From the NCBI RefSeq assembly GCF_900143005.1, contig NZ_FRCS01000001.1:1-64000 (forward strand): a DNA stretch of 64,000 nucleotides, in the 5' to 3' direction. Position 1 is the first letter of the stretch. Each line of letters begins with the position of its first letter. The notes under the pieces were generated by a model. It was not told where the DNA came from. It did not search any database and saw only the letters and a program-made list of their open reading frames with translations. Shown in pieces: positions 1 through 64,000 of this stretch. Source of the DNA: Cryptosporangium aurantiacum (lineage in GTDB: Bacteria > Actinomycetota > Actinomycetes > Mycobacteriales > Cryptosporangiaceae). The translations under genes were made by a program, and so were the position numbers.

Positions 1-95
1 GTGATGGTGACGCTGCCGTCAGCGTTCTCCGAGTAGTTGACGTCGTCCCACTGGCCGTCGCCGTCAACGTCGACGTTGGTCTCGTAGTCGCTCAT
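1..95 (-). CDS. 5' end of a small acidic calcium-binding-like protein (partial)
   Basis: The ATG is the complement of 93-95, and an AGGAG lies about eight bases upstream of it. The frame stays open to the window edge, so only the first 31 residues are visible. They read MSDYETNVDVDGDGQWDDV and onward. The Asp/Gly spacing DVDGDGQWDDV resembles the calcium-binding loops of EF-hand or thrombospondin type-3 repeats. There is no signal peptide. The gene lies 154 bp downstream of the large ATPase gene on the same strand and may be the last member of that operon or a separate unit. No function can be given from this fragment. Confidence 0.6.
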   Translation of the reverse strand, partial: MSDYETNVDVDGDGQWDDVNYSENADGSVTI

Positions 96-249
96 GGCTA
101 TCGCTCCTGCGGTAGGTCGGGGGTAGTTCCGCGGGGCCGTATCCGGCGGCCCTCGCTGTTGAGAAGAACGGTACGGGTGGCGTGCGTGTCCGTTCTCCCG
201 AAAACGTGCCAACCCCCGTCTCCGGTTCGACGCCGGCCCGTATCCGTTC

Positions 250-3200
250 TCACGCGCGTGCTCGCTCCACGACTTCCTCCGTGGTCAGCGGGCTCTTCGG
301 GTGGTAGCTCAGGCACAGCGGCGTCTGCGTCTTGACGAAGCTTTTCTCTTCGGCGGCGACGTAGAACTGACCCGTCCCCATCTTGCCGATGTCCGGGACG
401 CTGCCCTGCTTGGCCTTGGCCATCTCCTGCGCGGCGGCGATCTGGGCGGGTGCGTTGAGCAGACCGAAGAACTGCGTCGCGGCGTTGCCCGGGATCTGGT
501 TGTGCAAGCCCTTCGGTGCCTGGGTGGCGAACACGAGCCCCAGACCGTACTTCCGAGCCTGCGACGCCAGGGCCAGCGTGCTCTTGGTGCAGGCGGTCAT
601 CGCCCCGGACGGCGCCAGCGTCTGCGCCTCGTCCATGACGAACAGCCCGCCCAGCGGCCGGTCGCCTGCCGGGTGCTTCTTGACCCAGGCGAACAGCGCC
701 ATCTGCAGCTGGTTGACGAAGCTCTGCCGCTGCTCGTCGGACGGCAGCCCCACCATGCTGACCACCGAGACGCGGGCCCGCTTGCCCGGCGGCGGGGTGA
801 GCAGCATGCCCGGGTCGGCGGAAGCGCCGGCCCCACCGAACAGCGGGTCGTTGACCATCGCGGCGAGCAGCGTCTCCGCCATCGCGGGGCCCAGTTTCTC
901 GGCGTTCGCCAGCTGGCTGATCTCACCCGCGTGCTCGGACAGCACCAGCACGAATTCCTTGAGCGTCGAGTACCCGCTGTGCTTCGCGAAGTACTGGAGC
1001 ACCTCCTTCAGCACGGCTTTACCCTGCTGTGCCTTGGCGGTGGTGCCGTCGACCAGCGCGCGGGGGGCGAGGGTGGCGACCGCTGCGTCCACCGCCGCGT
1101 TGAACTCGTCCTTGTTCTCCTTGACCGCCGCGAAGTCCGGCAGCGGCTGGAAACTCAGCGGACGTCCGGTTTCCCAGCCGGGGGTCCAGATCACCACGTC
1201 GGTCTCGGCGAGATACTGCGCTGACTTCTCGGCATCCCCGGCGCCCCAGGCCGAGGGCGCCTGCGGCCAGGCGTCGCCCAGCCGCGCGATGTCGTTGTTG
1301 GGGTCGAGGACGATCGCCGAGACGCCCTGGAGCGCGCACTCCTCGACCAGCCGACGGATGAGCACGGTCTTGCCGGAGCCCGATCCGGCGAAGATCGCGG
1401 TGTGCTTGCGCAGCGACTCCAGCTCGACCGCGACCGGGTTCCCGTTCTCCACCGCCCGGCCGAGCACCAGGTGCGGCGCCGAGGGGAGTGGTTCCGGCAC
1501 GACGACGTCGTCCGGCGACACGACGTCCTCCTTCGGCGCCGGAGATTCGACGTTCGGCGAGGTCGACAGCTCGGCGAGAGCGTCCTGCAGGAACGACACC
1601 TGCGTGGTCGGACGCCGAGCCACCAGCCACGCCTGAAGCTGATTCGGGTTCTCGTCGATCAGCACGGATAACGCCGAGAGCACCCGCAAGTCGTCCTCGG
1701 CCACCGGGAGTGTGCGCCCACCAGCGGCCTCGTACGCCTGCAGTGCGGCCTTGACCTTCGGCCCGTTCTTCCCCGCCCACTCGGTGTTGCGCAACAAGAA
1801 CAACTTGCGATTGGGGACGCCGTGCGCGACACCGGACATCGTGCACGCGGTCTTGATCCGGGTGATCACGGCGATCGGGCTGGACGACGAGATCGCGCGG
1901 AACGCCCAGTGCGCCTCGTCCTCGGTCGCCTCGTCCAGAGTCACGCGGAGCCGGGCGTGCAACGGCGGCTTCACCGTCGGCATCTGATCGAGCGAGTACT
2001 TCTTCGCGGCCTCGCCCTGCTCCAGGATCCAGGCCTCGAGGCCCGCCGCGAGCAGCCGGGGCATCGCCGTGTCCTCGGTGGCCGCTACCAGCGCCGCAGC
2101 GACGTCGGCCTGCTGCTTGAGCTTGGTGAAGCGCTCGTCGATGGCCGCGAGCCGTTCCTCGGGGGGAGGCGGCGGCGGGAGAACGGTGCCGTCATCGGAG
2201 AACCGCTCCAGCTCACTGATCACGCCGGACTCGACGCAGGCCTCGATGTGCTTGTCGAGGCGCCGGAGAATCTGCCGTGGAGTGAACTCCTGCGCCTCCT
2301 CGAACGCCGTCGCCAGGACCGGCCAGGTCGGATACGGCGGGGTGAACTTCTCCTTCTTGAACGCTACGGCGAGCCGCTTCTGCACCAGCGCGATACCCAG
2401 CTCGCGGGACGGGATCGTCCGGAGGTAGCCGGTGTCGCGGAAACGGTCGACTAGGGTGTCGACGGCCCGGTCCTGCAGGACGGTCCACGACCCGGGCAGC
2501 GCGGAGAGGACGGTCAGCGTCCGCCGGGTGACCTCACGCAGTGACAGCAAGCCGTCGGCGACCTGCTCGAGCACGAGATCGCCGTTGGTCTGACCGGTTC
2601 CGGTGTCCTTGCCCGTGGTGTCCTTGGTCGCCGTGGCGACCAGCGCGTCGATCTGATCGATCGCGATGACCGAGGGGCCGGTGAGCGAGAGCAACCACGA
2701 CAGCTCGCGGACGAGTGCCTTCGGCTCCTTGCTTGCACGCTTCATGCCCCACAGCGCACGTTCGCCCTCTTCGTCCTCGTCCTGAGAGAGGAGGTAGTTG
2801 TGGGCGATGTCCTGCGCCGCCAGGTCACCGGACCGGTAGAGCGCCAGCGCCCGCAGCGTGTCCTTACAAGTCAGTCCCGCCTGCTGTTCGACGTTACGGA
2901 ACAGCGCGACGAACTCGTCCAGCATCGGCTTGGTCAGCGGGGCCTTCCCGCAGACGGCGTTGGTGGCGGCCTCGTCGAGACCGGCACGAGCGGCCAACCG
3001 GGCGAGCAGCGTCGTGAGCTGCGGCTGCCGGTGCTTCACCTTGCGGGTCAGCCCGTCGAGGATCGAGAGCACCGTGCTCTGCCAGAACGCAGCCGGGTTG
3101 AGCAGCTCGACGAGGAAGAAGTACCCGTCGGCGGCTTGCACCTGCTCGCGGAGCCATCCGAGCAGGTGGGTCTTGCCGGTGCCGCGCTGGCCCTGGATCA

Positions 3201-3381
3201 GGACGCCGACCGGGCTGGCGCCCGAACTCTTCCGCGCGTCCTTCAGACCCGCCAGCACGGCGTTTGTCACCTTTTCGTGGAAGCCGTCGACGTGCACCGG
3301 GGCCGGGTCCCACACATCGTCCGGAGCGGCCGTGAAGTTGAGGCGGACCGCGCTCAGCGCGCGGAGGTCGTGCTCGCTCAT
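250..3381 (-). CDS. Double P-loop ATPase: AAA-type N-terminal domain plus HerA/FtsK-like C-terminal domain
   Basis: This 1043-residue protein has two NTPase domains. The first has Walker A GQRGTGKT (residues 64-71) and a Walker B-like segment VIAIDQIDAL (about 238-247), as in AAA/Orc-type ATPases. The second has Walker A AGSGSGKT (665-672), a DPNND segment (693-697), Walker B FVMDEAQ (914-920) and a FATQAPKGL sensor-like stretch (951-959), typical of HerA/DUF87 and FtsK-like DNA pumps. Residues about 410-600 form a middle region I cannot assign. It contains a polyproline run at about 402-407. No membrane segment is seen. The ATG overlaps the stop of the upstream 233-residue gene by 4 bp, so the two are probably translationally coupled. 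A role in DNA translocation or processing, possibly defence, is inferred from the HerA-like domain and the neighbouring nuclease. It is not proven. Confidence 0.85.
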   Translation of the reverse strand: MSEHDLRALSAVRLNFTAAPDDVWDPAPVHVDGFHEKVTNAVLAGLKDARKSSGASPVGVLIQGQRGTGKTHLLGWLREQVQAADGYFFLVELLNPAAFWQSTVLSILDGLTRKVKHRQPQLTTLLARLAARAGLDEAATNAVCGKAPLTKPMLDEFVALFRNVEQQAGLTCKDTLRALALYRSGDLAAQDIAHNYLLSQDEDEEGERALWGMKRASKEPKALVRELSWLLSLTGPSVIAIDQIDALVATATKDTTGKDTGTGQTNGDLVLEQVADGLLSLREVTRRTLTVLSALPGSWTVLQDRAVDTLVDRFRDTGYLRTIPSRELGIALVQKRLAVAFKKEKFTPPYPTWPVLATAFEEAQEFTPRQILRRLDKHIEACVESGVISELERFSDDGTVLPPPPPPEERLAAIDERFTKLKQQADVAAALVAATEDTAMPRLLAAGLEAWILEQGEAAKKYSLDQMPTVKPPLHARLRVTLDEATEDEAHWAFRAISSSSPIAVITRIKTACTMSGVAHGVPNRKLFLLRNTEWAGKNGPKVKAALQAYEAAGGRTLPVAEDDLRVLSALSVLIDENPNQLQAWLVARRPTTQVSFLQDALAELSTSPNVESPAPKEDVVSPDDVVVPEPLPSAPHLVLGRAVENGNPVAVELESLRKHTAIFAGSGSGKTVLIRRLVEECALQGVSAIVLDPNNDIARLGDAWPQAPSAWGAGDAEKSAQYLAETDVVIWTPGWETGRPLSFQPLPDFAAVKENKDEFNAAVDAAVATLAPRALVDGTTAKAQQGKAVLKEVLQYFAKHSGYSTLKEFVLVLSEHAGEISQLANAEKLGPAMAETLLAAMVNDPLFGGAGASADPGMLLTPPPGKRARVSVVSMVGLPSDEQRQSFVNQLQMALFAWVKKHPAGDRPLGGLFVMDEAQTLAPSGAMTACTKSTLALASQARKYGLGLVFATQAPKGLHNQIPGNAATQFFGLLNAPAQIAAAQEMAKAKQGSVPDIGKMGTGQFYVAAEEKSFVKTQTPLCLSYHPKSPLTTEEVVERARA

Positions 3382-4079
3382 TCGGCCTCGATCGCGATCA
3401 GGTGCTTGGACTGGTTGCCGATCCGGATCGCCGCCGCGCGGTCAGCGTCGGTCAGCGTCTTTTGGTTGGACTCCGGGATCAGCGTCACGCCCGGCACCCG
3501 GATCAGGCGGTGGAGCTCGGCGTCCAAGTCGTCGCGGGCCACGTCGCCGAGCGCCGCACGCAGGTCGACGAGCTTCACCCAGGCGTTCGCCCGCGGCGCG
3601 AGGGTCCGGTACGCCGCACGCACCCGCGTCCCGAGATCGAGATCCGACGGCTCGTCGGCGGGATCCTCGTCGACCGACTCCTCGTCGCTGGGTGGCGCGG
3701 GCGCCTCCGCGACGAAGATGTCGTAGAGACCGAGGTTGTTCCGGTCGAGGTAGCGGTCGAGCTGAGCAGTGAGCGCCAACGCCACCGCCCGACCCCACAG
3801 CCCGGTGGGGAGGTCGCCGGTCAACTCCTGCCGCGCCTGGCCCCAGCCGGACTCGGTGAGCGCGTGGAACTGCTGGTTGCCGTGGCCCTTGATCTTGCGC
3901 GTCTCGATCAGCTTGCGTGAGTTCAGCGAGTTCTTGACCTTGCCCACGATCGTGACGCTGTTGCCGAACCGCTCGGCGAGTTCGTTGTTGCCGACCATCG
4001 TGCTGTCGGCCTCGGTGGCCTCCGCCAGCAGTAGGAGAAGCGCGGCGCGCTCCGCAGCGGTGAGAGTGTCGTCCGACAT
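3378..4079 (-). CDS. Probable winged-helix protein of the ATPase-nuclease operon
   Basis: This gene encodes 233 residues. Residues 1-90 are mostly helical and contain a plausible winged helix-turn-helix (NNELAERFGNSVTIVGKVKN then NSRKLIETRK). Residues 125-150 are very acidic (the EESVDEDPADEPSD area), which looks like a linker. The last third has further helices and no motif I recognise. There is no signal peptide or membrane segment. The start ATG is 18 bp after the stop of the DUF559-like gene, and the stop overlaps the ATPase start by 4 bp, so it is the middle gene of a three-gene operon. It could bind DNA to load the ATPase, or bridge ATPase and nuclease. Both ideas are inference only. 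Confidence 0.75.
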   Translation of the reverse strand: MSDDTLTAAERAALLLLLAEATEADSTMVGNNELAERFGNSVTIVGKVKNSLNSRKLIETRKIKGHGNQQFHALTESGWGQARQELTGDLPTGLWGRAVALALTAQLDRYLDRNNLGLYDIFVAEAPAPPSDEESVDEDPADEPSDLDLGTRVRAAYRTLAPRANAWVKLVDLRAALGDVARDDLDAELHRLIRVPGVTLIPESNQKTLTDADRAAAIRIGNQSKHLIAIEAE

Positions 4080-4097
4080 GGCGTGTCCTTTCGGGCG

Positions 4098-5144
4098 TCA
4101 GGGGACGCGACGTGCGGTGAGGAACTGCTCGATCTGATGGACGACGCTGTTCACATCGCCGAGAACCTGGTCGTTGGTGAAGCGGAGTACGGCGTAGCCG
4201 GCGGTCTGGAGCAACACGTCCCGCCTGCGGTCGGCGGCGTAGTGGACCCGCTGCCAATGTTCTGGGCCGTCGATCTCGACGACCGTTCGTTCGGCCTCCC
4301 ACAGGACGTCGACGCGCACCACGCTGACGAGGAGTCCCAAGTCGACCGTCTGGTTCCAGGCCCGGCCGTAGGCCCACTCGCGGCTCGCGAGGACCTTCTC
4401 GAGCAGTTGCTCGGCAGCGCTCTGCGGGCTGGGGCGGCCGGCCATCGGCGGCACGGTGAGGCCGGTGGGGAGGTCGGGCTTCTCGTCCGCGGGCGTTTCG
4501 GGCGCGGTGGCGACGAGCGTCTCGACGTCGTCCGGGAGCGTGACCCTCCGGACGGAGATCCAGTCGACGTGCGCGAGGTTCGAGCCGACCAGCCAGACGC
4601 CGCCGAACCCGCCTCGGTGGGCGATCCACTCGGCGGACGCCACGAGAATGTGCTCGTCGCGTACCGGGAGTGGCGCTCGTACCTCGACCAGGAGCACGAC
4701 GTCAGCGCGGTCGTAGGCCGCTTCGAGAACCCGGGTCAGGCCCGTGGCGCGCACCTCGGGCGGAAACGAGGTCTTCGAGTGACCGCCGGTCAGCGCGCGG
4801 GCGGCGAGGTCACCGAGGAACGGACCGAAGTGCGACGTGCGGCCGGCCAGGCGGGACGCCAGGACCCGGACCGCCGCGAGGTTGGCGCCGTTCGGGCCGA
4901 TGAGGCCGGCGGCGTCCGGGAGCCACGCCGGGAACAACGCGACCGCGGAGTCCTCCAGCAGGTCGAGCACCTCGCCGACGATCGCGGCCTGCGAGGCGGT
5001 GCTGCTCGGCCGGTACGTGACGACGACCGGAGCGTCGGCAGGCAGCGGGTCGAGCGAAACGGCGAGTGCGTCCGCGTCCACACCAGCCAGTTGGACGACG
5101 CGACCGCGGGGTAACGACGTCCACCACGAACCGTCCGACCCCAC
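4098..5144 (-). CDS. DUF559/Vsr-like PD-(D/E)XK nuclease domain protein
   Basis: This gene encodes 348 residues and starts with GTG, with a GGGGAG four bases upstream. The last 110 residues look like a DUF559/very-short-patch-repair type restriction fold. They have SPQSAAEQLLEKVL at about 239-252, Asp279 in VVRVDVLW, and the ExD pair Glu290-Ile-Asp292 in VVEIDGPEHW, followed by the RRRDVLLQTAGYAVLRF block usual for this family. The first 235 residues are not recognisable and may bind a partner or substrate. It is the first gene of the operon with the winged-helix protein and the double ATPase. The catalytic residues appear intact, so it is probably an active nuclease. The substrate is unknown. 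Confidence 0.8.
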   Translation of the reverse strand: MGSDGSWWTSLPRGRVVQLAGVDADALAVSLDPLPADAPVVVTYRPSSTASQAAIVGEVLDLLEDSAVALFPAWLPDAAGLIGPNGANLAAVRVLASRLAGRTSHFGPFLGDLAARALTGGHSKTSFPPEVRATGLTRVLEAAYDRADVVLLVEVRAPLPVRDEHILVASAEWIAHRGGFGGVWLVGSNLAHVDWISVRRVTLPDDVETLVATAPETPADEKPDLPTGLTVPPMAGRPSPQSAAEQLLEKVLASREWAYGRAWNQTVDLGLLVSVVRVDVLWEAERTVVEIDGPEHWQRVHYAADRRRDVLLQTAGYAVLRFTNDQVLGDVNSVVHQIEQFLTARRVP

Positions 5145-5298
5145 CGCGCTCCCCGTTGCCCCGAAATCAGCCCACCCCGATCGTGCCGACGAGCCGCGGC
5201 CGCCGGAACGCTATGTTCACGATGTCAAACGCCTGGACGACGACTGTGGCCAGGTGGGTGACTTCGCCCGGCGGATCGGGTGAATCGCCAGTGGACAG

Positions 5299-5333
5299 AA
5301 AACCGCCCCGCCCGGAGGGGATGGGCGGGGCGG
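5299..5333 (-). terminator. Rho-independent terminator of the lysine-rich gene
   Basis: A perfect 11-bp stem (CCGCCCCGCCC at 5303-5313 pairing with 5323-5333) has a 9-base loop. On the minus strand it is followed by a TTTT run (AAAA at 5299-5302). It begins 13 bp after the stop of the 44-residue gene, so it fits as that gene's terminator. Confidence 0.85.
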
Positions 5334-5345
5334 GGTTCGAGGCGG

Positions 5346-5480
5346 TCAGGCCTTCGCTTTGGCCTTGCGCTTGGTCTTCTTGGCGTCGCTCTTCACGGCC
5401 TTACCGGTGCCTTTGACCTCACTCTTGGCGGTCTTCGCGGTCTTCTTCACGTCCCGCTTCAGGGCCTTGCCGGTAGCCAT
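5346..5480 (-). CDS. 44-residue lysine/alanine-rich small basic protein
   Basis: ATG at 5478-5480 opens a 44-residue frame that begins MATGKALKRDVKKTAKTAK and ends KRKAKAKA. Lys, Ala and Thr dominate, with 17 lysines and very few acidic residues. The composition resembles the KAAK-type tails of histone H1-like or HU-like actinobacterial proteins, so nucleic-acid binding is plausible but only inferred from composition. A strong terminator immediately follows the stop and a GAAGGG lies upstream of the ATG. Together with the codon usage, these make a real monocistronic gene likely despite its size. Confidence 0.7.
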   Translation of the reverse strand: MATGKALKRDVKKTAKTAKSEVKGTGKAVKSDAKKTKRKAKAKA

Positions 5481-5883
5481 GGTGATCACCCTTCGTTGAA
5501 AACCTGGACGCTCCACGGCTACCCCCGGTGTCCCCCCGTGGAAACCTCCGGCCCACCGAATTAAGGGATCGAGGGCCGACGCCGCGCGGCATCGGACGTC
5601 GTGAACCTCCCGATCACGGCGACCAATTCACGGAAGGTCCGTCGAGTGCGCGGACCGCTCCGGGCGCGCGCGGCGTCGGAGGTGATCGTTTCGCGTGGCG
5701 GTGCCCCACGGAACTGCTCTGCGCCGAGTGGTGGGTTCTCCGCGCCGAGTGGTTCGCCCTGATCGGTTCAGAAGCGGGCTGTGTAACTGAACGGCAACAC
5801 TCGCTTGACCTGGCTGGTGTTAACGCTAACAATCACCGCCAACGCAGTGACCCAGGGCACAGGACACGAACGGAGGCGGAGCT
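5481..5883. other. Intergenic region between divergent lysine-rich gene and lacI-type gene
   Basis: This stretch of about 400 bp has no convincing gene. The right end holds the lacI promoter and operator described separately. The left end should hold the promoter of the lysine-rich gene, for which I see no clear boxes. A frame on the minus strand at 5614-5832 has no ribosome binding site or protein-like composition. Confidence 0.6.
5805..5833 (+). promoter_or_regulatory. Promoter and LacI-type operator of the arabinose operon
   Basis: A TTGACC box (5805-5810) is followed 16-17 bases later by TAACAA/AACAAT as a weak -10. Between and over them lies TGTTAACGCTAACA (5818-5831), a nearly perfect palindrome centred on CG, as in LacI-family operators. 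Repressor bound here would cover the promoter, so the adjacent LacI-family gene is probably autoregulated. Confidence 0.7.
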
Positions 5884-6948
5884 GTGGTCGAGTCGACCGT
5901 GAGACCCGTGGATGAACTGCAGCCCGAATCCTCCGCCGCGGACCGTCGGGTGGTGATGGCCGACGTCGCCCGGCTGGCCGGCGTGTCCCACATGACGGTG
6001 TCCCGGGTCCTCAACGACAGCACGGCGGTGAGCCCGACGACGCGGGCCCGGGTGCGTGCGGCGATGACGACGCTCGGTTACCGGCCGAACACGGCGGCCC
6101 GGGCGCTGGCGACCGGCCGCACCGGGCAGCTCGGCGTGGTGAGCGTTAACACGACGCTGTTCGGGCCGGCGTCGATGCTGGTCGCGATCGAGCGAGCCGC
6201 CCGCGACGCGGGCTACGCGGTGAGCATCGCGAGCCTCCGGGAGCCTGACCGGCGCTCGCTGGCCGAGGCGTTCGACCACCTCACCTCCCAGTCGGTGGAG
6301 GGCATCATCGCGATCACTCCGCGGGCGGCGATCGCGGACGCGCTGAAGCACGCGCCCGGCGGGGTTCCGCTGGTCGCCGTCGAGGGCGGCGAGGGTCCGA
6401 TGCCGACGGTCGCGGTCGATCAGTACCTCGGCGCGGTGCGGGCCACCCGGCACTTGATCTCGCTCGGTCACCGGCGGATCGCCCATATCGCCGGCCCCGA
6501 CGACTGGCACGAGGCCGGTGAGCGCGAGCGCGGCTGGCGCGACACGCTGGTCGCCGCGGGCTTGGAGCCGTCGGCGCCGCTGCGCGGTGATTGGAGCCCG
6601 CGGGCCGGGTACGAGGCCGGGCTCCGGCTCGCGGAGCGACGTGAACACACGGCGGTGTTCGTCGCGAACGACCAGATGGCGATCGGCGTCCTCCGGGCGT
6701 TCGCCGAGGCCGGGATCGAGGTGCCCGGCGACGTCAGCGTCGTCGGCTTCGACGACATCCCGGAAGCCGCGTACTTCGCCCCGCCGCTGACCACGCTCCG
6801 GCAGGACTTCGGCGAGGTCGGTCGACGCAGCCTCGCGCTGCTGGTCGAACAGGTCGAGGGTGCGCCCCGCTCGGACAAGCGCCTGGTGATCCCGCCGGAC
6901 CTGGTGCTGCGGGACAGCACGGCAGCCCCGGCGTCCGACCGGCACTGA
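5884..6948 (+). CDS. LacI family transcriptional regulator of the arabinose/ribulose operon
   Basis: This gene encodes 354 residues, from a GTG with GGAGG seven bases upstream. The N-terminal helix-turn-helix and hinge read MADVARLAGVSHMTVSRVLN, followed by YRPNTAARALATGRT, typical of LacI/PurR proteins. The remainder is a periplasmic-binding-type sensor (ending DVSVVGFDDIPEAAYFAPPL then TLRQDFGEVG). It is followed 23 bp later by ribulokinase, so it probably senses L-arabinose, L-ribulose or a related sugar and represses the operon and itself through the palindromes at 5818-5831 and 6989-7002. The ligand is inferred from neighbours, not from sequence. Confidence 0.93.
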   Translation: MVESTVRPVDELQPESSAADRRVVMADVARLAGVSHMTVSRVLNDSTAVSPTTRARVRAAMTTLGYRPNTAARALATGRTGQLGVVSVNTTLFGPASMLVAIERAARDAGYAVSIASLREPDRRSLAEAFDHLTSQSVEGIIAITPRAAIADALKHAPGGVPLVAVEGGEGPMPTVAVDQYLGAVRATRHLISLGHRRIAHIAGPDDWHEAGERERGWRDTLVAAGLEPSAPLRGDWSPRAGYEAGLRLAERREHTAVFVANDQMAIGVLRAFAEAGIEVPGDVSVVGFDDIPEAAYFAPPLTTLRQDFGEVGRRSLALLVEQVEGAPRSDKRLVIPPDLVLRDSTAAPASDRH

Positions 6949-6971
6949 CAGCGCACAACAGGGAGGTGGCC

Positions 6972-8648
6972 ATGACTGAGGCCCGTAATGTGAACGTTAA
7001 CAAGTATGTGATCGGGGTGGATTTCGGGACGTTGTCCGGGCGTGCGCTGGTGGTGCGGGTCTCGGACGGCGTCGAGGTCGGTACCGCGGTGCATCCGTAC
7101 TGGCACGGGGTGATCGACGCGTCGTTGCCGGTGACCGGTGCGGCGTTACCTCCGGACTGGGCATTACAGGACCCGGGTGACTGGGTGGACGTGCTGCGGA
7201 CGGCGGTTCCCGCCGCGGTGGCGAACGCCGGGATCGACCCTGCGGACGTCGTCGGTATCGCGACCGACTTCACCGCCTGCACGGTCTTGCCGACGACGTC
7301 CGACGGGACGCCGCTGTGCCGGGTGTCGGGGTTCGAGGGCAAGCCGCACGCGTACCCGAAGCTGTGGAAACACCACGCCGCACAGGGCCAGGCCGACCGG
7401 ATCAACGCGTTGGCCCACGAGCGCGGTGAGCCGTGGATCAACCGGTACGGCGGCAAGATCTCCTCAGAGTGGGAGTTCGCCAAGGGCCTGCAGGTGCTGG
7501 AGGAAGCACCCGAGGTCTACGCCGCGACCGAGCGGTGGATCGAGGCCGCGGACTGGATCATCTGGCAGCTCTGCGGCACCGAGACCCGCAACCGCTGCAC
7601 GGCCGGGTACAAGGGCATCTTCCAGGACGGTGTCTGGCCGTCGAAGGAATACCTGGCAGCGCTCAACCCGGGCTTCGCGGACTTCGTCGTCGACAAGCTC
7701 GAGCACCCGCTCGCGTCGCTCGGCGACCGGGCCGGGAGCCTCACCGCGCAGGCGGCGGAGTGGACCGGCCTGCCCGAAGGCATCGCGGTCGCGGTCGGCA
7801 ACGTCGACGCGCACGTCACCGCGCCCGCCGCGCAGGCGATCGCGCCCGGCCAGATGGTCGCGATCATGGGCACCTCCACCTGCCACGTCATGAACGGCAC
7901 GACGCTCGCCGAGGTCCCGGGCATGTGCGGCGTCGTGGACGGCGGGATCGTCGCCGGCTACTACGGCTACGAGGCCGGCCAGTCCGGCGTCGGGGACATC
8001 TTCGGCTGGTACGTCGACACCCAGTTACCGCCCGCCTACCACGCCGCGGCGGCGAAGAAGGGCCTCGACCCGCACGAGTACCTCTCGAAGCTGGCCGCCG
8101 AGCAGCCGGTCGGCGCGCACGGGCTACTCGCGCTGGACTGGCACAACGGCAACCGCTCGATCCTGGTCGACCACGAGCTGTCCGGCGTGCTGATCGGCGC
8201 CACGCTGGCCACCAAACCCGAGGACATCTACCGGGCGCTGGTCGAGGCCACTGCGTTCGGCACAAAGGTGATCATCGATGCGTTCGAGGACTCCGGCGTG
8301 CCCGTCGACGAGTTCGTCGTCGCCGGTGGCCTGCTGAAGAACACGTTCGTGATGCAGGTCTACGCCGACGTCACTAACCGGCCGCTCTCGGTCATCGGCT
8401 CCGAGCAGGGCCCGGCGCTCGGCTCGGCGATCCACGCCGCGGTCGCGGCCGGCGCCTACCCGGACGTGCCTGCCGCCGCCGCAGCGATGGGCCGGGTCCG
8501 GCGCGCGGTCTACCAGCCGGACCCGAACCGGGCCAAGGCGTACGAAGCGCTCTACGCCGAGTACCGAACCCTGCACGACTACTTCGGCGGGGGGACGAAC
8601 GACGTCCTCCACCGTCTCCGCCGCATCCGGAACGAGGCCCGCGCATGA
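6972..8648 (+). CDS. araB: L-ribulokinase
   Basis: Ribulokinase phosphorylates L-ribulose to L-ribulose 5-phosphate in arabinose catabolism. The 558-residue product has the FGGY kinase layout: N-terminal GVDFGTLSGRALVVRV, a central ATP/substrate region with MGTSTCHVMN, and C-terminal VAGGLLKNTFVMQVYADVTN. Length fits AraB (about 560). ATG 6972 is chosen because GGGAGG precedes it at 6961-6966; an in-frame GTG at 6966 overlaps that site. A LacI-type palindrome lies inside codons 6-11. The stop overlaps the araD start by 4 bp. Confidence 0.95.
   Translation: MTEARNVNVNKYVIGVDFGTLSGRALVVRVSDGVEVGTAVHPYWHGVIDASLPVTGAALPPDWALQDPGDWVDVLRTAVPAAVANAGIDPADVVGIATDFTACTVLPTTSDGTPLCRVSGFEGKPHAYPKLWKHHAAQGQADRINALAHERGEPWINRYGGKISSEWEFAKGLQVLEEAPEVYAATERWIEAADWIIWQLCGTETRNRCTAGYKGIFQDGVWPSKEYLAALNPGFADFVVDKLEHPLASLGDRAGSLTAQAAEWTGLPEGIAVAVGNVDAHVTAPAAQAIAPGQMVAIMGTSTCHVMNGTTLAEVPGMCGVVDGGIVAGYYGYEAGQSGVGDIFGWYVDTQLPPAYHAAAAKKGLDPHEYLSKLAAEQPVGAHGLLALDWHNGNRSILVDHELSGVLIGATLATKPEDIYRALVEATAFGTKVIIDAFEDSGVPVDEFVVAGGLLKNTFVMQVYADVTNRPLSVIGSEQGPALGSAIHAAVAAGAYPDVPAAAAAMGRVRRAVYQPDPNRAKAYEALYAEYRTLHDYFGGGTNDVLHRLRRIRNEARA
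6989..7002. promoter_or_regulatory. Second LacI-type operator inside the start of araB
   Basis: TGTGAACGTTAACA matches an ideal TGTTAACGTTAACA palindrome at 13 of 14 positions, and the upstream operator also matches at 13 of 14. The site lies 17 bp into the araB coding region, so bound repressor could block elongation or form a loop with the 5818 site. Confidence 0.6.
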
Positions 8649-9295
8649 TCCAGCAGCTCCGTGAACAGCTGGTGGACCTGCACCACGAGCTGATCCGCTG
8701 GAACCTCGTCGTCTGGACCGCGGGCAACGTCTCCGCCCGCGTCCCGGGTGAGGACCTGTTCGTCATCAAACCCAGCGGCGTCTCGTACGACGCGCTGACG
8801 CCGGAGTCGATGGTCGTCTGCGACCTCGACGGTCGCCTCGTCGAGGGGGATCTGTCCCCGTCGAGTGACACCGCCGCGCACGCCTACGTCTACAAGCATC
8901 GTCCGGACGTCGGGGGAGTGGTTCATACCCACTCGCCGTACGCCACCGCCTGGGCAGCACGAGGCGAACCCATCCCCTGCGTGTTGACCGCGATGGCCGA
9001 CGAATTCGGCGGCGAGATCCCGGTCGGGCCGTTCGCGATCATCGGTGACGACTCGATCGGGCGGGGCATCGTCGAGACCCTCGCGAACCACCGCTCGCCG
9101 GCCGTTCTGATGCGCAGCCACGGCCCCTTCACGATCGGCAAGGACGCAAAAGCCGCGGTGAAAGCGGCGGTGATGTGCGAGGACGTCGCCCGCACCGTCC
9201 ACATCGCCCAGCAGTTCGGGCCGGTGGAGCCGGTGGACAAGGCAGCCGTCGACCGGCTCTACGACCGCTACCAGAACGTGTACGGCCAGCCCTGA
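8645..9295 (+). CDS. araD: L-ribulose-5-phosphate 4-epimerase
   Basis: This class II aldolase-family enzyme converts L-ribulose 5-phosphate to D-xylulose 5-phosphate and feeds the pentose phosphate pathway. The 216 residues contain the substrate motif TAGNVSARV (25-33), KPSGVSYD (42-49), SSD with Asp75, and the zinc ligands His94 and His96 (VVHTHSPYAT) and His159 (RSHGPF), matching known AraD positions. It overlaps araB by 4 bp (ATGA) and is followed 39 bp later by the sugar-binding protein gene. Similar L-fuculose-phosphate aldolases share the fold, but the araB neighbour favours AraD. Confidence 0.93.
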   Translation: MIQQLREQLVDLHHELIRWNLVVWTAGNVSARVPGEDLFVIKPSGVSYDALTPESMVVCDLDGRLVEGDLSPSSDTAAHAYVYKHRPDVGGVVHTHSPYATAWAARGEPIPCVLTAMADEFGGEIPVGPFAIIGDDSIGRGIVETLANHRSPAVLMRSHGPFTIGKDAKAAVKAAVMCEDVARTVHIAQQFGPVEPVDKAAVDRLYDRYQNVYGQP

Positions 9296-9334
9296 GCAAC
9301 CTCCAAACCCCAAACCCCCAACGGAGGACCGCAC

Positions 9335-10459
9335 ATGCGAGCGAAGAAAGTCCTCGGCGGCCTCGTCGCCCTAGGCCTTGCGATGTCCCTCACCGCCTGT
9401 AGCGGCGGCCGCGGTTCGGACTCGTCCGACTCCGGCGACAACGACGGCGCGCTGATCGGCGTCGCGATGCCGACGAAGGTGTCCGAGCGATGGATCGCCG
9501 ACGGCGACGCGGTCAAGGCCGACCTGGAGAAGGCCGGCTACGAGGTCGACCTGGAGTACGCCAACAACGACATCCCGACCCAGGTCAAGCAGATCAGCAA
9601 CATGATCACCCGCGGCGCGAAGGTGCTGATCATCGCGTCGATCGACGGTGGTTCGCTGAGCGACCAGCTGGACGCCGCCGCCAAGGCCGGCATCAAGGTG
9701 ATCTCCTACGACCGGCTGCTCACCGGCAGCAAGAACGTCGACTACTACGTCTCGTTCGACAACTTCAAGGTCGGCGTCCAGCAGGGCACCAGCCTGCTGC
9801 AGGGCCTCGGCGTCGTCGACGCGAGCGGCAAGCCGACCGGCAAGAAGGGCCCGTTCAACGTCGAGCTGTTCGCAGGCAGCAGCGACGACAACAACGCGCA
9901 CCTCTTCTACGACGGCGCGATGTCCGTGCTCAAGCCGTACATCGACGACAAGACGCTCGTCGTGCGCAGCGGCCAGACCGCGTTCAACCAGATCGCGATC
10001 CTGCGCTGGGACCCGGCGACCGCCAAGGCCCGCATGCAGAACCTGATCGCGAAGTCGTACTCCGGTGGCGCGGTCGTCGACGGCGTCCTCTCGCCGTACG
10101 ACGGGCTCTCGCTCGGCATCCTCTCCGCGGTGACCGGCGCCGGTTACGGCACCGGCGGCAAGAAGCTCCCGGTCGTCACCGGCCAGGACGCCGAGGTGCC
10201 CAGCCTGAAGTCGATTCTCGCCGGTCAGCAGTACTCGACGATCTTCAAGGACACCCGGAAGCTCGGTCACCAGGCCGCGACGATGACCGACGACCTGCTG
10301 AACGGCAAGGAGCCCGAGGTCAACGACACGAAGACCTACGACAACAAGGTCAAGGTCGTCCCGAGCTACCTCTTCCCGCCGGTCGTCATCACCAAGGAGA
10401 ACGTGCAGTCCGAGGTGATCGCGTCCGGCTACCACACCCAGGCAGAACTGGACAAGTAG
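9335..10459 (+). CDS. chvE: Sugar ABC transporter substrate-binding lipoprotein (ChvE-like)
   Basis: This is the extracellular receptor that delivers a monosaccharide to the MmsA-MmsB transporter. The 374-residue product starts with a lipoprotein signal (MRAKKVLGGLVALGLAMSLT then the lipobox cysteine at about 22 in LTAC). It continues as a type I periplasmic-binding fold (GVAMPTKVSERWIADGDAVK, KVLIIASIDG, VISYDRLLTG). ATG 9335 has GGAGG seven bases upstream. The sequence is of the multiple-monosaccharide ChvE type. Given araB and araD, L-arabinose is the likely ligand. Its gene is separated from the ATPase gene by a hairpin, as is common when the receptor is made in excess. Confidence 0.92.
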   Translation: MRAKKVLGGLVALGLAMSLTACSGGRGSDSSDSGDNDGALIGVAMPTKVSERWIADGDAVKADLEKAGYEVDLEYANNDIPTQVKQISNMITRGAKVLIIASIDGGSLSDQLDAAAKAGIKVISYDRLLTGSKNVDYYVSFDNFKVGVQQGTSLLQGLGVVDASGKPTGKKGPFNVELFAGSSDDNNAHLFYDGAMSVLKPYIDDKTLVVRSGQTAFNQIAILRWDPATAKARMQNLIAKSYSGGAVVDGVLSPYDGLSLGILSAVTGAGYGTGGKKLPVVTGQDAEVPSLKSILAGQQYSTIFKDTRKLGHQAATMTDDLLNGKEPEVNDTKTYDNKVKVVPSYLFPPVVITKENVQSEVIASGYHTQAELDK

Positions 10460-10466
10460 CCCTGTT

Positions 10467-10497
10467 CGGTGGGCCGCCCCGCCCGGACGGCCCACCG
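10467..10497 (+). terminator. Intercistronic hairpin between sugar-binding protein and ATPase genes
   Basis: CGGTGGGCCG (10467-10476) pairs perfectly with 10488-10497 across an 11-base loop, 8 bp after the receptor stop. There is no T-run, so partial termination or 3' end protection of the receptor mRNA is more likely than full termination. Confidence 0.55.
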
Positions 10498-10513
10498 GTA
10501 AGAGGAGAACCTC

Positions 10514-12048
<1,535 letters not shown>

Positions 12049-12052
<4 letters not shown>

Positions 12053-13290
12053 GCGCCCCCACGGGACTCGACAAACCGCCGGCGGGGGCACCGGACGCCC
12101 CCCCGGCGAAGCGGCCGCTGGCCGGTGCCCTCAGCTATCTGACCGGGCAGCTCAGTCAGGTCGGGCTGTTCATCGCGCTGATCGTCATCGTGGTGTTCTT
12201 CCAGATCACGACCGACGGCATCACGCTCAAGCCGATCAACATCTCGAACCTGATCATCCAGAACAGCTACATCCTGATCCTCGCGGTCGGGATGGTGATG
12301 GTGATCATCGCCGGCCACATCGACCTGTCGGTCGGGTCAGTGGTCGCGTTCATCGGTGCGATGGCCGGCGTGATGATCACGCAGTGGGACCTGCCGTGGC
12401 CGCTCGCGGTGTTCCTCTGTCTCGTCCTCGGTGCGCTGGTCGGAGCCTGGCAGGGCTACTGGATCGCGTACTTCGGTATCCCCGCGTTCATCGTGACGCT
12501 CGGCGGCATGCTGGCGTTCCGCGGTGCGGCGCAGATCGCGCTGCAGAACGAGCAGATCGCGCCGTTCCCGGAGGGGTTCCGCGCGCTCGGGTCGGGCTTC
12601 CTGCCGACGTTCGGGACGACCGGGTACGAACCGCTGACGATGATCCTCGGCTCGCTCGCGGCGCTGGCCCTGGTGGTCTCGGCGTTCCGTCAGCGGCTCG
12701 AACGGCGTAAGTACGACCTGGAGGACGAACCGCTTTGGTGGTTCGTCGCGAAGCAGGCGTTCGCGGTCGCGCTGATCCTGCTCGTCACCGTGCAACTCGC
12801 CAGCTACGACGGCACGCCGATCGTGCTGGTGATCCTCGGGGTGCTGGTCGTGGGCTATACGGCGGTGATGAGCCGGTCGGTGTTCGGTCGGCACATCTAC
12901 GCGATCGGCGGCAACCTCGCCGCGGCGGAGCTGTCCGGCGTCAAGGCCAAGCGGGTGACGTTCTGGCTGTTCGTCAACATGGGCGTGATCTCGGCGCTGG
13001 CCGGTCTCGTCTTCACGGCGGGTCTGAACCTGGCCGGTCCGAGTGCCGGTACGAACTTCGAGCTGGACGCGATCTCCGCGGTGTTCATCGGCGGTGCGGC
13101 GGTGACCGGCGGCATCGGGACGATTCCCGGAGCGATCATCGGCGGTCTGATCATCGGCATCCTGAACAACGGCATGTCGATCCTGGGCGTCGGCACCGAG
13201 TGGCAGCAGCTGATCAAGGGCCTGGTGCTGCTGGCCGCGGTGGCATTCGACTTCTACAACAAGCGTCGGCGGGCATCACCGCTGGGCTGA
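12049..13290 (+). CDS. mmsB: Multiple-sugar ABC transporter permease
   Basis: This gene encodes 413 residues of a RbsC/XylH/MmsB-type inner-membrane permease with about ten hydrophobic segments. Recognisable blocks are [54 protein letters not shown] and [20 protein letters not shown]. Between about residues 215 and 240 there is a charged cytoplasmic loop ([18 protein letters not shown]). It is the last gene of the arabinose operon. A GTG start is shared with the mmsA stop. No araA (isomerase) gene follows. Confidence 0.94.
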
Positions 13291-13302
13291 TCCAGTACCT
13301 TG

Positions 13303-13318
13303 AACGGTATATACCGTT
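13303..13318. promoter_or_regulatory. 16-bp perfect palindrome upstream of a small gene
   Basis: AACGGTATATACCGTT is perfectly self-complementary and AT-rich against the local GC. It sits 12 bp after the mmsB stop and 21 bp before the small gene at 13340. An operator for that gene is the simplest reading; its TATATA core could also serve as a -10. Confidence 0.55.
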
Positions 13319-13339
13319 TTGGGAACTTCGGGGGTGGCT

Positions 13340-13588
13340 GTGAACGGGCCCGAGCACTACCTGCACGCACAGAAGTACGCGACCGAGTCGGCCACCGACA
13401 AGGAACCGGAGTGGATGACGGCTCATGCGGCACTGGCGCAGGTGCACGCGACGCTTGCGCTAACCGCCGCGATCGCGGAGTTCGGCGACACCAAGAGCGG
13501 GGTGGGGCGGGTGGCCAGCGACTGGACCGGCTGGCGCAACGCGGGCGCGGTGCTCTCGCCGACCGCAAACCCGAGCCCGCTGGAGTAG
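13340..13588 (+). CDS. Small hypothetical protein (82 residues)
   Basis: A GTG at 13340 with a GGGGG five bases upstream opens an 82-residue protein starting MNGPEHYLHAQKYATESATD. It is a short, mostly helical, soluble protein with a repeated His/Ala pattern (MTAHAALAQVHATLALTAAI) and a Trp-containing tail. I do not recognise a domain. A TTG further upstream (13319) is possible but would overlap the palindrome. Codon usage is typical of the region. The gene is flanked by an operator-like palindrome and a hairpin terminator, which suggests an independently controlled transcript. Confidence 0.65.
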   Translation: MNGPEHYLHAQKYATESATDKEPEWMTAHAALAQVHATLALTAAIAEFGDTKSGVGRVASDWTGWRNAGAVLSPTANPSPLE

Positions 13589-13595
13589 CCCGGTC

Positions 13596-13620
13596 GGCCG
13601 CGCGTTACGGACGCGCGGCC
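13596..13620. terminator. Hairpin after the 82-residue gene
   Basis: GGCCGCGCGT (13596-13605) pairs perfectly with 13611-13620 across a five-base loop, 7 bp after the stop. It lacks a T-run, like many actinobacterial terminators. Confidence 0.55.
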
Positions 13621-13753
13621 ACATCCGGACGCCGTCGGGCCCACCACCGCAGCCGAACGGCTGAGCGGGTTTGCGCGGGCTGGCCCGGACTCGCCCGAAC
13701 CTGGCCGTTCGGCTAGGGCCGTCGGTCGAGGTGCCTCCGGACATACGGCCGTC

Positions 13754-13788
13754 TTGCTGCGAGGACTTCGATTCGTAACATCACGCGG
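13754..13788 (+). promoter_or_regulatory. Promoter of a probable leaderless excalibur-domain gene
   Basis: TTGCTG (13754-13759) and TAACAT (13776-13781) are 16 bases apart. The predicted transcription start coincides with the GTG at 13788, and no ribosome binding site is present. Both facts point to a leaderless mRNA. Confidence 0.5.
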
Positions 13789-14324
13789 TGTCTTATCCAC
13801 AGCAAGGTCAAAACAAGCGCTCAGGTTTACAGCCGCTGCACTGGGCGCTGATCGGCGTCGGAGGCGTGATCGTCCTCCTGTGCGGGCTCTGCGGCATCGT
13901 CGGAGTCTTCTCGTCCCCCGACGAGTCGTCGCCGAGCCCGACGACCGTCGCGGCCACCGAATCGTCGGCGGTCCCGGCGGCATCGCCGTCGACGTCCTCG
14001 GCCGAGCCGTCGCCGACCGACCTCGCTACGACCGGCGCGCCGGTGGTCGGCGACGGTGTGATCGGGTCCCAGCCGAGTGCGGATGCCGACGTCGACGTCG
14101 ATCAGCAGACCGTGCCGGACGTCGTTCCGACCACGCGTGCCGCGGCGCCGCGCCCGACCACCCAGGCTCCGGCGCCGGCGCCAGCGAAGACCACCGCCGG
14201 TAGCTCGGTGTACTACAAGAACTGTGACGCTGTGCGTGCGGCCGGTGCGGATCCGATCCGCGCCGGCGACCCCGGTTACGCGAAGCACCTCGACCGGGAC
14301 GGGGACGGCGTCGGCTGCGAGTGA
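13788..14324 (+). CDS. Membrane-anchored excalibur calcium-binding domain protein
   Basis: This gene encodes 178 residues. A short cytoplasmic start is followed by one membrane segment (about 19-41, ALIGVGGVIVLLCGLCGIVG) and a long Ser/Thr/Pro/Ala-rich extracellular linker (45-140). The C-terminal excalibur domain begins at YYKNCDAVRAAG and ends DRDGDGVGCE, with the two conserved cysteines and the DxDxDG calcium loop. Excalibur domains occur on secreted actinobacterial and Bacillus surface proteins and nucleases; here there is no enzyme domain. The GTG has no ribosome binding site, and the promoter suggests leaderless translation. Confidence 0.85.
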   Translation: MSYPQQGQNKRSGLQPLHWALIGVGGVIVLLCGLCGIVGVFSSPDESSPSPTTVAATESSAVPAASPSTSSAEPSPTDLATTGAPVVGDGVIGSQPSADADVDVDQQTVPDVVPTTRAAAPRPTTQAPAPAPAKTTAGSSVYYKNCDAVRAAGADPIRAGDPGYAKHLDRDGDGVGCE

Positions 14325-14326
14325 GG

Positions 14327-14716
14327 TCAGATCCGGCCGAGGATTCGGTCGACGGTGATCTCGAGGACGACGCGGAGGGGGTTCTCGCGCGGGGGGCGGT
14401 ACCGAGCGGCGTAGCGCCGCTCGGCGTCCAGCACACGGGCGGGGTCGGAGACGACCTCGACCGTCCCCTCCAGCGTCAGCCACCGTCCGCCGTCGACCTG
14501 GCAGATCGCCGCCCGCTTGGTCTCTCGGGCGTTCACGGCCTTGCGGGACGGACCGGAGCAGATCACGCGTGCCAGGCCGGCGTCGGCGTCCCAGGTGAAC
14601 CCGACCGGGGTGACGTGCGGCGAACCGTCCGTCCGCAGCGTCGTGAGCGTGGCCAGGTGCCGCTCGGTGAGGAATTCGAGCGCGGCGGGGGGCAGGTCAG
14701 CGGGGTCGAGAGGCAC
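14327..14716 (-). CDS. PPOX-class F420/flavin-dependent oxidoreductase
   Basis: This 129-residue split-barrel protein belongs to the pyridoxamine-phosphate-oxidase-like (PPOX) superfamily. Typical blocks are [36 protein letters not shown] and [10 protein letters not shown]. Members of this size in actinobacteria reduce or oxidise small substrates using F420 or FMN. The substrate is not predictable. The start is a GTG without a clear ribosome binding site; a TAGGCT six bases upstream suggests leaderless transcription. It lies 20 bp after the TetR gene on the same strand and is convergent with the excalibur gene, with 2 bp between the ends. Confidence 0.85.
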
Positions 14717-14736
14717 CGGCCGAGCCTAGCCGCAGC

Positions 14737-15306
14737 TCAGCGCAGCAGCGCGTCGACCACCAGGTCGAAGTACTCCTGATCGGCGGTGGGCCCGGCGAGT
14801 TCATCCGGCGCCGTGTGGGCGAGCTGCACGTGCCCGAGGTAGGCGGTGTAGGCCAGCACCGCATGCTGCCTGGCCGCGCGGTCATCGAACCCGATCGCGG
14901 CGAACACGTCGGTCACGTACTCCAGCCGGCGGGCGGTCACGCGGCGGAGCACCGGCGCGACCCGGGGGTCGTCGGAGTTGCCGAGCAGCGTGACCTCTAC
15001 GCCGTACCGGGTCGCGCCGGTGACCACGTGGTGGAAGAGCCGCCGGAGCCGCAGCCGTGGGTCGGGCTCGGCGTCCATCGTGGTGATGATGTCCTCGGTG
15101 ACCTGCTCCCACCGGGCGAGCGCGGCCTCCACCAGCGCGTCCCGGTTGGCGAAGTGCCAGTAGAAGCTGCCCTTCGTCGTGCCCAGGCGAGCCGCGATCG
15201 GTTCGACCGCTATACCGGCCAGCCCGCGCTCGCCCAGGACGATGAGCGCCTCGGTGGCCCAATCGTCCGCGGTCAAAGTCCGACGATCGTCTTTACCCAC
15301 GGCCAT
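14737..15306 (-). CDS. TetR family transcriptional regulator
   Basis: This gene encodes 189 residues. The N-terminal helix-turn-helix reads ALIVLGERGLAGIAVEPIAA, then GTTKGSFYWHFANRDALVEA, the classic TetR signature. The C-terminal ligand domain is not assignable. It diverges from the SRPBCC-DUF2867 gene, and the 46-bp interval contains two similar 16-bp palindromes. The first covers its own start codon, so autorepression is very likely. The ATG at 15306 has no ribosome binding site and an in-frame GTG lies two codons later. Confidence 0.92.
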   Translation of the reverse strand: MAVGKDDRRTLTADDWATEALIVLGERGLAGIAVEPIAARLGTTKGSFYWHFANRDALVEAALARWEQVTEDIITTMDAEPDPRLRLRRLFHHVVTGATRYGVEVTLLGNSDDPRVAPVLRRVTARRLEYVTDVFAAIGFDDRAARQHAVLAYTAYLGHVQLAHTAPDELAGPTADQEYFDLVVDALLR

Positions 15307-15342
15307 ACGCTACCGTATGGTCAGTCCATACGGCACCGTATG
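15304..15342. promoter_or_regulatory. Tandem TetR operators in a divergent promoter
   Basis: CATACGCTACCGTATG (15304-15319) and CATACGGCACCGTATG (15327-15342) are two imperfect palindromes with matching CATACG/CGTATG arms and centres 23 bp apart. They lie between tetR and the SRPBCC gene, the normal position for TetR dimers controlling both directions. Confidence 0.8.
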
Positions 15343-15352
15343 GAGGCTCCCC

Positions 15353-16507
15353 GTGCGCAACGTCCACGCCCGCGAACTGCCCGTTCCACCCAGCGCTGTC
15401 GCCCTGCTGATCGACGGTCTGTCCGGCCCCGACGACCAGCTCTGGCCCGCGGGCTGGCCGCCGCTCCGCTTCGACGGTCCGCTCGGCGCCGGGGCATCCG
15501 GTGGGCACGGTCCGATTCGGTACTCGGTCACCGAGTACGAGCCCGGCCGCCGGGTTCGCTGCGCGTTCTCCCCGACGCTCGGAGTCCGGGGGTATCACGA
15601 GTTCCGCGCCGACCCGGTGGCCGACGACCGGGTCCGCCTCGTCCACGAGATCGACGCCACCCTCGGCGGCCGGATGCGGGTGCTGTGGCCGCTGGCCATC
15701 CGCTGGCTGCACGACGCGCTGATCGAGGACGCGCTCGACAACGCCGAGCGCGTGACGACCGGCGCGGTCGTCAACCCGAACCGCTGGTCGCCCTGGGTCC
15801 GCCTCCTCCGCCGCGCCGGCCGCGGCCCGCGACAGCTCGCCGGGCGCGGCCCGCGACGGCTCGCCGGCCGTGGCCCGGGACGGCTCGCCGGGCGCGGCCC
15901 GGGGCTGCTCGTCGGCCGTGGCCCGGGGCTGCTCGTCGGCCGTGGTCTGGAGCTGCTCGCCGGCGGCGGTGCGGGACGGCTCGCCGGCGGCGGCCCGGGG
16001 TCGGCTGTTGGTCGCGGCCCGGGGCCGGCCGCTGGTGGGGTTGGGCCGAGGCCAGTTGCGGTGCCGGAGCGGGCCTCGACCGACTTCGGGCACGCCGACC
16101 TCGCCGACGCCTACGCGGTGCCGTTGACGCCGGGCATGCCGCACGACGCGGCGGCGTGGCTCGGTGCGACGTTCGGCAACCCGCCCGGCTGGGTCCGGGC
16201 CGCGCTGGCGATCCGGCAGGCCGCGGTGCCGCTACTGGGCATCGAGCGGGCGCCCCGCGACACGTTCCGGCCGAGCACGCTCACCGAACGGTCCGCCACG
16301 ATCGACGCGGACGCCGGCCACCTGGTGTTCCGGGCCGAGCTGACGGTCGACGAGCAGAACGTCACGCTGGCCACGCTGGCACGTGCCCACAACCGGCGCG
16401 GCCGGGTCTACCTCGCGGTGGTCGAGCGGGTGCATCCGCTGGTGGTTCGCTCGATGCTGCGCCGTGCGGCGGCCACCGCCGCGCACGGACGTCTCTCGCC
16501 CACCTGA
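15353..16507 (+). CDS. SRPBCC domain - octapeptide repeat linker - DUF2867 fusion protein
   Basis: This gene encodes 384 residues, from a GTG with GGAGG seven bases upstream. Residues 1-150 fit an SRPBCC/polyketide-cyclase fold (YSVTEYEPGRRVRCAFSP, VHEIDATLGGRMRVLWPLAI). Residues 156-227 are nine imperfect copies of GRGPxxLA (24-bp DNA units), and residues 240-384 match DUF2867 (AWLGATFGNPPGW, RVYLAVVERVHPLVVRSML). Both domains usually bind or handle small hydrophobic ligands. The enzymatic role is unknown. It is controlled by the divergent TetR. Replication slippage probably expanded the linker. Confidence 0.85.
   Translation: MRNVHARELPVPPSAVALLIDGLSGPDDQLWPAGWPPLRFDGPLGAGASGGHGPIRYSVTEYEPGRRVRCAFSPTLGVRGYHEFRADPVADDRVRLVHEIDATLGGRMRVLWPLAIRWLHDALIEDALDNAERVTTGAVVNPNRWSPWVRLLRRAGRGPRQLAGRGPRRLAGRGPGRLAGRGPGLLVGRGPGLLVGRGLELLAGGGAGRLAGGGPGSAVGRGPGPAAGGVGPRPVAVPERASTDFGHADLADAYAVPLTPGMPHDAAAWLGATFGNPPGWVRAALAIRQAAVPLLGIERAPRDTFRPSTLTERSATIDADAGHLVFRAELTVDEQNVTLATLARAHNRRGRVYLAVVERVHPLVVRSMLRRAAATAAHGRLSPT
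15818..16033 (+). repeat. 24-bp tandem repeat, about nine units, coding for GRGPxxLA
   Basis: Nine successive eight-codon units encode GRGPRQLA, GRGPRRLA, GRGPGRLA, GRGPGLLV (twice) and more divergent copies. The first five are nearly identical at DNA level. The repeat forms the linker between two folded domains. Confidence 0.8.
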
Positions 16508-16536
16508 GACCGCCCGGATCAAGCCGCGCCCACGGG

Positions 16537-17559
16537 TCAGGACTGGCGGAAGGCGTCGAGGATCTCGTCGGCGGCGAGCGCGGGGGTCAGCGTGCCCTCG
16601 GCGACCTGCTGCTCCACCTTCGGGGCGATCTCGGCGACCCGCGGATGGTCGCGCAACGACGCCAGCAGCCGGTCCTGCACCATCGTCCACACCCAGCGGA
16701 CCTGCTGTTCCCGACGGCGGGCCTCCAGCGCGCCCGACGCGGTCCGGGTGTCCTGGTGCCGGACGATCTGCTCCCAGATCTCCTCCAGCCCGGTGCCCTC
16801 GGACGCGCTGCACGTCAGCACCGGAACGTCCCACCCGCCCCGATCCCCGTGCAGCAGCCGCAGGGCACCGGCGAGCTCCCGGGCCGCGCGGCGGGCGTCG
16901 TTCACGTGCGGCCCATCGGCCTTGTTCACCGTGATGACGTCGGCGAGCTCCAGGACGCCCTTCTTGATGCCCTGGAGTTGGTCGCCGGTGCGGGCCAGCG
17001 TGAGCAGCAGGAACGAGTCGACCATCTCGGCGACCGTAGTTTCGGACTGCCCGACGCCGACGGTCTCGACCAGGACGACGTCGTACCCGGCAGCCTCGAC
17101 GATGACCATCGCCTCCCGGGTGGCCTTCGCGACGCCGCCGAGCGTCCCGGCACTCGGCGACGGCCGGATGAACGCGTGCGGATCCACCGAGAGCCGGGCC
17201 ATCCTGGTCTTGTCGCCGAGGATGCTGCCGCCGGTCCGGGTCGACGACGGGTCGACGGCCAGGACCGCCACCCGGTGACCCCGGCCGGTGAGGAAGACCC
17301 CGAGCGCGTCGATGAACGTCGACTTGCCGACGCCGGGCACCCCGGTGATCCCGACTCGCCGAACCGACGGTTGCAGCGGCCCCCGCCCGGCCACCGGCGC
17401 CTGCACGGCCGCGGTCAGCCGGGTCAGGAGCTCCTGGGCAGCGACCCGGTGGTCGGCGCGCCGCGACTCGACCAGCGTGATCGCCCGCGCGATCCACGCG
17501 CGCTCCCCGGCGAGAACTCCCCGCGCGTACTCCTCCACCTCCGGCGCCGGCCGCGTCAT
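16537..17559 (-). CDS. meaB: Methylmalonyl-CoA mutase-associated GTPase MeaB (ArgK family)
   Basis: MeaB is a G3E GTPase that loads and protects the adenosylcobalamin cofactor of methylmalonyl-CoA mutase. The 340 residues contain the P-loop GVPGVGKSTFID (about 72-83), the ArgK hallmark AVDPSSTRTGGSILGDKTRM, ETVGVGQSE (switch/Walker B) and the base-specificity NKAD. Length and motifs are normal. It is the last gene after mutA and mutB on the same strand, with a 253-bp gap from mutB that contains GC-rich repeats. It may therefore be co-transcribed or have its own promoter. Confidence 0.95.
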   Translation of the reverse strand: MTRPAPEVEEYARGVLAGERAWIARAITLVESRRADHRVAAQELLTRLTAAVQAPVAGRGPLQPSVRRVGITGVPGVGKSTFIDALGVFLTGRGHRVAVLAVDPSSTRTGGSILGDKTRMARLSVDPHAFIRPSPSAGTLGGVAKATREAMVIVEAAGYDVVLVETVGVGQSETTVAEMVDSFLLLTLARTGDQLQGIKKGVLELADVITVNKADGPHVNDARRAARELAGALRLLHGDRGGWDVPVLTCSASEGTGLEEIWEQIVRHQDTRTASGALEARRREQQVRWVWTMVQDRLLASLRDHPRVAEIAPKVEQQVAEGTLTPALAADEILDAFRQS

Positions 17560-17654
17560 TTGCCCGCTCCCACGCGAGGCCCCGGCCTTTGCCCACCGCG
17601 ATCTGACGCGAAATCGGCCTCTACGGGACCGTTAGAGGTCGCTTTCGCGCCAAC

Positions 17655-17765
17655 CGCCCCGGCGCCCCGCGCTGCGACGCCCCGCGCCCCGGCGCCCCGC
17701 GCTGCGGCGGCGCCCTGCGCCACGGCGCCCCGCGCCCCGGCGCCCTGCGCTGCGGCGGCGCGCGG
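17655..17765. repeat. GC-rich degenerate tandem repeat between mutB and meaB
   Basis: Repeated blocks close to GCGCCCCGCGCTGCG and GCGCCCTGCGCTGCG fill most of this stretch. Frames across it give only Ala/Arg/Pro/Gly low-complexity peptides, so it is probably non-coding. Confidence 0.6.
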
Positions 17766-17812
17766 TGTGGCGTCCGCATGGGGGAGGGTGGCTGAAGGCA
17801 GGACAGCAACCG

Positions 17813-20001
<2,189 letters not shown>

Positions 20002-20005
<4 letters not shown>

Positions 20006-21951
20006 CGGGCCACCCCCAGGTCGTCGAGCGTCGTCGTCAGCACCGCGACCGCGTCACAACCACTAAAAACGTAACTGTCGACGTTGGGCAGCGTGCCGTT
20101 CCTGCCGGCGAGCCATACCCGCGCGGCCCCCGCTTCCTGCAGTGCGGCAGCGGCCGCCTCACCGTCGGCGGCGTAGATCTTGTCGGTCGAGCAGAGCACC
20201 GCGATGCGCGCACCGCTCTCCCGGAACGCGGCGGCGAGCTCGTCGGGCCCGAGGTTCGGCCCAGCGGGCACGGTTTCGATGCCGCCGGCTTGGAACAGGT
20301 TCGCGGCGAACGTCGCCCGGGTGGTGTAAGCGGCGAGCGGTCCGAGCGTGGCGAGGAAGACTTGCGGACGCGTCGGCGCGCGATCGGCGGCGTCCCGCAA
20401 GTTTTCGAAATCCTGGCCGTACCGCACCCGGGGGAGGCCCCCGCCGGGCACCGCGGGCGCCGGCTTCCGGGACGGCAGCTTCTCGGTGAGGTTCGGGAAC
20501 TCGCTGACGCCGGTCAGCGGATCACGCCGATGCGCGATGTTCTCCCGGCGGCGCTCCCACACCTCGGCGAGGGCGTTCTCGACGTGCCCGGATTCGAGCG
20601 CTGCCGCGATGCCCCCGGCCTTCTCGACGTCGGTGAAGACGTCCCAGGCTGCCCGCGCCAGCTCGTCGGTGAGGCTCTCGACGTACCAGGACCCGCCGGC
20701 CGGATCGAGCACCCGGCCGAGTGACGACTCCTCCAGGAGCAGCGACTGGGTGTTGCGGGCGATGCGCCTCGAGAACGCGTCGGGGAGGCCGAGCACCGCG
20801 TCGAACGGCACCACGGTCACCGCGTTCGCTCCGCCGATGCCCGCACCGAAGCAGGCCAGCGTGGTGCGGAGCAGGTTCACCCACGGGTCGCGTCCGGCCA
20901 TCATCGCCGCGGACGTGACCGCGTGCTGGTGCTGCGGGCTGTCCGGGGCGCCGCTCAGCTCGGCCACGCGAGCCCAGAGGCGGCGGGCCGCCCGTAGCTT
21001 GGCGATCGTCAGGAACTGGTCGGCGGTGGCGGCGTAGCGGAACTCGAGCTGTGCGAACGCGGCTTCGGCGGACAGCCCGGCGTCGGTGAGCGCCCGCAGG
21101 TAGGCGACGCCGGTCGCGATCGAGAACCCGAGTTCCTGGGCGTCCGAGCCGCCGGCGTCGTGGTAGACGGTCGCGTCGACGAGGCCGGCGCGGACGCCGG
21201 TTCCGGTGGTGCGCTGGGCGAGGTCGGTGAGGACGTCCAGCTCGACCGGTGCGCCGGTGCGGGCGCGGAGTCCGATCGGGTCGGCGCCCAGGTTGCCGCG
21301 AGCGCCGGCTGCGGGTGCGGCGCCGTCCGCGGCGCCCGGAGCCGCCGAGTCAGCCAGGCCGTCCGCGGCCTCCCGGGCAGCGGCGCCCGCGCCGGCTCCG
21401 TCCTCCGCCGAGGTCGATTCGGCCAGGCGCAGGAACGCCTCGGCGGCCTCCCGCGTCTCGGCCCCAGCGTCCAGCGAGATCGGAGCCAGACCGAGGTACA
21501 CGTCGGCGAGCACCTCGGGCAGCGCGTCGACCGGGATCCCGGCCTCCCCCAGGACCAACCACAGCGACGTGACGCCGTTCTCCAAATCGGCGGCGATCGC
21601 GGCCTTGGTGGCGGCGACATCCGGGTCGGCGTGGCGCTGCCGGACGTCCCAACCGCCGGGGCGTTCGCCACCCTCGGCCGTCGTGTCCCGCAGACGGTTG
21701 CCGCGGGTGAACGGCGGGAAGCCGGGGACGCCCTGCTCGCCGGGCGCATCGGCCGCGGTGTAGAGCGCCGATACCCGGATCCCGTCGTACGTCGTGGTCG
21801 CAAGGAGCTCTTCGACCGCCTCGGGCGGCGTCTCGTCGTTCGCGACGCGGGACTTGCGCAGGACCCCCAGCGCGAGTTCCCGCCAGCGCTCCCGATCGGC
21901 CGGCTCGAAGCCGGCGGCCAGCGCGAGTGAATTCTCGGACGGCACCGTCAT
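20002..21951 (-). CDS. mutA: Methylmalonyl-CoA mutase small (structural) subunit
   Basis: This is the non-catalytic partner of MutB in the actinobacterial heterodimer. The 649 residues resemble a mutase fold ([55 protein letters not shown]), but the C-terminal half lacks the DxHxxG cobalamin ligand, as expected. There is an Ala/Gly-rich insertion at about residues 180-225 (the [16 protein letters not shown] region). It is the first gene of the mutA-mutB unit, and a 14-bp perfect palindrome (21975-21988) lies just upstream. Confidence 0.95.
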
Positions 21952-21974
21952 GCCCGGATGGTAGAGCGACTAGG

Positions 21975-21988
21975 AGTCAGCGCTGACT
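21975..21988. promoter_or_regulatory. 14-bp perfect palindrome upstream of mutA
   Basis: AGTCAGCGCTGACT lies 24 bp before the mutA start in the mutA / DUF4331 divergent interval. A dimeric regulator site for the mutase operon is possible. No regulator gene is adjacent. Confidence 0.4.
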
Positions 21989-22051
21989 GAAGTGTGGTCT
22001 GACTAACCGGCGCGATTTCCCTGGATCGGTTAACCCGGATTCGAGGCGGTT

Positions 22052-22069
22052 CTGTCAACTAGCTGACAG
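22052..22069. promoter_or_regulatory. 18-bp near-perfect palindrome upstream of the DUF4331 operon
   Basis: CTGTCAACTAGCTGACAG pairs at 8 of 9 positions. It lies about 105 bp before the DUF4331 gene and about 100 bp from mutA, so it could serve either direction. It is separate in sequence from the 21975 palindrome. Confidence 0.4.
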
Positions 22070-22174
22070 GACCCCATCCGGGGGACGCCGGGCCCCGAAC
22101 ACGGGGTACGACGTCACGAGGCGTCGCGGCCACGCCGCTCGGCGAGGTCCTCATCGGCACCCGAAGGACGCCTG

Positions 22175-23770
22175 ATGCTCCTCCACCTACCCGGACGCTC
22201 TGCGTCCGGATCCCGCGCCCGGCGGCGGGCGGTGCGTGCTGCGGCGGCGGTCGCCGCGGCAGCAGCGCTCACCGCGCTCGGGCTACCGGCGCTCGCGCCA
22301 GGCGGCGCGACCGCGTCGAGTCACCGCGAAGCCCCGACGATCTCGGGCTTCCCGCAGTACGACGACACCGACGTCTACGCGTTCGTCAGCCCCGATAAGC
22401 CCGACAGCGTCACGCTGATCGCCAACTGGATCCCGTTCGAGGAGCCCGCGGGCGGACCGAACTTCTACCCGTTCGCCACCGACGCCCGCTACGAGCTCAA
22501 CGTCGACAACAACGGCGACGCGAAGCGCGACATCACCTACCGCTGGCAGTTCACCAGCACGTACGCCAGCAAGGACACGTTCCTGCACAACACCGGTCCG
22601 GTCACCAGTCTCGACGACAAGGACCTCAACTTCTGGCAGACCTACCGCCTCGAGGAGATCAAGTGGGGACCGGACGGCTCGCAGATCGGGACGAAGGAAC
22701 TCGCGAAGGCGCTGCCGGTAGCCCCGTCGAACGTCGGCAAGGCGTCGATGCCGGACTACAAGAAGCTCCGCGATCGTGTGATCAGGTCCAAGGACGGCGT
22801 CACGATGTTCGCCGGCCAGTCCGACGATCCGTTCTTCCTGGACTTGCGCATCTTCGATGTGCTGTACGGCGGTGACCTGAGCGAGGTCGGCAACGACACG
22901 CTCGCGCCGTACAACGTCAACTCGGTCGCGATCCAGCTGCCGAAGTCGCGGGTCACCAAGGGCGGCGACCCGGTGATCGGCATCTGGTCGAGCACCTCCC
23001 GGAAGAACGCGTCCGGCCAGTACGTGCAGGTCTCCCGGCTCGGTATGCCGCTGGTGAACGAGGTTGTCGTCCCGATCCGGGACAAGGACAAGTTCAACGC
23101 CTCCAAGCCCGCTGACGACGCGCAGTTCCTGAAGTACGTCACCGACCCCGAGGTGCCGAAGCTGATCGAGAAGGTCTACAAGATCAAGGCACCGAAGACC
23201 CCGCGTAACGACCTCGTCCAGGCGTTCCTCACCGGCGTTCCCGGGCTGAACCAGCCGCAGAACGTCACGCCGAGCGAGCAGTTGCGGCTCAACACGTCGA
23301 TTCCGCCCTCCGCGGACCCGAAGCGCCTCGGCGTCCTCGAGGGTGACAAGGCCGGCTTCCCGAACGGCCGACGGCTCGCCGACGACGTCGTCGACATCAC
23401 GCTGCAGGTCGCCGAGGGCGAGCTGGTGAACGCGCCGAACGACCTGGGCGACGCGGTGGACACGAACAACGTCGAGTTCGGCCGCACCTTCCCCTACCTC
23501 GCGCTGCCGACGTCGGGTTCGGACGTCCGGTCCGGCGGGCCGGCCTCCTCCGGTTCGTCCGCGCCTGCCACGCCGCAGAGCGGGCAGGACGACACCGAGG
23601 CCAGCCCGTCGATGCTCACCGGCGGTGCGGCTGACCCGAGCACCTCGCCCGCGGCGAATGCCTCGGAGGCCGAGATGACCGACCTCGTCCCGCTGGGTTC
23701 CGCCATCGGTGGAGCCGGTCTCCTCGCGTTCGGTGCCGCCTGGTTGTGGCGCCGTCGCCGCACTTCCTGA
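22175..23770 (+). CDS. DUF4331 secreted, membrane-anchored protein
   Basis: This gene encodes 531 residues. A signal sequence (about 1-45, with an Arg-rich n-region then AAAVAAAAALTALGLPALA) is followed by the DUF4331 hallmark SSHREAPTISGFPQYDDTDV and YAFVSPDKPDSVTLIANW. A Ser/Ala-rich region (about 445-500) leads to a C-terminal membrane helix and RRRR anchor. ATG 22175 has GAAGGA six bases upstream. The biochemical role of DUF4331 is not known. Here it heads a gene set with a TPR protein and a His-rich NicO transporter, and this trio recurs in actinobacteria to my knowledge, suggesting a surface role in metal handling. Confidence 0.9.
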   Translation: MLLHLPGRSASGSRARRRAVRAAAAVAAAAALTALGLPALAPGGATASSHREAPTISGFPQYDDTDVYAFVSPDKPDSVTLIANWIPFEEPAGGPNFYPFATDARYELNVDNNGDAKRDITYRWQFTSTYASKDTFLHNTGPVTSLDDKDLNFWQTYRLEEIKWGPDGSQIGTKELAKALPVAPSNVGKASMPDYKKLRDRVIRSKDGVTMFAGQSDDPFFLDLRIFDVLYGGDLSEVGNDTLAPYNVNSVAIQLPKSRVTKGGDPVIGIWSSTSRKNASGQYVQVSRLGMPLVNEVVVPIRDKDKFNASKPADDAQFLKYVTDPEVPKLIEKVYKIKAPKTPRNDLVQAFLTGVPGLNQPQNVTPSEQLRLNTSIPPSADPKRLGVLEGDKAGFPNGRRLADDVVDITLQVAEGELVNAPNDLGDAVDTNNVEFGRTFPYLALPTSGSDVRSGGPASSGSSAPATPQSGQDDTEASPSMLTGGAADPSTSPAANASEAEMTDLVPLGSAIGGAGLLAFGAAWLWRRRRTS

Positions 23771-23775
23771 CCCAC

Positions 23776-23806
23776 GCGTGGCCCGGCCTTTGCGGCCGGG
23801 CCACGC
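23776..23806 (+). terminator. Strong hairpin between DUF4331 and TPR genes
   Basis: GCGTGGCCCGGCC (23776-23788) pairs perfectly over 13 bp with 23794-23806 across a 5-base loop, 5 bp after the DUF4331 stop. There is no T-run. It probably attenuates read-through into the TPR gene. Confidence 0.65.
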
Positions 23807-23834
23807 GCCCCTCCGGCGACAAGGAACAGTCCCG

Positions 23835-25148
23835 ATGCCCCGGATCCGACGCCTCGCTCTCGCGGCCCTGCCGGTCGCGGTCGGTCTCACGCTCGCGTCC
23901 GCCGTCCTACTGCCTAATTCCAACGATGGGGACGCTAGGGAGCGCGCCACCGCGCGCACGGCCACCGTCGTCGCTCCGAAGGACTGTGCGTCGGACGGGT
24001 GCATCGCCGCCCTCCAAGCCTGGCTGCGGACCCATCCGAAGGACGGCCAGGCATGGTCGACGCTGGCCGTCGCCTACGTCGACCGGGCCCGGGTGACCGG
24101 CCGAACCGAGTGGTACCCCCGGGCGCAGAGCGCGCTGGACAAGGCGCTCGCGCTCGCCCCGAACGACGACGCGGCGCTCTCCGCCGCCGGAATCCTCGCC
24201 GCGGCGCGACACGAGTTCGCCGCGGCGCTGCGCTGGGGTGACCGCGCCGCCGCAGCCAACCCGTACAGCGCCCGCGCGCAGATCGTCCGCGCCGACGCGC
24301 TGGTCGAGCTCGGGCGCTACCCGCAGGCCAGGGACGCCGCCACCGCGGCCGACAACCTGGAGCCGGGCGTGCCGACGTTCACCCGGCTCTCATACTTGGA
24401 CGAGCTGGCCGGGCGTACCGACCGTGCGGCGGCCCTGCTCCGGCGCGGGGTCGAGCCGGGCAACACACCGGCGGACATCGCGTTCGGCCGCTTCCATCTG
24501 GGAGAGCTGGCGCGGAACACCGGGAACCACGCCGCGGCGGCCGTCGAGTACGAGGCCGCACTCGCCGCCGACCCGGAACACCTGGCCGCGCGGGCCGGAC
24601 TCGCGCGGGTCGAGGTGGCGCGGGGAAACCTGCCCGGTGCGATCGGGATCTACCGGGCGATCGTCCGGCAGATGCCGCTGCCGCAGTACGCCGCGGAGCT
24701 GGGAGAGTTGCTGGAGGCCACCGGCGACCGGGCCGGAGCCGCGCAGCAGTACGCGGTCGTCCGGGCGTCGATCGCGCTGTCACGCTCGGCGGGCGTCGTG
24801 GACGGGCCGGAGATCACGGTGTTCGAGGCCGACCACGGCAGCCCGGCCGAGGCCGTGCGGCTGGGGCAGGCTGAGTGGAAGACGCGGCAGAGTATTCACG
24901 TCGCGGACGCGCTGGGCTGGGCGCTGTTCCGGGCCGGCCGGGCCGCGGACGCGTTGCCGTACGTCCGGGCAGCGACCCGCCTGGGGACGAAGGACGCTCG
25001 GCTGCTCTACCACCGGGGCATGGTCGAGCGGGCCGCCGGACTGCCCGCCGACGCGCGCCGCTCGCTCGGCCGGGCGCTCGCGCTCGATCCGCACTTCTCC
25101 GCGCTGGAGGGGCCGCGCGCCCGCGCTGCACTGGCAGGTCTCCGATGA
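23835..25148 (+). CDS. Secreted or membrane-anchored TPR protein
   Basis: This gene encodes 437 residues. ATG 23835 follows AAGGAA by eight bases; an upstream in-frame extension would lie over the hairpin. The N-terminal hydrophobic stretch (LALAALPVAVGLTLASAVLL) is a signal or anchor. From about residue 50 onward, repeated helical pairs such as AWSTLAVAYVDRA, ALDKALALAPNDDAALSAAG and LARNTGNHAAAAVEYEAALA are tetratricopeptide repeats ending LGRALALDPHFSALEGP. TPRs make it an assembly scaffold, probably outside the membrane. It overlaps the transporter start by 4 bp (ATGA), so both are made together. Confidence 0.88.
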   Translation: MPRIRRLALAALPVAVGLTLASAVLLPNSNDGDARERATARTATVVAPKDCASDGCIAALQAWLRTHPKDGQAWSTLAVAYVDRARVTGRTEWYPRAQSALDKALALAPNDDAALSAAGILAAARHEFAAALRWGDRAAAANPYSARAQIVRADALVELGRYPQARDAATAADNLEPGVPTFTRLSYLDELAGRTDRAAALLRRGVEPGNTPADIAFGRFHLGELARNTGNHAAAAVEYEAALAADPEHLAARAGLARVEVARGNLPGAIGIYRAIVRQMPLPQYAAELGELLEATGDRAGAAQQYAVVRASIALSRSAGVVDGPEITVFEADHGSPAEAVRLGQAEWKTRQSIHVADALGWALFRAGRAADALPYVRAATRLGTKDARLLYHRGMVERAAGLPADARRSLGRALALDPHFSALEGPRARAALAGLR

Positions 25149-27310
25149 GGCGCGCATCCGCACTCCACGCCGCGAAGGCCGTCCGCGGCGCGGAGCCGGT
25201 CACGCGGGTCGGTCGCGGGGCTTGGCTGCGGGGGCGTCGGGCCGTGATCGCGGTGGTACTGCTGCTCGGGACGCTCGCGGGCACGCTGCTGCTGGGTACG
25301 CCCGCGCAGGCGCATCCGCTCGGCGAGCTGACCGCGAGCCGGTACAACGGGCTGGTCGTCGGCGTCGACCGGGTGTCGATCGACCACGTCGAAGACCTGG
25401 CCGAGATCCCGACCGCACAGGCCGCGCCCGAGATCGACGCCGACGGCAACGGAATGTTCGCCGCAACCGAGCTGGACCGCTACGCCCGGCGCGCGTGCAC
25501 GGCGGCAGCGGCCGACGCCCGGCTGACCGTGGACGGGACCGCGCGCCCGGTACGGCTGGCCGGTGCTCCGAGCGCCCGGACCGGCAAGGGCCGAGCGGGC
25601 CTGCCGGTCCTGCGGCTGGAGTGCCCGCTGTCCGCACCGGTGCCTGCGCTGCAAGCCGCGACCGAGTACTCGTTCACGGACGCCGGGGGAGCGGGCAAGC
25701 CGGGCTGGCGCGAGCTCACCGTCGCCGGCGACCGGACCACGGTAAGCGGCGACGACGTCCGGGCCGACAGCGCGAGCCGACGGTTGACCCGGTACCCAGA
25801 GGACGCGCTCTCCTCACCGCCGGACCAGCGCTCGGCCACGTTCTCGGCACGTCCCGGCGGGTCGGCCGCCGCCCCTTCGGTGACCACCGCAGGGGGAAAC
25901 TGGACTCCCGCGTCCGACCGGATCACCGAAGCCTTCACCACGCTGATCGACGGACGCACGACGCCGTGGTTCGCGGCCCTCGCCGTACTGGCCGCCGCGG
26001 TGCTCGGCGCCGCGCACGCGCTCGCGCCCGGTCACGGCAAGACCGTGATGGCGTTCTACCTGCTGGCCCGGGAACCGGTCGATACCGCTACCCACCCCGG
26101 CGGACGAGCCGCGTCGGGCGCGCGGGCTGTCACGGGCGGGCGCGCCGATACCGGGGCGCGGGCGATCTCGGGCGGATCGGCCGGTTCCGGTGCGCGGACC
26201 GTCAGGGGAGGGCGGGCCGCTTCGGGGTCGGGAGCTGCCTCCGGCGGGCGGGCCGGTTACGGGGCGCGGGCTGTCTTCGGCGGGCGGGCCACGCTCGCGG
26301 CGCGGGCCGCCCGGCGTGCGGGTAGCCGGCCGGTGCGGGCGGCGTTCGCGGTCGGAGCAGCGGTCACCGTCGCGCACACGGCGGGCGTGCTGACGCTCGG
26401 GCTACTGGTGACCGCCGGGGTAGCGGTCGCTCCTGCGACGGTGCTGCCGTGGTTGTCGGTGCTGTCCGGGGCGTTGATCCTGCTGGTAGGGATCGCGCTG
26501 CTGCGGGCTGCCAGGAGCGGCCACACCCACTTCCACGGCCCCGGCGGCCATTCACATAGCCACGGCCACGCCCACGATCATGGCGACGGCCACTCGCACG
26601 GCGAGGGCAACTCGCACGAGCGCGACCACTCGCGCAGCGACCATGCGCACGACCACCACCACGGGCATCCGCACGACCACGACCACGCGCGTGGCGAGGA
26701 CAACTCACGTGGGGAGGGCCACGACCACACCCACGACCACGGCGACTCGTATGGTGAGGGCAACTCGCACGAGCGCGACCACTCACCTCGCGACCACGCG
26801 CACGGGCACGGCCACTCGCACGGCGGCGACCACGCGCACGGTGGGGGTCACTCGCACGGTGGGGGCTACTCGCACGGTGGGGGCTACTCGCACGGCGGCG
26901 GCCACGGGCACGGGCACGACCGTGGGCGCGTGTTGGATCGTGGGCGGCGAGGGGTTCAGGGGCGGCTCGCGTTGATCGCTACCGGGCTCGCCGGCGGGCT
27001 GTTGCCCAGCCCGTCCGCGCTGATCGTGTTCCTCGGTGCGGTGGCGACACACCGGGCCTGGTTCGGCGTCGTCCTCGTGGTGGCGTTCGGCGTCGGCATG
27101 GCAGCGACGCTGGCCGCCGCCGGGCTCCTCGTCCGGTACGCCGGGCAACGGGTGATCCGTGTCGTCACCGAACGTGCCGGTCAGGTTCGCTCGGCGACGC
27201 TCGCCCGCCTGGTCACCACCGCACTCCGGAAGATGCCGATCCTCACCGGCCTCGGCGTCTGCGGCGTCGGCGGCACGATCGTCCTCCGCGCCGCGCTCGG
27301 CGTCGTCTAG
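25145..27310 (+). CDS. His-rich NicO/RcnA-like nickel/cobalt transporter
   Basis: This gene encodes 721 residues. A signal peptide (about 33-56, ending AQA) and an extracellular domain with an EF-hand-like DADGNGMFAATE (98-109) precede membrane segments. The NicO motif HALAPGHGKTVMAFYL (291-306) marks the metal path. A Gly/Ala/Arg repeat (about 319-392) and a very long His-rich loop (about 460-595, with many HSHGxG and HDH units) interrupt the membrane domain. The C-terminus has LIATGLAGGLLPSPSALIVF. It probably moves Ni2+ or Co2+; direction is uncertain, because NicO members include both importers and exporters. ATG 25145 overlaps the TPR stop. Confidence 0.88.
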   Translation: MRRASALHAAKAVRGAEPVTRVGRGAWLRGRRAVIAVVLLLGTLAGTLLLGTPAQAHPLGELTASRYNGLVVGVDRVSIDHVEDLAEIPTAQAAPEIDADGNGMFAATELDRYARRACTAAAADARLTVDGTARPVRLAGAPSARTGKGRAGLPVLRLECPLSAPVPALQAATEYSFTDAGGAGKPGWRELTVAGDRTTVSGDDVRADSASRRLTRYPEDALSSPPDQRSATFSARPGGSAAAPSVTTAGGNWTPASDRITEAFTTLIDGRTTPWFAALAVLAAAVLGAAHALAPGHGKTVMAFYLLAREPVDTATHPGGRAASGARAVTGGRADTGARAISGGSAGSGARTVRGGRAASGSGAASGGRAGYGARAVFGGRATLAARAARRAGSRPVRAAFAVGAAVTVAHTAGVLTLGLLVTAGVAVAPATVLPWLSVLSGALILLVGIALLRAARSGHTHFHGPGGHSHSHGHAHDHGDGHSHGEGNSHERDHSRSDHAHDHHHGHPHDHDHARGEDNSRGEGHDHTHDHGDSYGEGNSHERDHSPRDHAHGHGHSHGGDHAHGGGHSHGGGYSHGGGYSHGGGHGHGHDRGRVLDRGRRGVQGRLALIATGLAGGLLPSPSALIVFLGAVATHRAWFGVVLVVAFGVGMAATLAAAGLLVRYAGQRVIRVVTERAGQVRSATLARLVTTALRKMPILTGLGVCGVGGTIVLRAALGVV

Positions 27311-27340
27311 GGCGGGGTTACGAGCGTGCCGCGCGGGCGG

Positions 27341-27378
27341 ATTGCATTTAGAAGACCTCTGGCCCTTCTAAATGCAAT
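27341..27378. repeat. AT-rich inverted repeat with 14-bp perfect arms
   Basis: ATTGCATTTAGAAG (27341-27354) is the exact reverse complement of 27365-27378, with a 10-base loop. It sits between convergent genes and provides the last codons and stop of the phosphatase gene. It has no T-run on either strand and is much more AT-rich than its surroundings. It could be a bidirectional terminator or a small inserted palindromic element. Confidence 0.7.
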
Positions 27379-28076
27379 CTGCTCGATGGCGCATCGTGGC
27401 CGCGTGGGAGCCGTTCGGCGGTGCGGCGGACGGTCCACGCGCCCGGGCGTCCGCTCAGATCGGTGCGGGTCAGTGGCGCCACGTCCAGGCGCCAGAACGC
27501 CGCAGGCGGAGCGCCCAGCGCGACCACCAGCATCGCTTTGACGACCGACGGATGGGTGACGGCCACCGTCCGCGCCGGGCCGGACGCGACCCCGGACGCC
27601 GGCCCGGACGCGACCCCGGACGCGACCCCGGACGCCGGGCCGGACGCGACCCCGGACCCCACCCCGGCGAGCCACGCCGTCGCGCGGTGGAGCAGGTCGC
27701 GCACTGACTCCCCGCCGTGCGGCGCGGCGTCCGGGTCGGTGAGCCAGGCTTCCAACCCGGCCGGGTCGGCGGCGGCGACGTCGTCCAGCGTGCGCCCGCG
27801 CCAGGAGCCGTAGTCACACTCGTCCAGGCCGTCGTCGACCGTGACTTCCGTCGCTCCGAGCGCGGCTACGGCCTGCCGGCAGCGCAGCGCCGGACCGCAT
27901 CGCCACTGCGCCGAGCGGTACCCGGCCAGGCCGGCGGCGGCGGCCGTGGCGGCGGCCACACCCTCCGGTAGTAGCTGCTCGTCCGGCGGAAACGCGGCGA
28001 GTTTGGTCGCGGGACTGGGGGGTGTGGTCAGTACCGTGATCCGGACGCCGGGTGAAGATTCTGCTACGCGCTGCAT
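27348..28076 (-). CDS. Degenerate histidine-phosphatase-fold protein of the cobalt block
   Basis: This gene encodes 242 residues from ATG 28074-28076. The middle matches CobC/phosphoglycerate-mutase-like phosphatases: CRQAVAALGATE, the LDECDYGSWRGRTLDDV block, PHGGESVRDLLHR and VAVTHPSVVKAML. The N-terminal RHG catalytic motif is absent; the position reads VLTTPPSPATKL. The nucleophilic His is therefore missing and classical phosphatase activity is unlikely. The later His (THPS) and Glu (GGES) remain. A repeat of VASGPASG occurs at about 160-180. It diverges from the cobalamin riboswitch/cbtBA unit, so a cobalt or B12-related role is inferred. The last residues are encoded in an AT-rich inverted repeat. 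Confidence 0.8.
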   Translation of the reverse strand: MQRVAESSPGVRITVLTTPPSPATKLAAFPPDEQLLPEGVAAATAAAAGLAGYRSAQWRCGPALRCRQAVAALGATEVTVDDGLDECDYGSWRGRTLDDVAAADPAGLEAWLTDPDAAPHGGESVRDLLHRATAWLAGVGSGVASGPASGVASGVASGPASGVASGPARTVAVTHPSVVKAMLVVALGAPPAAFWRLDVAPLTRTDLSGRPGAWTVRRTAERLPRGHDAPSSRLHLEGPEVF

Positions 28077-28108
28077 GATCTCGCCTGCTCCTTGCTCCCC
28101 GGCCTGCG

Positions 28109-28138
28109 TTGACACGCCTCCGGACGCTGCCATAGCGT
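28109..28138 (+). promoter_or_regulatory. Promoter of the riboswitch-cbtBA transcript
   Basis: TTGACA (28109-28114) and TAGCGT (28133-28138) are separated by 18 bases and would start RNA at about 28145, right at the 5' end of the cobalamin riboswitch. Confidence 0.6.
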
Positions 28139-28141
28139 TCG

Positions 28142-28262
28142 AACGCACTCGTGATGTGCGCGGAAGCCGGTGAGAGCCCGGCGCGGTCGCGCCACTGTAA
28201 CCGGACTCATCGCCGCCGAACGGCGGTGCGTCCAGGAGCCAGACCCGGCCATCACGGAGCCC
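28142..28262 (+). ncRNA. Cobalamin riboswitch
   Basis: The conserved core is visible: GGAAGCCGGTGAGAGCCCGG, then a GCGGTCGCGCCACTGTAACC block and a later GGAGCCAGACC (B12-box-like) followed by a final stem. In known examples adenosyl- or methylcobalamin binding lowers expression of downstream cobalt or B12 transport genes. The next genes are cbtB and cbtA, as expected. Confidence 0.92.
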
Positions 28263-28299
28263 CGAGAGGGACGCGTTATCCCGAGGAGGAGTCCCAACC

Positions 28300-28524
28300 A
28301 TGGCCAACCTGATCGAGACCGCTGGCAGCTCACGCCCGGTGGCTCTGCCCACCCCCATCCCGCTCCGCCAGATCGCGCCGTGGGCGCTGTTCGGCGGCCT
28401 GCTGCTGCTTCTCGCGCTCTACTTCGTCGGCGCCGAGGAGGGGGCGACCTCGGTCGTCGGTGGCACCTGGGTGCACGAGTTCGTGCACGACGGGCGTCAC
28501 CTTCTCGGTTTCCCCTGCCACTGA
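28300..28524 (+). CDS. cbtB: Cobalt transporter subunit CbtB
   Basis: This gene encodes 74 residues with one membrane segment (about 25-45, IAPWALFGGLLLLLALYFVG) and a C-terminal metal-binding tail with VHEFVHDGRHLLGFPCH, including the VHE...HDGRH histidines typical of CbtB. An AGGAGG precedes the ATG. CbtB works with CbtA in cobalt uptake for B12 synthesis and is here controlled by the cobalamin riboswitch 38 bp upstream. Confidence 0.92.
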   Translation: MANLIETAGSSRPVALPTPIPLRQIAPWALFGGLLLLLALYFVGAEEGATSVVGGTWVHEFVHDGRHLLGFPCH

Positions 28525-28543
28525 GCCCGGGTTTCCCACCGTG

Positions 28544-29299
28544 ATGGGACGTTTACTGACGAGGGGAATGGTGTCCGGCCTGATCGCGGCCGTGTTCGCC
28601 TTCCTGGTCGCCTACCTGGTGGGCGAGGGGCCGGTCGGTTCCGCGATCGACCTCGAATCCGCGGCGTCCGCTGCAGCCGGTATCCCGGCCGAGCCGGACC
28701 AGGTCAGCCGCACCGTCCAGAGCACGCTCGGGCTCGCGGTCGCGGTGGCGATCTACGGCGCCGCGATCGGCGGGCTGTTCGCGATCGCCTACGCGTTCGC
28801 GCTGGGGCGGCTCGGCCGGCTCAGCGAGCGTGCGACGGCGCTGGTCGTGGCCGCAGGCGGGTTCCTGACCGTGTTCCTGCTGCCGTTCCTGAAGTACCCG
28901 GCGAACCCTCCCGCGGTGGGTAGCGCCGAGACGATCGGTCGCCGGACCGGCCTGTACCTGCTGATGATGCTCATCTCGGTGCTGGCCGGAATCGGAGCGG
29001 CGATCTTGGCGCGGCAGCTCGAGCCGCGGCTGGGGAGCTGGAACGGCACGATCGCGGCGATCGTCATCGCGGGGCTGGTCGTGCTCGGCGCGGCCTGGGT
29101 GATGCCGAACATCAACGAGGTCGGACGCGAATTCCCGGCGGCGACGCTGTGGAGCTTCCGGATGGCGTCGATCGAGATCCAGTTCGTGCTGTGGTCGGTC
29201 CTCGGGATCGCGTTCAGCGCGCTGACCGCCCGGGCGGCCGCGCCGCGTCGCGTCCGGGCTGCTCGTCGCCCCGCTGAGCCTGAACCGGCGGCGGGCTGA
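28544..29299 (+). CDS. cbtA: Cobalt transporter CbtA
   Basis: This gene encodes 251 residues with about five hydrophobic helices. The start GRLLTRGMVSGLIAAVFAFL, LGLAVAVAIYGAAIGGLFAI, FLKYPANPPAVG and ILARQLEPRLG match the CbtA family. ATG 28544 is used; GTG 28541 is directly before it and no strong ribosome binding site is visible, so coupling to cbtB (17-19 bp upstream) is likely. It is the putative membrane channel partner of CbtB. A long Arg-rich C-terminal tail follows the last helix. Confidence 0.9.
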   Translation: MGRLLTRGMVSGLIAAVFAFLVAYLVGEGPVGSAIDLESAASAAAGIPAEPDQVSRTVQSTLGLAVAVAIYGAAIGGLFAIAYAFALGRLGRLSERATALVVAAGGFLTVFLLPFLKYPANPPAVGSAETIGRRTGLYLLMMLISVLAGIGAAILARQLEPRLGSWNGTIAAIVIAGLVVLGAAWVMPNINEVGREFPAATLWSFRMASIEIQFVLWSVLGIAFSALTARAAAPRRVRAARRPAEPEPAAG

Positions 29300-29397
29300 C
29301 CGGCCCCGGCGGCAGGCCGGAGCAGTCCGCGGGATGGCCCGACCGCGACGCTCGACCCGACCGGAACACCCCGCCCCACGATGATCAGGCTCCACCC

Positions 29398-31173
29398 GTG
29401 TACTCCGCGCGCGGGTGGGAGCCCGACCACGGCGAACAGCACCCGCCGTACAGCGAGCAGTACCCGCCGTACCCGGAAGGCACATACGACCGGCTGAACT
29501 TCCAGAACCCGGGACAGCCGGTCACCGATCCGCCGCCGTACCAGCAGGCCCCTTCGTGGGACCCGGATCCGCGTGACCGCGGCCCCTGGGGCGCCGCGCC
29601 GCCGGAGCCGCCGTCCCGGCGCCCCGCGACCGAGTGGCCGGCCCCGGAGCGCCCAGGCCCCGAGCGCCCAGGTCACGAGCGGCAAGGCCGGGAGCACTAC
29701 GGCTCCGAGCCCTACGGGCCCGAGCGCCACGGTTCCGAGCCCTACGGTTCCGAGCCCTACGGCTCCGAGCCCTACGGGCCCGAGCGCCACGGTTCCGAGC
29801 ACTACGGCCCCGACCACCGCGGTCCCGAGGGCCATCGTGGGCCCGGGGGGCACGGCGGCCCCGACCACCGCGGTCCCGAGGGCCATCGTGGGCCCGGGGG
29901 GCACGGCGGCCCTGAGCACCACGGCTCCCAGCGGCACGGACCCGAACTCGCCGCCGACGAGCTCGTGCACAGCCACACCCACAGCGCCACGACTCCGGTC
30001 TCGGCCCGCACCCGCAAGGCCGTCATCGCGATCCTCGTCCCGGCAATCGTCGCGACGCTGATCGGCCTGATCCTGCTCTGGCCCGGCAAGGTCGACTACA
30101 GCAGCAGCACCGGCCAGAGCGGCCAGCAGCAGCGCGCAGCCGGCACGGTCACCGAGGTCGTCCAGCAGACCTGCCCGGAGACACCCGAGGCGGAGTCGGC
30201 GGGGCTGACCGGGCCGTGCGGCACCGCCACGGTCAAGGTCACCGACGGCCTCGGCAAGGGCCAGACCGTCTCGATGGAGCTCCCGCAGGGCCCCGGTGCC
30301 CCGCGCGTCGACGTCGGCGACGACGTCGTCCTGCTCGTCCTGTCCGACGGCAGCGGCGAGGGTGAGACGACGGCCCGGTACACGATCGTCGACAAGCAGC
30401 GCGCCGGCTCGCTCTGGCTGCTCGCCGCGCTGGCCGCCGTCGTCGTGATCGGTTTCGGTCGCCTGCGCGGGCTGGCGGCGATCGGCGGCCTGGTCGTGAG
30501 CTTCGCCGTCCTGCTGCTGTTCATCATCCCCGGGATCCTGGACGGCTCGCCGCCGCTGCTGGTCGCGGTCGTCGGCTCGGCCGCGATCATGTTCGCGGTG
30601 CTCTATCTGACCCATGGCGTCTCGGTACGGACGTCGGTGGCGATCCTCGGCACGCTGGCCAGCCTCGTGCTCACCGGGCTGCTCGGCGCCGCGTTCACCG
30701 CGCTGACCGAGCTGACCGGCCTCGGCGACGAGCAGAGCGTCTACCTGGCCACGGTCGAGGGCGGCGTCGACATGCGTGGCCTCCTGCTGGCCGGCATCAT
30801 CATCGGCTCCCTCGGCGTGCTGGACGACGTCACGATCACGCAGTCGGAGGTGGTCGCCGAGCTGGCGCGCACCCCGCGGAGCCGGTTCGACCTGTACCGG
30901 GCGGCGATCCGGGTGGGGCGGGCGCACGTCGGGTCGGCGGTGAACACGATCGTGCTTGCCTACGCCGGAGCGTCGCTGCCGCTGCTGCTGCTCATCTCGG
31001 TCAGCGGACAGAGCCTGAGCTCGCTGGTCACCGGCCAGTCGATCGCCAGCGAGCTCGTCCGTGCGCTGGTCGGGACGATCGGCCTGGTCGCGTCCGTCCC
31101 GATCACCACCGCACTCGCCGCCCTCGTCGCCGAGCCGCCCGCCGAGGACGAGGAACCCGCCCGCGCCGCCTGA
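29398..31173 (+). CDS. YibE/F family membrane protein with long repetitive N-terminus
   Basis: This gene encodes 591 residues, from a GTG without a clear ribosome binding site. Residues 1-190 are a hydrophilic, disordered-looking region rich in Pro, Gly, His and Tyr, with repeats of YGSEPYGPERHG and HRGPEGHRGPGG. A first helix (AVIAILVPAIVATLIGLILL) is followed by a soluble domain (about 225-335) and then six or more membrane helices (GLAAIGGLVVSFAVLLLFII, VAVVGSAAIMFAVLYLTHG, VNTIVLAYAGASLPLLLLI), as in YibE/F. The function of YibE/F is not established; transport is suspected. The repeat part may interact with the cell surface or partners. Confidence 0.88.
   Translation: MYSARGWEPDHGEQHPPYSEQYPPYPEGTYDRLNFQNPGQPVTDPPPYQQAPSWDPDPRDRGPWGAAPPEPPSRRPATEWPAPERPGPERPGHERQGREHYGSEPYGPERHGSEPYGSEPYGSEPYGPERHGSEHYGPDHRGPEGHRGPGGHGGPDHRGPEGHRGPGGHGGPEHHGSQRHGPELAADELVHSHTHSATTPVSARTRKAVIAILVPAIVATLIGLILLWPGKVDYSSSTGQSGQQQRAAGTVTEVVQQTCPETPEAESAGLTGPCGTATVKVTDGLGKGQTVSMELPQGPGAPRVDVGDDVVLLVLSDGSGEGETTARYTIVDKQRAGSLWLLAALAAVVVIGFGRLRGLAAIGGLVVSFAVLLLFIIPGILDGSPPLLVAVVGSAAIMFAVLYLTHGVSVRTSVAILGTLASLVLTGLLGAAFTALTELTGLGDEQSVYLATVEGGVDMRGLLLAGIIIGSLGVLDDVTITQSEVVAELARTPRSRFDLYRAAIRVGRAHVGSAVNTIVLAYAGASLPLLLLISVSGQSLSSLVTGQSIASELVRALVGTIGLVASVPITTALAALVAEPPAEDEEPARAA
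29700..29935 (+). repeat. Coding tandem repeats in the YibE/F gene
   Basis: Units such as GGTTCCGAGCCCTACGG recur at about 15-30 bp spacing (29700-29815). A 63-bp block starting near GACCACCGCGGTCCCGAG is then duplicated almost exactly (29812-29875 and 29872-29935). They encode YGSEP, YGPERHG and HRGPEGHRGPGG repeats. Confidence 0.7.
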
Positions 31174-31187
31174 TCCGCTCTGGCCCG

Positions 31188-31275
31188 CCGCGGCCGGCCC
31201 GCCCCGCCTGACCCGCCCCGGCCCGCCGCGGCCGGCCCGCCTACGGCCGGCCCGCCTACGGCCGGCCCGCGGCGG
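31188..31275. repeat. Short GC-rich repeat between yibE/F and GPP34 genes
   Basis: CGGCCGGCCCGCCTA-like 15-bp units recur in the 106-bp interval between the convergent genes. No gene is seen. Confidence 0.5.
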
Positions 31276-31279
31276 CCGC

Positions 31280-31918
31280 TCAGCCTGCGGCGGCCGCGGA
31301 CTGCTGGGCCTGAATAGCCTTCTTGAGCCCCTTCACCACCGGCCCGACCCGCTCGCCCAGCGTCTCGATCCGACGCTTGAACTGGCGCCGGTCCGCGCGG
31401 CTCACCACGATCCTCAGCTCACCGTACGCAGCGAGCGCGACCACGGCCGCGTCCCGCACGTCCACCCGGTCGACCTGCTCACCGCCGCGCAGCGCGCGCC
31501 GGGCGCTCTCCGCGAACCGGTGCCGCGCCCGGGTGTCGCGGAGCGTGATCTTCCAGTACGGGAACACGCCGAGGAGGCGGTGGCGGTCGGCCCGGATGAC
31601 GTGCTCGGCGGCCAGCTGCTCGCGGACCAGCTTGAGGCAGGCGCCGGTGCGGCGTCCGGCCCAGTCCTGCCACTTCCGCGGCTTCTTGCTCTCCGCGATC
31701 TCGGCGAGGACCACGCCGAGCACCGGATCGTCGATCACCGGCTTCCCGACGACGACCACCCGGCCGTCCTGGTCAGCGATGTGCCCGCTGATCGCCAGCT
31801 CGGCCAGCACCGCCGCCCGCAGCAGCGTTCCGAGGTGACTCCAGTTGGTGAGCCGCTGCTTCTTCGGGTCGTACGCGAGCAGGAATAACCTCGCCGGAAG
31901 CAGGGTCTCGCGCTCCAT
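31280..31918 (-). CDS. GPP34 (Golgi phosphoprotein 3-like) family protein
   Basis: This gene encodes 212 residues. ATG at 31916-31918 has GAGGAG six bases upstream; the longer open frame has no support. The fold is visible in LPARLFLLAYDPKKQRLTNW, LGTLLRAAVLAELAISGHIA and VVGKPVIDDPVLGVVLAEI. Eukaryotic GOLPH3 binds PI4P; the bacterial family is common in actinobacteria and has no assigned function, but is thought to be membrane-peripheral. It is the last gene of the operon SPFH, ribbon-helix-helix protein, GPP34. Confidence 0.9.
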   Translation of the reverse strand: MERETLLPARLFLLAYDPKKQRLTNWSHLGTLLRAAVLAELAISGHIADQDGRVVVVGKPVIDDPVLGVVLAEIAESKKPRKWQDWAGRRTGACLKLVREQLAAEHVIRADRHRLLGVFPYWKITLRDTRARHRFAESARRALRGGEQVDRVDVRDAAVVALAAYGELRIVVSRADRRQFKRRIETLGERVGPVVKGLKKAIQAQQSAAAAG

Positions 31919-31928
31919 CGTGCACTCC

Positions 31929-32153
31929 TCACGGGGTCTCTGACTCGTCTGGTTCATCGTCTTTGCGGGGGCGGCCCGGCTTGCGCATCTGACCCGCGTC
32001 GCGGGGCAAGCGCCCGGCGTCACCGAGCGAGCGGCGCAGGAGGAACTCGATCTGCGCGTTCGTGCTGCGCAGCTCGTCGGACGCCCATCGCGTCAGCGCG
32101 TCGTGCACAGCCGGGTCGAGTCGCAGCAGGATCTTCTTGCGCTCGCTTGCCAC
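31929..32153 (-). CDS. Ribbon-helix-helix (HicB/Arc-like) DNA-binding protein
   Basis: This gene encodes 74 residues. The start SERKKILLRLDPAVHDALTR, then WASDELRSTNAQIEFLLRRSL, is a typical Arc/MetJ ribbon-helix-helix: a basic beta strand, two helices and a NAQIE turn. A basic RKPGRPRK AT-hook-like stretch follows (about 57-64), then an acidic tail. It lies 15 bp after the SPFH gene and 10 bp before GPP34. It is probably the operon's autorepressor at the 16-bp palindrome 33121-33136. No toxin gene is present, so an antitoxin role is not supported. Confidence 0.85.
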   Translation of the reverse strand: MASERKKILLRLDPAVHDALTRWASDELRSTNAQIEFLLRRSLGDAGRLPRDAGQMRKPGRPRKDDEPDESETP

Positions 32154-32168
32154 CGGCTCACCCTTCGG

Positions 32169-33086
32169 TCAGTAGAGCGATCCGGTGTTGACGATCGGCT
32201 GCGTGCCGCGATCACCGCAGAGGACGACCAGCAGGTTGCTGACCATCATGGCCTTCCGCTCCTCGTCCAGCTCGACGACGTCGTGCTCGGCGAGCCGGTC
32301 GAGCGCCAGCTCCACCATGCCGACCGCGCCCTCGACGATCCGGGTACGAGCGGCGACCACCGCGTTGGCCTGCTGACGCTGCAGCATGACTTGGGCGATC
32401 TCCGGCGCGTAGGACAGCCGGGTGATCCGGGATTCGATCACCTCGACGCCTGCCGCGGTGACCCTGGCCGCGATCTCGGCGGAGAGCCTGCCGGTGATCT
32501 CGTCCGCGTTGTCGCGCAGCGAGAGCTGGTGCTCCGGGGCGTCGTAGGGGTAGCTGTTCGCGATGTGCCGCACTGCGGTCTCGCTCTGTATCGCGACGAA
32601 CTCGACGAAGTCGTCGACCTCGAACGCGGCCTTCGCAGTGTCGGTGACCTGCCAGACGACCACCGCGGCGATCTGGATCGGGTTGCCGTCGGCGTCGTTC
32701 ACCTTCGCCAGCTCGGTCTCGTGATTGCGTACCCGGGTCGAGACCTTCTGCCGTGTGGTGACCGGGTTGACCCAGCGCAGGCCGTCCGTCCGGATCGTGC
32801 CGGTGTAGCGGCCGAGCAGCTGGATCACCCGCGCTTCGCCGGGTGCGACCGGGGTGAGCCCGCACAGGCCGATGAGCGTGGCGATCGCGAGCAGGATGCC
32901 CAGGACGATCAGCGCGATCGGGCCGGCGCCCGGCGCGAGCACCCCGCCGAGGACGACCAGCGCCGGCGCGCCGAGCAGAAGCAGCAGCAGCAGAACGATC
33001 GCGATCGGAATACCCGGCATTCCGTCAGCGCGGCGCTCTCGGACCTGCGGGGCGGGCATCTCGATCACTGGCGTGTCGGTGGTCAT
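32169..33086 (-). CDS. SPFH/Band 7 (stomatin-like) membrane protein
   Basis: This gene encodes 305 residues. After an N-terminal cytoplasmic stretch come two hydrophobic segments ([40 protein letters not shown]) and then the SPFH domain: [40 protein letters not shown], followed by a coiled segment ending [20 protein letters not shown]. Such proteins organise membrane microdomains and protein quality control. It leads an operon with a ribbon-helix-helix regulator and GPP34. An AGGAG lies seven bases upstream of the start. Confidence 0.93.
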
Positions 33087-33112
33087 GACGTTCTCCTCGC
33101 GTCGATAGCCCT

Positions 33113-33141
33113 AAACTATCAAAGTGATATCACTTTTTCAA
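33113..33141 (-). promoter_or_regulatory. SPFH operon promoter with a 16-bp palindromic operator
   Basis: On the minus strand TTGAAA (33136-33141) and TAGTTT (33113-33118) are 17 bases apart. The spacer contains the perfect palindrome AAAGTGATATCACTTT (33121-33136). A repressor there would block RNA polymerase; the operon's own ribbon-helix-helix protein is the natural candidate. Confidence 0.8.
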
Positions 33142-33274
33142 CTGCCTGTTTCCGGGCGGTCGGACGGTTCGCGGCGCGGAATACGGCCGGGTAGGGTCAC
33201 CTCCGGATGACGCTGGGTAGCCCCGACCCCACTGCCCGACCCCGCTACCGCTCCGAGCTGGATTGCGAGTCGTG

Positions 33275-34072
33275 ATGAGCATCCTGACCAGGAACAACGT
33301 GTCGCTGTCCGGGCGCGAGAACGGCCCGGCCATGGTCTTCGCGCACGGCTTCGGTTGTGACCAGACGATGTGGCGGTACCTCACGCCGGCATTCGCCGAC
33401 CGGTACCGGATCGTGCTGTTCGACTACGTGGGGCACGGCAAGTCCGAGCTGGCCGCCTACGACTCGGGGCGGTACGACTCGCTGGACGGGTACGCCAGGG
33501 ACGTGCTCGAGGTCCTGGAGGAACTCGACATCTCGTCGGCGGTGTTCGTCGGCCACTCGGTGAGTTCGATGATCGGCGCGCTGGCCGCGATCCAGCAGCC
33601 GGAGCGGTTCGAGAGCCTGGTGATGGTCGGGCCATCCCCGCGATACCTCAACGACGAGTCGGCCGGATACGTCGGCGGATTCGAGCCTGACGACCTACGC
33701 GGTTTACTCGACTCGATGGAGAGCAACTATCTGGGCTGGTCCAGCTCGATGGCGCCGATGATCATGGGCAACGGTGATCGGCCGGAGCTCGGTGAGGAGC
33801 TGACCAACAGCTTCTGCCGCACCGATCCGGCGATCGCGCTGCAATTCGCCCAGGTCACGTTCCTCGGCGACAACCGGTCCGACCTGCCGAAAGTGCCGGT
33901 CCGGTCGCTGGTGTTGCAATGCACGGCCGACGTCATCGCGCCCGAGGTCGTCGGTGAGTACGTGCACGAGAAGTTGCCCGAGAGCGACTACGTCCTACTG
34001 TCGGCGACCGGCCACTGCCCGCACCTGAGCGCGCCGGCCGAGACGATCGCCGCGATGCAACGATTCTGCTGA
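33275..34072 (+). CDS. rsbQ: RsbQ-like alpha/beta hydrolase
   Basis: This gene encodes 265 residues from ATG 33275 (GTG 33272 and TTG 33263 are alternatives; no strong ribosome binding site). It has the alpha/beta hydrolase motifs HGFGCDQTMWRYL, nucleophile Ser in GHSVSSMIGALA, Asp in CTADVIAP and His in ATGHCPHLSAP. Together they match RsbQ, which in Bacillus supplies a small hydrophobic signal to the PAS domain of RsbP in the energy-stress branch of sigma-B control. The adjacent RsbP-like gene 33 bp downstream makes the same pairing likely here. Strigolactone-receptor-like hydrolases share the fold. Confidence 0.9.
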   Translation: MSILTRNNVSLSGRENGPAMVFAHGFGCDQTMWRYLTPAFADRYRIVLFDYVGHGKSELAAYDSGRYDSLDGYARDVLEVLEELDISSAVFVGHSVSSMIGALAAIQQPERFESLVMVGPSPRYLNDESAGYVGGFEPDDLRGLLDSMESNYLGWSSSMAPMIMGNGDRPELGEELTNSFCRTDPAIALQFAQVTFLGDNRSDLPKVPVRSLVLQCTADVIAPEVVGEYVHEKLPESDYVLLSATGHCPHLSAPAETIAAMQRFC

Positions 34073-34105
34073 GCGATGGTGTGACACATCCGAAGGGGTA
34101 GCGGA

Positions 34106-36832
34106 GTGGAAATGCCGGAGCGGCCCAACCCCGCTGCCGAGCGCGTGCCCGCCCATCCCGGGTCGGGCAGGCGGCGTACGGCAACGCGCGCCCGACGACG
34201 CGCGACCCCGCCCGAGGCCGGCGGCGACATCGACCCGGAGGGCCGCGACATCGTCTCGGGAGAGCCGCTCGACGGTGACCCGCTCGACCAAGCGCCGTGC
34301 GGCTTCGTCATCACCGATCCGGGTGGCCTGATCAGGCAGGTCAACCGCCACTTCCTCGCGTCCACCGGATACCGCGCCGACGACCTCGTCGGCCGGGTGC
34401 GGTTCCAGGACCTGCTCGCTCCTGGTCACCAGATCTTCTACGAGACCCACTACTCACCGCTGCTGCTCATGCAGGGCTCGGTGCGGGAGATCGCGGTCGA
34501 CATCCGGGATGCCCGCGGCGAGAAGCTGCCGATGCTGGTCAACGCCGTGCTCGACCGGGACGGCGCGGGCGAGCCCCGGCTGATCCGGTCGACGGTATTC
34601 GGCGCGTCCGACCGGCGCCGGTACGAGCGCGAGCTGCTGACCCAGCGGCAGCGCGCCGAACGCTCCGAAGCACGCGTCCGGACGTTGCAGCGTGTCGCCG
34701 CGGAACTGGCCGCCGCCGGTGTCCTCGCCGAGGTCGGTGGGGTCCTGGTCCGCGCCGCGATGGACGCCGTCGAGGGCGACCGCGGCGGGCTCTGGCTGCT
34801 CGACCGGCGCGAGGTCGCGAAGGCCACCGAGGCCGACCTCGCGCTCGGCAACGACGGCCCGAGTGCCATTGCCGGCCTCTCGCACTACGGGCTGGTGCAG
34901 ATCGCGGCCGTGAACATCCCCGAGATCGAGGACCTGGCGCACATTCCGCTGCCCGACCCGTCCGCGTTTACGGCCCGGCGCCGCGGCCCGGTGCTGTTCG
35001 ACTCGGCCGACCCGGCCTCGGACAAGCACCCGATGATCGCCGCGGCGATGGAGCGCACGAACACGGGCACGCTCGTCGTGATCCCGCTCGACGTAGGCGA
35101 CCACCGGCTCGGCGTGCTGGCCGCGGGGTGCACCGAGAGCCGCCGCCTGAGCGACGAGGACCGCGAGTTGCTGCACGCGCTGGGTAGGCAGGGCGGACAG
35201 GCGCTGGAGCGAGCAGGTCTGCACGCCGAGGCGACGAAGGCCGCCGAGCGCTCGGACTTCCTCGCAACCACCGGCCGCACGCTGGAGGAGGAGGTCGGGC
35301 TCGTCGAACGGGCTCAGCGCCTCGTCGAGCTCGTCACCCGAGAGCTGGCCGACATGGCGAGCGTCGAATTCCTGGAGGCCGACGGCACGCGGCGGCTGGC
35401 CGACGCGCGCGCCGAACACTGCGACGCCGCGGTGCCCGGCAGCCCGATCGGCATCGAACCGGGCCGGGCGGGCGACCTGATCACCCAGGTGATCAGCGGG
35501 AGCAGACCGAAGCTGGTGTCCGAGCGGCTGCCGATGGGGCCTGCCGGGCCGCGTCCGGCCAACTGGTGGCTCGCGCTGCCGCTGCGTGCCTCCGGGCGCA
35601 CGCTCGGCGCGCTGGTGCTGGGCCGCTACGGCCGCTCGTTCAGCGTCGACGAAGTGACGTTCTGCAGTGAGGTCGCGGCGACAGCCGCGCTCGCGCTCGA
35701 CAACGCCCGCCGTTACGAGCAGGAGCGGGAGGTCGCGTTCACGCTGCAGCGCAGCCTGCTGGCCGGTGGCCTGCCCCGCAGGCAGGGGCTCCGGATCGCC
35801 ACGCACTACCGGCCGGCGATGGAGAACCTCGAGGTCGGCGGCGACTGGTACGACGCGTTCGAACTCGAAGGCGAGAAGATCGGCATTGTGGTCGGCGACG
35901 TCGTCGGCCGTGGCCTGACCGCGGCCAGCGCGATGGGGCAGATTCGCAGCGCGATCCGGGCGCTCGCCGGTGCCGGGCTCGGGCCGGCCGCGCTGCTCGG
36001 CCAGCTCGACCGGTTCGTCGGCCAGTTCGACGCCGGCCGGATGGCCACGCTGGTCTACCTGGAGCTGACCCCGCGGACCGGGCACGTCCGATACGCCTGC
36101 GCGGGGCACTTCCCGCCGCTGCTGGTGCACGGCAACGAGGAGGCGCAGTACCTCTGGGAGGGCCGGTCGACGCCGCTGGATGCCTACGCCGGCCAGCCCG
36201 GCCGCTCGGAGGCCGAGGTCATGCTGCAGCCCGGCGCGCGGCTGGTGCTCTACACCGACGGGCTGGTCGAGCGTCGGGGCCGGCTGATCTGGCGCGGCCT
36301 GGAGCTGCTCCGCGAGGAGATGGAGAAACACCGCACCTCCTCGGCGGCCGCGATCGTCAACGAGATCGCCGACGCCATGCTGCGTGACGAGAGCAGCCGC
36401 GACGACGTCTGCCTCCTCGCGGTGTCGCTCGCCGACTCCACACCGTTCGAGGAGACGATCCCGGCCGACCTGGGCGAGCTGACCGGCGTCCGGAACCGGC
36501 TGCGGGCGTGGCTGGCCGATCACGACGTCGACAAGCACGACGGCTTCGCGATCGTGTTGGCGTGCTCGGAAGCGATCGGCAACGCCATCGAGCACGGGTA
36601 CCGTGGCCCGGTGGCGGCGGCTACCGGCGCGGTGACGATCTCGGCGTCGATCGTCGACGAGCGCGTTGATGTCACGATCCGGGACGGCGGCCTGTGGCAA
36701 CCTCGGGAGACGCCGCCGGACCGCGGCCGTGGGCTCATGCTGATGAATCGTCTGATGGACGAGGTCACGGTCGACCGCGGCGACGGGACGACCGTGACGA
36801 TGTCACGCCGGGTGAGGTGGATGAGGCCGTGA
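34106..36832 (+). CDS. RsbP-like PAS-GAF-PP2C phosphatase with HATPase domain
   Basis: This 908-residue signalling protein has a PAS domain (about 60-170, APCGFVITDPGGLIRQVNRH), a short coiled segment, two GAF-like domains (about 190-375 and 390-560), and a PP2C/SpoIIE-type phosphatase (about 570-760; VGGDWYDAFELEGEKIGIVV, VVGRGLTAASAMGQ). It ends with an anti-sigma-type HATPase (about 770-905; ACSEAIGNAIEHGY, DGGLWQPRETPPDRGRG). The phosphatase would dephosphorylate a STAS antagonist and the kinase domain could act on it. GTG 34106 and ATG 34112 are both plausible starts. It is flanked by rsbQ and a STAS gene. Confidence 0.92.
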   Translation: MEMPERPNPAAERVPAHPGSGRRRTATRARRRATPPEAGGDIDPEGRDIVSGEPLDGDPLDQAPCGFVITDPGGLIRQVNRHFLASTGYRADDLVGRVRFQDLLAPGHQIFYETHYSPLLLMQGSVREIAVDIRDARGEKLPMLVNAVLDRDGAGEPRLIRSTVFGASDRRRYERELLTQRQRAERSEARVRTLQRVAAELAAAGVLAEVGGVLVRAAMDAVEGDRGGLWLLDRREVAKATEADLALGNDGPSAIAGLSHYGLVQIAAVNIPEIEDLAHIPLPDPSAFTARRRGPVLFDSADPASDKHPMIAAAMERTNTGTLVVIPLDVGDHRLGVLAAGCTESRRLSDEDRELLHALGRQGGQALERAGLHAEATKAAERSDFLATTGRTLEEEVGLVERAQRLVELVTRELADMASVEFLEADGTRRLADARAEHCDAAVPGSPIGIEPGRAGDLITQVISGSRPKLVSERLPMGPAGPRPANWWLALPLRASGRTLGALVLGRYGRSFSVDEVTFCSEVAATAALALDNARRYEQEREVAFTLQRSLLAGGLPRRQGLRIATHYRPAMENLEVGGDWYDAFELEGEKIGIVVGDVVGRGLTAASAMGQIRSAIRALAGAGLGPAALLGQLDRFVGQFDAGRMATLVYLELTPRTGHVRYACAGHFPPLLVHGNEEAQYLWEGRSTPLDAYAGQPGRSEAEVMLQPGARLVLYTDGLVERRGRLIWRGLELLREEMEKHRTSSAAAIVNEIADAMLRDESSRDDVCLLAVSLADSTPFEETIPADLGELTGVRNRLRAWLADHDVDKHDGFAIVLACSEAIGNAIEHGYRGPVAAATGAVTISASIVDERVDVTIRDGGLWQPRETPPDRGRGLMLMNRLMDEVTVDRGDGTTVTMSRRVRWMRP

Positions 36833-37254
36833 TGAAGGACGAGGTGCGGGTCGACGGTGAGAGACCGGAGTTCGTCCCCCACGGTGACGGCCCGCCGCCG
36901 GCTGCGGCCACCGTCTCGGTCCAAAACCAGGGGGACGCTGACCGCGAGGCGTTCGCGCTGGTGACCTTCGTCGGCGAGATCGACCTGGGTACCGCGCCCG
37001 CGCTCGGCGACACCGTGCTCCGGGGGACCACCGAAGCGACCGCGGTCGTGCTCGACCTCTCGGCGGTCACGTTCCTGGACAGCGCGGGCGTGCGGTTGCT
37101 GGACAACCTGGTCCACGCGTACGAGGGACGGGGCTGCGTGGTCCGGCTGGTCGCCCCGGAGCACGGCGTCGCCAGGTTCACGCTGACGCTGTGCGCGTTC
37201 CGGTCGGACCTGGTAGAGACGACCGTCTCGGCAGCGCGCGATTCGTTGAACTGA
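36832..37254 (+). CDS. STAS-domain anti-sigma-factor antagonist
   Basis: This gene encodes 140 residues. After a short disordered start (about 1-30), the STAS core reads FALVTFVGEIDLGTAPALG, VVLDLSAVTFLDSAGVRLL, GCVVRLVAPEHGVARF. The Ser in LDSAGV is the usual phosphorylation site. The ATG at 36832 shares a base with the stop of the phosphatase gene, so the partners are co-expressed. It should be a substrate of the upstream kinase/phosphatase. No sigma factor gene is in the window. Confidence 0.92.
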   Translation: MKDEVRVDGERPEFVPHGDGPPPAAATVSVQNQGDADREAFALVTFVGEIDLGTAPALGDTVLRGTTEATAVVLDLSAVTFLDSAGVRLLDNLVHAYEGRGCVVRLVAPEHGVARFTLTLCAFRSDLVETTVSAARDSLN

Positions 37255-37270
37255 GCGGGCCCGAACCGGC

Positions 37271-38359
37271 TCAGTCGGCGAGCGACGGGCTGGGCACCAG
37301 GGACGGATCACCCTCGACCAGGCTGGTCGCGGCGGCTTTCCTGGCGGCCTGCCACTCCGGCAGCCGGTCCTCGTTGATCGCGGCGAACATCTCCGCGGTG
37401 GCCTGCTCGTCGACCTGGACGGCGGTGCCGAACGGCGTCCACAGGGACTCGCTGGTGTACGGCAGCGTCTCGAACGTCAGGTCGCCCGGGCGCAATCCGC
37501 GTAGCGCGATCGCGAGCGCCTCGACGTCCATGTTGTCGTCCACGGTGATCGCGCCGGTCGCGGCGCGTAGGAACGCGTCGAACCGCAGCGGGTTGGTGAG
37601 CGTGCCGCCGCTGACCGCCCGGTCGAGCAGCGCCTTGAGCACGACCTGCTGGTTGTGGATCCGGCCGAAGTCGCTGCCGGGCACGCTGTAGCGCTGGCGC
37701 ATGAAGTCCAGCGCCGAGTCGCCGCCCATGTGGTGGCACCCGGCGGCCCAGACCCGGTCGGTGTGGATCGAGCGAACCGTGTACGAGGTGCAGACCCGGA
37801 CCCCGCCGACCGCGTTCACCATCGTCCGGACACCGTTGAAGTCGACGACCACGGCCCCGTCGAGCGGCAGCCCGGTCAGGTTGTAGACGGTCTTCGCCGC
37901 CAACGGCGCACCACCGTACGAGAACGCGGCGTTGATCTTGTTCTTGCCGCCCTGCCAGGTGCCGCCCTCGGGGATCTCGACGTAGCTGTCCCGCGGGATC
38001 GACACCACGTACGCGCTCTGGAGGTCCGCGGTGATGTGCACCAGCATCATCGTGTCCGAGCGCTCGCCGACGGTGTTGGCCTGCACGGACGGATCGGCGA
38101 GCCGGGAGTCGGAGCCGAGCACCAGGAAGTTCAGCGGACCGACGACGTCGTCGCCGCGGTCGTAGGTCGAGCCGGTGTCATCGGTGCGGGTGGTGGTAGG
38201 GACGTCGCCCAGCAGGTCGGCGCGCTTGATGTTCTTCTCGTACCGCGCGCTGATCGCCCAGGCGGCACCAATCGTGCCGACCGACACCAGGAGGAGCGAA
38301 ACGCCCACGATGAGCGCCACCGTTGTCCACGGTGTGCCGCCCCTCCGACCTACGCGCAC
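37271..38359 (-). CDS. LytR-CpsA-Psr (LCP) family cell wall ligase
   Basis: LCP enzymes attach glycopolymers such as arabinogalactan or teichoic acid to peptidoglycan at the outer membrane face. The 362 residues have an N-terminal anchor helix (TVALIVGVSLLLVSVGTIGA), then the LCP domain with LVLGSDSRL, MMLVHITADLQSAYVVSIPR, DSYVEIPEGG, KINAAFSYGG and SALDFMRQRYSVPGSDFGRI. The catalytic Arg/Asp positions appear present. It is convergent with the STAS gene (16 bp apart). The start is GTG with GAGGG eight bases upstream. Confidence 0.93.
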   Translation of the reverse strand: MRVGRRGGTPWTTVALIVGVSLLLVSVGTIGAAWAISARYEKNIKRADLLGDVPTTTRTDDTGSTYDRGDDVVGPLNFLVLGSDSRLADPSVQANTVGERSDTMMLVHITADLQSAYVVSIPRDSYVEIPEGGTWQGGKNKINAAFSYGGAPLAAKTVYNLTGLPLDGAVVVDFNGVRTMVNAVGGVRVCTSYTVRSIHTDRVWAAGCHHMGGDSALDFMRQRYSVPGSDFGRIHNQQVVLKALLDRAVSGGTLTNPLRFDAFLRAATGAITVDDNMDVEALAIALRGLRPGDLTFETLPYTSESLWTPFGTAVQVDEQATAEMFAAINEDRLPEWQAARKAAATSLVEGDPSLVPSPSLAD

Positions 38360-38739
38360 TCGTTCCGCCCTCTGCTGTCACCCGGTAGCCACTGCCGGTC
38401 GCGCTCTTGCCCGGTACATCGGCACCGATCGGATCGAGTCAAGGAGGTGAATCTGTCCGCGCACGCTACGGCAGGCTATTCAGCAATCTACGAGTACCCC
38501 GCAACGAACGCCATAATCACCGTTCGCGGGGGCCCTGCCAGCGGCGGCGCAAGGAAAGCGTTCGGCGAGCGCCGAAATACCTGAGAAAAAGCCAAGAGAA
38601 ACTGTGGACGTAATTCGCTGCCGAAAAGCGGGTGCAAAGCGCGGCTAAACACCGTTTATCAGTCCCCAAAAGCCGTTGCGACGGCGTGTCGCGCCGAACG
38701 CGCTCGGCGAGTCGGGGGAGGGGGATACCGGCAAAACAG
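38360..38739. other. 380-bp divergent promoter region with an optimal Shine-Dalgarno-like site
   Basis: This is the interval between the LCP and acyltransferase genes and is less GC-rich than its neighbours. It contains AAGGAGG at 38441-38447, the best Shine-Dalgarno match noticed in the window, overlapping a GTG (38447). The GTG opens a 45-codon frame to 38584, but spacing is too short for that start. It may be a chance match, a CTG-start small peptide (38453) or a regulatory leader. No RNA structure is obvious. Confidence 0.35.
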
Positions 38740-40827
38740 ATGAGTCGTGCGGGTCTCGCGAATCGGACCATGTCGCTAGGCTCCGTTTTGATGCATACGC
38801 GGCAAAACGTCACTCCAGGCAGCACCGGTCACAGCGCGAATCCCCTATCTCCGTCGCACTCGCAATTCCCGAACGACGGTTACGCCGCGGATGTGAAATC
38901 GCTCACGGGCGCCTTCTCGTATCAACCGGGGCTGGACGGAATCCGCGCGCTGGCCGTCGGCGCGGTGATCGTCTACCACCTCGGAGCGGGGTGGCTGCCC
39001 GGCGGATTCCTCGGCGTCGACCTGTTCTTCGTCCTCTCCGGCTTCCTGATCACGACGCTGCTCGTCACCCGCGCGAGCCCGGACGGGCGGGTCGACCTGG
39101 TCGACTTCGCCGTCCGCCGGGTGCGCCGTCTGCTCCCCGCCGCGCTGGTCATGGTCGCGGTCGTCGCCGCCGTCGCCGCGTTCACGCTGCCCAGCTACCG
39201 GCTCGGTGCGCTCCGGCTCGACGGGGTCTGGACCGTGCTGCAGGCCGCGAACTGGCGATTCGTCGTGTCCGGGCAGTCGTACGTCGACCAATTCGCACCA
39301 CCGTCTCCGCTGCGGCACGCCTGGTCGCTCGCGGTCGAGGAGCAGTTCTACCTGGCCTGGCCGCTCGTCCTCGCGCTGGCGCTGCGTCTGCGCGTGCGCC
39401 GGACCTGGCTGCTCGCGCTCACCGGTGGCCTGGCGCTGATGTCGGCCGGGTGGATGCGCCACCTGTATGCGGCGCCGGATCCGTCGCGGTCGTATTACGG
39501 CACCGACACCCGGGCCCACGCGCTGCTGGTCGGCGCGGTGCTCGCGCTGTTGCTGCTCGGTCCGGGGCGGGAGCTGTGGGTGCGGTGGCTCGGTCGGCTC
39601 GCGGTGCCCGCCGTGGCCGGGTTGCTGGCCGCAGTCGTGCTGGTCAGCGACGACTGGCACGGGTACTACCGGGGCGTCGGGTTCGCGGTCGCGCTGGTGG
39701 CAGCCGCGGTGATCGGCGCGGTGGCGGTCGCGCCGGACGGTCCGGTCGGGCGGGTGCTCGCGGCCGGGCCGCTGCCGTCGGTCGGGCGGCTCTCGTACGC
39801 GCTCTACCTCTGGCACTGGCCGGTGCACTGCTGGCTCGACGAGGCGACGCCGCTGCTGGACCGGCCCGTAGCCGCCGTCGTCGCGAAGATCGTGCTGACC
39901 GTCGTGCTCGCGCTCGCCTCGTACTACCTGGTCGAGCATCCGCTGCGGGCGCGGCGTCGCGATGCCGGGAGTCGCGGTGCCCGGGCGGGCGCGCGCGGGC
40001 TGCTGTTCGCGCCGGCCGCCGTGATCGCGACGCTCGGCGTCGTCGGGGTGGCCACCGTGCACGCGACACCCTCGCTGGTCGACGACCCGGCCACGCCCGG
40101 GACGCGACCGCGGGTGCTGGCCGCCGCGCCGTCACCCCAGGCCGTCCGGCTGGCCACCGCGGGCGACTCGGTCGCCAAGAGCCTGGCGCCGGGGCTGCGC
40201 CGGTTCGCGAACACCCGTGGCTGGGGGTACGTCGACAGCGCGGTCAGCTCGTGCTCGGTGGCTGCGCTGCTGATGGTGGAGTCGGACGGCTCGCCCTACC
40301 CGGCCGGCCGCCGCTGCCCGGACGTCGTCCCGGCGATGCAGCGCGCGCTGGTCGGCCGGTACGACCCGACGCTGATCCTGGTGCACTCCCGGTGGGAGAC
40401 CCATCGCGTCCGCCGCGCCGATGGGACGGTCGTCGAACCGGGCACCGCAGCGCACCTCGTCCACGTCCGGCGGCAGCTGCGGATCGCGCTGCAGCGGCTC
40501 ACGGCCGGCCGGGCACACGTCGTCCTGATCGAGCCGATCCCGCTGGCCGACTCGCTCTGCCGCCGGCTCGGCCACACCGCGGCGACCTGCCGGGCACAGA
40601 CCAGCGATCCGCGAGCCGAGCGGTACAACGTGCTCCGCCGCGCGACTGCTGCGGAGTTCCCCGGCCGGGCCACGGTGATCGCGGTGACCGACCTGCTGTG
40701 CCCGGGTGGCGAGTGCACGGACGAGGTCGGAGAGCGTCGTCCGCGGCCGGACGGGCTGCACTTCTCGCCGGAGGGCGCGGCCTGGGCCGCACCGCAGATC
40801 CTGCGCCGAGCCGGGGTGCTCGGCTGA
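38740..40827 (+). CDS. OafA/YrhL-type acyltransferase with C-terminal SGNH domain
   Basis: This gene encodes about 695 residues. An N-terminal acyltransferase-3 membrane domain (about ten helices) carries QPGLDGIRALAVGAVIVYHL, FLGVDLFFVLSGFLITTLLV, FAVRRVRRLLPAAL and AWSLAVEEQFYLAWPL, with the catalytic His in YHL. The C-terminal half is an extracytoplasmic SGNH esterase-like domain (RLATAGDSVAKSLAPGLRRF with the nucleophilic Ser, and GLHFSPEGAAWAA with the Asp/His partner). Such proteins O-acylate cell-wall polymers or sugars. The start is uncertain: 38740, 38770 and 38791 are all possible ATGs. The open frame runs back to 38632. Confidence 0.85.
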   Translation: MSRAGLANRTMSLGSVLMHTRQNVTPGSTGHSANPLSPSHSQFPNDGYAADVKSLTGAFSYQPGLDGIRALAVGAVIVYHLGAGWLPGGFLGVDLFFVLSGFLITTLLVTRASPDGRVDLVDFAVRRVRRLLPAALVMVAVVAAVAAFTLPSYRLGALRLDGVWTVLQAANWRFVVSGQSYVDQFAPPSPLRHAWSLAVEEQFYLAWPLVLALALRLRVRRTWLLALTGGLALMSAGWMRHLYAAPDPSRSYYGTDTRAHALLVGAVLALLLLGPGRELWVRWLGRLAVPAVAGLLAAVVLVSDDWHGYYRGVGFAVALVAAAVIGAVAVAPDGPVGRVLAAGPLPSVGRLSYALYLWHWPVHCWLDEATPLLDRPVAAVVAKIVLTVVLALASYYLVEHPLRARRRDAGSRGARAGARGLLFAPAAVIATLGVVGVATVHATPSLVDDPATPGTRPRVLAAAPSPQAVRLATAGDSVAKSLAPGLRRFANTRGWGYVDSAVSSCSVAALLMVESDGSPYPAGRRCPDVVPAMQRALVGRYDPTLILVHSRWETHRVRRADGTVVEPGTAAHLVHVRRQLRIALQRLTAGRAHVVLIEPIPLADSLCRRLGHTAATCRAQTSDPRAERYNVLRRATAAEFPGRATVIAVTDLLCPGGECTDEVGERRPRPDGLHFSPEGAAWAAPQILRRAGVLG

Positions 40828-40905
40828 CTCCACCTTCGGATCGGGATGTGACCGGCTTCTCGGCCTCGTTGACTGGGGGTATCGCGGAACGCTCTGCTAC
40901 GGTTT

Positions 40906-41030
40906 GAGGCGCGAGGGGGAGTAGCTCCCAATGTCGCGGTCGACATACTGATGCCAGCGGGTTCCGACCCGCAGGCCTCCGGCCGCGCGGCCCTTACGGG
41001 CGAGCGAGACCTTCGACTCAGGCGTATCGA
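40906..41030 (+). ncRNA. Manganese riboswitch (yybP-ykoY)
   Basis: The leader of the Gdt1 gene contains GGGGGAGTAGCTCCC and, about 75 bases later, GCGAGACCTTCGACTC, the two conserved internal-loop segments of yybP-ykoY RNAs, with intervening stems. Mn2+ binding in known examples turns on exporters of the same UPF0016 family, as found here 55 bp downstream. The borders are approximate. Confidence 0.8.
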
Positions 41031-41085
41031 CGCCGGGTCGAGGTCGTGCGCGCACCTGATCCGGCTGAAGACCGGAAGGTGTTTC

Positions 41086-41673
41086 GTGACTGGTTTCTTC
41101 GCGGCTCTGGCCGTTAGCTTCGGCGTGATCTTCGTTGCCGAACTCGGCGACAAGTCGCAGCTGATGGCGCTGACGTTCGCGACCCGGTTCCGGGCGCTGC
41201 CGGTGCTCATCGGCATCACGATCGCCACCGCGGTGGTGCACGCGGTCTCGGTCGCGGTCGGGTACGGCCTCGGTGCGGCGCTGCCGACCGGGTGGATCGC
41301 GCTGGTCGCGGCGGTGGCTTTCCTCGCGTTCGGGCTCTGGACGCTCCGCGGCGACACGCTGACCGAGGAGGAGCGAAACAAGGCGGAGAAGACGACGAAG
41401 TCCGCCGTCGTCGCTGCCTCGGTGGCGTTCTTCCTGGCCGAGCTCGGCGACAAGACGATGCTCGCCACGATCACGCTCGCCACCCAGTACGGCTGGTTCG
41501 GCACCTGGCTCGGCTCGACGATCGGCATGGTCGCCGCCGACGCGCTCGCGATCGTGGTCGGCCGCCAGCTGGGGCGGCACCTGCCGGAGAAGGCGATCAA
41601 GTACGGCGCCGCCGCGCTGTTCTTCCTGTTCGGTATCTGGCTGCTGATCGACGCGATCCTCCAGCTGACGTAG
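41086..41673 (+). CDS. TMEM165/Gdt1 (UPF0016) manganese exporter
   Basis: This gene encodes 195 residues. GTG 41086 follows GGAAGG by six bases; the longer frame would translate the riboswitch. It carries both family motifs E-x-G-D-(K/R)-(S/T): VAELGDKSQL and LAELGDKTML. About six membrane helices surround them, with a charged loop RGDTLTEEERNKAEKTTKSA between the halves. Bacterial members export Mn2+ and some couple Ca2+ or H+. The manganese riboswitch upstream supports Mn2+ export. It meets the peptide deformylase gene with no gap (convergent). Confidence 0.92.
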   Translation: MTGFFAALAVSFGVIFVAELGDKSQLMALTFATRFRALPVLIGITIATAVVHAVSVAVGYGLGAALPTGWIALVAAVAFLAFGLWTLRGDTLTEEERNKAEKTTKSAVVAASVAFFLAELGDKTMLATITLATQYGWFGTWLGSTIGMVAADALAIVVGRQLGRHLPEKAIKYGAAALFFLFGIWLLIDAILQLT

Positions 41674-42234
41674 TCAGCTCGTGCGCGACGGTTCGAGGGA
41701 CGGTGTGCCGTTCCAGGACGCCGCCCGGATGTCCTTGAGCGCCTGCTTGCGGACCTTGCCGCCGAGCCGCTCGACGTACAGCACCCCGTCCAGGTGGTCC
41801 ACCTCGTGCTGGAAGCACCGCGCCAGGTAACCCTCGCCGACGACGTCCACCGGCTTGCCGTCCACGTCCACGCCGGTGACGCGGACACGCGACGCGCGTG
41901 GCGTCGGATACCGCAGACCGGGGATCGACAGGCAGCCCTCCGCCTCCACCTCCAGCACCGTGGAGAGCCGTTCCAGCACCGGGTTCACCACGTGGCCCCG
42001 CTGCCCCGGACCGCAGTCGTAGGTGAACAACCGCAGCCCGACGCCCACCTGCGGCCCGGCCAGCCCGGCACCGGGCGCGGCCTTCATCGACGCGGTCATC
42101 TGCTCCACCAGCTCGGCCAGCGCCGCATCGAACACGGTGACCGGCGCGGCCGGGCGGTGCAGCACGGGCTGCCCGGTCACGACGATCGGCAGCAGCCCGC
42201 CCGGTCCGGGGGCAGGCAGGACCACGCTCTCCAT
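41674..42234 (-). CDS. def: Peptide deformylase
   Basis: This enzyme removes the formyl group from N-terminal formylmethionine of new proteins. The 186 residues have all three family motifs: GAGLAGPQVG (motif 1), EGCLSIPG (motif 2, with the metal-ligand Cys) and HEVDHLDG (motif 3, with the HExxH zinc/iron ligands and catalytic Glu). ATG with GGAGGA upstream. The upstream TetR gene is on the same strand 47 bp away. Confidence 0.96.
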   Translation of the reverse strand: MESVVLPAPGPGGLLPIVVTGQPVLHRPAAPVTVFDAALAELVEQMTASMKAAPGAGLAGPQVGVGLRLFTYDCGPGQRGHVVNPVLERLSTVLEVEAEGCLSIPGLRYPTPRASRVRVTGVDVDGKPVDVVGEGYLARCFQHEVDHLDGVLYVERLGGKVRKQALKDIRAASWNGTPSLEPSRTS

Positions 42235-42281
42235 CAGGGTTCCTCCGGTGAAACGATCGGCGGGAGCACCAGCTTTGCAAA

Positions 42282-42920
42282 CTAGCTCGCGGCTGAGCCG
42301 GTTCCGTCGGTGTGTGCGCCCACCAGCACGCGGACGATCTGCAGCGCGGTCTCGACCTCCGGCGCTCCACGGCCGAGCAGGTGCGCGTACATGTGGAAGT
42401 CGCAGACCCGCACGATCGCGACCGCGAGCGGCGGGACCGGCAGCAGCAGCGGCAGCCGCCCGGCGGCCCGCTCGCGTTCCAACAGCTCCTCGACCAGCGC
42501 TGCGGCCCGGTCTTCGATGGCGCCGGGCGTGGTCGCCAGCCGGATGAACACCATCGGTTCCCGCTGGGTCAGCGCTTTGAGCCCCGGCGCCGCCAGCACC
42601 GACCGCATGAACTTCGCCAGGACGTCGACGACATACTCCGGCCCGCCCCCGGCGGCGCCGTTCTGCGCCGACCGTTCCGCAGCCCGGAACGTCCGCTCGG
42701 TCGCCTCGGCCAGCACGACCGCGAGCAGCTCCTCGCGGTTACCCACCCAGCGGTAGAGCGTCGCCCTGCCGATGCCGAGCTGGTGCGCCAGCGCCGACAT
42801 GTCGACTGGCTCTCCGTCGAGGTAGGCGCGGGTGGCCAGCGCGATGACGTCGGCAGGGCCCTTGGCATGGAGCACCGGCGCGGATCGCTCGGCCACTCGT
42901 TCTCCCCGGTCGTTCGGCAC
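42282..42920 (-). CDS. TetR/AcrR family regulator (QsdR-like)
   Basis: This gene encodes 212 residues. The N-terminal helix-turn-helix has VDMSALAHQLGIGRATLYRW then VGNREELLAVVLAEA, and the C-terminal half (AERSAQNGAAGGGPEYVVDV, RQREPMVFIRLATTPGAIED-like) resembles QsdR-type TetR proteins, with a long ligand pocket. It is upstream of def on the same strand and could be co-transcribed. No palindrome specific to it was found, except an AT-rich TTTGCAAA at 42274-42281 near the def promoter. Confidence 0.88.
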   Translation of the reverse strand: MPNDRGERVAERSAPVLHAKGPADVIALATRAYLDGEPVDMSALAHQLGIGRATLYRWVGNREELLAVVLAEATERTFRAAERSAQNGAAGGGPEYVVDVLAKFMRSVLAAPGLKALTQREPMVFIRLATTPGAIEDRAAALVEELLERERAAGRLPLLLPVPPLAVAIVRVCDFHMYAHLLGRGAPEVETALQIVRVLVGAHTDGTGSAAS

Positions 42921-42992
42921 GGCGCTGCCCGGCCATCTTAGTGGGCCAGATCACTCCCGAGGATCAGGTGTCCGGACGGGGATGGAGCCGGT

Positions 42993-44180
42993 CTACGTGG
43001 CGAGTTCCCAGAGCGCGGGCGCGGAGTCGGGCTCCCAGCCGTAGACCGAGCGGTGCGGCTGCAGGCACCGGTACGCGATGTCGTCGTATCGGACCAGGTC
43101 GCCGACGTCGTAGTCGACCTCGGCCTCCCACGGTGGTGCGGAGGCGGGATCATCGGAGCCGGAGTCGGCCGCGCTGGGTGACGCGGTGGGGCTGGGCGAC
43201 GCGGTGCTCGGTCGTACCGCCGGCGCCGCGGGCCTGCTGTCGGCGTCCCCGCTCTCGGTGGCACCGTTCGGGCTGCTCCCCGCGGTGCCGCCGAAGAGGA
43301 CGTCCGAGCACGCGTACAGCGCGGCGTCGGAGTCCGCCTGCTCCCAGATCGTGTAGATGAGGTGCCGCCCCGACCGCTCCGGCATCTTCACCGAGACCCG
43401 GTAGACGTTGTCGGCGCCGGGCTTGCCGGAAACCTCGTGGAGCGGCTTCGGCTCCAGGGCGGCCCAGGTGAGCGGTTCGGTCGGCTTGTATCCGATCCGA
43501 GTCAGGTAGAAGCGCAGCGTGCCGTCGTGCTGGTCGTCCAGCTGGTATTCCAGCGTCGTCGTACCACCGCTCGGCATGTCGGTCGTCGGCCAGTCGTCCC
43601 GGGCGAGGTCGAGACCGCGGTATCGCTCCCGGCCCGCGCTGCACAGCCGGGTGTCCGGGATGACCTCGCGGTGATTGCTGCCGACGTCCGGGATGCTGAT
43701 GTCGGCCCCGTCCCCGAACACCGTGTCGTCGGAGTCGGTGCGGACCTCTGCCGCGGCGGCCCGGCACGCTCGGGACGTCTCCCGGATCGGGGTGCCCGGA
43801 CGGCAGACGTCCCCGCGGCTCGACGGCGACACCGTGGTGCCGGAGGCCTGTGCGCTCGGCGTCCAGATGATCAGTAGCGGAACCGCGACGGCGGCGGCGG
43901 CCGCGATACCGGCTGCAGCGAGTAACTGCGGTCGGCCGAGCCGGAACCGGCTCGGTGGCGGTGGTGCGACCGGTGGCGGTGGTGGCTCGGCGTGGTGCCT
44001 GCCGGGCGAGACCACCGCCGGGGCCGTCTGCTGCTGGGGTATCGACGCCGCAGTGCCCGCGGCGCGCACGATCAACTTGGTCAGGTCATTGGTCAGCTCA
44101 GTCGGCGACTTCGCCGCCCTGCGGTGTGACCCGCGGGCGGACGGCTGGACCGAACTCGCCGACCGCGCTCGCCCGTCCAC
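42993..44180 (-). CDS. LPMO (AA10)-like secreted/anchored protein with CBM5/12-like chitin-binding module, catalytic His lost
   Basis: This gene encodes 395 residues. A Pro-rich cytoplasmic start and one membrane helix (about 87-106) precede an AA10-like domain beginning ASGTTVSPSSRGDVCR (112-127). In active AA10 enzymes the mature protein starts with His (AHG...); here the aligned residue is Ser113. A later LPMO-like block VGSNHREVIPDTRLCSAG retains the second His (170), followed by RYRGLDLARDDWPT. After a Ser/Pro/Ala linker, the C-terminus (EVDYDVGDLVRYDDIAYRC to ALWEL) is a CBM5/12-type module. It is probably a chitin-binding protein without oxidative activity. Confidence 0.8.
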   Translation of the reverse strand: MDGRARSASSVQPSARGSHRRAAKSPTELTNDLTKLIVRAAGTAASIPQQQTAPAVVSPGRHHAEPPPPPVAPPPPSRFRLGRPQLLAAAGIAAAAAVAVPLLIIWTPSAQASGTTVSPSSRGDVCRPGTPIRETSRACRAAAAEVRTDSDDTVFGDGADISIPDVGSNHREVIPDTRLCSAGRERYRGLDLARDDWPTTDMPSGGTTTLEYQLDDQHDGTLRFYLTRIGYKPTEPLTWAALEPKPLHEVSGKPGADNVYRVSVKMPERSGRHLIYTIWEQADSDAALYACSDVLFGGTAGSSPNGATESGDADSRPAAPAVRPSTASPSPTASPSAADSGSDDPASAPPWEAEVDYDVGDLVRYDDIAYRCLQPHRSVYGWEPDSAPALWELAT

Positions 44181-44248
44181 TGGACTCCTGTCCTACCCCC
44201 ACGTCCGTCGCGGCTAAATGCTAGTCCACCGCGACGTTCGCCCGTTGC

Positions 44249-44277
44249 TTGACCGAACTCCTGCTCACCGGTGTTAT
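44249..44277 (+). promoter_or_regulatory. Promoter of the CYTH-CHAD gene
   Basis: TTGACC (44249-44254) and TGTTAT (44272-44277) are separated by 17 bases. The predicted RNA start is near 44284, giving a leader of about 100 bases before the coding start. Confidence 0.6.
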
Positions 44278-44387
44278 CGCTTCTCTTCCCTGGCTACGTG
44301 TGCGATGCGCCGCCAGTTCACCGAGGTGCTCTTGCGTTTGCCGCGCCCCTGCGGCGGGATACGTCTTGGTGGTAGCGGCACGAGGGA

Positions 44388-45911
44388 GTGAGCACGTTGA
44401 CGCAGACGGCGATCCGAGAGATCGAGCGCAAGTACGAGTTGCCCGACGGGGTGGCGATTCCGAGCCTGGACGGTCTGCCCGGCGTCGAGGCGGATTCGGC
44501 GGCGGACGTCTTCCAGCTGGAGGCGGTCTACTACGACACCCCCGATCTACGGCTGGCCACCCACCGGGTGACGCTGCGTCGCCGTACGGGTGGTGACGAC
44601 GCCGGGTGGCACCTCAAGCTGCCTGCCGGGACCGACGGCCGGGACGAGATCCACTGGCCACTGGGTCGCGCGAGCCGTACCGTGCCCGCCGAGCTCGCCG
44701 GGCTGGTCGCCGCGTACACCCGCGGCCGGGCGCTGGAGCCGGTGGCCCGGATCCGGACCAAGCGGACCCGGCGCCGGCTCCGGGACACCGCGGGCTCGGT
44801 GCTCGCCGAGGTCGTCGCCGACGAGGTCGCCGGTCAGACACTCGGTCGCGAATCGACGGTCTCGTCCTGGTCCGAGCTCGAGGTCGAACTGGCCGGCGGC
44901 CATCGAGACCTGCTGGACACCGTCGAGGCACGGTTCCGATCGGCCGGTGTCCGCCGGTCGGAGAGCGCGTCGAAGCTGGCCAGGGTCCTCGGAACCCAGC
45001 CGGCCGGACGGTGGGGCACGAAGCGGCGTCGGCGGGCGACGGTCGGTGAGCTGGTCGTCGACCACCTGCGCCAGCAGGTCGAGACCATGCTGGAGTACGA
45101 CCCGCGGGTCCGCCGCGACGAGCCGGACTCCGTGCACAAGATGCGGGTGGCCACCCGCAGGCTCCGCTCGGCGCTGCAGACGTTCGGCACGGTCGTCGAC
45201 CGTCCGGCCACCCGCGCGGTCACCGACGAGCTCAAGTGGCTGGCCGGTGTGCTCGGGGAGGCGCGTGACCTCGAGGTGCTGCGCGCGAGCCTGGACAAGA
45301 AGATCGCGTCGACGCCGGACGAACTCGTGGTCGGCCCGGTGCAGGCCCGCGTCACCGGCCATCTCGCGCACCAGCAGGCCGAGGCGCGCGACCACGTTCT
45401 GGAGGCGTTGAACGGCAAGCGGTACTTCGCGCTGCTGGACGCCCTCGACGCGCTGGTCGACGAGCCGCCGCTGACCCGGAAGGCGCGCCGCCCGGCCGGA
45501 CGGGCCCTGCCGAAGACGCTGCGCCGGAACCACCGCAGGGTCACCCGCCGGTTGAACGCCGCAGCCACGTTGCCGACCGGCGCCGACCGGGACGTCGAAC
45601 TGCACGAGGCCCGGAAAGCCGCCAAGCGGGCCCGCTACGCCGGTGAGCTGTCCCGTCCGGCGCTGGGCAAGACCGCGAAGCGGTACGCCTCGGCGATGGA
45701 GGACGTCCAGGAGGAGCTCGGCGCCCACCAGGACAGCGTGGTGGCCCGCCAGGTGCTGCGGGAGATCGGGATGCAGGCCCACCTCGCGGGGGAGAACGGC
45801 TTCACGTTCGGCCTGCTGCACCGCGGCGAGCAGGCGGCTGCCGATGCGGTCGAGGAGCGGATCCCGGCGGTGCGCAAGGCGGTACGCGCAGCGGGGCGCA
45901 GTCTGGGCTGA
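44388..45911 (+). CDS. CYTH and CHAD domain-containing protein
   Basis: This gene encodes 507 residues. The N-terminal CYTH domain starts at REIERKYELPDG (the EIERK signature) and contains YYDTPDLRLATHRVTLRRR and further acidic/basic residues lining a triphosphate tunnel. The C-terminal CHAD domain (about 215-500; VHKMRVATRRLRSALQTFG, LHEARKAAKRARYAGEL, QDSVVARQVL) has the conserved basic helices that bind polyphosphate. The combination suggests polyphosphate or triphosphate handling. The GTG at 44388 touches a GAGGGA site; a TTG at 44397 has better spacing and may be the true start. Confidence 0.9.
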   Translation: MSTLTQTAIREIERKYELPDGVAIPSLDGLPGVEADSAADVFQLEAVYYDTPDLRLATHRVTLRRRTGGDDAGWHLKLPAGTDGRDEIHWPLGRASRTVPAELAGLVAAYTRGRALEPVARIRTKRTRRRLRDTAGSVLAEVVADEVAGQTLGRESTVSSWSELEVELAGGHRDLLDTVEARFRSAGVRRSESASKLARVLGTQPAGRWGTKRRRRATVGELVVDHLRQQVETMLEYDPRVRRDEPDSVHKMRVATRRLRSALQTFGTVVDRPATRAVTDELKWLAGVLGEARDLEVLRASLDKKIASTPDELVVGPVQARVTGHLAHQQAEARDHVLEALNGKRYFALLDALDALVDEPPLTRKARRPAGRALPKTLRRNHRRVTRRLNAAATLPTGADRDVELHEARKAAKRARYAGELSRPALGKTAKRYASAMEDVQEELGAHQDSVVARQVLREIGMQAHLAGENGFTFGLLHRGEQAAADAVEERIPAVRKAVRAAGRSLG

Positions 45912-46013
45912 TCGTCGTTCGGGGTGTAAAACTCGGACGTTCGTGGACCCACGGCTGGTACTTCGCGGTACCGTCCGGTGTTCCATTTGCGTACGTTCAG
46001 AGAGGCCCCACCG

Positions 46014-47663
46014 ATGCGGTCGTTCCTCCGGCGGGTCCCCGCCGCCCTCTTCGCCGTCGTCCTCGCCGCCGGGCTGGCCGCGTGCACGGACGACGGCGGA
46101 TCGGGTGACGGCGGCTCGAAGAGCGCGGCCGATCTGGACGCGGCGGTCGTCGCCACCGACGGTGGTTCGCTGCGCGGGTCGAGCGCGGCCGGGTACCGCT
46201 CGTTCCTCGGCGTCCCGTTCGCGGCACCGCCGGTCGGTGACCTCCGGTGGCGTCCGCCGCAGCCCGCCCCGAACTGGTCAGGCGAACGCGACGCGACGAA
46301 GCCCGGCGCGGCGTGCACGCAGCCGGGCAGCGTCGTCAGCGGTGGTGACTCCGGGGACGGCAGCACCACTGAGGACTGCCTGTACCTGAACGTCTACACG
46401 CCGACGACGGGCACCGCCCGCCGGACGCTCCCGGAGGCCGGCCGCGACGGCAAGCTGCCGGTGATGGTGTGGATCCACGGCGGGAGCTTCCTCACCGGCG
46501 CGGGCTCGGACTACGGGCCGGGGCGGCTGGTCACCCAGGGCGGCGTCATCGTCGTGACGATCAACTACCGGCTCGGCGCGCTGGGCTTCCTCGGGTTGCC
46601 CGAGCTCTCCCGCGAGCAGGAGCTGGGATCCGGTACCTACGGGCTGCTCGACCAGCAGGCGGCGCTGCGGTGGGTGCAGTCGAACATCACCGCGTTCGGC
46701 GGTGACCCGAAGAACGTCACGCTGTTCGGCGAGTCGGCAGGCGCCAGCAGCGTCTGCGCGCAGATGGTCGCGCCGCAGGCCGAAGGGCTGTTCGCGAAGG
46801 CGATCTCGGAGAGCGGATGTGCGCTGCGCGGGCCGACGCAGGCCACGGCCGAGCAGACCGGCACCGCGCTGGCCGCGAAGCTGGGCTGCCGCGGCGCCAC
46901 GGTGCTGACCTGCCTGCGCGGGAAGCCCGCGGCGGCGATCCGGTCGGCGTCGACGTCGTCCAGCACCAGCCTGACCTACGCGCCCGCCAGCGGCGGACCG
47001 GTGCTGCCCACCGACATCGAGACCGCGTTCACCCAGGGCAAGTTCCAGGACGTACCGCTGCTGCAGGGCACCAACCACGACGAGGGCCGGCTGTTCATCC
47101 TCTCGCTCGGCCTGTCCGGCCTAGGGCCGGACCTGTACCCGACCGCGGTGCGACGGGCGACCGGTTCCTTGGCGGACGAGATCATCGCCCGGTATCCGCT
47201 GTCGAAGTACGGCACGCCCGGGGACGCTCTGGGCGCGATCGTCACCGACGCCACGTTCTCCTGCCCGGCCCTGCGGACGAACCAGTCGGCGTCGAAGCGC
47301 ACCGAGGTCTACGCGTACGAGTTCAACGACCCGAACGCGCCGCTGCCGAAGATCGGCAACTACCCGCTCAAGGCCACGCACGCGGCGGAGCTGCCGTACC
47401 TGTTCGAGATGGAGCGGCTCGGCGGCCTGCCGGAAACCGCGCAGCAGCTCAGCCGCGAGATGGTCGCGTATTGGACGAGCTTCGCGATCGACGGTGACCC
47501 GAACGCCGACGGTGCGCCGAAGTGGGGCACGTTCTCCCCGAGCGGATCGGCGATGCAGGCGCTGGTGCCGCAGGGCTCCACGGCCCTGCCGACGACGTCC
47601 TTCGCCACCGAGCACAACTGCGACTTCTGGGCGAAGCACCCGACGGTGTCGCTGCGGTCCTAG
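46014..47663 (+). CDS. Type B carboxylesterase lipoprotein
   Basis: This gene encodes 549 residues from ATG 46014 (AGAGG nine bases upstream; the longer frame would lengthen the signal). A lipoprotein signal ends at Cys in AAGLAACTDDGG. The alpha/beta hydrolase core has FLGVPFAAPPVGDLRWRPPQ, VMVWIHGGSFLTGAGSDYGP, catalytic Ser in GESAGASSVCAQM, Glu in NHDEGRLFI and His in THAAELPYLF. It hydrolyses esters of unknown type at the cell surface. It overlaps the pirin gene end by 4 bp (convergent). Confidence 0.93.
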   Translation: MRSFLRRVPAALFAVVLAAGLAACTDDGGSGDGGSKSAADLDAAVVATDGGSLRGSSAAGYRSFLGVPFAAPPVGDLRWRPPQPAPNWSGERDATKPGAACTQPGSVVSGGDSGDGSTTEDCLYLNVYTPTTGTARRTLPEAGRDGKLPVMVWIHGGSFLTGAGSDYGPGRLVTQGGVIVVTINYRLGALGFLGLPELSREQELGSGTYGLLDQQAALRWVQSNITAFGGDPKNVTLFGESAGASSVCAQMVAPQAEGLFAKAISESGCALRGPTQATAEQTGTALAAKLGCRGATVLTCLRGKPAAAIRSASTSSSTSLTYAPASGGPVLPTDIETAFTQGKFQDVPLLQGTNHDEGRLFILSLGLSGLGPDLYPTAVRRATGSLADEIIARYPLSKYGTPGDALGAIVTDATFSCPALRTNQSASKRTEVYAYEFNDPNAPLPKIGNYPLKATHAAELPYLFEMERLGGLPETAQQLSREMVAYWTSFAIDGDPNADGAPKWGTFSPSGSAMQALVPQGSTALPTTSFATEHNCDFWAKHPTVSLRS

Positions 47664-48628
47664 CGGGTGCGACCCCGGGGTTTGAGCGGGGTCGTGGGGA
47701 GTTCCGGGGCGTGCAGGGGCGGGCCGTCGAAGCCGGTGACCGTGCCGAAGCCCGTGTGCGCCTCCCAGTCGGAGCGGGCCGCGACGATGTCGTCGTGGCT
47801 CCGCCCGACGAAGTTCCACCACATCACGATCTGCTCCTCGAACGGCTCGCCACCGAGCAGCAGCGTCCGGCCCGCGCCGCTCAGCGTGAGCTCGGTGCGA
47901 CCGGTGCCCAGGTAGACCAGCGCGCCCGCCGGCACCGGTTCGCCGTCGACGAGAGGCCCGTCCTCGAACGCCAGCACCGCGTACTCGAAGTCCGGGCGGA
48001 GCGTCAGCGTGCCACCGTCGCCGCCGCTGGTGACCTCAGCGCCCACCAGCGGCGTGTAGGTCTGCGCCGGCGATGTCGCGCCTTCTAGCGTCCCCATCAA
48101 GACGGTGGCGGTCAGGCCGCCGCGCGCCACCACCGGCAGGTCGGCGTGGTGCGCGAACGCGGGCGCGACCGCGCGTTCGCCGGCGGGGAGCGCCACCCAG
48201 AGCTGAGCGCCGTGCAGGATCGGCGTGCGATCGGCGGGTGACTCCTCCGAGTGCGAGATTCCGACGCCCGCGGTCATCAGGTTGAGCTGCCCGGGGCGGA
48301 TCAGCTGCTCCGACCCGAGGCTGTCGCGGTGCAGCACCTCGCCGCGCAGCAGCCAGCTGACCGTCTGCAGCCCGATGTGGGGGTGCGGTGGTACGCGCAT
48401 GCCACCGCGCCCCTGGGCACCGATGTCCTCCGGGCCGTAGTGGTCGACGAAGCACCAGGCGCCGACCATCCGCCGGTCACGGTGGGGCAGTGTCCGCGTC
48501 ACGGTCATCCCCCGCGGCCCGCCGAGGACGACGTCGCGGCCGATCAGGAGTTCGCGGACGGGGGCTGTCGCGACGTCTGCCCGCCCGCCGCAGGTCGCCT
48601 CGGCCGGCGCGGGATCGAGGTTGCTCAC
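47660..48628 (-). CDS. Pirin family protein
   Basis: This is a cupin-fold metalloprotein; some pirins are quercetinases, others regulate enzymes. The 322 residues have the metal-binding PPHPHIGLQTVSWLLRGEVL and HRDSLGS, and LNLMTAGVGISHSEES, the family hallmark positions for His/Glu ligands. The C-terminal domain ends with ARSDWEAHTGFG. The GTG start has no clear ribosome binding site. The gene is convergent with the esterase and divergent from the HSL-type hydrolase. Confidence 0.93.
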   Translation of the reverse strand: MSNLDPAPAEATCGGRADVATAPVRELLIGRDVVLGGPRGMTVTRTLPHRDRRMVGAWCFVDHYGPEDIGAQGRGGMRVPPHPHIGLQTVSWLLRGEVLHRDSLGSEQLIRPGQLNLMTAGVGISHSEESPADRTPILHGAQLWVALPAGERAVAPAFAHHADLPVVARGGLTATVLMGTLEGATSPAQTYTPLVGAEVTSGGDGGTLTLRPDFEYAVLAFEDGPLVDGEPVPAGALVYLGTGRTELTLSGAGRTLLLGGEPFEEQIVMWWNFVGRSHDDIVAARSDWEAHTGFGTVTGFDGPPLHAPELPTTPLKPRGRTR

Positions 48629-48743
48629 GCCGTGAGCGTACGTCGGGTTTCCGGTGCTCTTTGGCCGACGGCTGGCGGATGACCTGCGGTCCGCCGCGGT
48701 GTGACGATCGACGGGCTTGCCACCCTCACCGAGGAGGACCTTC

Positions 48744-49688
48744 GTGACCTACGCCTTCGACCCCGAGCTGGCCGCCGTCATCCCGCTGCTTCCGGTCGTC
48801 GACCTGACCGACCTGGCCGCGACCCGGACGTCACAGGCCGAGTTGCTCACCCAGCTGCCGGTACCGGAGCGCGAGACGGCGGTGGACGTCCGCGACGTGT
48901 ACGTGCCGGGGCCCGAGGGTGCGCCGGACGTGATGCTGCGGATCTTCGCGCCTCGTGACCACTCGGGCCCGCTGCCGGCCATCTTCGACATGCACGGCGG
49001 TGGCTTCGTCCTCGGCTCGGTGGACCTCGACGATCAGCGGAACAAGGAGTTGTGCGAGGGCATCGGCGCGGTGGTGGTCAGCGTCGAGTACCGGCTGGCG
49101 CCGGAACATCCGTTCCCGGCCGGGTTGGAGGACTGCTACGCCGGGCTGGTCTGGCTCGCCGAGCATGCGGACGAACTGGGCGTCGACGTCTCGCGGATCG
49201 CGCTGTTCGGCATCAGTGCCGGTGGCGGGCTCGCAGCCGCGCTCGCGTTGCTCGCCAGGGACCGTGGTGGGCCGGCGATCGCATTTCAGTATCTCGGCGT
49301 TCCCGAGGTGGACGATCGGCTGCAGACGCCGAGCATGCGGGCGTTCACCGACACGCCGCTCTGGAACTATCCGCGGGCGGTCTTCAGCTGGGACGCGTAC
49401 CTGGGGGAGGGCCGCCGGGGAACGGATGACGTGAGCCCGTACGCGGCACCGGCGCGGGCCACTGATCTGAGCGGGCTGCCGCCCGCGTACGTGTCGGCGA
49501 TGGAGTTCGACCCACTGCGGGACGAGAGCATCGCGTACGCGCTGGCGTTGCTGGCTGCGGGGGTGAGCGTCGAGCTGCACCTGTTCCCGGGGACGTTCCA
49601 TGGGTCGGGGCTGGTGTGGACCGCGGAGGTCTCCAAGCGGGAAGCTGCGGAGGGGCTGGCCGTGCTCCGCAAGGCGCTGCGGGTGTAG
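48744..49688 (+). CDS. HSL-family alpha/beta hydrolase (esterase)
   Basis: This gene encodes 314 residues from GTG 48744, which has GAGGAGG six bases upstream; earlier starts in the same frame lack one. It has the HSL hallmarks FDMHGGGFVLGS (oxyanion HGGG), YRLAPEHPFPAGLEDCYAGL, catalytic Ser in GISAGGGLAAALA, Asp in EFDPLRDE and His in FPGTFHGSGL. It is probably a lipase or esterase acting on short acyl esters in the cytoplasm. No operon partner is visible; the PucR gene is convergent, 11 bp away. Confidence 0.93.
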   Translation: MTYAFDPELAAVIPLLPVVDLTDLAATRTSQAELLTQLPVPERETAVDVRDVYVPGPEGAPDVMLRIFAPRDHSGPLPAIFDMHGGGFVLGSVDLDDQRNKELCEGIGAVVVSVEYRLAPEHPFPAGLEDCYAGLVWLAEHADELGVDVSRIALFGISAGGGLAAALALLARDRGGPAIAFQYLGVPEVDDRLQTPSMRAFTDTPLWNYPRAVFSWDAYLGEGRRGTDDVSPYAAPARATDLSGLPPAYVSAMEFDPLRDESIAYALALLAAGVSVELHLFPGTFHGSGLVWTAEVSKREAAEGLAVLRKALRV

Positions 49689-49699
49689 CTAGGCGGCGC

Positions 49700-51283
49700 C
49701 TATTCGGCGGTGGCCAGTTTTCGGGCCCAGAGCGCGAGCTGGGCCCGGAAACGGTCGCCGGGTTCGTCGAGGTGCCAGCCGAGTGCGTCCTCCACGTGGG
49801 CCAGCCGTGCCGCGACCGAGCTGTGGTGAAGATAGAGCGCGGCCGCGGCTTGGCGGAGTGATCCGGTGCGGCAGAACGCTTCCAGCGCGGCGACGTCGAG
49901 CGCGCCGCTGTCCGTGCGGGCCAGCGCGTCCAGGGCGCGGACGTCCGGCTGGTCGCGCAGCCGGGCGGTCGGGATTTCGGCGAGGAGCGCGAGCGGGCCC
50001 AGTGCGTCGTGGTCGACGACGGCGTCGCCGGGGTCGCCCGTCGGGCCACCCGCCGTGGTGGCGAACCGGAGCGCGAGGCGGGCCTGGGCCCAGGACGTCT
50101 CCGCGTCCAGGCCGTCCACGTTGCCGCCGACGCCGACCCGAATCCCGCTCGCCACCGAGCCCCGCCGAATCCCCGCGCTGGCTGAGCCGGTCGCACCCCG
50201 CGGACCGGCCGCGTTGGCCGTACCCCGCGGGCCGGCGGGGTTGCGCGGGCCGGCTGGGCCGGTCGCGTCGTGCGGGCCCGCTGGGCTGGTCACGCCGCGC
50301 GCGGCGGCTGGGCTGGTCGCGGCGTGCGGGCCGGCTGGGCCGGTCGCGCGCGGGCCGGGCGCGTTGGCAGGGACGGTCGCGCTGCTCGCGCCGCTGGCCG
50401 TGGGCGAGAAGCGGCGGCTGTCGGCGGCGCGGTGTTCGGTGGCGCGGTGTTCGGCGGCTCGGTCGCGGAGGGCCGCGCGCAGATCGTCGGCCGGTGAGCC
50501 GGTGCCGTCCCGGCGCTGCAGGAGCACGGCCGCGACCCCGCCGATCACCGCGACCCGCACCGATCGCACCGGCCTGCCCCTGGCGACCAGCGCGACGGCC
50601 TCCGCGCCGGGGTTGCGTCCCCGGTCGTCGGCCACCGCGAGGACCCGCACCGGCACGTGCGGCTCCAGCCCGAGCAGACGCAGCGCTCGGGTGCGGTCGG
50701 CCGCCGTCTCCCGGCCGGAGAGCACGAGTTCGACGAGCGCCGGATCGGCGAGGTCGGGCGTGCTGGCGCGATGCGGCCGAACCATCAGGATCCGGGCCGC
50801 GATCGACGCCCGCTCCAGGACCAGCTCGTCCAGCGGCGCCGGGCCGCCGGGCCGCTCCAGCCAGAGCCGCCCCGGCCCAAGGTCAACCTCCGCCGACGCC
50901 ACGTCCCGGCCCGTCACCGGCCCCCCATCCGTCACCGGCCGCCCATCCGTCGCGGGATACCGAGCCGGGGCGGGGTGCGCGTCCGTCGTGGGATGCGGGT
51001 CGGGTGCCGGGGGCTCGCCCGGCGCTCGGCGACCGTCGGAGGCCTGGGCGGCGCCGGGGGCGGGGGTGCTGCCCGGGAGGCGTTCGCCCTCGGCGTCGAA
51101 GCGCAGCACGCGGCCGTCGGGGAGCTCCAGCCCGCAGGCGCACTCGGCCAGGCCGGCCGTCGCTCGCACGAGCGCAGCGACGGTGGCGCGATGTTCCACC
51201 AGCGCGTCGAAGTACGCGATCACCCGGACCGCTGCCTCGGCGTCGGCGTCGAGCGCGGACAGCCGCAGCAACAGCCCCTTCAT
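49700..51283 (-). CDS. PucR family helix-turn-helix regulator with repeat-rich centre
   Basis: This gene encodes 527 residues. The N-terminal part fits a sensory domain (VRVIAYFDALVEHRATVAAL); a GGDEF-like/nucleotide-recognition part follows. The C-terminal PucR helix-turn-helix is clear: FCRTGSLRQAAAALYLHHSS, VAARLAHVEDALGWHLDEPG. About residues 285-375 are low-complexity Ala/Gly/Pro/Thr units such as GPRNPAGPRGTA and GPHDATGPAG. PucR proteins respond to purines, amines or amino acids. It is the third gene after the kinase and SIS genes (9-bp gap), so it probably regulates this catabolic region. Confidence 0.9.
   Translation of the reverse strand: MKGLLLRLSALDADAEAAVRVIAYFDALVEHRATVAALVRATAGLAECACGLELPDGRVLRFDAEGERLPGSTPAPGAAQASDGRRAPGEPPAPDPHPTTDAHPAPARYPATDGRPVTDGGPVTGRDVASAEVDLGPGRLWLERPGGPAPLDELVLERASIAARILMVRPHRASTPDLADPALVELVLSGRETAADRTRALRLLGLEPHVPVRVLAVADDRGRNPGAEAVALVARGRPVRSVRVAVIGGVAAVLLQRRDGTGSPADDLRAALRDRAAEHRATEHRAADSRRFSPTASGASSATVPANAPGPRATGPAGPHAATSPAAARGVTSPAGPHDATGPAGPRNPAGPRGTANAAGPRGATGSASAGIRRGSVASGIRVGVGGNVDGLDAETSWAQARLALRFATTAGGPTGDPGDAVVDHDALGPLALLAEIPTARLRDQPDVRALDALARTDSGALDVAALEAFCRTGSLRQAAAALYLHHSSVAARLAHVEDALGWHLDEPGDRFRAQLALWARKLATAE
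50160..50400 (-). repeat. Coding repeats of 18-30 bp in the pucR gene
   Basis: Near-identical GCGGGCCGGC/GGCTGGGCTGGTC-type units recur about ten times and encode GPAGP, GPRG and SPAGPH repeats. They interrupt the regulator between its sensory and DNA-binding parts. Confidence 0.65.
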
Positions 51284-51292
51284 ATGCGGAGG

Positions 51293-52255
51293 CTACTGCG
51301 CGAGCCACCAGGTCGCCGCGAGGACTTCGGCGACGAGCACCTCGGTCAGCACCCGGACGTCCGGGTCGTCGTCGCCGCGGTACCGGACCGACCCGGCCGC
51401 GCCCGCCACGTCGGCGCCGACGGACAACACGGTCGAGCCGCGCTCCCGCACCCACTCCATCGCCTGTGCGTCGTACCGCGACCCGGGGAACAGCAGCGCC
51501 CGGTAGTCGCGCGTCTTCGTGAGGTAAACGTCGACGTGAGCCCAGTCGCCGGTCTCGCACGCGTCGGCGGCGCGGCGCGGACCCTCCCGCACCATCAGCG
51601 CGGCCTGCTCCGCCGACGAGATCCGCTCGGCCGGTGCGATCGTCCAGACACCGTGCGGCCCGTCCAGCAGCGTCAGCGCCTGGTCCAGCCAACTGCTGCG
51701 GCGTTCGAGCAGGTCGGCGGTGGCGTCGGCGGCCCGCAGGCAGAGCCCGGGCAGGTCAGCCGGCTCGCCGGTCAGGTGCGCCTCCAACGCGCGGAGCTGG
51801 ACGAGCGTGTGCTGGAACGTCCGACACGCGACACCGCTCTCCTCGACGCCTGCCAGCATCGGGACGATCCGATCCGCCAGGCTTGCCAGCGGCGAGTCGA
51901 CGGTGTTGACGAGCGCGACGAGCGGCGCGTTCCCCGCATACCGCCCGGCGGCGTCGAGTGTCTCCCGGCTCCCCCCGGTCGCGGAGATCGGCACGACGAG
52001 CGTCTCCGGCCCGGCCGGGAACGACGCGTCGGCGGAGGCGTACTCGGCGACCGCGTCGACGCCGCGGGCCCGCAGCCGCAGCGCCGCGACCCGTGCGGCG
52101 TACCGGGAGCTACCCATGCCGAGGAACAGCACCCGCCGGACGCCGTCCGGCAGCCCGGCCCACGGGTTACCGTCGGAGAGCGCGTCGGCGAGGCTCGCGA
52201 GCGCTTCCGGCTTCCGTTCCAGGTCGGCGAGGAACCGTTCGGCTTGGGTGGTCAC
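51293..52255 (-). CDS. SIS-domain protein (GlmS isomerase-like or aminosugar deaminase-like)
   Basis: This gene encodes 320 residues with two SIS folds: VRRVLFLGMGSSRYAARVAA, VVPISATGGSRETLDAAGRY and the second half GVWTIAPAERISSAEQAALM, then RYDAQAMEWVRERG. The Ser/Gly-rich MGSSRY and SATGGSRET loops bind phosphosugars. It lacks a glutaminase domain, so it resembles the isomerase half of GlmS or FrlB/AgaS deglycases and aminosugar-6-phosphate deaminases. It overlaps the kinase gene by 4 bp, suggesting that it acts on the kinase product. Confidence 0.88.
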   Translation of the reverse strand: MTTQAERFLADLERKPEALASLADALSDGNPWAGLPDGVRRVLFLGMGSSRYAARVAALRLRARGVDAVAEYASADASFPAGPETLVVPISATGGSRETLDAAGRYAGNAPLVALVNTVDSPLASLADRIVPMLAGVEESGVACRTFQHTLVQLRALEAHLTGEPADLPGLCLRAADATADLLERRSSWLDQALTLLDGPHGVWTIAPAERISSAEQAALMVREGPRRAADACETGDWAHVDVYLTKTRDYRALLFPGSRYDAQAMEWVRERGSTVLSVGADVAGAAGSVRYRGDDDPDVRVLTEVLVAEVLAATWWLAQ

Positions 52256-53547
52256 GAATCTCCTTCGGGAAGGGTCCGGTCTTCGGCGGGGAACATGCGG
52301 CGGAGCGTGCCCATCGGGGCGTAGCGCCAGCGGGGGAGAAGCCGCGCCGCGTAGACGAGTTCACGGCACTCCTGCTCGACCTCGAACGCGGCGAGCAGCC
52401 GCTCGTCGAGCAGCCCGCCGCCGCCGGCGGCGGTGGCGGCGGTGGCGCGGTATGCGGCGAGGAACCGGCGGCGCGCGTCGTGGATCCAGGCGTCGATCTC
52501 GGCCGTGCGGGTGCCGGAAGTCCGGCGATCCGCGATCCGCCCGACGTGGTCGAGGCTGGTGAGCATCTGGGCGACGTCGCGCGCGGCGGGCTCGGGCGGC
52601 ACCGAGCCGTCCGGGCTGGGCGGCACCGTGGGGTTGCCGTCGAAGTCGACGATCGCGTAGCCCTCGCGCCAGCGGAGGACCTGGCCGACGTGCAGGTCAC
52701 CGTGGATCGGCAGCAGGGGTGTCGGGCCGGCAATCGTCCGCAAAGTGGCCACCGCACTCCGCAGCCGGTGCGCGTTCGCCAGGAGCCACGCGCGGTCCTC
52801 CGCCACCCCGACGGCCGGATCCGCGTACTCCCCGTCGTTGGGCGCCCCCGCCGGAAGCTCCCCGCCGGCCCCGGCCTCGCCGGTCCCGGTCGGGGGCGAG
52901 GCCCTTTGGGCTCGGGCGGTCAGCGCCACCGCCTCCTCCACTGCGGCTTCGGCGCGGTCGGCCCACTGGATGAGTGCGGTGGTGCCCGCTGAGCGGCGCG
53001 GGGCCGGGAACACCTCGGACGGCGTCGCGAAAGCCGTGTGCAGCTCCGCGGTCAACGCCCCGAGATCGGCGGCGAAGTCAGCTCCGGCGCCGGCCAGCAC
53101 AGCGTCCACACACCAGTCCCAGCCGTCCACGGCGTCCGGCAAATACTCGACGACGAGGGCCAGCAGAACCTCGACATCCGACAAAAGTACAGAAACCGTC
53201 GCGAACGGCCGCGCGGTCGCGGTGAAGCCGACCGCCGCCAGGTGCGCGAGCACCGGCGGAGCCGGGTGCGCACGCCGCTCCGGCCGCGGCAGCCATTTGA
53301 CCACCAGACGCTCGCCGACCACGACCGACTCGTTCGTCTGGTCGACGGTGATCGCCCGCTCGCCCCGTGCCGACGGAACCGGCGAGAACGTCCGCACCAC
53401 GAACGGCGCCGGCACCGGATCGCCCGCGGCCAGCGCGGCCACCAACGCTTCCGACGCCCCGGCGTCGTGGGTCGCCGACAGCACCCCGTCTGCGCTGCTG
53501 GTCAGCCGGATGCTCGGCCCGTGGTCGGCCAGTAGCCAGCGTGCCAC
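52252..53547 (-). CDS. Maltokinase/aminoglycoside-phosphotransferase-like aminosugar kinase (glucosamine-kinase-like)
   Basis: This gene encodes 431 residues. An N-terminal cap domain (about 1-90) leads to VVVGERLVVKWLP, with the ATP-binding Lys. The catalytic loop is LLPIHGDLHVGQVLRW (Asp in HGDLH) and the metal site is YAIVDFDGNPTVPPSP (DFD). This arrangement is shared by maltokinases and the actinobacterial glucosamine kinases described as GlcNK. A Gly-rich loop (about 218-240) is an insertion. The SIS partner favours a glucosamine or other aminosugar substrate. The GTG overlaps nothing upstream; the gene diverges from the polyamine-type transporter. Confidence 0.82.
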   Translation of the reverse strand: MARWLLADHGPSIRLTSSADGVLSATHDAGASEALVAALAAGDPVPAPFVVRTFSPVPSARGERAITVDQTNESVVVGERLVVKWLPRPERRAHPAPPVLAHLAAVGFTATARPFATVSVLLSDVEVLLALVVEYLPDAVDGWDWCVDAVLAGAGADFAADLGALTAELHTAFATPSEVFPAPRRSAGTTALIQWADRAEAAVEEAVALTARAQRASPPTGTGEAGAGGELPAGAPNDGEYADPAVGVAEDRAWLLANAHRLRSAVATLRTIAGPTPLLPIHGDLHVGQVLRWREGYAIVDFDGNPTVPPSPDGSVPPEPAARDVAQMLTSLDHVGRIADRRTSGTRTAEIDAWIHDARRRFLAAYRATAATAAGGGGLLDERLLAAFEVEQECRELVYAARLLPRWRYAPMGTLRRMFPAEDRTLPEGDS

Positions 53548-53558
53548 GCCGCTCCGAT

Positions 53559-53575
53559 CTGAATCCGAATTGAAA
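53559..53575. promoter_or_regulatory. 17-bp motif shared by two divergent promoters (copy 1)
   Basis: On the minus strand this reads TTTCAATTCGGATTCAG. It matches the copy at 58379-58395 (TTTGAATTCAAGTTCAG) at 13 of 17 bases. It lies 11 bp before the kinase gene start and about 125 bp before the transporter operon. Confidence 0.5.
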
Positions 53576-53699
53576 AATTTACATAACTAAGCAGCTCAAC
53601 GAGCCTCCAGAAGTCTTGTCCACGCTGACGGTCGATGCAACACTTCCCAACCATCCCGCTCAGTGGCGCGCTGAGCTCCAGACGCAAGGGAGTGAGCCG

Positions 53700-54809
53700 G
53701 TGTCTCGACTCGGACGGTTTCGCCGCCAGTCGGCGGTGGCGCTGAGCACGGCCGCGTTACTCGCCATCGCGGCCTGCGGGGGCGGCGACGACACGAGCGC
53801 CGCCGCTCCGGCGAGCCTCGACCCCTCGGCCGACCTGTCGACCCAGAAGCTGACCGTCTCCAACTGGGACGGGTACATGCCGGAGGACTTACCGGCGAAG
53901 TTCAAGTCCGCGGTCGGCCCGACGGTGACGGTCACCAAGCACGCCACGAACGAAGAGGTCATGGCGAAGCTGACCGCGGGCGGCGACAGCGGCATCGACG
54001 TCGCGTTCGTCTCCGGTCAGTTCGCGCAGGCACTCAACGAGCAGGGCCTGCTGGAGCCGATCCACGCCGACCTCGTCCCGAACCTGAAGAACCTCTACCC
54101 GCAGGCCACCCAGCTCGCTTACGACAAGGGCAACACGTTCTCGGTGCCCTACACCTGGGGAACAACCGGTCTCTGCTATCGCACCGACCTCACCGGCTAC
54201 ACCCCGGACAGCTGGAACGACCTGCTGGACCCGAAGCCCGCGCTCCGCAAGAAGGTCACGATGATGGCCACCGAGCGCTGGCTGATGCTCCCGGCTCAGA
54301 AGGCGCTGGGCTACTCGGCGAACACCACCGACGAGTCCGAGATGGACAAGGTCAAGGAGTCGCTGGTCAAGGCCAAGTCGAGCCTGCTGGCCTACGACGA
54401 CACGACGTTCGGCGACCGGCTGAAGTCCGGTGAGGCCGCGCTGGTCGAGTCGTGGGATGGGTGGTGCCCCACCGACCAGTCGAACATCAAGTTCGTCGTG
54501 CCCAAGGAGGGCAGCGACGTCTGGGTCGACACGATGGTCGTCCTCAAGTCGTCGAAGAACAAAGAAGCGGCACACGCGTTCATCAACTACATCCTCGAGG
54601 CGGGTAACCACGCCTGGGCCGCGCAGAACATCCTCTACAAGGTGCCGAACGAGGCCGCGATGAAGACGCTCGACGCGAAGCTGCTCGCGAGCTACCCGCA
54701 CCTGGCGATGACCCCGGCCGACCTGCTGAAGCAGGAGGGTTACGTCGACCTGGGCGAGGCCGCGACCACGTACACCCGGATCGCGACCGAGGTGACGGCG
54801 GCCAAGTGA
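53700..54809 (+). CDS. PotD/YdcS-type polyamine ABC transporter substrate-binding lipoprotein
   Basis: This gene encodes 369 residues from GTG 53700 (AAGGGAG seven bases upstream). The lipoprotein signal ends at the Cys in LAIAACGGG. The mature protein is a PotD/PotF-like type II binding protein: LTVSNWDGYMPEDLPAKFKS, DVAFVSGQFAQALNEQGLLE, VPYTWGTTGLCYRTD, ESWDGWCPTDQSN. These proteins bind spermidine, putrescine or related amino compounds. The permease and ATPase genes follow with 4-bp overlaps. Confidence 0.92.
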   Translation: MSRLGRFRRQSAVALSTAALLAIAACGGGDDTSAAAPASLDPSADLSTQKLTVSNWDGYMPEDLPAKFKSAVGPTVTVTKHATNEEVMAKLTAGGDSGIDVAFVSGQFAQALNEQGLLEPIHADLVPNLKNLYPQATQLAYDKGNTFSVPYTWGTTGLCYRTDLTGYTPDSWNDLLDPKPALRKKVTMMATERWLMLPAQKALGYSANTTDESEMDKVKESLVKAKSSLLAYDDTTFGDRLKSGEAALVESWDGWCPTDQSNIKFVVPKEGSDVWVDTMVVLKSSKNKEAAHAFINYILEAGNHAWAAQNILYKVPNEAAMKTLDAKLLASYPHLAMTPADLLKQEGYVDLGEAATTYTRIATEVTAAK

Positions 54810-55801
54810 CCGAACCGACCACTCCCGCGGCGCCGGCCTCTTCCGAGGTCGGCGCGCCGGCCCCCGACGGAAGCGCGCCGGGACGCGCGCCGGCCGCTGA
54901 CGGGGACGCCGTGCCGGGACGCGCGTCGGTCGCGGGGCGCGCGGCGAAGGCCCGCACGACGCGCGGCCTCTGGGCCGCCCGAGCGGCCCTGCTCGGCCCA
55001 GGTGTCGTCTACCTCGCGGTGTTCCTGCTCGTGCCGCTCGCGCTGGTGCTGAGCTACGCGTTCTTCCGGCGCGGCCGGTTCGGCGGCGTCGTCCACGAGG
55101 TGACCTTCGAGAACTTCAGCCGGCTCGCCGACGAGATCTACGTGCAGGTGCTCACCGACTCGCTGGTGATCGCCACCGTCACCACGGCGCTCGCGCTCGC
55201 GCTCGGCTATCCGGCCGCGTACGCGATCGCGAAACTGCCGCGCCGGTGGCGGACCGTCGCACTGGTGCTGGTCGTGCTCCCGTTCTGGACGAACTTCCTG
55301 GTCCGGACGTACGCGTGGATCGTGCTGCTCTCCACCCAGGGCGTCGTGAACAAGGCGCTCACCGGCATCGGCATCATCGACAAGCCGCTGGAGATGCTCT
55401 ACAGCACGCCGGCCGTGGTCGCCGGGCTGCTCTACGCCTACCTGCCGCTGATGATCCTGCCGCTGTACTCCGCGATCGAGCGGCTCGACGACAGCCTCGC
55501 CGAAGCCTCCGTCGACCTGGGCGCGAGCAAGGCGTCCACGTTCTGGCACGTGACGCTGCCGCTCACGTTGCCCGGCGCGCTGACCGGCTGCATCTTCGTG
55601 TTCGTCCCGAGCCTCGGCAACTTCATCGTGCCGGAGCTGCTCGGTGGCGGACGCACGGTGATGGTCGGCAACCTCATCCGCGACCAGTTCCTCAAGGCCC
55701 GCGACTGGCCGTTCGGCGCCGCGCTCGCGCTGACGCTGCTCGCGTTCCTGGTGGTCCTACTGCTGGCCCAGTCCTGGGCGAGCCGACGGAGGGCGACATG
55801 A
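54806..55801 (+). CDS. potB: Polyamine-type ABC transporter permease (PotB-like)
   Basis: This gene encodes 331 residues. The first 55 residues are Ala/Pro/Gly-rich and cytoplasmic; then about six helices follow, starting with LLGPGVVYLAVFLLVPLALV. The EAA loop is EASVDLGASKASTFWHVTLP, facing the ATPase. FWTNFLVRTYAWIVLL is conserved in PotB. The GTG shares bases with the upstream stop and it overlaps potC by 4 bp. Confidence 0.93.
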   Translation: MTEPTTPAAPASSEVGAPAPDGSAPGRAPAADGDAVPGRASVAGRAAKARTTRGLWAARAALLGPGVVYLAVFLLVPLALVLSYAFFRRGRFGGVVHEVTFENFSRLADEIYVQVLTDSLVIATVTTALALALGYPAAYAIAKLPRRWRTVALVLVVLPFWTNFLVRTYAWIVLLSTQGVVNKALTGIGIIDKPLEMLYSTPAVVAGLLYAYLPLMILPLYSAIERLDDSLAEASVDLGASKASTFWHVTLPLTLPGALTGCIFVFVPSLGNFIVPELLGGGRTVMVGNLIRDQFLKARDWPFGAALALTLLAFLVVLLLAQSWASRRRAT

Positions 55802-56559
55802 GCAAGTCCATCCTCGGCGTGGTGTTCGCGTTCCTGTACGCGCCGATCGTCGTCCTGGTCGTGATGTCGTTCAACGCCTCCGACAGCCCGTACGCGCTCG
55901 ACGGCGTGAGCACCCGCTGGTACGCCGAGCTCGTCGGCGACGAGCAGATCCGAAAAGGGCTGATCAACACGCTGATCGTCGCCACCGGGTCGACCGCGCT
56001 GGCCGCGGTGTTCGGGACGCTGCTCGCGGTCGGGCTCGCTCGCTACACTCGATCCCGGGCACTGGACGCACTCGCGCTGGCCCCGGCCGTGCTGCCGGAC
56101 ATCGTGCTGGCGATCGGGCTGCTCGCGTTCTGGTCGCTGCTGCAGGCGACGCTCGGCCTGCACTCGGTGCTGCTCGCGCACCTGCTGTTCGGCACCGCGT
56201 TCGTCACCGCGGTGGTGCGCGCACGGCTGCACCAGGTGGACGGTTCGCTGGAGGAGGCGTCCCGCGACCTGGGCGCCGGGCCGGTGACCACGTTCCTGCG
56301 GATCACGCTGCCGTCGCTGGGGCCCGGCATCGCGGCCGGGTCGCTGCTGGCGTTCACGCTCTCGATCGACGAGTTCGTGATCGCGTTCTTCACCGCAGGC
56401 CCGGACCAGCCGACGCTGCCGATCGTCATCTACTCGATGATGCGGTTCGGCGTGACCCCGGAGATCAACGCGCTGGCCACGGTGCTGCTCGCGGTGAGCT
56501 TCACGGTGGTGCTGGCCGCACAGCGGATGAGCCGCCTGACCGATTCCCTAGGACGATGA
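55798..56559 (+). CDS. potC: Polyamine-type ABC transporter permease (PotC-like)
   Basis: This gene encodes 253 residues with about six membrane helices (ILGVVFAFLYAPIVVLVVMS, ALALAPAVLPDIVLAIGLLA) and the EAA loop EASRDLGAGPVTTFLRITLP. GGAGG is five bases upstream of ATG 55798. FSIDEFVIAFF-type segment (LSIDEFVIAFFTAGPD) is typical of PotC. It forms the channel with PotB. Confidence 0.93.
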   Translation: MSKSILGVVFAFLYAPIVVLVVMSFNASDSPYALDGVSTRWYAELVGDEQIRKGLINTLIVATGSTALAAVFGTLLAVGLARYTRSRALDALALAPAVLPDIVLAIGLLAFWSLLQATLGLHSVLLAHLLFGTAFVTAVVRARLHQVDGSLEEASRDLGAGPVTTFLRITLPSLGPGIAAGSLLAFTLSIDEFVIAFFTAGPDQPTLPIVIYSMMRFGVTPEINALATVLLAVSFTVVLAAQRMSRLTDSLGR

Positions 56560-57563
56560 TGCTCTCGATCACCGGTGTTTCCCGCCGTTTCGCCGACGTC
56601 CAGGCTCTGGACGACGTCTCGCTGGACATCGCGTCCGGGGAGTTCTTCGCGTTGCTCGGCCCGAGCGGCTGCGGCAAGACCACGCTGCTGCGGATCATCG
56701 CGGGCTTCGAGTCGCCCGACTCCGGCAGCGTGACATTGGACGGTGACGACCTGCTCGGCGTCCCGCCCAACAAGCGGCCGGTCAACCTGATGTTCCAGTC
56801 GTACGCGCTGTTCCCGCACCTCTCGGTGGAGAAGAACATCGGGTACGGGCTGGCTCGGGAAGGCCGGCCTCGCGCGGAGATCCGGGCCCGGGTCGCGGAG
56901 GTGCTCGACACGGTCGGTCTGGCCGGGGTCTCGGGTCGACGTCCGCATCAGCTCTCCGGCGGGCAGCGGCAGCGGGTCGCGCTGGCCCGCGCGATCGTCA
57001 AGCGGCCGCGGTTGCTGCTGCTCGACGAGCCGCTGTCCGCGCTCGACCGCAAGGTGCGGGCCGAGATGCAGCTGGAACTCAAGCGGCTCCAGCACGAGGT
57101 CGGGATCACGTTCGTCGTGGTCACCCACGACCAGGAAGAAGCGATGTCGCTGGCGGACCGGATCGCGGTGCTGGAAGCGGGCACCGTACGCCAGGTCGCC
57201 CCGCCGGTCGAGCTGTACGCACGGCCCGCCGACCGGTTCGTCGCCGGCTTCGTCGGCTCGAACAACATCGTGTCCGCTGACCTCGCGGTCAGCCTCGGGC
57301 TACTGCCCGCGGGTGCTACTGGCGCGCTCACGGTGCGCCCCGAAAACGTCCAGGTGGACGAGGGGGCAGCGGGCGGTCGGGGGGCGCTGACCGGAACCGT
57401 GCTGGACACTGTGTTCCACGGGGGCTCGTCACGGATCGCGGTGAAGGTGGACGGTCTGGACGAGCCGGTACTGGCGACGCGTCCCGGCGCGCCGACCGTG
57501 GCCCCCGGCGCCGAGGTGCGGCTCTCGTGGCGCCCGGAGGACGCAGTACTGGTTCCCGCGTGA
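56556..57563 (+). CDS. potA: Polyamine-type ABC transporter ATP-binding protein (PotA-like)
   Basis: This gene encodes 335 residues. The ABC domain has Walker A GPSGCGKTTLLR, Q-loop FQSYALFPHLSV, signature LSGGQRQRVALAR, Walker B LLLLDEPLSALD and switch His in VVTHDQEEAM. A C-terminal TOBE regulatory domain (about 240-335, VRPENVQVDEG) is present. ATG 56556 overlaps the potC stop by 4 bp and a second ATG follows. It energises the potB/potC channel. Confidence 0.94.
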   Translation: MMLSITGVSRRFADVQALDDVSLDIASGEFFALLGPSGCGKTTLLRIIAGFESPDSGSVTLDGDDLLGVPPNKRPVNLMFQSYALFPHLSVEKNIGYGLAREGRPRAEIRARVAEVLDTVGLAGVSGRRPHQLSGGQRQRVALARAIVKRPRLLLLDEPLSALDRKVRAEMQLELKRLQHEVGITFVVVTHDQEEAMSLADRIAVLEAGTVRQVAPPVELYARPADRFVAGFVGSNNIVSADLAVSLGLLPAGATGALTVRPENVQVDEGAAGGRGALTGTVLDTVFHGGSSRIAVKVDGLDEPVLATRPGAPTVAPGAEVRLSWRPEDAVLVPA

Positions 57564-57652
57564 GCCGGGGGCGGCGCGCGTTGCCGCGAACCTGGGCTCT
57601 AAGCGCGCCTTACAGCCCGGTTACGCGTCATGCGGCGGTGAGACGTCGCGTG

Positions 57653-58300
57653 TCAGGCGCGGGGGCGGCGGGCGGTGGTGCGCTTCGGCTTCGGCGGCTC
57701 GGTGAGCGGGTTTCCGGTGGCCATGCGCGCGTAGTCGACGATCAGCTCGACCGCTTCGGCGTACCCGATCGTGGGGTGCCTGGCGACGATCCGGTAGCCG
57801 TACGCGTCTTCCAGCGCCACCAGGTTCCGCGCGATCACGGTCGCGCCGCTGGCAGGCGTGAACACACCCCGGGCCACGCCGGACTCGAGGATGCCCTGGT
57901 ACATCGAGACCTGCCGGTCGAACAGCGTCGTCAGCAGCGCCGCGTACACCCGGCTGCGGCCGGCGGCGCCGCCCAACTCGCAGAGCAGCCGGACGTCCGC
58001 GTCGTCGGAGCCGGTCGGCAGACCGGACCGGATCGTGACCAGCAGCCGCTCGACCGGGTCGTCCAGCGCCTCGATCGCCTTCACCCGCAGTTCGTAGAAC
58101 CGCTCCATGCCCGCGTGGTGGGCGTCGATCAGCAGTTCCTGGATGTCCGGGTAGTGGTACAGCACCGCACCGGACGTCAGGCCGGCCTCCTCGGCGATCT
58201 GGTTGAGGAGGACACCCTCGGCGCCGTGCCGCACCATCGCGCGGCGGGCCGCCTCGATCAGGTCGATGCGACGTTCCGAGCGAGGCTTGCGTCCAGGCAT
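57653..58300 (-). CDS. TetR family regulator of the amine catabolic region
   Basis: This gene encodes 215 residues. The ATG at 58298-58300 has GAGGT five to six bases upstream; a TTG one codon earlier is less likely. The helix-turn-helix is RAMVRHGAEGVLLNQIAEEA, GLTSGAVLYHYPDIQELLID. The C-terminal domain (AHHAGMERFYELRVKAIEAL) resembles BetI-like TetR proteins that sense small amines or their aldehydes. It diverges from the glycosyltransferase operon and is convergent-free behind potA. The 17-bp motif in its promoter region and near 53559 may be its operator. Confidence 0.9.
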   Translation of the reverse strand: MPGRKPRSERRIDLIEAARRAMVRHGAEGVLLNQIAEEAGLTSGAVLYHYPDIQELLIDAHHAGMERFYELRVKAIEALDDPVERLLVTIRSGLPTGSDDADVRLLCELGGAAGRSRVYAALLTTLFDRQVSMYQGILESGVARGVFTPASGATVIARNLVALEDAYGYRIVARHPTIGYAEAVELIVDYARMATGNPLTEPPKPKRTTARRPRA

Positions 58301-58378
58301 CAATTACCTCGCGTTGGTCGGCGGTTGAAATCCTCAACAGGATACTTCCCGCTGGTTGACGTCGCTGGTTGCGTTGCA

Positions 58379-58395
58379 TTTGAATTCAAGTTCAG
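58379..58395. promoter_or_regulatory. 17-bp motif shared by two divergent promoters (copy 2)
   Basis: TTTGAATTCAAGTTCAG contains the 10-bp perfect palindrome TTGAATTCAA (58380-58389). It lies between the TetR gene and the glycosyltransferase gene, 24 bp before the latter. A TTGACG at 58356-58361 is a possible -35 for the plus-strand operon, in which case the motif would overlap the -10. Confidence 0.5.
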
Positions 58396-58419
58396 TAGCT
58401 GGCACCCAGGGAGGGTCCG

Positions 58420-59715
58420 ATGACCGAGCGACCGCTGACCGTGCTGTTCATGCCGGAGAGTGCGTACGGTCCGACGAACAACTGCATCGGCATCGGGCAC
58501 GTGCTGGCGCAGCGTGGTCATCGGGTGGTCTTCGCCGCCGAGGCGTCCTGGAAGGGCAAGCTCACCGCGCTCGGTTTCGAGGAGGACCTCGTCGACCTGG
58601 CGCCGCCGCCCCCGGCCGACGCTCCGGAGCAGGACGCCGGCCAGTTCTGGAAGGACTACATCGCCGCGTCGGCACCGGAGTTCCGGAAGAGCACGTTCGA
58701 CCAGCTCGAGACCGTTACGGCGCCGATCTGGAAAGAACTGGTCGACGGCGCGAAGTACTGCGAGCCCCAGCTCCGCGCGATCATCGAGCGCACCCGGCCG
58801 GACGTCATCGTCGAGGACAACGTGCTGGCGTTCCCCGCACTCACCACCGCAGGGGTGCCGTTCGTCCGGATCGTGTCCTGCAACCCGCTCGAGGTGAAGG
58901 GCGCCGACGTCGCTCCGGTGTTCTCCGGGTACGCGGCCGACGACCGCTCGCAGTGGGACGCGTTCCGCACCGAGTACGACCGCACGCACCGCCCGCTGTG
59001 GGAGGAGTTCAACGCCTGGGTCGTCGAGCAGGGCGCCGAGCCGCTGCCCGACCTCGAGTTCATCGGCGAGGGCGCGCTCAACCTGTACGTCTACCCGGAG
59101 GTCGCCGACTACACCGACGCGCGGCCGCTCGGCCCGACCTGGCACCGGCTGGACTCCTCGGTGCGGGAGACCGACTCCGCGTTCGAGCTTCCGGCGGAGA
59201 TCGCTTCGGGTGAGGGCAAGCTGATCTACTTCAGCCTCGGTTCGCTCGGTTCGGCGGACGCCGACCTGATGCGCCGGATCATCGCCGCGCTCGCTCGCAC
59301 CCCGCACCGCTACATCGTGTCGAAGGGCCCCCTGCACGAGGAAATCGAGCTGGCGTCGAACATGTGGGGCGCGGAGTTCCTGCCGCAGACGTCGATCCTG
59401 CCGCTGGTCGACCTGGTGATCACCCACGGTGGCAACAACACGACGACCGAGGCGCTGCACTTCGGCAAGCCGATGATCGTCCTGCCGCTGTTCTGGGACC
59501 AGTACGACAACGCCCAGCGGGTGCACGAACTCGGGCTCGGCGGCCGGCTGAGCACGTACACGTTCACCGACGAGGAGCTGTACGGCGCGCTCGACCGCTT
59601 ACTGACCGACGCCGCGCTGGCCGACCGGCTGGCGGCGGCGAGCGCCGAGATCAAGGCCAGGGACGGGCTGCGCCGCGCCGCCGACCTGATCGAGTCGGTC
59701 GTCGAGGGCAAGTGA
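58420..59715 (+). CDS. GT1-family glycosyltransferase in the amine catabolic operon
   Basis: This gene encodes 431 residues. It has a UDP-sugar glycosyltransferase (MGT/UGT) fold: an N-terminal acceptor domain (TVLFMPESAYGPTNNCIGIG, HVLAQRGHRVVFAAEASW) and a C-terminal donor site (IYFSLGSLGSADADLMRRII, LPLVDLVITHGGNNTTTEAL, HFGKPMIVLPLFWDQYDNAQ) with the HGGxxTxxEAL nucleotide motif. Such enzymes glycosylate small molecules. GGAGGG lies upstream of ATG 58420. It overlaps the amine oxidase gene by 4 bp, tying it to amine oxidation. Its acceptor is unknown; macrolide detoxification is a less likely alternative in this context. Confidence 0.9.
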   Translation: MTERPLTVLFMPESAYGPTNNCIGIGHVLAQRGHRVVFAAEASWKGKLTALGFEEDLVDLAPPPPADAPEQDAGQFWKDYIAASAPEFRKSTFDQLETVTAPIWKELVDGAKYCEPQLRAIIERTRPDVIVEDNVLAFPALTTAGVPFVRIVSCNPLEVKGADVAPVFSGYAADDRSQWDAFRTEYDRTHRPLWEEFNAWVVEQGAEPLPDLEFIGEGALNLYVYPEVADYTDARPLGPTWHRLDSSVRETDSAFELPAEIASGEGKLIYFSLGSLGSADADLMRRIIAALARTPHRYIVSKGPLHEEIELASNMWGAEFLPQTSILPLVDLVITHGGNNTTTEALHFGKPMIVLPLFWDQYDNAQRVHELGLGGRLSTYTFTDEELYGALDRLLTDAALADRLAAASAEIKARDGLRRAADLIESVVEGK

Positions 59716-61139
59716 GTACGGACTTTTTTGCGGGCATCACGCCCGGATCCGATGTCGACGCGGCGCTCGCCGACGCCGAGCCCAAGGTCTTCTGGACCGA
59801 CCGGCCCGACGCCCCGGCGCCGCGCGACCCGGTCACCGGCACCAGCGCGGACCTCGTCGTCGTCGGTGGTGGGTTCACCGGCCTCTGGACCGCGATCCTC
59901 GCCAAACAGCAGGACCCGTCGACCGACGTCGTCCTCCTCGAGTCGCAGCACGTCGGTTACGGCGCGAGCGGCCGGAACGGCGGGTTCGTCTCGGACTCGC
60001 TGACCCACGGCCTCGCGCACGGGTCGTCCCGCTGGCCGTCCGAGGTCGAGACTCTGGTCGAGCTGGGGCGGCGCAACGTCGCCGAGATCGCGTCGACGTT
60101 GGCCGCCAACACCATCGACGCCGACCTGCGGCTGGTGGGAAAAACGACGGTGGCGGTCTCGCCGTACCAGCTGGAGTACCTCCGCGGCCTGGCCGAGCTG
60201 CACCGAGCCCAGGGCGACGAGGCGGTGCTGCTCGACGCCGCGGAGATGCGCGCGGACGTGGACTCGCCGACGTACCTGGGTGGGGTGCGGTTGCCGAGCG
60301 CGGGCGGGCTGGTCGACCCCGGGCGGTTGACGTTCGGGCTGGCGCGGCTCGCTGATTCGCTCGGCGTACGGCGGTACGACCGGTCACCGGTTTCGGGGCT
60401 CACCCCGGGCGGTGGTGAGGTGGAAGTACGGACGCCGACCGGGACGGTGCGCGCTGGTCGGGTCGCGCTGGCGACGAACGCCTACCCGGCACCGCTGAAG
60501 CGGGTGCGGCCGTTCGTGCTTCCGGTCTACGACCACGTGCTGGTCACCGAGCCGTTGTCGTCCGAGCAGTGGGACGCCCTGGGCTGGGCGGAGCGGCAGG
60601 GGCTCACCGACGCCGGCAACCGGTTCCACTACTACCGGCCCACCGCCGACGGCCGGATCCTCTGGGGCGGCTACGACGCGCTGTACCACTTCGGCGGGCG
60701 GGTGCGCGCGTCGTACGAGCAGCGAAAAGCCACCCACCGGCGCCTCGCCGCGCACTTTTTCGCGACGTTCCCGCAGCTGGAGGGCGTTCGGTTCACGCAC
60801 CGCTGGGGCGGGGTGATCGACTCGACGAGCCGGTTCACGCCGGTGTTCGGCACGGCGTCGCGCGGGCGGATCGCGTACGCCGTGGGTTACACCGGGCTCG
60901 GCGTCGCGTCGGCGCGGTTCGGGGGCCAGGTGATGCTCGACCTGCTCGCCGGACGCGACACCGAGGCCACCCGGCTGGGCATGGTGCGGCGCCGCCCGGT
61001 GCCGTTCCCGCCGGAACCGCTGCGGTGGCCGGTCGTGCAGCTCACGCGCGGTGAGCTGATCCGGTCCGACGCCCGGGGCGGTCGCCGCGGTCCGTGGCTC
61101 CGCCTGCTCGACCGCTTCGGCGTCGGCTTCGACAGCTGA
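59712..61139 (+). CDS. FAD-dependent amine oxidoreductase (PuuB/DAO-like)
   Basis: This gene encodes 475 residues. After a 45-residue N-terminal extension, the dinucleotide-binding fold has LVVVGGGFTGLWTAILAK and VVLLESQHVGYGASGRNGGF, typical of gamma-glutamylputrescine oxidase and related DAO-family enzymes. Later blocks are AGRVALATNAYPAPLKRVRP, RFHYYRPTADGRILWGGYDA and AYAVGYTGLGVASARFGGQV. It should oxidise a primary or secondary amine to an aldehyde. The GTG shares bases with the glycosyltransferase stop. The ALDH gene is 311 bp downstream beyond a repeat tract. Confidence 0.9.
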   Translation: MSTDFFAGITPGSDVDAALADAEPKVFWTDRPDAPAPRDPVTGTSADLVVVGGGFTGLWTAILAKQQDPSTDVVLLESQHVGYGASGRNGGFVSDSLTHGLAHGSSRWPSEVETLVELGRRNVAEIASTLAANTIDADLRLVGKTTVAVSPYQLEYLRGLAELHRAQGDEAVLLDAAEMRADVDSPTYLGGVRLPSAGGLVDPGRLTFGLARLADSLGVRRYDRSPVSGLTPGGGEVEVRTPTGTVRAGRVALATNAYPAPLKRVRPFVLPVYDHVLVTEPLSSEQWDALGWAERQGLTDAGNRFHYYRPTADGRILWGGYDALYHFGGRVRASYEQRKATHRRLAAHFFATFPQLEGVRFTHRWGGVIDSTSRFTPVFGTASRGRIAYAVGYTGLGVASARFGGQVMLDLLAGRDTEATRLGMVRRRPVPFPPEPLRWPVVQLTRGELIRSDARGGRRGPWLRLLDRFGVGFDS

Positions 61140-61450
61140 CGCACCCGGCCTGCACGACCCGCTCGACCCGGCCTGCTCGACCCGGCCTGCCCGACCGCTC
61201 GACCCGGCCTGCTCGACCCGGCCTGCCCGACCGCTCGACCCGGCCTGCTCGACCCGGCCTGCCCGACCCGGCCTGCCCGACCCGGCCTGCCCGACGCTCG
61301 ACCCGGCCTGCCCGACGCGGCCGGCCCGGCCTGCCCGACGCGGCCGACCCGGCCCGGCCGACCCGGCCGGCCCGGCGGACTCGGCCTGGTCGCCCGCGGC
61401 GGGCCTGGCCGCGAGCCGGCGCCGCTGTTACGACCTACTCAGGAGACCGC
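61140..61450 (+). repeat. GC-rich tandem repeat tract between amine oxidase and ALDH genes
   Basis: Units close to CTGCTCGACCCGGC and CTGCCCGACCCGGC recur about 15-20 times between 61146 and 61380. They also form a higher-order period of about 36 bp (CTCGACCCGGCCTGCTCGAC pattern). The frame is open, giving Pro/Thr/Arg-rich low-complexity sequence, but no start or ribosome binding site is evident before the ALDH gene's AGGAG at 61440. It is probably non-coding. Confidence 0.75.
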
Positions 61451-62857
61451 ATGACGATCATCGTGAACCCCGCCACCGGAGAGCCGGCCGCGGAGCTGGA
61501 CGACACCCCGGTCGAGGACGTCGCCGCAGCGGTGACCGCGGCCCGGACGGCGTTCGGCGCCTGGCGGGACACCACGCCGGCCGAGCGTGCCGGGCTGCTC
61601 CTCAAGCTCGCCGACCTGGTCGAGGCGAACGCCGACACGCTGACGAAGTTCGAGGTGGAGGACTCCGGGAAGCCGGTGCCGGTGTTCCGCGACGGCGAGC
61701 TGCCGTTCGCGGTCGACAACCTGCGCTTCTTCGCCGGCGCGGCCCGGTCGCTGGCCGGTACCGGGGCCGGCGTCCTCTCCGCGGGATACACGTCCATGCT
61801 GGTGCGGCGCCCGGTCGGCGTCGTCGGCGCGATCGCCCCGTGGAACTTCCCGCTGATCATGGCGGTCTGGAAGATCGGACCGGCACTGGCGGCGGGCAAC
61901 GCGGTCGTGATCAAGCCCGCGCCCCAGACGCCGCGGTCGACGCTGCTGCTCGGCGAGCTGGTCGCGGCAGCGGGGGCACCGGAAGGGCTGGTGCGTGTGG
62001 TGCTCGGCGGCGGCGACGTCGGATCCGCGCTGGTCACCGACCCCGGCGTCGACATGGTGAGCCTCACCGGCTCCAGCGAGACCGGACGCGCGGTGATGAG
62101 CGGGGCGGTGTCCGGCCTGAAGCGGCTGCACCTGGAGCTCGGCGGCAAGGCGCCGGCGCTGGTCTTCGGCGACGCCGACCTGGAGGAGATGGCCACCGCG
62201 GTGGCGCTGGGCGCGACGTACAACACCGGGCAGGACTGCACCGCGGCCACCCGCGTGTACCTGGAGCGTTCGGTCTGGGACGCCGGCGTCGAAGCGTTGC
62301 GGGCGGCGCTGGCGCGCGTCCGGGTGGGTGACCCGGCGGGCGCCGAGACCGACATCGGCCCGATGGTGTCCGCGGCCCAGCGGGATCGGGTGCACGGGTT
62401 CGTCACGCGGGCGGTCGCCGCGGGTGCCCGGATCGCGACCGGAGGTGTGCTGCCGGAGGGCCGGGGGTTCTACTACCCGCCGACGCTGCTCGTCGACGCC
62501 GGGCAGGACAGCGAGATCGTCCAGCGCGAGGTGTTCGGACCGGTGCTCGTCGCGGTGCCCTTCGACTCCGAGGGCGAGGGCATCGCGCTCGCCAACGACA
62601 CCCCGTACGGGCTGGCCTCGTCGGTGTGGTCCCGGGACGTGGCGCGTGCGCTGCGGGTCGCCCACCGGCTCGACTTCGGGACGACGTGGGTCAACGATCA
62701 CCTGCCGCTGGCGTCCGAGGCTCCGCACGGCGGCATCAAGGCGAGCGGTTTCGGCACCGACATGAGCGAAGGCGCAGTCCAGGAATACACGGTCACCCGC
62801 CACGTCATGCTCAAGCACGCCGCCCCCACCCCCCGCGATTCCTTCCGCCCCGCGTAA
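61451..62857 (+). CDS. Aldehyde dehydrogenase, gamma-aminobutyraldehyde type (PatD-like)
   Basis: This gene encodes 468 residues, with AGGAG before ATG 61451. It oxidises an aminoaldehyde to the acid with NAD. Motifs are APWNFPLIMAVWKIGPALAA, the Glu in LELGGKAPALVF and the catalytic Cys in NTGQDCTAATRVYLE. The GQDCTAA block is characteristic of gamma-aminobutyraldehyde dehydrogenases (PatD/YdcW/Prr), as opposed to the GQVC of many others. Together with the amine oxidase it would convert putrescine-like amines to GABA-like acids. In E. coli patD also sits beside a PotD-type transporter. Confidence 0.94.
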   Translation: MTIIVNPATGEPAAELDDTPVEDVAAAVTAARTAFGAWRDTTPAERAGLLLKLADLVEANADTLTKFEVEDSGKPVPVFRDGELPFAVDNLRFFAGAARSLAGTGAGVLSAGYTSMLVRRPVGVVGAIAPWNFPLIMAVWKIGPALAAGNAVVIKPAPQTPRSTLLLGELVAAAGAPEGLVRVVLGGGDVGSALVTDPGVDMVSLTGSSETGRAVMSGAVSGLKRLHLELGGKAPALVFGDADLEEMATAVALGATYNTGQDCTAATRVYLERSVWDAGVEALRAALARVRVGDPAGAETDIGPMVSAAQRDRVHGFVTRAVAAGARIATGGVLPEGRGFYYPPTLLVDAGQDSEIVQREVFGPVLVAVPFDSEGEGIALANDTPYGLASSVWSRDVARALRVAHRLDFGTTWVNDHLPLASEAPHGGIKASGFGTDMSEGAVQEYTVTRHVMLKHAAPTPRDSFRPA

Positions 62858-62877
62858 CCAAGAAAGTTGGCCACTCC

Positions 62878-62907
62878 TCGACGTATCACCGCGAGGTGAT
62901 ACGTCGA
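62878..62907. terminator. Inverted repeat between convergent ALDH and DUF559 genes
   Basis: TCGACGTATCACC (62878-62890) pairs perfectly over 13 bp with 62895-62907 across a 4-base loop, 20 bp after the ALDH stop and 7 bp from the DUF559 gene end. An A-run on the plus strand follows (62907-62910). It probably acts as a shared terminator-like hairpin without a proper U-tract. Confidence 0.65.
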
Positions 62908-62914
62908 AAAGCGG

Positions 62915-63790
62915 TCAGATTTTTAGTGCCCGCCGGAGCTGAGCGCAGAAGGCCCGGAAGCGGACCTCGTTCTTCAAATCCGCGGCGGTGAGATGGAGCA
63001 CCGTCCACCCGCAGGACACGAGCGCGTTCAACCGCGCCCGGTCGAGAACCATCTGATCCGCGTCGCCCACGTGCCACAAGCCGTCGTACTCGACCACGAC
63101 CTTCGCTTCCGGCCACGCGAGGTCGACCCGGGCGACGAATGACCCGCCGGCGACCACCGTGTACTGGGGTATCGGTGGCGGGAACCCGGCGAGGACGATC
63201 TTCAGCCGCGTGCGGGTCTCCTGGGGAGATTCCGCGCGCCCGTCCGCGAGCGTGATGGCCTTCGCGGCGCGGCTGTGCGGGCGAGCGGCCACCCAGGCGT
63301 CCATGGATTCTCGCCGGGGCCGTCGATCGCGGAACAGCATGTCGAGCGCGACCACCGCCTCGATCAGGTCGGGTTCGGATGCGATCTCCCACGCCGTGCG
63401 CTGCGGCACGGTGACCGGGTACGGCTCCGTCAGGAGGTGGCCGGCGGGCAACCACCTCGTCCGGTGGACCTTGACGCCGCGAGGCCGGAAGCGGCAACCC
63501 GCCGGTGCCAGCACGTGTACGGGGTCGCCGAGGGTCCCCAGGAGCTGCCCGTCCAGGCAGGCCGCCGACCGGCCGGTGATCACAGCGCCGGCGGGGACGA
63601 TCAGCGCTGCGGCCTGGCACCGGAGCGCGTAGGAGTCGGGAATCCCGCTGTCCACGTCGACGTCCGGGCATACCCGACGCCACGACTTCCCGCGCAGCTG
63701 GCGCGCGGTCACCTGGCCGCGTTCCACGGCGAGGGAGCCCCGGAACGGTTTCCGGAGCAACTCGGCGGGGCGATGGGGAGAAGGCGGCAT
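62915..63790 (-). CDS. AbiEi-like N-terminus and DUF559 nuclease domain protein
   Basis: This gene encodes 291 residues. Residues 1-175 follow the pattern of actinobacterial AbiEi-like/DUF559 proteins (RPAELLRKPFRGSLAVERGQ, VITGRSAACLDGQLLG, VTVPQRTAWEIASEPDLIEA). The C-terminal DUF559/Vsr-like nuclease has ESPQETRTRLKIVLAGF, VARVDLAWPEAKVVVEYDGL (Asp, Glu-x-Asp) and RLNALVSCGWTVLHLTAADL. Such single genes are very common in actinobacterial chromosomes. A toxin, defence or repair role is possible; no antitoxin-like partner is adjacent. The ATG is the complement of 63788-63790. Confidence 0.88.
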   Translation of the reverse strand: MPPSPHRPAELLRKPFRGSLAVERGQVTARQLRGKSWRRVCPDVDVDSGIPDSYALRCQAAALIVPAGAVITGRSAACLDGQLLGTLGDPVHVLAPAGCRFRPRGVKVHRTRWLPAGHLLTEPYPVTVPQRTAWEIASEPDLIEAVVALDMLFRDRRPRRESMDAWVAARPHSRAAKAITLADGRAESPQETRTRLKIVLAGFPPPIPQYTVVAGGSFVARVDLAWPEAKVVVEYDGLWHVGDADQMVLDRARLNALVSCGWTVLHLTAADLKNEVRFRAFCAQLRRALKI

Positions 63791-63879
63791 ACGTTCACGA
63801 TGGCGCCACGCGCCGGTAGTTCCCGGCGCTGTCCACAGGCGGCAGTGGCGTGGGGCGAGGTCACCACCGCTCAGTTCCA

Positions 63880-63899
63880 GATCATCCGGTCGGATGATC
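63880..63899. promoter_or_regulatory. 20-bp near-palindrome near the window end
   Basis: GATCATCCG (63880-63888) pairs with 63891-63899 across GT. It could be an operator of a gene starting after the window or of the DUF559 gene, 90 bp away. The rest of 63791-64000 holds no gene that I can support. Confidence 0.35.
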
Positions 63900-64000
63900 C
63901 GGGCTCAGCGGGACGTGATTTGGCGCTTCCGTGAACGGTGCGCGTTGGAGGTCGGCCGTGGAGGGTCGGCAGAGGCGAGGACCGCGGGAAGTTCCCGGAG

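Follow-up and report, generated by a model that had tools for sequence, protein, structure and literature searches.

The Puu pathway (PuuA-PuuB-PuuC-PuuD) has in common with the gene cluster analysed here a Pot-type transporter, an FAD amine oxidase, an aldehyde dehydrogenase (ALDH) and possibly the logic of tagging an amine, oxidising it and releasing the tag. Whereas the Puu pathway employs a ligase and a gamma-glutamyl hydrolase, the cluster, located in a 64,000-nucleotide stretch of the Cryptosporangium aurantiacum genome (hereafter the window), lacks both and contains instead a GT1 glycosyltransferase (GT), a kinase and a SIS-domain protein (Table 1). The deglycases of the Fra, Frl and Gfr systems are SIS proteins. 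A kinase and a deglycase constitute the route of sugar removal from amines for FraD/FraB and FrlB (PMC9609667), and for the deglycases GfrE/GfrF phosphorylation is performed by a PTS (PMC12675984); the logic shared with the function proposed below is that the sugar of a sugar-amine is phosphorylated before a deglycase acts, but these systems take up glycated substrates from outside and the available sections of both papers describe no UDP-sugar glycosyltransferase for them. The SIS-GlcN kinase-GT1 trio itself (SjGlcNK, MsGlcNK) has already been published and was read, in the available sections, as part of secondary metabolism (Manso et al., 2019, PMC6520443). The window trio matches it in all three gene families and in how they are grouped, and differs by its surroundings of amine import and oxidation genes; new relative to the published trio are this amine setting, carriers with 1.3-Mb genomes and a Pro in place of the GT His. 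The open-licence literature yielded no later work on the actinobacterial GlcN kinase, nothing on a module combining putrescine or polyamines with a glycosyltransferase and a glucosamine kinase, and only chemical synthesis for glycosylated polyamines. In some actinobacteria this conserved trio, often accompanied by amine genes, suggests that amine breakdown may proceed on a molecule bearing a temporary sugar tag.

Table 1. Genes of the cluster, with their position in the window, strand and the basis of each assignment.
Feature	Position	Strand	Basis
PucR-type transcription regulator, C-terminal HTH_30	49700..51283	-	ORF; PF13556 E 2.2e-12
SIS-domain protein, GlmS-isomerase / GlcN-6-P deaminase type	51293..52255	-	profile, structure comparison
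GlcN-kinase-like enzyme	52252..53547	-	NCBIfam profile; 6hwj E 2.2e-61; signature
PotD-like solute-binding protein (SBP)	53700..54809	+	GTG 53700 judged the probable start on inspection; ORF opens at 53616
PotB-like permease	54806..55801	+	ORF, profile match
PotC-like permease	55798..56559	+	homologues in syntenic loci (query from 55804); ATG 55798 overlaps PotB stop
PotA-like ATPase	56556..57563	+	ORF, profile matches
TetR-family regulator	57653..58303	-	divergent from GT; profile matches
GT1 glycosyltransferase	58420..59715	+	profiles, fold search; Pro18 at canonical His position
DAO-family FAD oxidase	59712..61139	+	profiles; start overlaps GT stop
Aldehyde dehydrogenase (ALDH), aminobutyraldehyde-dehydrogenase type	61451..62857	+	NF010000 above cut-off

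All genes named in the sequence-only reading (Pot transporter, oxidase, dehydrogenase, GT1 and the divergent kinase-like/SIS/PucR set) were confirmed as open frames, as was the overlap of the GT stop (TGA, 59713-59715) with the oxidase start (GTG, 59712); the TetR gene between potA and the GT had been overlooked. The ALDH start is most likely the ATG at 61451 behind AGGAG rather than the ORF start at 61094. Its former designation as PatD-like proved sound (NF010000, aminobutyraldehyde dehydrogenase, 621.7 bits versus a cut-off of 615). The "PuuB-like" oxidase is indeed an FAD oxidase of the DAO family, but that label is loose, the best NCBIfam model (TIGR03329) scoring 240 bits versus a cut-off of 633; the closest solved relative is sarcosine oxidase beta.

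The SBP is related to PotD/PotF, 22 of 27 PDB matches carrying the name of a spermidine, putrescine or polyamine protein; 1pot (PotD) matched at E 3.6e-33. Compared with the PotD pocket, which we take to consist of W34, Y37, D168, E171, W229, W255, D257 and Y293, the residues W, Y, W, W, D and Y are kept and D168 and E171 are replaced; a Trp at the Glu171 position and a second Trp in the motif WDGW were each present in 91 of 92 rows. Other actinobacterial Pot-oxidase clusters (L107 in the same genome; L193 and similar) likewise combine Pot genes, a DAO oxidase and ALDH, some with an aminotransferase, but represent separate lineages: 17 other oxidases formed one clade (support 0.99) that included none of the 28 GT-cluster rows, and six comparison SBPs were 25-29% identical to the window SBP.

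The conserved core is the GT, the glucosamine-kinase-like kinase and the SIS protein, not the GT-oxidase pair. Among 394 sampled genomes from 138 genera the GT was found in 58 genomes (33 genera), as a single copy in 56 of the 58 carriers, at 55-80% identity and in genomes from 1.3 Mb to more than 10 Mb. The kinase (E-value threshold: 1e-25) was found in 46 of the 394, every one with a GT, which the search recovered in 45 and which is represented in the 46th by fragments at two contig ends (L208/L209). Kinase and GT were at most 12 kb apart on one contig in 41 of the 46, and the pairwise distances of GT, kinase and SIS protein correlated at 0.92-0.94 (70 rows), a value that shared ancestry alone also raises. 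Some GT carriers are without a close kinase: only weak, unlinked matches were found in G151, G268, G293 and G241, and five named Streptomyces genomes with a GT (L068, L092, L093, L095, L097) gave no kinase match at 1e-6 in one case and weak ones in four, so release of a sugar by kinase and SIS protein could not be general unless another enzyme serves there. The adjacency of GT and oxidase, set by the sequence-only reading as a check, did not hold up: among 80 named loci, taken as the best among 391 stretches, the next gene after the GT was the oxidase in just 14 and not in the other 66. Within this same best set the GT comes after at least three of the four transporter genes in 67 loci, has a divergent TetR gene beside it in 70, and is surrounded by TetR, ALDH, Pot, kinase and SIS genes together in 59. 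An oxidase gene was present in 13 of 53 GT regions across the class, and oxidase relatives occurred in 204 of the 394 genomes versus 58 for the GT.

The genomic context analysis covered 53 of the 58 GT genome regions (all but the window's own and those of G240, G249, G393 and G454), and genes for amine uptake or oxidation were found in 29 of these versus 0 of 20 control stretches, which were hand-picked positions in carrier genomes and not a random draw. The other 24 regions, some of them short contigs, had no amine gene at the thresholds used, and some trio loci have no transporter nearby. The amine settings vary from Pot and ALDH genes, with or without an oxidase, to aminotransferase and ALDH genes (L168, L169, L172), and at one locus (L190) the GT stands at the end of an aminotransferase-ALDH-Pot-oxidase cluster. 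A 1.3-Mb genome carries both the GT cluster and a second Pot-oxidase cluster (L170 and L207), and the substrate of the GT cluster is therefore probably not plain putrescine or spermidine.

The absence of a PuuA-like gene, from which the sequence-only reading had argued, was borne out for the window, since the eight Gln-synt_C matches of the genome all lie elsewhere (none in C1:1-64000; one near a Peptidase_C26 gene, L099), and no match to a GS-like or PuuD-like gene was found across the 53 GT regions. As a clue it is weak: 16 loci of related oxidases without an adjacent GT (13 with Pot genes; L205, L207 and L211 from genomes carrying a GT elsewhere) also show no GS-like neighbour and, with glutamine-synthetase-like genes present elsewhere in the genome, the missing ligase says little. 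According to the available sections of PMC5403932, the gene for the gamma-glutamylpolyamine synthetase of Streptomyces coelicolor, GlnA3 (SCO6962), does not lie with those for transport and oxidation, which are found around SCO5655-5676. The idea that the GT stands in for PuuA in small genomes was rejected, as GS-like counts, complete for each of 45 genomes, showed no pattern; in family f40, three GT carriers (G332, G348, G457) had 2-4 copies versus 2-6 in 20 genomes without the GT.

In GT1 enzymes the His of the N-terminal GHxN motif usually has a catalytic role. The window GT possesses the C-terminal donor domain (PF00201, 72.9 bits versus a cut-off of 19.5) and a GT-B fold backed by fold search, but this His is absent and replaced by Pro18 in 133 of 133 rows (125 distinct sequences, some strains being entered twice, e.g., L142 and L029; the partial GT L191 was left out), whereas all five aligned solved relatives have it. 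The N-terminal active-site region is invariant across these rows. The closest solved structures, spider-mite UGT202A2 and UGT203A2 (TM 0.81-0.90, identity 30-32%), keep the His; nothing useful on the catalytic site of UGT202A2 was found in the open-licence literature. Once the mite enzymes were set aside, the GT model was nearest to OleI, Kcn28 and OleD in the structure search. The missing His bears on mechanism and not on family, for some GT1 enzymes are without it, and judged from sequence its loss is compatible with an amine acceptor. Human UGT2B10 and UGT1A4, which lack that His, both carry out N-glucuronidation (PMC8781437, PMC5075577), and UGT1A4 is still able to form O-glucuronides, as stated in the available sections of PMC8781437.

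The window kinase carries D284-x-H286 and, from position 392, Q-x2-RE-x2-YA-x3-LP-x-W, which is the published glucosamine-kinase signature; among 94 kinase rows the latter was exact in 79 and D-x-H present in all. It scored below the cut-off of the NCBIfam equivalog NF041273 (266 versus 550 bits), while in a genome of the window's order (L111) the kinase encoded next to a GT of 64% identity passed the GlcN-kinase cut-off with 596.5 bits. The SIS protein (PF01380, 33.1 bits versus 25) shows no more than distant similarity to SIS proteins of known structure. Its residues E224 and H240 are invariant in 104 of 104 rows, and from their spacing they may correspond to the acid-base Glu/His pairs of GlmS and FraB, although the loop 226-248 is predicted with low confidence (pLDDT <50). 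The NagB-II model gave 34.3 bits versus a cut-off of 430, too low to place the protein in a subfamily, and Foldseek put GlmS and GlcN-6-P deaminase structures on top, a ranking that does not tell a deaminase from a deglycase.

The sequence-only reading had proposed a sugar as temporary protecting group, or a glycosylated amine as true substrate; the linkage of the trio to amine genes, the kinase signature and the His-less GT speak for it, and its arguments from GT-oxidase pairing and from PuuA fell away. As the best explanation, held tentatively and with considerable doubt, we propose that the module N-glycosylates an imported amine, oxidises the tagged amine, and releases the sugar by kinase and SIS protein; of the readings considered, a removable sugar tag gives a role to the largest share of the genes. 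A Pot-type transporter would bring in the amine, the GT would attach a sugar to its nitrogen, probably glucose donated by UDP-glucose, and the FAD oxidase (where present) and then ALDH would act on the tagged amine. Phosphorylation of the sugar by the kinase would follow, after which the SIS protein, as deglycase or deaminase, would yield a sugar phosphate and an amino acid. The narrower claim that the sugar is a handle in place of glutamate, and that the trio serves this cycle and not antibiotic glycosylation, is rather doubtful. Consistent with the proposed cycle are the restriction of the kinase to GT genomes, the correlated distances, the frequency and variety of amine settings, the Pro for His together with the N-glucuronidating human enzymes, and the known removal of sugars by kinase and deglycase. 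Evidence against it includes the regions without amine genes, the oxidase that is seldom next, the GT carriers without a close kinase, and the ready hydrolysis of simple N-glucosides of alkyl amines. The O-glucuronides of UGT1A4 also count against it, as does the fact that the characterised kinases of this type phosphorylate free 2-aminoglucose, although the Km of SjGlcNK for GlcN is 8 mM and N-glycosylamines are absent from the panel listed in the available part of that paper (PMC6520443). In Streptacidiphilus, genes for PGM and UTP-glucose-1-P uridylyltransferase accompany the trio (PMC6520443), with which the sugar cycle would close. The proposal gives a testable function to a published orphan trio and to a usually single-copy GT1 clade. 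If true, sugar-tagged amines would represent a new catabolic strategy that could explain the poor Km of the characterised kinase for free glucosamine and would provide a source of bacterial N-glycosyltransferases for aliphatic amines.

The kinase of glucosamine-kinase type and the SIS protein of GlmS/GlcN-6-P deaminase type would also fit the import of an amino-sugar-type or already glycosylated amine (a glycated polyamine, N-alkyl glucosamine or glucosamine), from which these two enzymes would free a sugar phosphate while oxidase and ALDH degraded the amine part and the GT had a side role. The two Trp residues of the SBP could stack on a sugar, and the additional Pot-oxidase cluster of a 1.3-Mb carrier points the same way; this import is nonetheless somewhat unlikely, as it leaves unexplained the kinase found only with the GT and the trio loci without a transporter nearby, and a Km of 8 mM would be poor for a scavenger. 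The biosynthetic view of Manso et al. (2019), according to which GlcN undergoes activation and a secondary metabolite is glycosylated by the GT, draws on the presence of the trio inside clusters predicted to be biosynthetic, joined in Streptacidiphilus by PGM and UDPGP (available sections of PMC6520443), and on the resemblance of the GT model to OleI, Kcn28 and OleD after the mite enzymes; the mostly single copy, at 55-80% identity across 33 genera, 1.3-Mb genomes included, and the amine genes in more than half of the GT regions make it improbable.

Detoxification, with the GT conjugating a toxic amine or aldehyde intermediate and kinase and SIS protein, if present, salvaging the sugar, would accommodate the GT carriers without kinase, the divergent TetR gene and the kinship to mite UGTs, some of which were solved with plant flavonoids; we regard it as unlikely too, the invariant N-terminal active-site region suggesting a single defined acceptor. 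Ordinary polyamine catabolism with the GT as a chance neighbour agrees with the ordinary families of transporter, oxidase and dehydrogenase, but it is contradicted by the conserved gene set around the GT and by the contrast of amine genes between GT regions and controls, and is hardly credible.

A palindrome scan of three gaps in the window for a shared operator returned weak palindromes, none in common. The PucR-type regulator contains a low-complexity insert rich in Gly, Ala and Pro, in which tandem repeats were found, and the stretch ahead of the probable ALDH start is a GC-rich tandem repeat.

In the genome of Cryptosporangium aurantiacum (9.58 Mb), where the window forms the start of contig C1, the region observed in the sequence-only reading was confirmed, including the overlap of the GT1 glycosyltransferase (GT) stop with the oxidase start, a GTG at 59712. 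The most likely start of the aldehyde dehydrogenase (ALDH) gene is ATG 61451. GC-rich tandem repeats (61143-61388; repeat units about 14 and 36 bases long) lie between it and the oxidase stop, and this array keeps the ALDH frame open upstream as a long ORF from 61094. The PucR gene contains an insert of collagen-like Gly-Pro-Ala repeats (50229-50358).

Position and direction of the genes in the region (SBP, PotD-like solute-binding protein)
Genes	Position in window	Direction
PucR, SIS, kinase	within 49.7-62.9 kb	left
SBP, PotB, PotC, PotA	within 49.7-62.9 kb	right
TetR	after PotA, before GT	left
GT, FAD oxidase, ALDH	after TetR	right

The SBP was identified as a relative of PotD by PDB search (1pot, E 3.6e-33), with 22 of its 27 PDB matches carrying polyamine-protein names. 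The ALDH scored above the NCBIfam cut-off for aminobutyraldehyde dehydrogenase, and the oxidase, a DAO-family protein, below every NCBIfam cut-off. The kinase matched a solved glucosamine kinase (6hwj, E 2.2e-61) and carries the glucosamine-kinase signature given in the available part of PMC6520443; it fell below the NCBIfam equivalog cut-off for this function. In a structure search the SIS protein came out similar in fold to GlmS isomerase domains and GlcN-6-P deaminases, and a Glu and a His, 16 residues apart, are invariant in all 104 aligned homologues. Two UGTs from spider mites were the nearest solved relatives of the GT by sequence (E 1.7e-71 and 2.4e-65; next match 5.7e-23) and were also nearest in a fold search. 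In GT1 enzymes the His of the N-terminal GHxN motif is usually the base. The window GT family has GP where five aligned solved relatives have GH; all 133 aligned homologues have Pro18, and all have E13, D133 and E158 as well (E132 in 130). Among six other GT1-like proteins of the same genome GH is present at an N-terminal motif in four, and a plain pattern search found no N-terminal GH in the remaining two (L014, L017). Two human enzymes noted for N-glucuronidation, UGT2B10 and UGT1A4, likewise lack the GHxN His (PMC8781437, PMC5075577), and UGT1A4 can also form O-glucuronides (PMC8781437), according to the accessible portions of these papers. The His to Pro replacement is compatible with an amine acceptor and is no proof of one.

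A genome-collection scan found 391 encoding stretches, and the best 80, all from actinomycetes, were kept. In these best 80 of 391 loci the GT is flanked by a divergent TetR gene (70), preceded by at least three polyamine-type transporter (Pot) genes (67), followed within 4.5 kb by an ALDH (71) and accompanied by the kinase (68) and SIS gene (64); all five features occur together in 59, and the oxidase is the next gene after the GT in 14. In an evenly drawn set of 394 genomes from the class, the GT occurred in 58 (33 of 138 genera) and the kinase in 46 (E 1e-25). The GT was present in all 46 kinase genomes, in 45 by search and in one as fragments at two contig ends (L208, L209), one beside the oxidase; in 41 of the 46, GT and kinase lie at most 12 kb apart on one contig. 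The oxidase family is far wider (204/394). Distances of GT, kinase and SIS protein correlate at 0.92-0.94 over 70 aligned homologues, as common descent would also give. At E 1e-60 the GT was absent from three genomes of the same genus (G001-G003) and one of the same family (G004), making the cluster patchy there; it was perhaps acquired. A NIT-domain sensor histidine kinase borders the GT cluster in L019 and 54 more of the best 80 loci, mostly downstream of the ALDH and in some on both sides; small proteins of about 140, 134 and 194 aa accompany it in 50, 54 and 54 loci, a conservon-like arrangement.

The kinase was found solely alongside the GT, but the GT also occurs without a close kinase. 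At E 1e-25, 13 of the 58 GT genomes had no kinase match; five surveyed Streptomyces carriers had weak matches only (L092, L093, L095, L097) or none found (L068); Pot genes precede the GT in L068, L092 and L095. Among the 13, a weaker match adjoins the GT in G011, G210, G211, G245, G332 and G457; in G406 it lies on another contig and the GT contig ends early; in G131 and G179 the GT stands at the end of a contig or on one of 3.2 kb; and in G151, G241, G268 and G293 the only matches were weak and unlinked to the GT. In Acrocarpospora (L045, L062, L063, L071), and similarly in L150, an SBP-GT pair stands apart from the remaining cluster, and in G361 the SIS, kinase, Pot, TetR, oxidase and ALDH genes occupy a separate contig (L210). 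Among the 58 carriers, G293 and G268 are the only ones that gave two GT matches; the two copies stand in tandem, with neither kinase nor SIS genes close by (L162, L166).

Outside the window, 53 of 57 GT regions were read for Pot, oxidase, ALDH and aminotransferase genes at fixed thresholds. At least one such amine gene was present in 29 of 53, the kinase in 43 and the SIS gene in 40; none was found in 20 control stretches of equal size at hand-picked positions in carrier genomes. Three regions (L168, L169, L172) combine a class-III-type aminotransferase and an ALDH with the GT, kinase and SIS trio, and L190 is an aminotransferase-ALDH-Pot-oxidase cluster with the GT at its end. No amine gene was found in 24 of 53 regions, several being short contigs; in L111, L112, L177, L183 and L184, for example, the trio stands without amine genes in the stretch read.

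A ligase is not expected beside the window oxidase. The contrast with PuuA, the gamma-glutamyl ligase of the Puu pathway, weighs little because no glutamine-synthetase-like (GS-like) neighbour was present in 16 of 16 loci of related oxidases without a GT (13 with PotA, PotB and PotC genes), because GlnA3 of Streptomyces coelicolor is encoded apart from transport and oxidation genes (available part of PMC5403932), and because this genome has eight GS-like genes, of which one has a Peptidase_C26 gene and ALDH frames in its vicinity (L099). In S. coelicolor GlnA2 reportedly serves as another gamma-glutamylpolyamine synthetase (PMC8998196). Gamma-glutamylation may well be present in C. aurantiacum.

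The earlier proposal of a sugar as temporary protecting group stands in part: amine genes often occur in GT regions (29/53), and the GT-oxidase pairing (14/80) and the missing PuuA lend it little. An amine-linked sugar would first be phosphorylated, and a deglycase would then split it off, chemistry known from the Fra, Frl and Gfr systems, where an amine-bound sugar undergoes these two steps (PMC9609667, PMC12675984, in the parts available). Against such a sugar tag stand the loci without amine genes, the GT carriers without a close kinase and the preference of known kinases for free 2-aminoglucose. Simple N-glucosides are labile, which also counts against it. The strongest rival, import of a ready-made sugar-amine from outside, gives the GT no explanation; sequence cannot decide for either. 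A publication (PMC6520443, available part) already describes the trio and the occurrence of the kinase across several actinobacterial orders; no description of the amine-catabolic setting or of the His loss in this GT was found in the open-licence literature searched.

Besides the window cluster, the genome holds a second one of Pot-oxidase type (L107), its aminotransferase and oxidase identified by Pfam and its ALDHs, SBP and Pot genes by eye, and one 1.3-Mb genome holds both cluster types (L170, L207). Window oxidase and SBP belong to lineages separate from those of the second clusters, except for the L190 SBP. Of the amine-binding positions of PotD the SBP retains several, with Trp replacing Glu171 and another Trp close by (each in 91 of 92 aligned homologues). 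Given these second clusters, separate lineages and Trp positions, the substrate is probably amine-like and other than plain putrescine or spermidine. Saccharopine-dehydrogenase-like genes immediately before the GT (L188:8029-9195) and about 4 kb after it (L190:13378-14589) might point to the substrate. The closest oxidase paralogue in the genome (L010/L106, C22:80391-81758, 58%) neighbours a gene that is amidohydrolase-like by eye.
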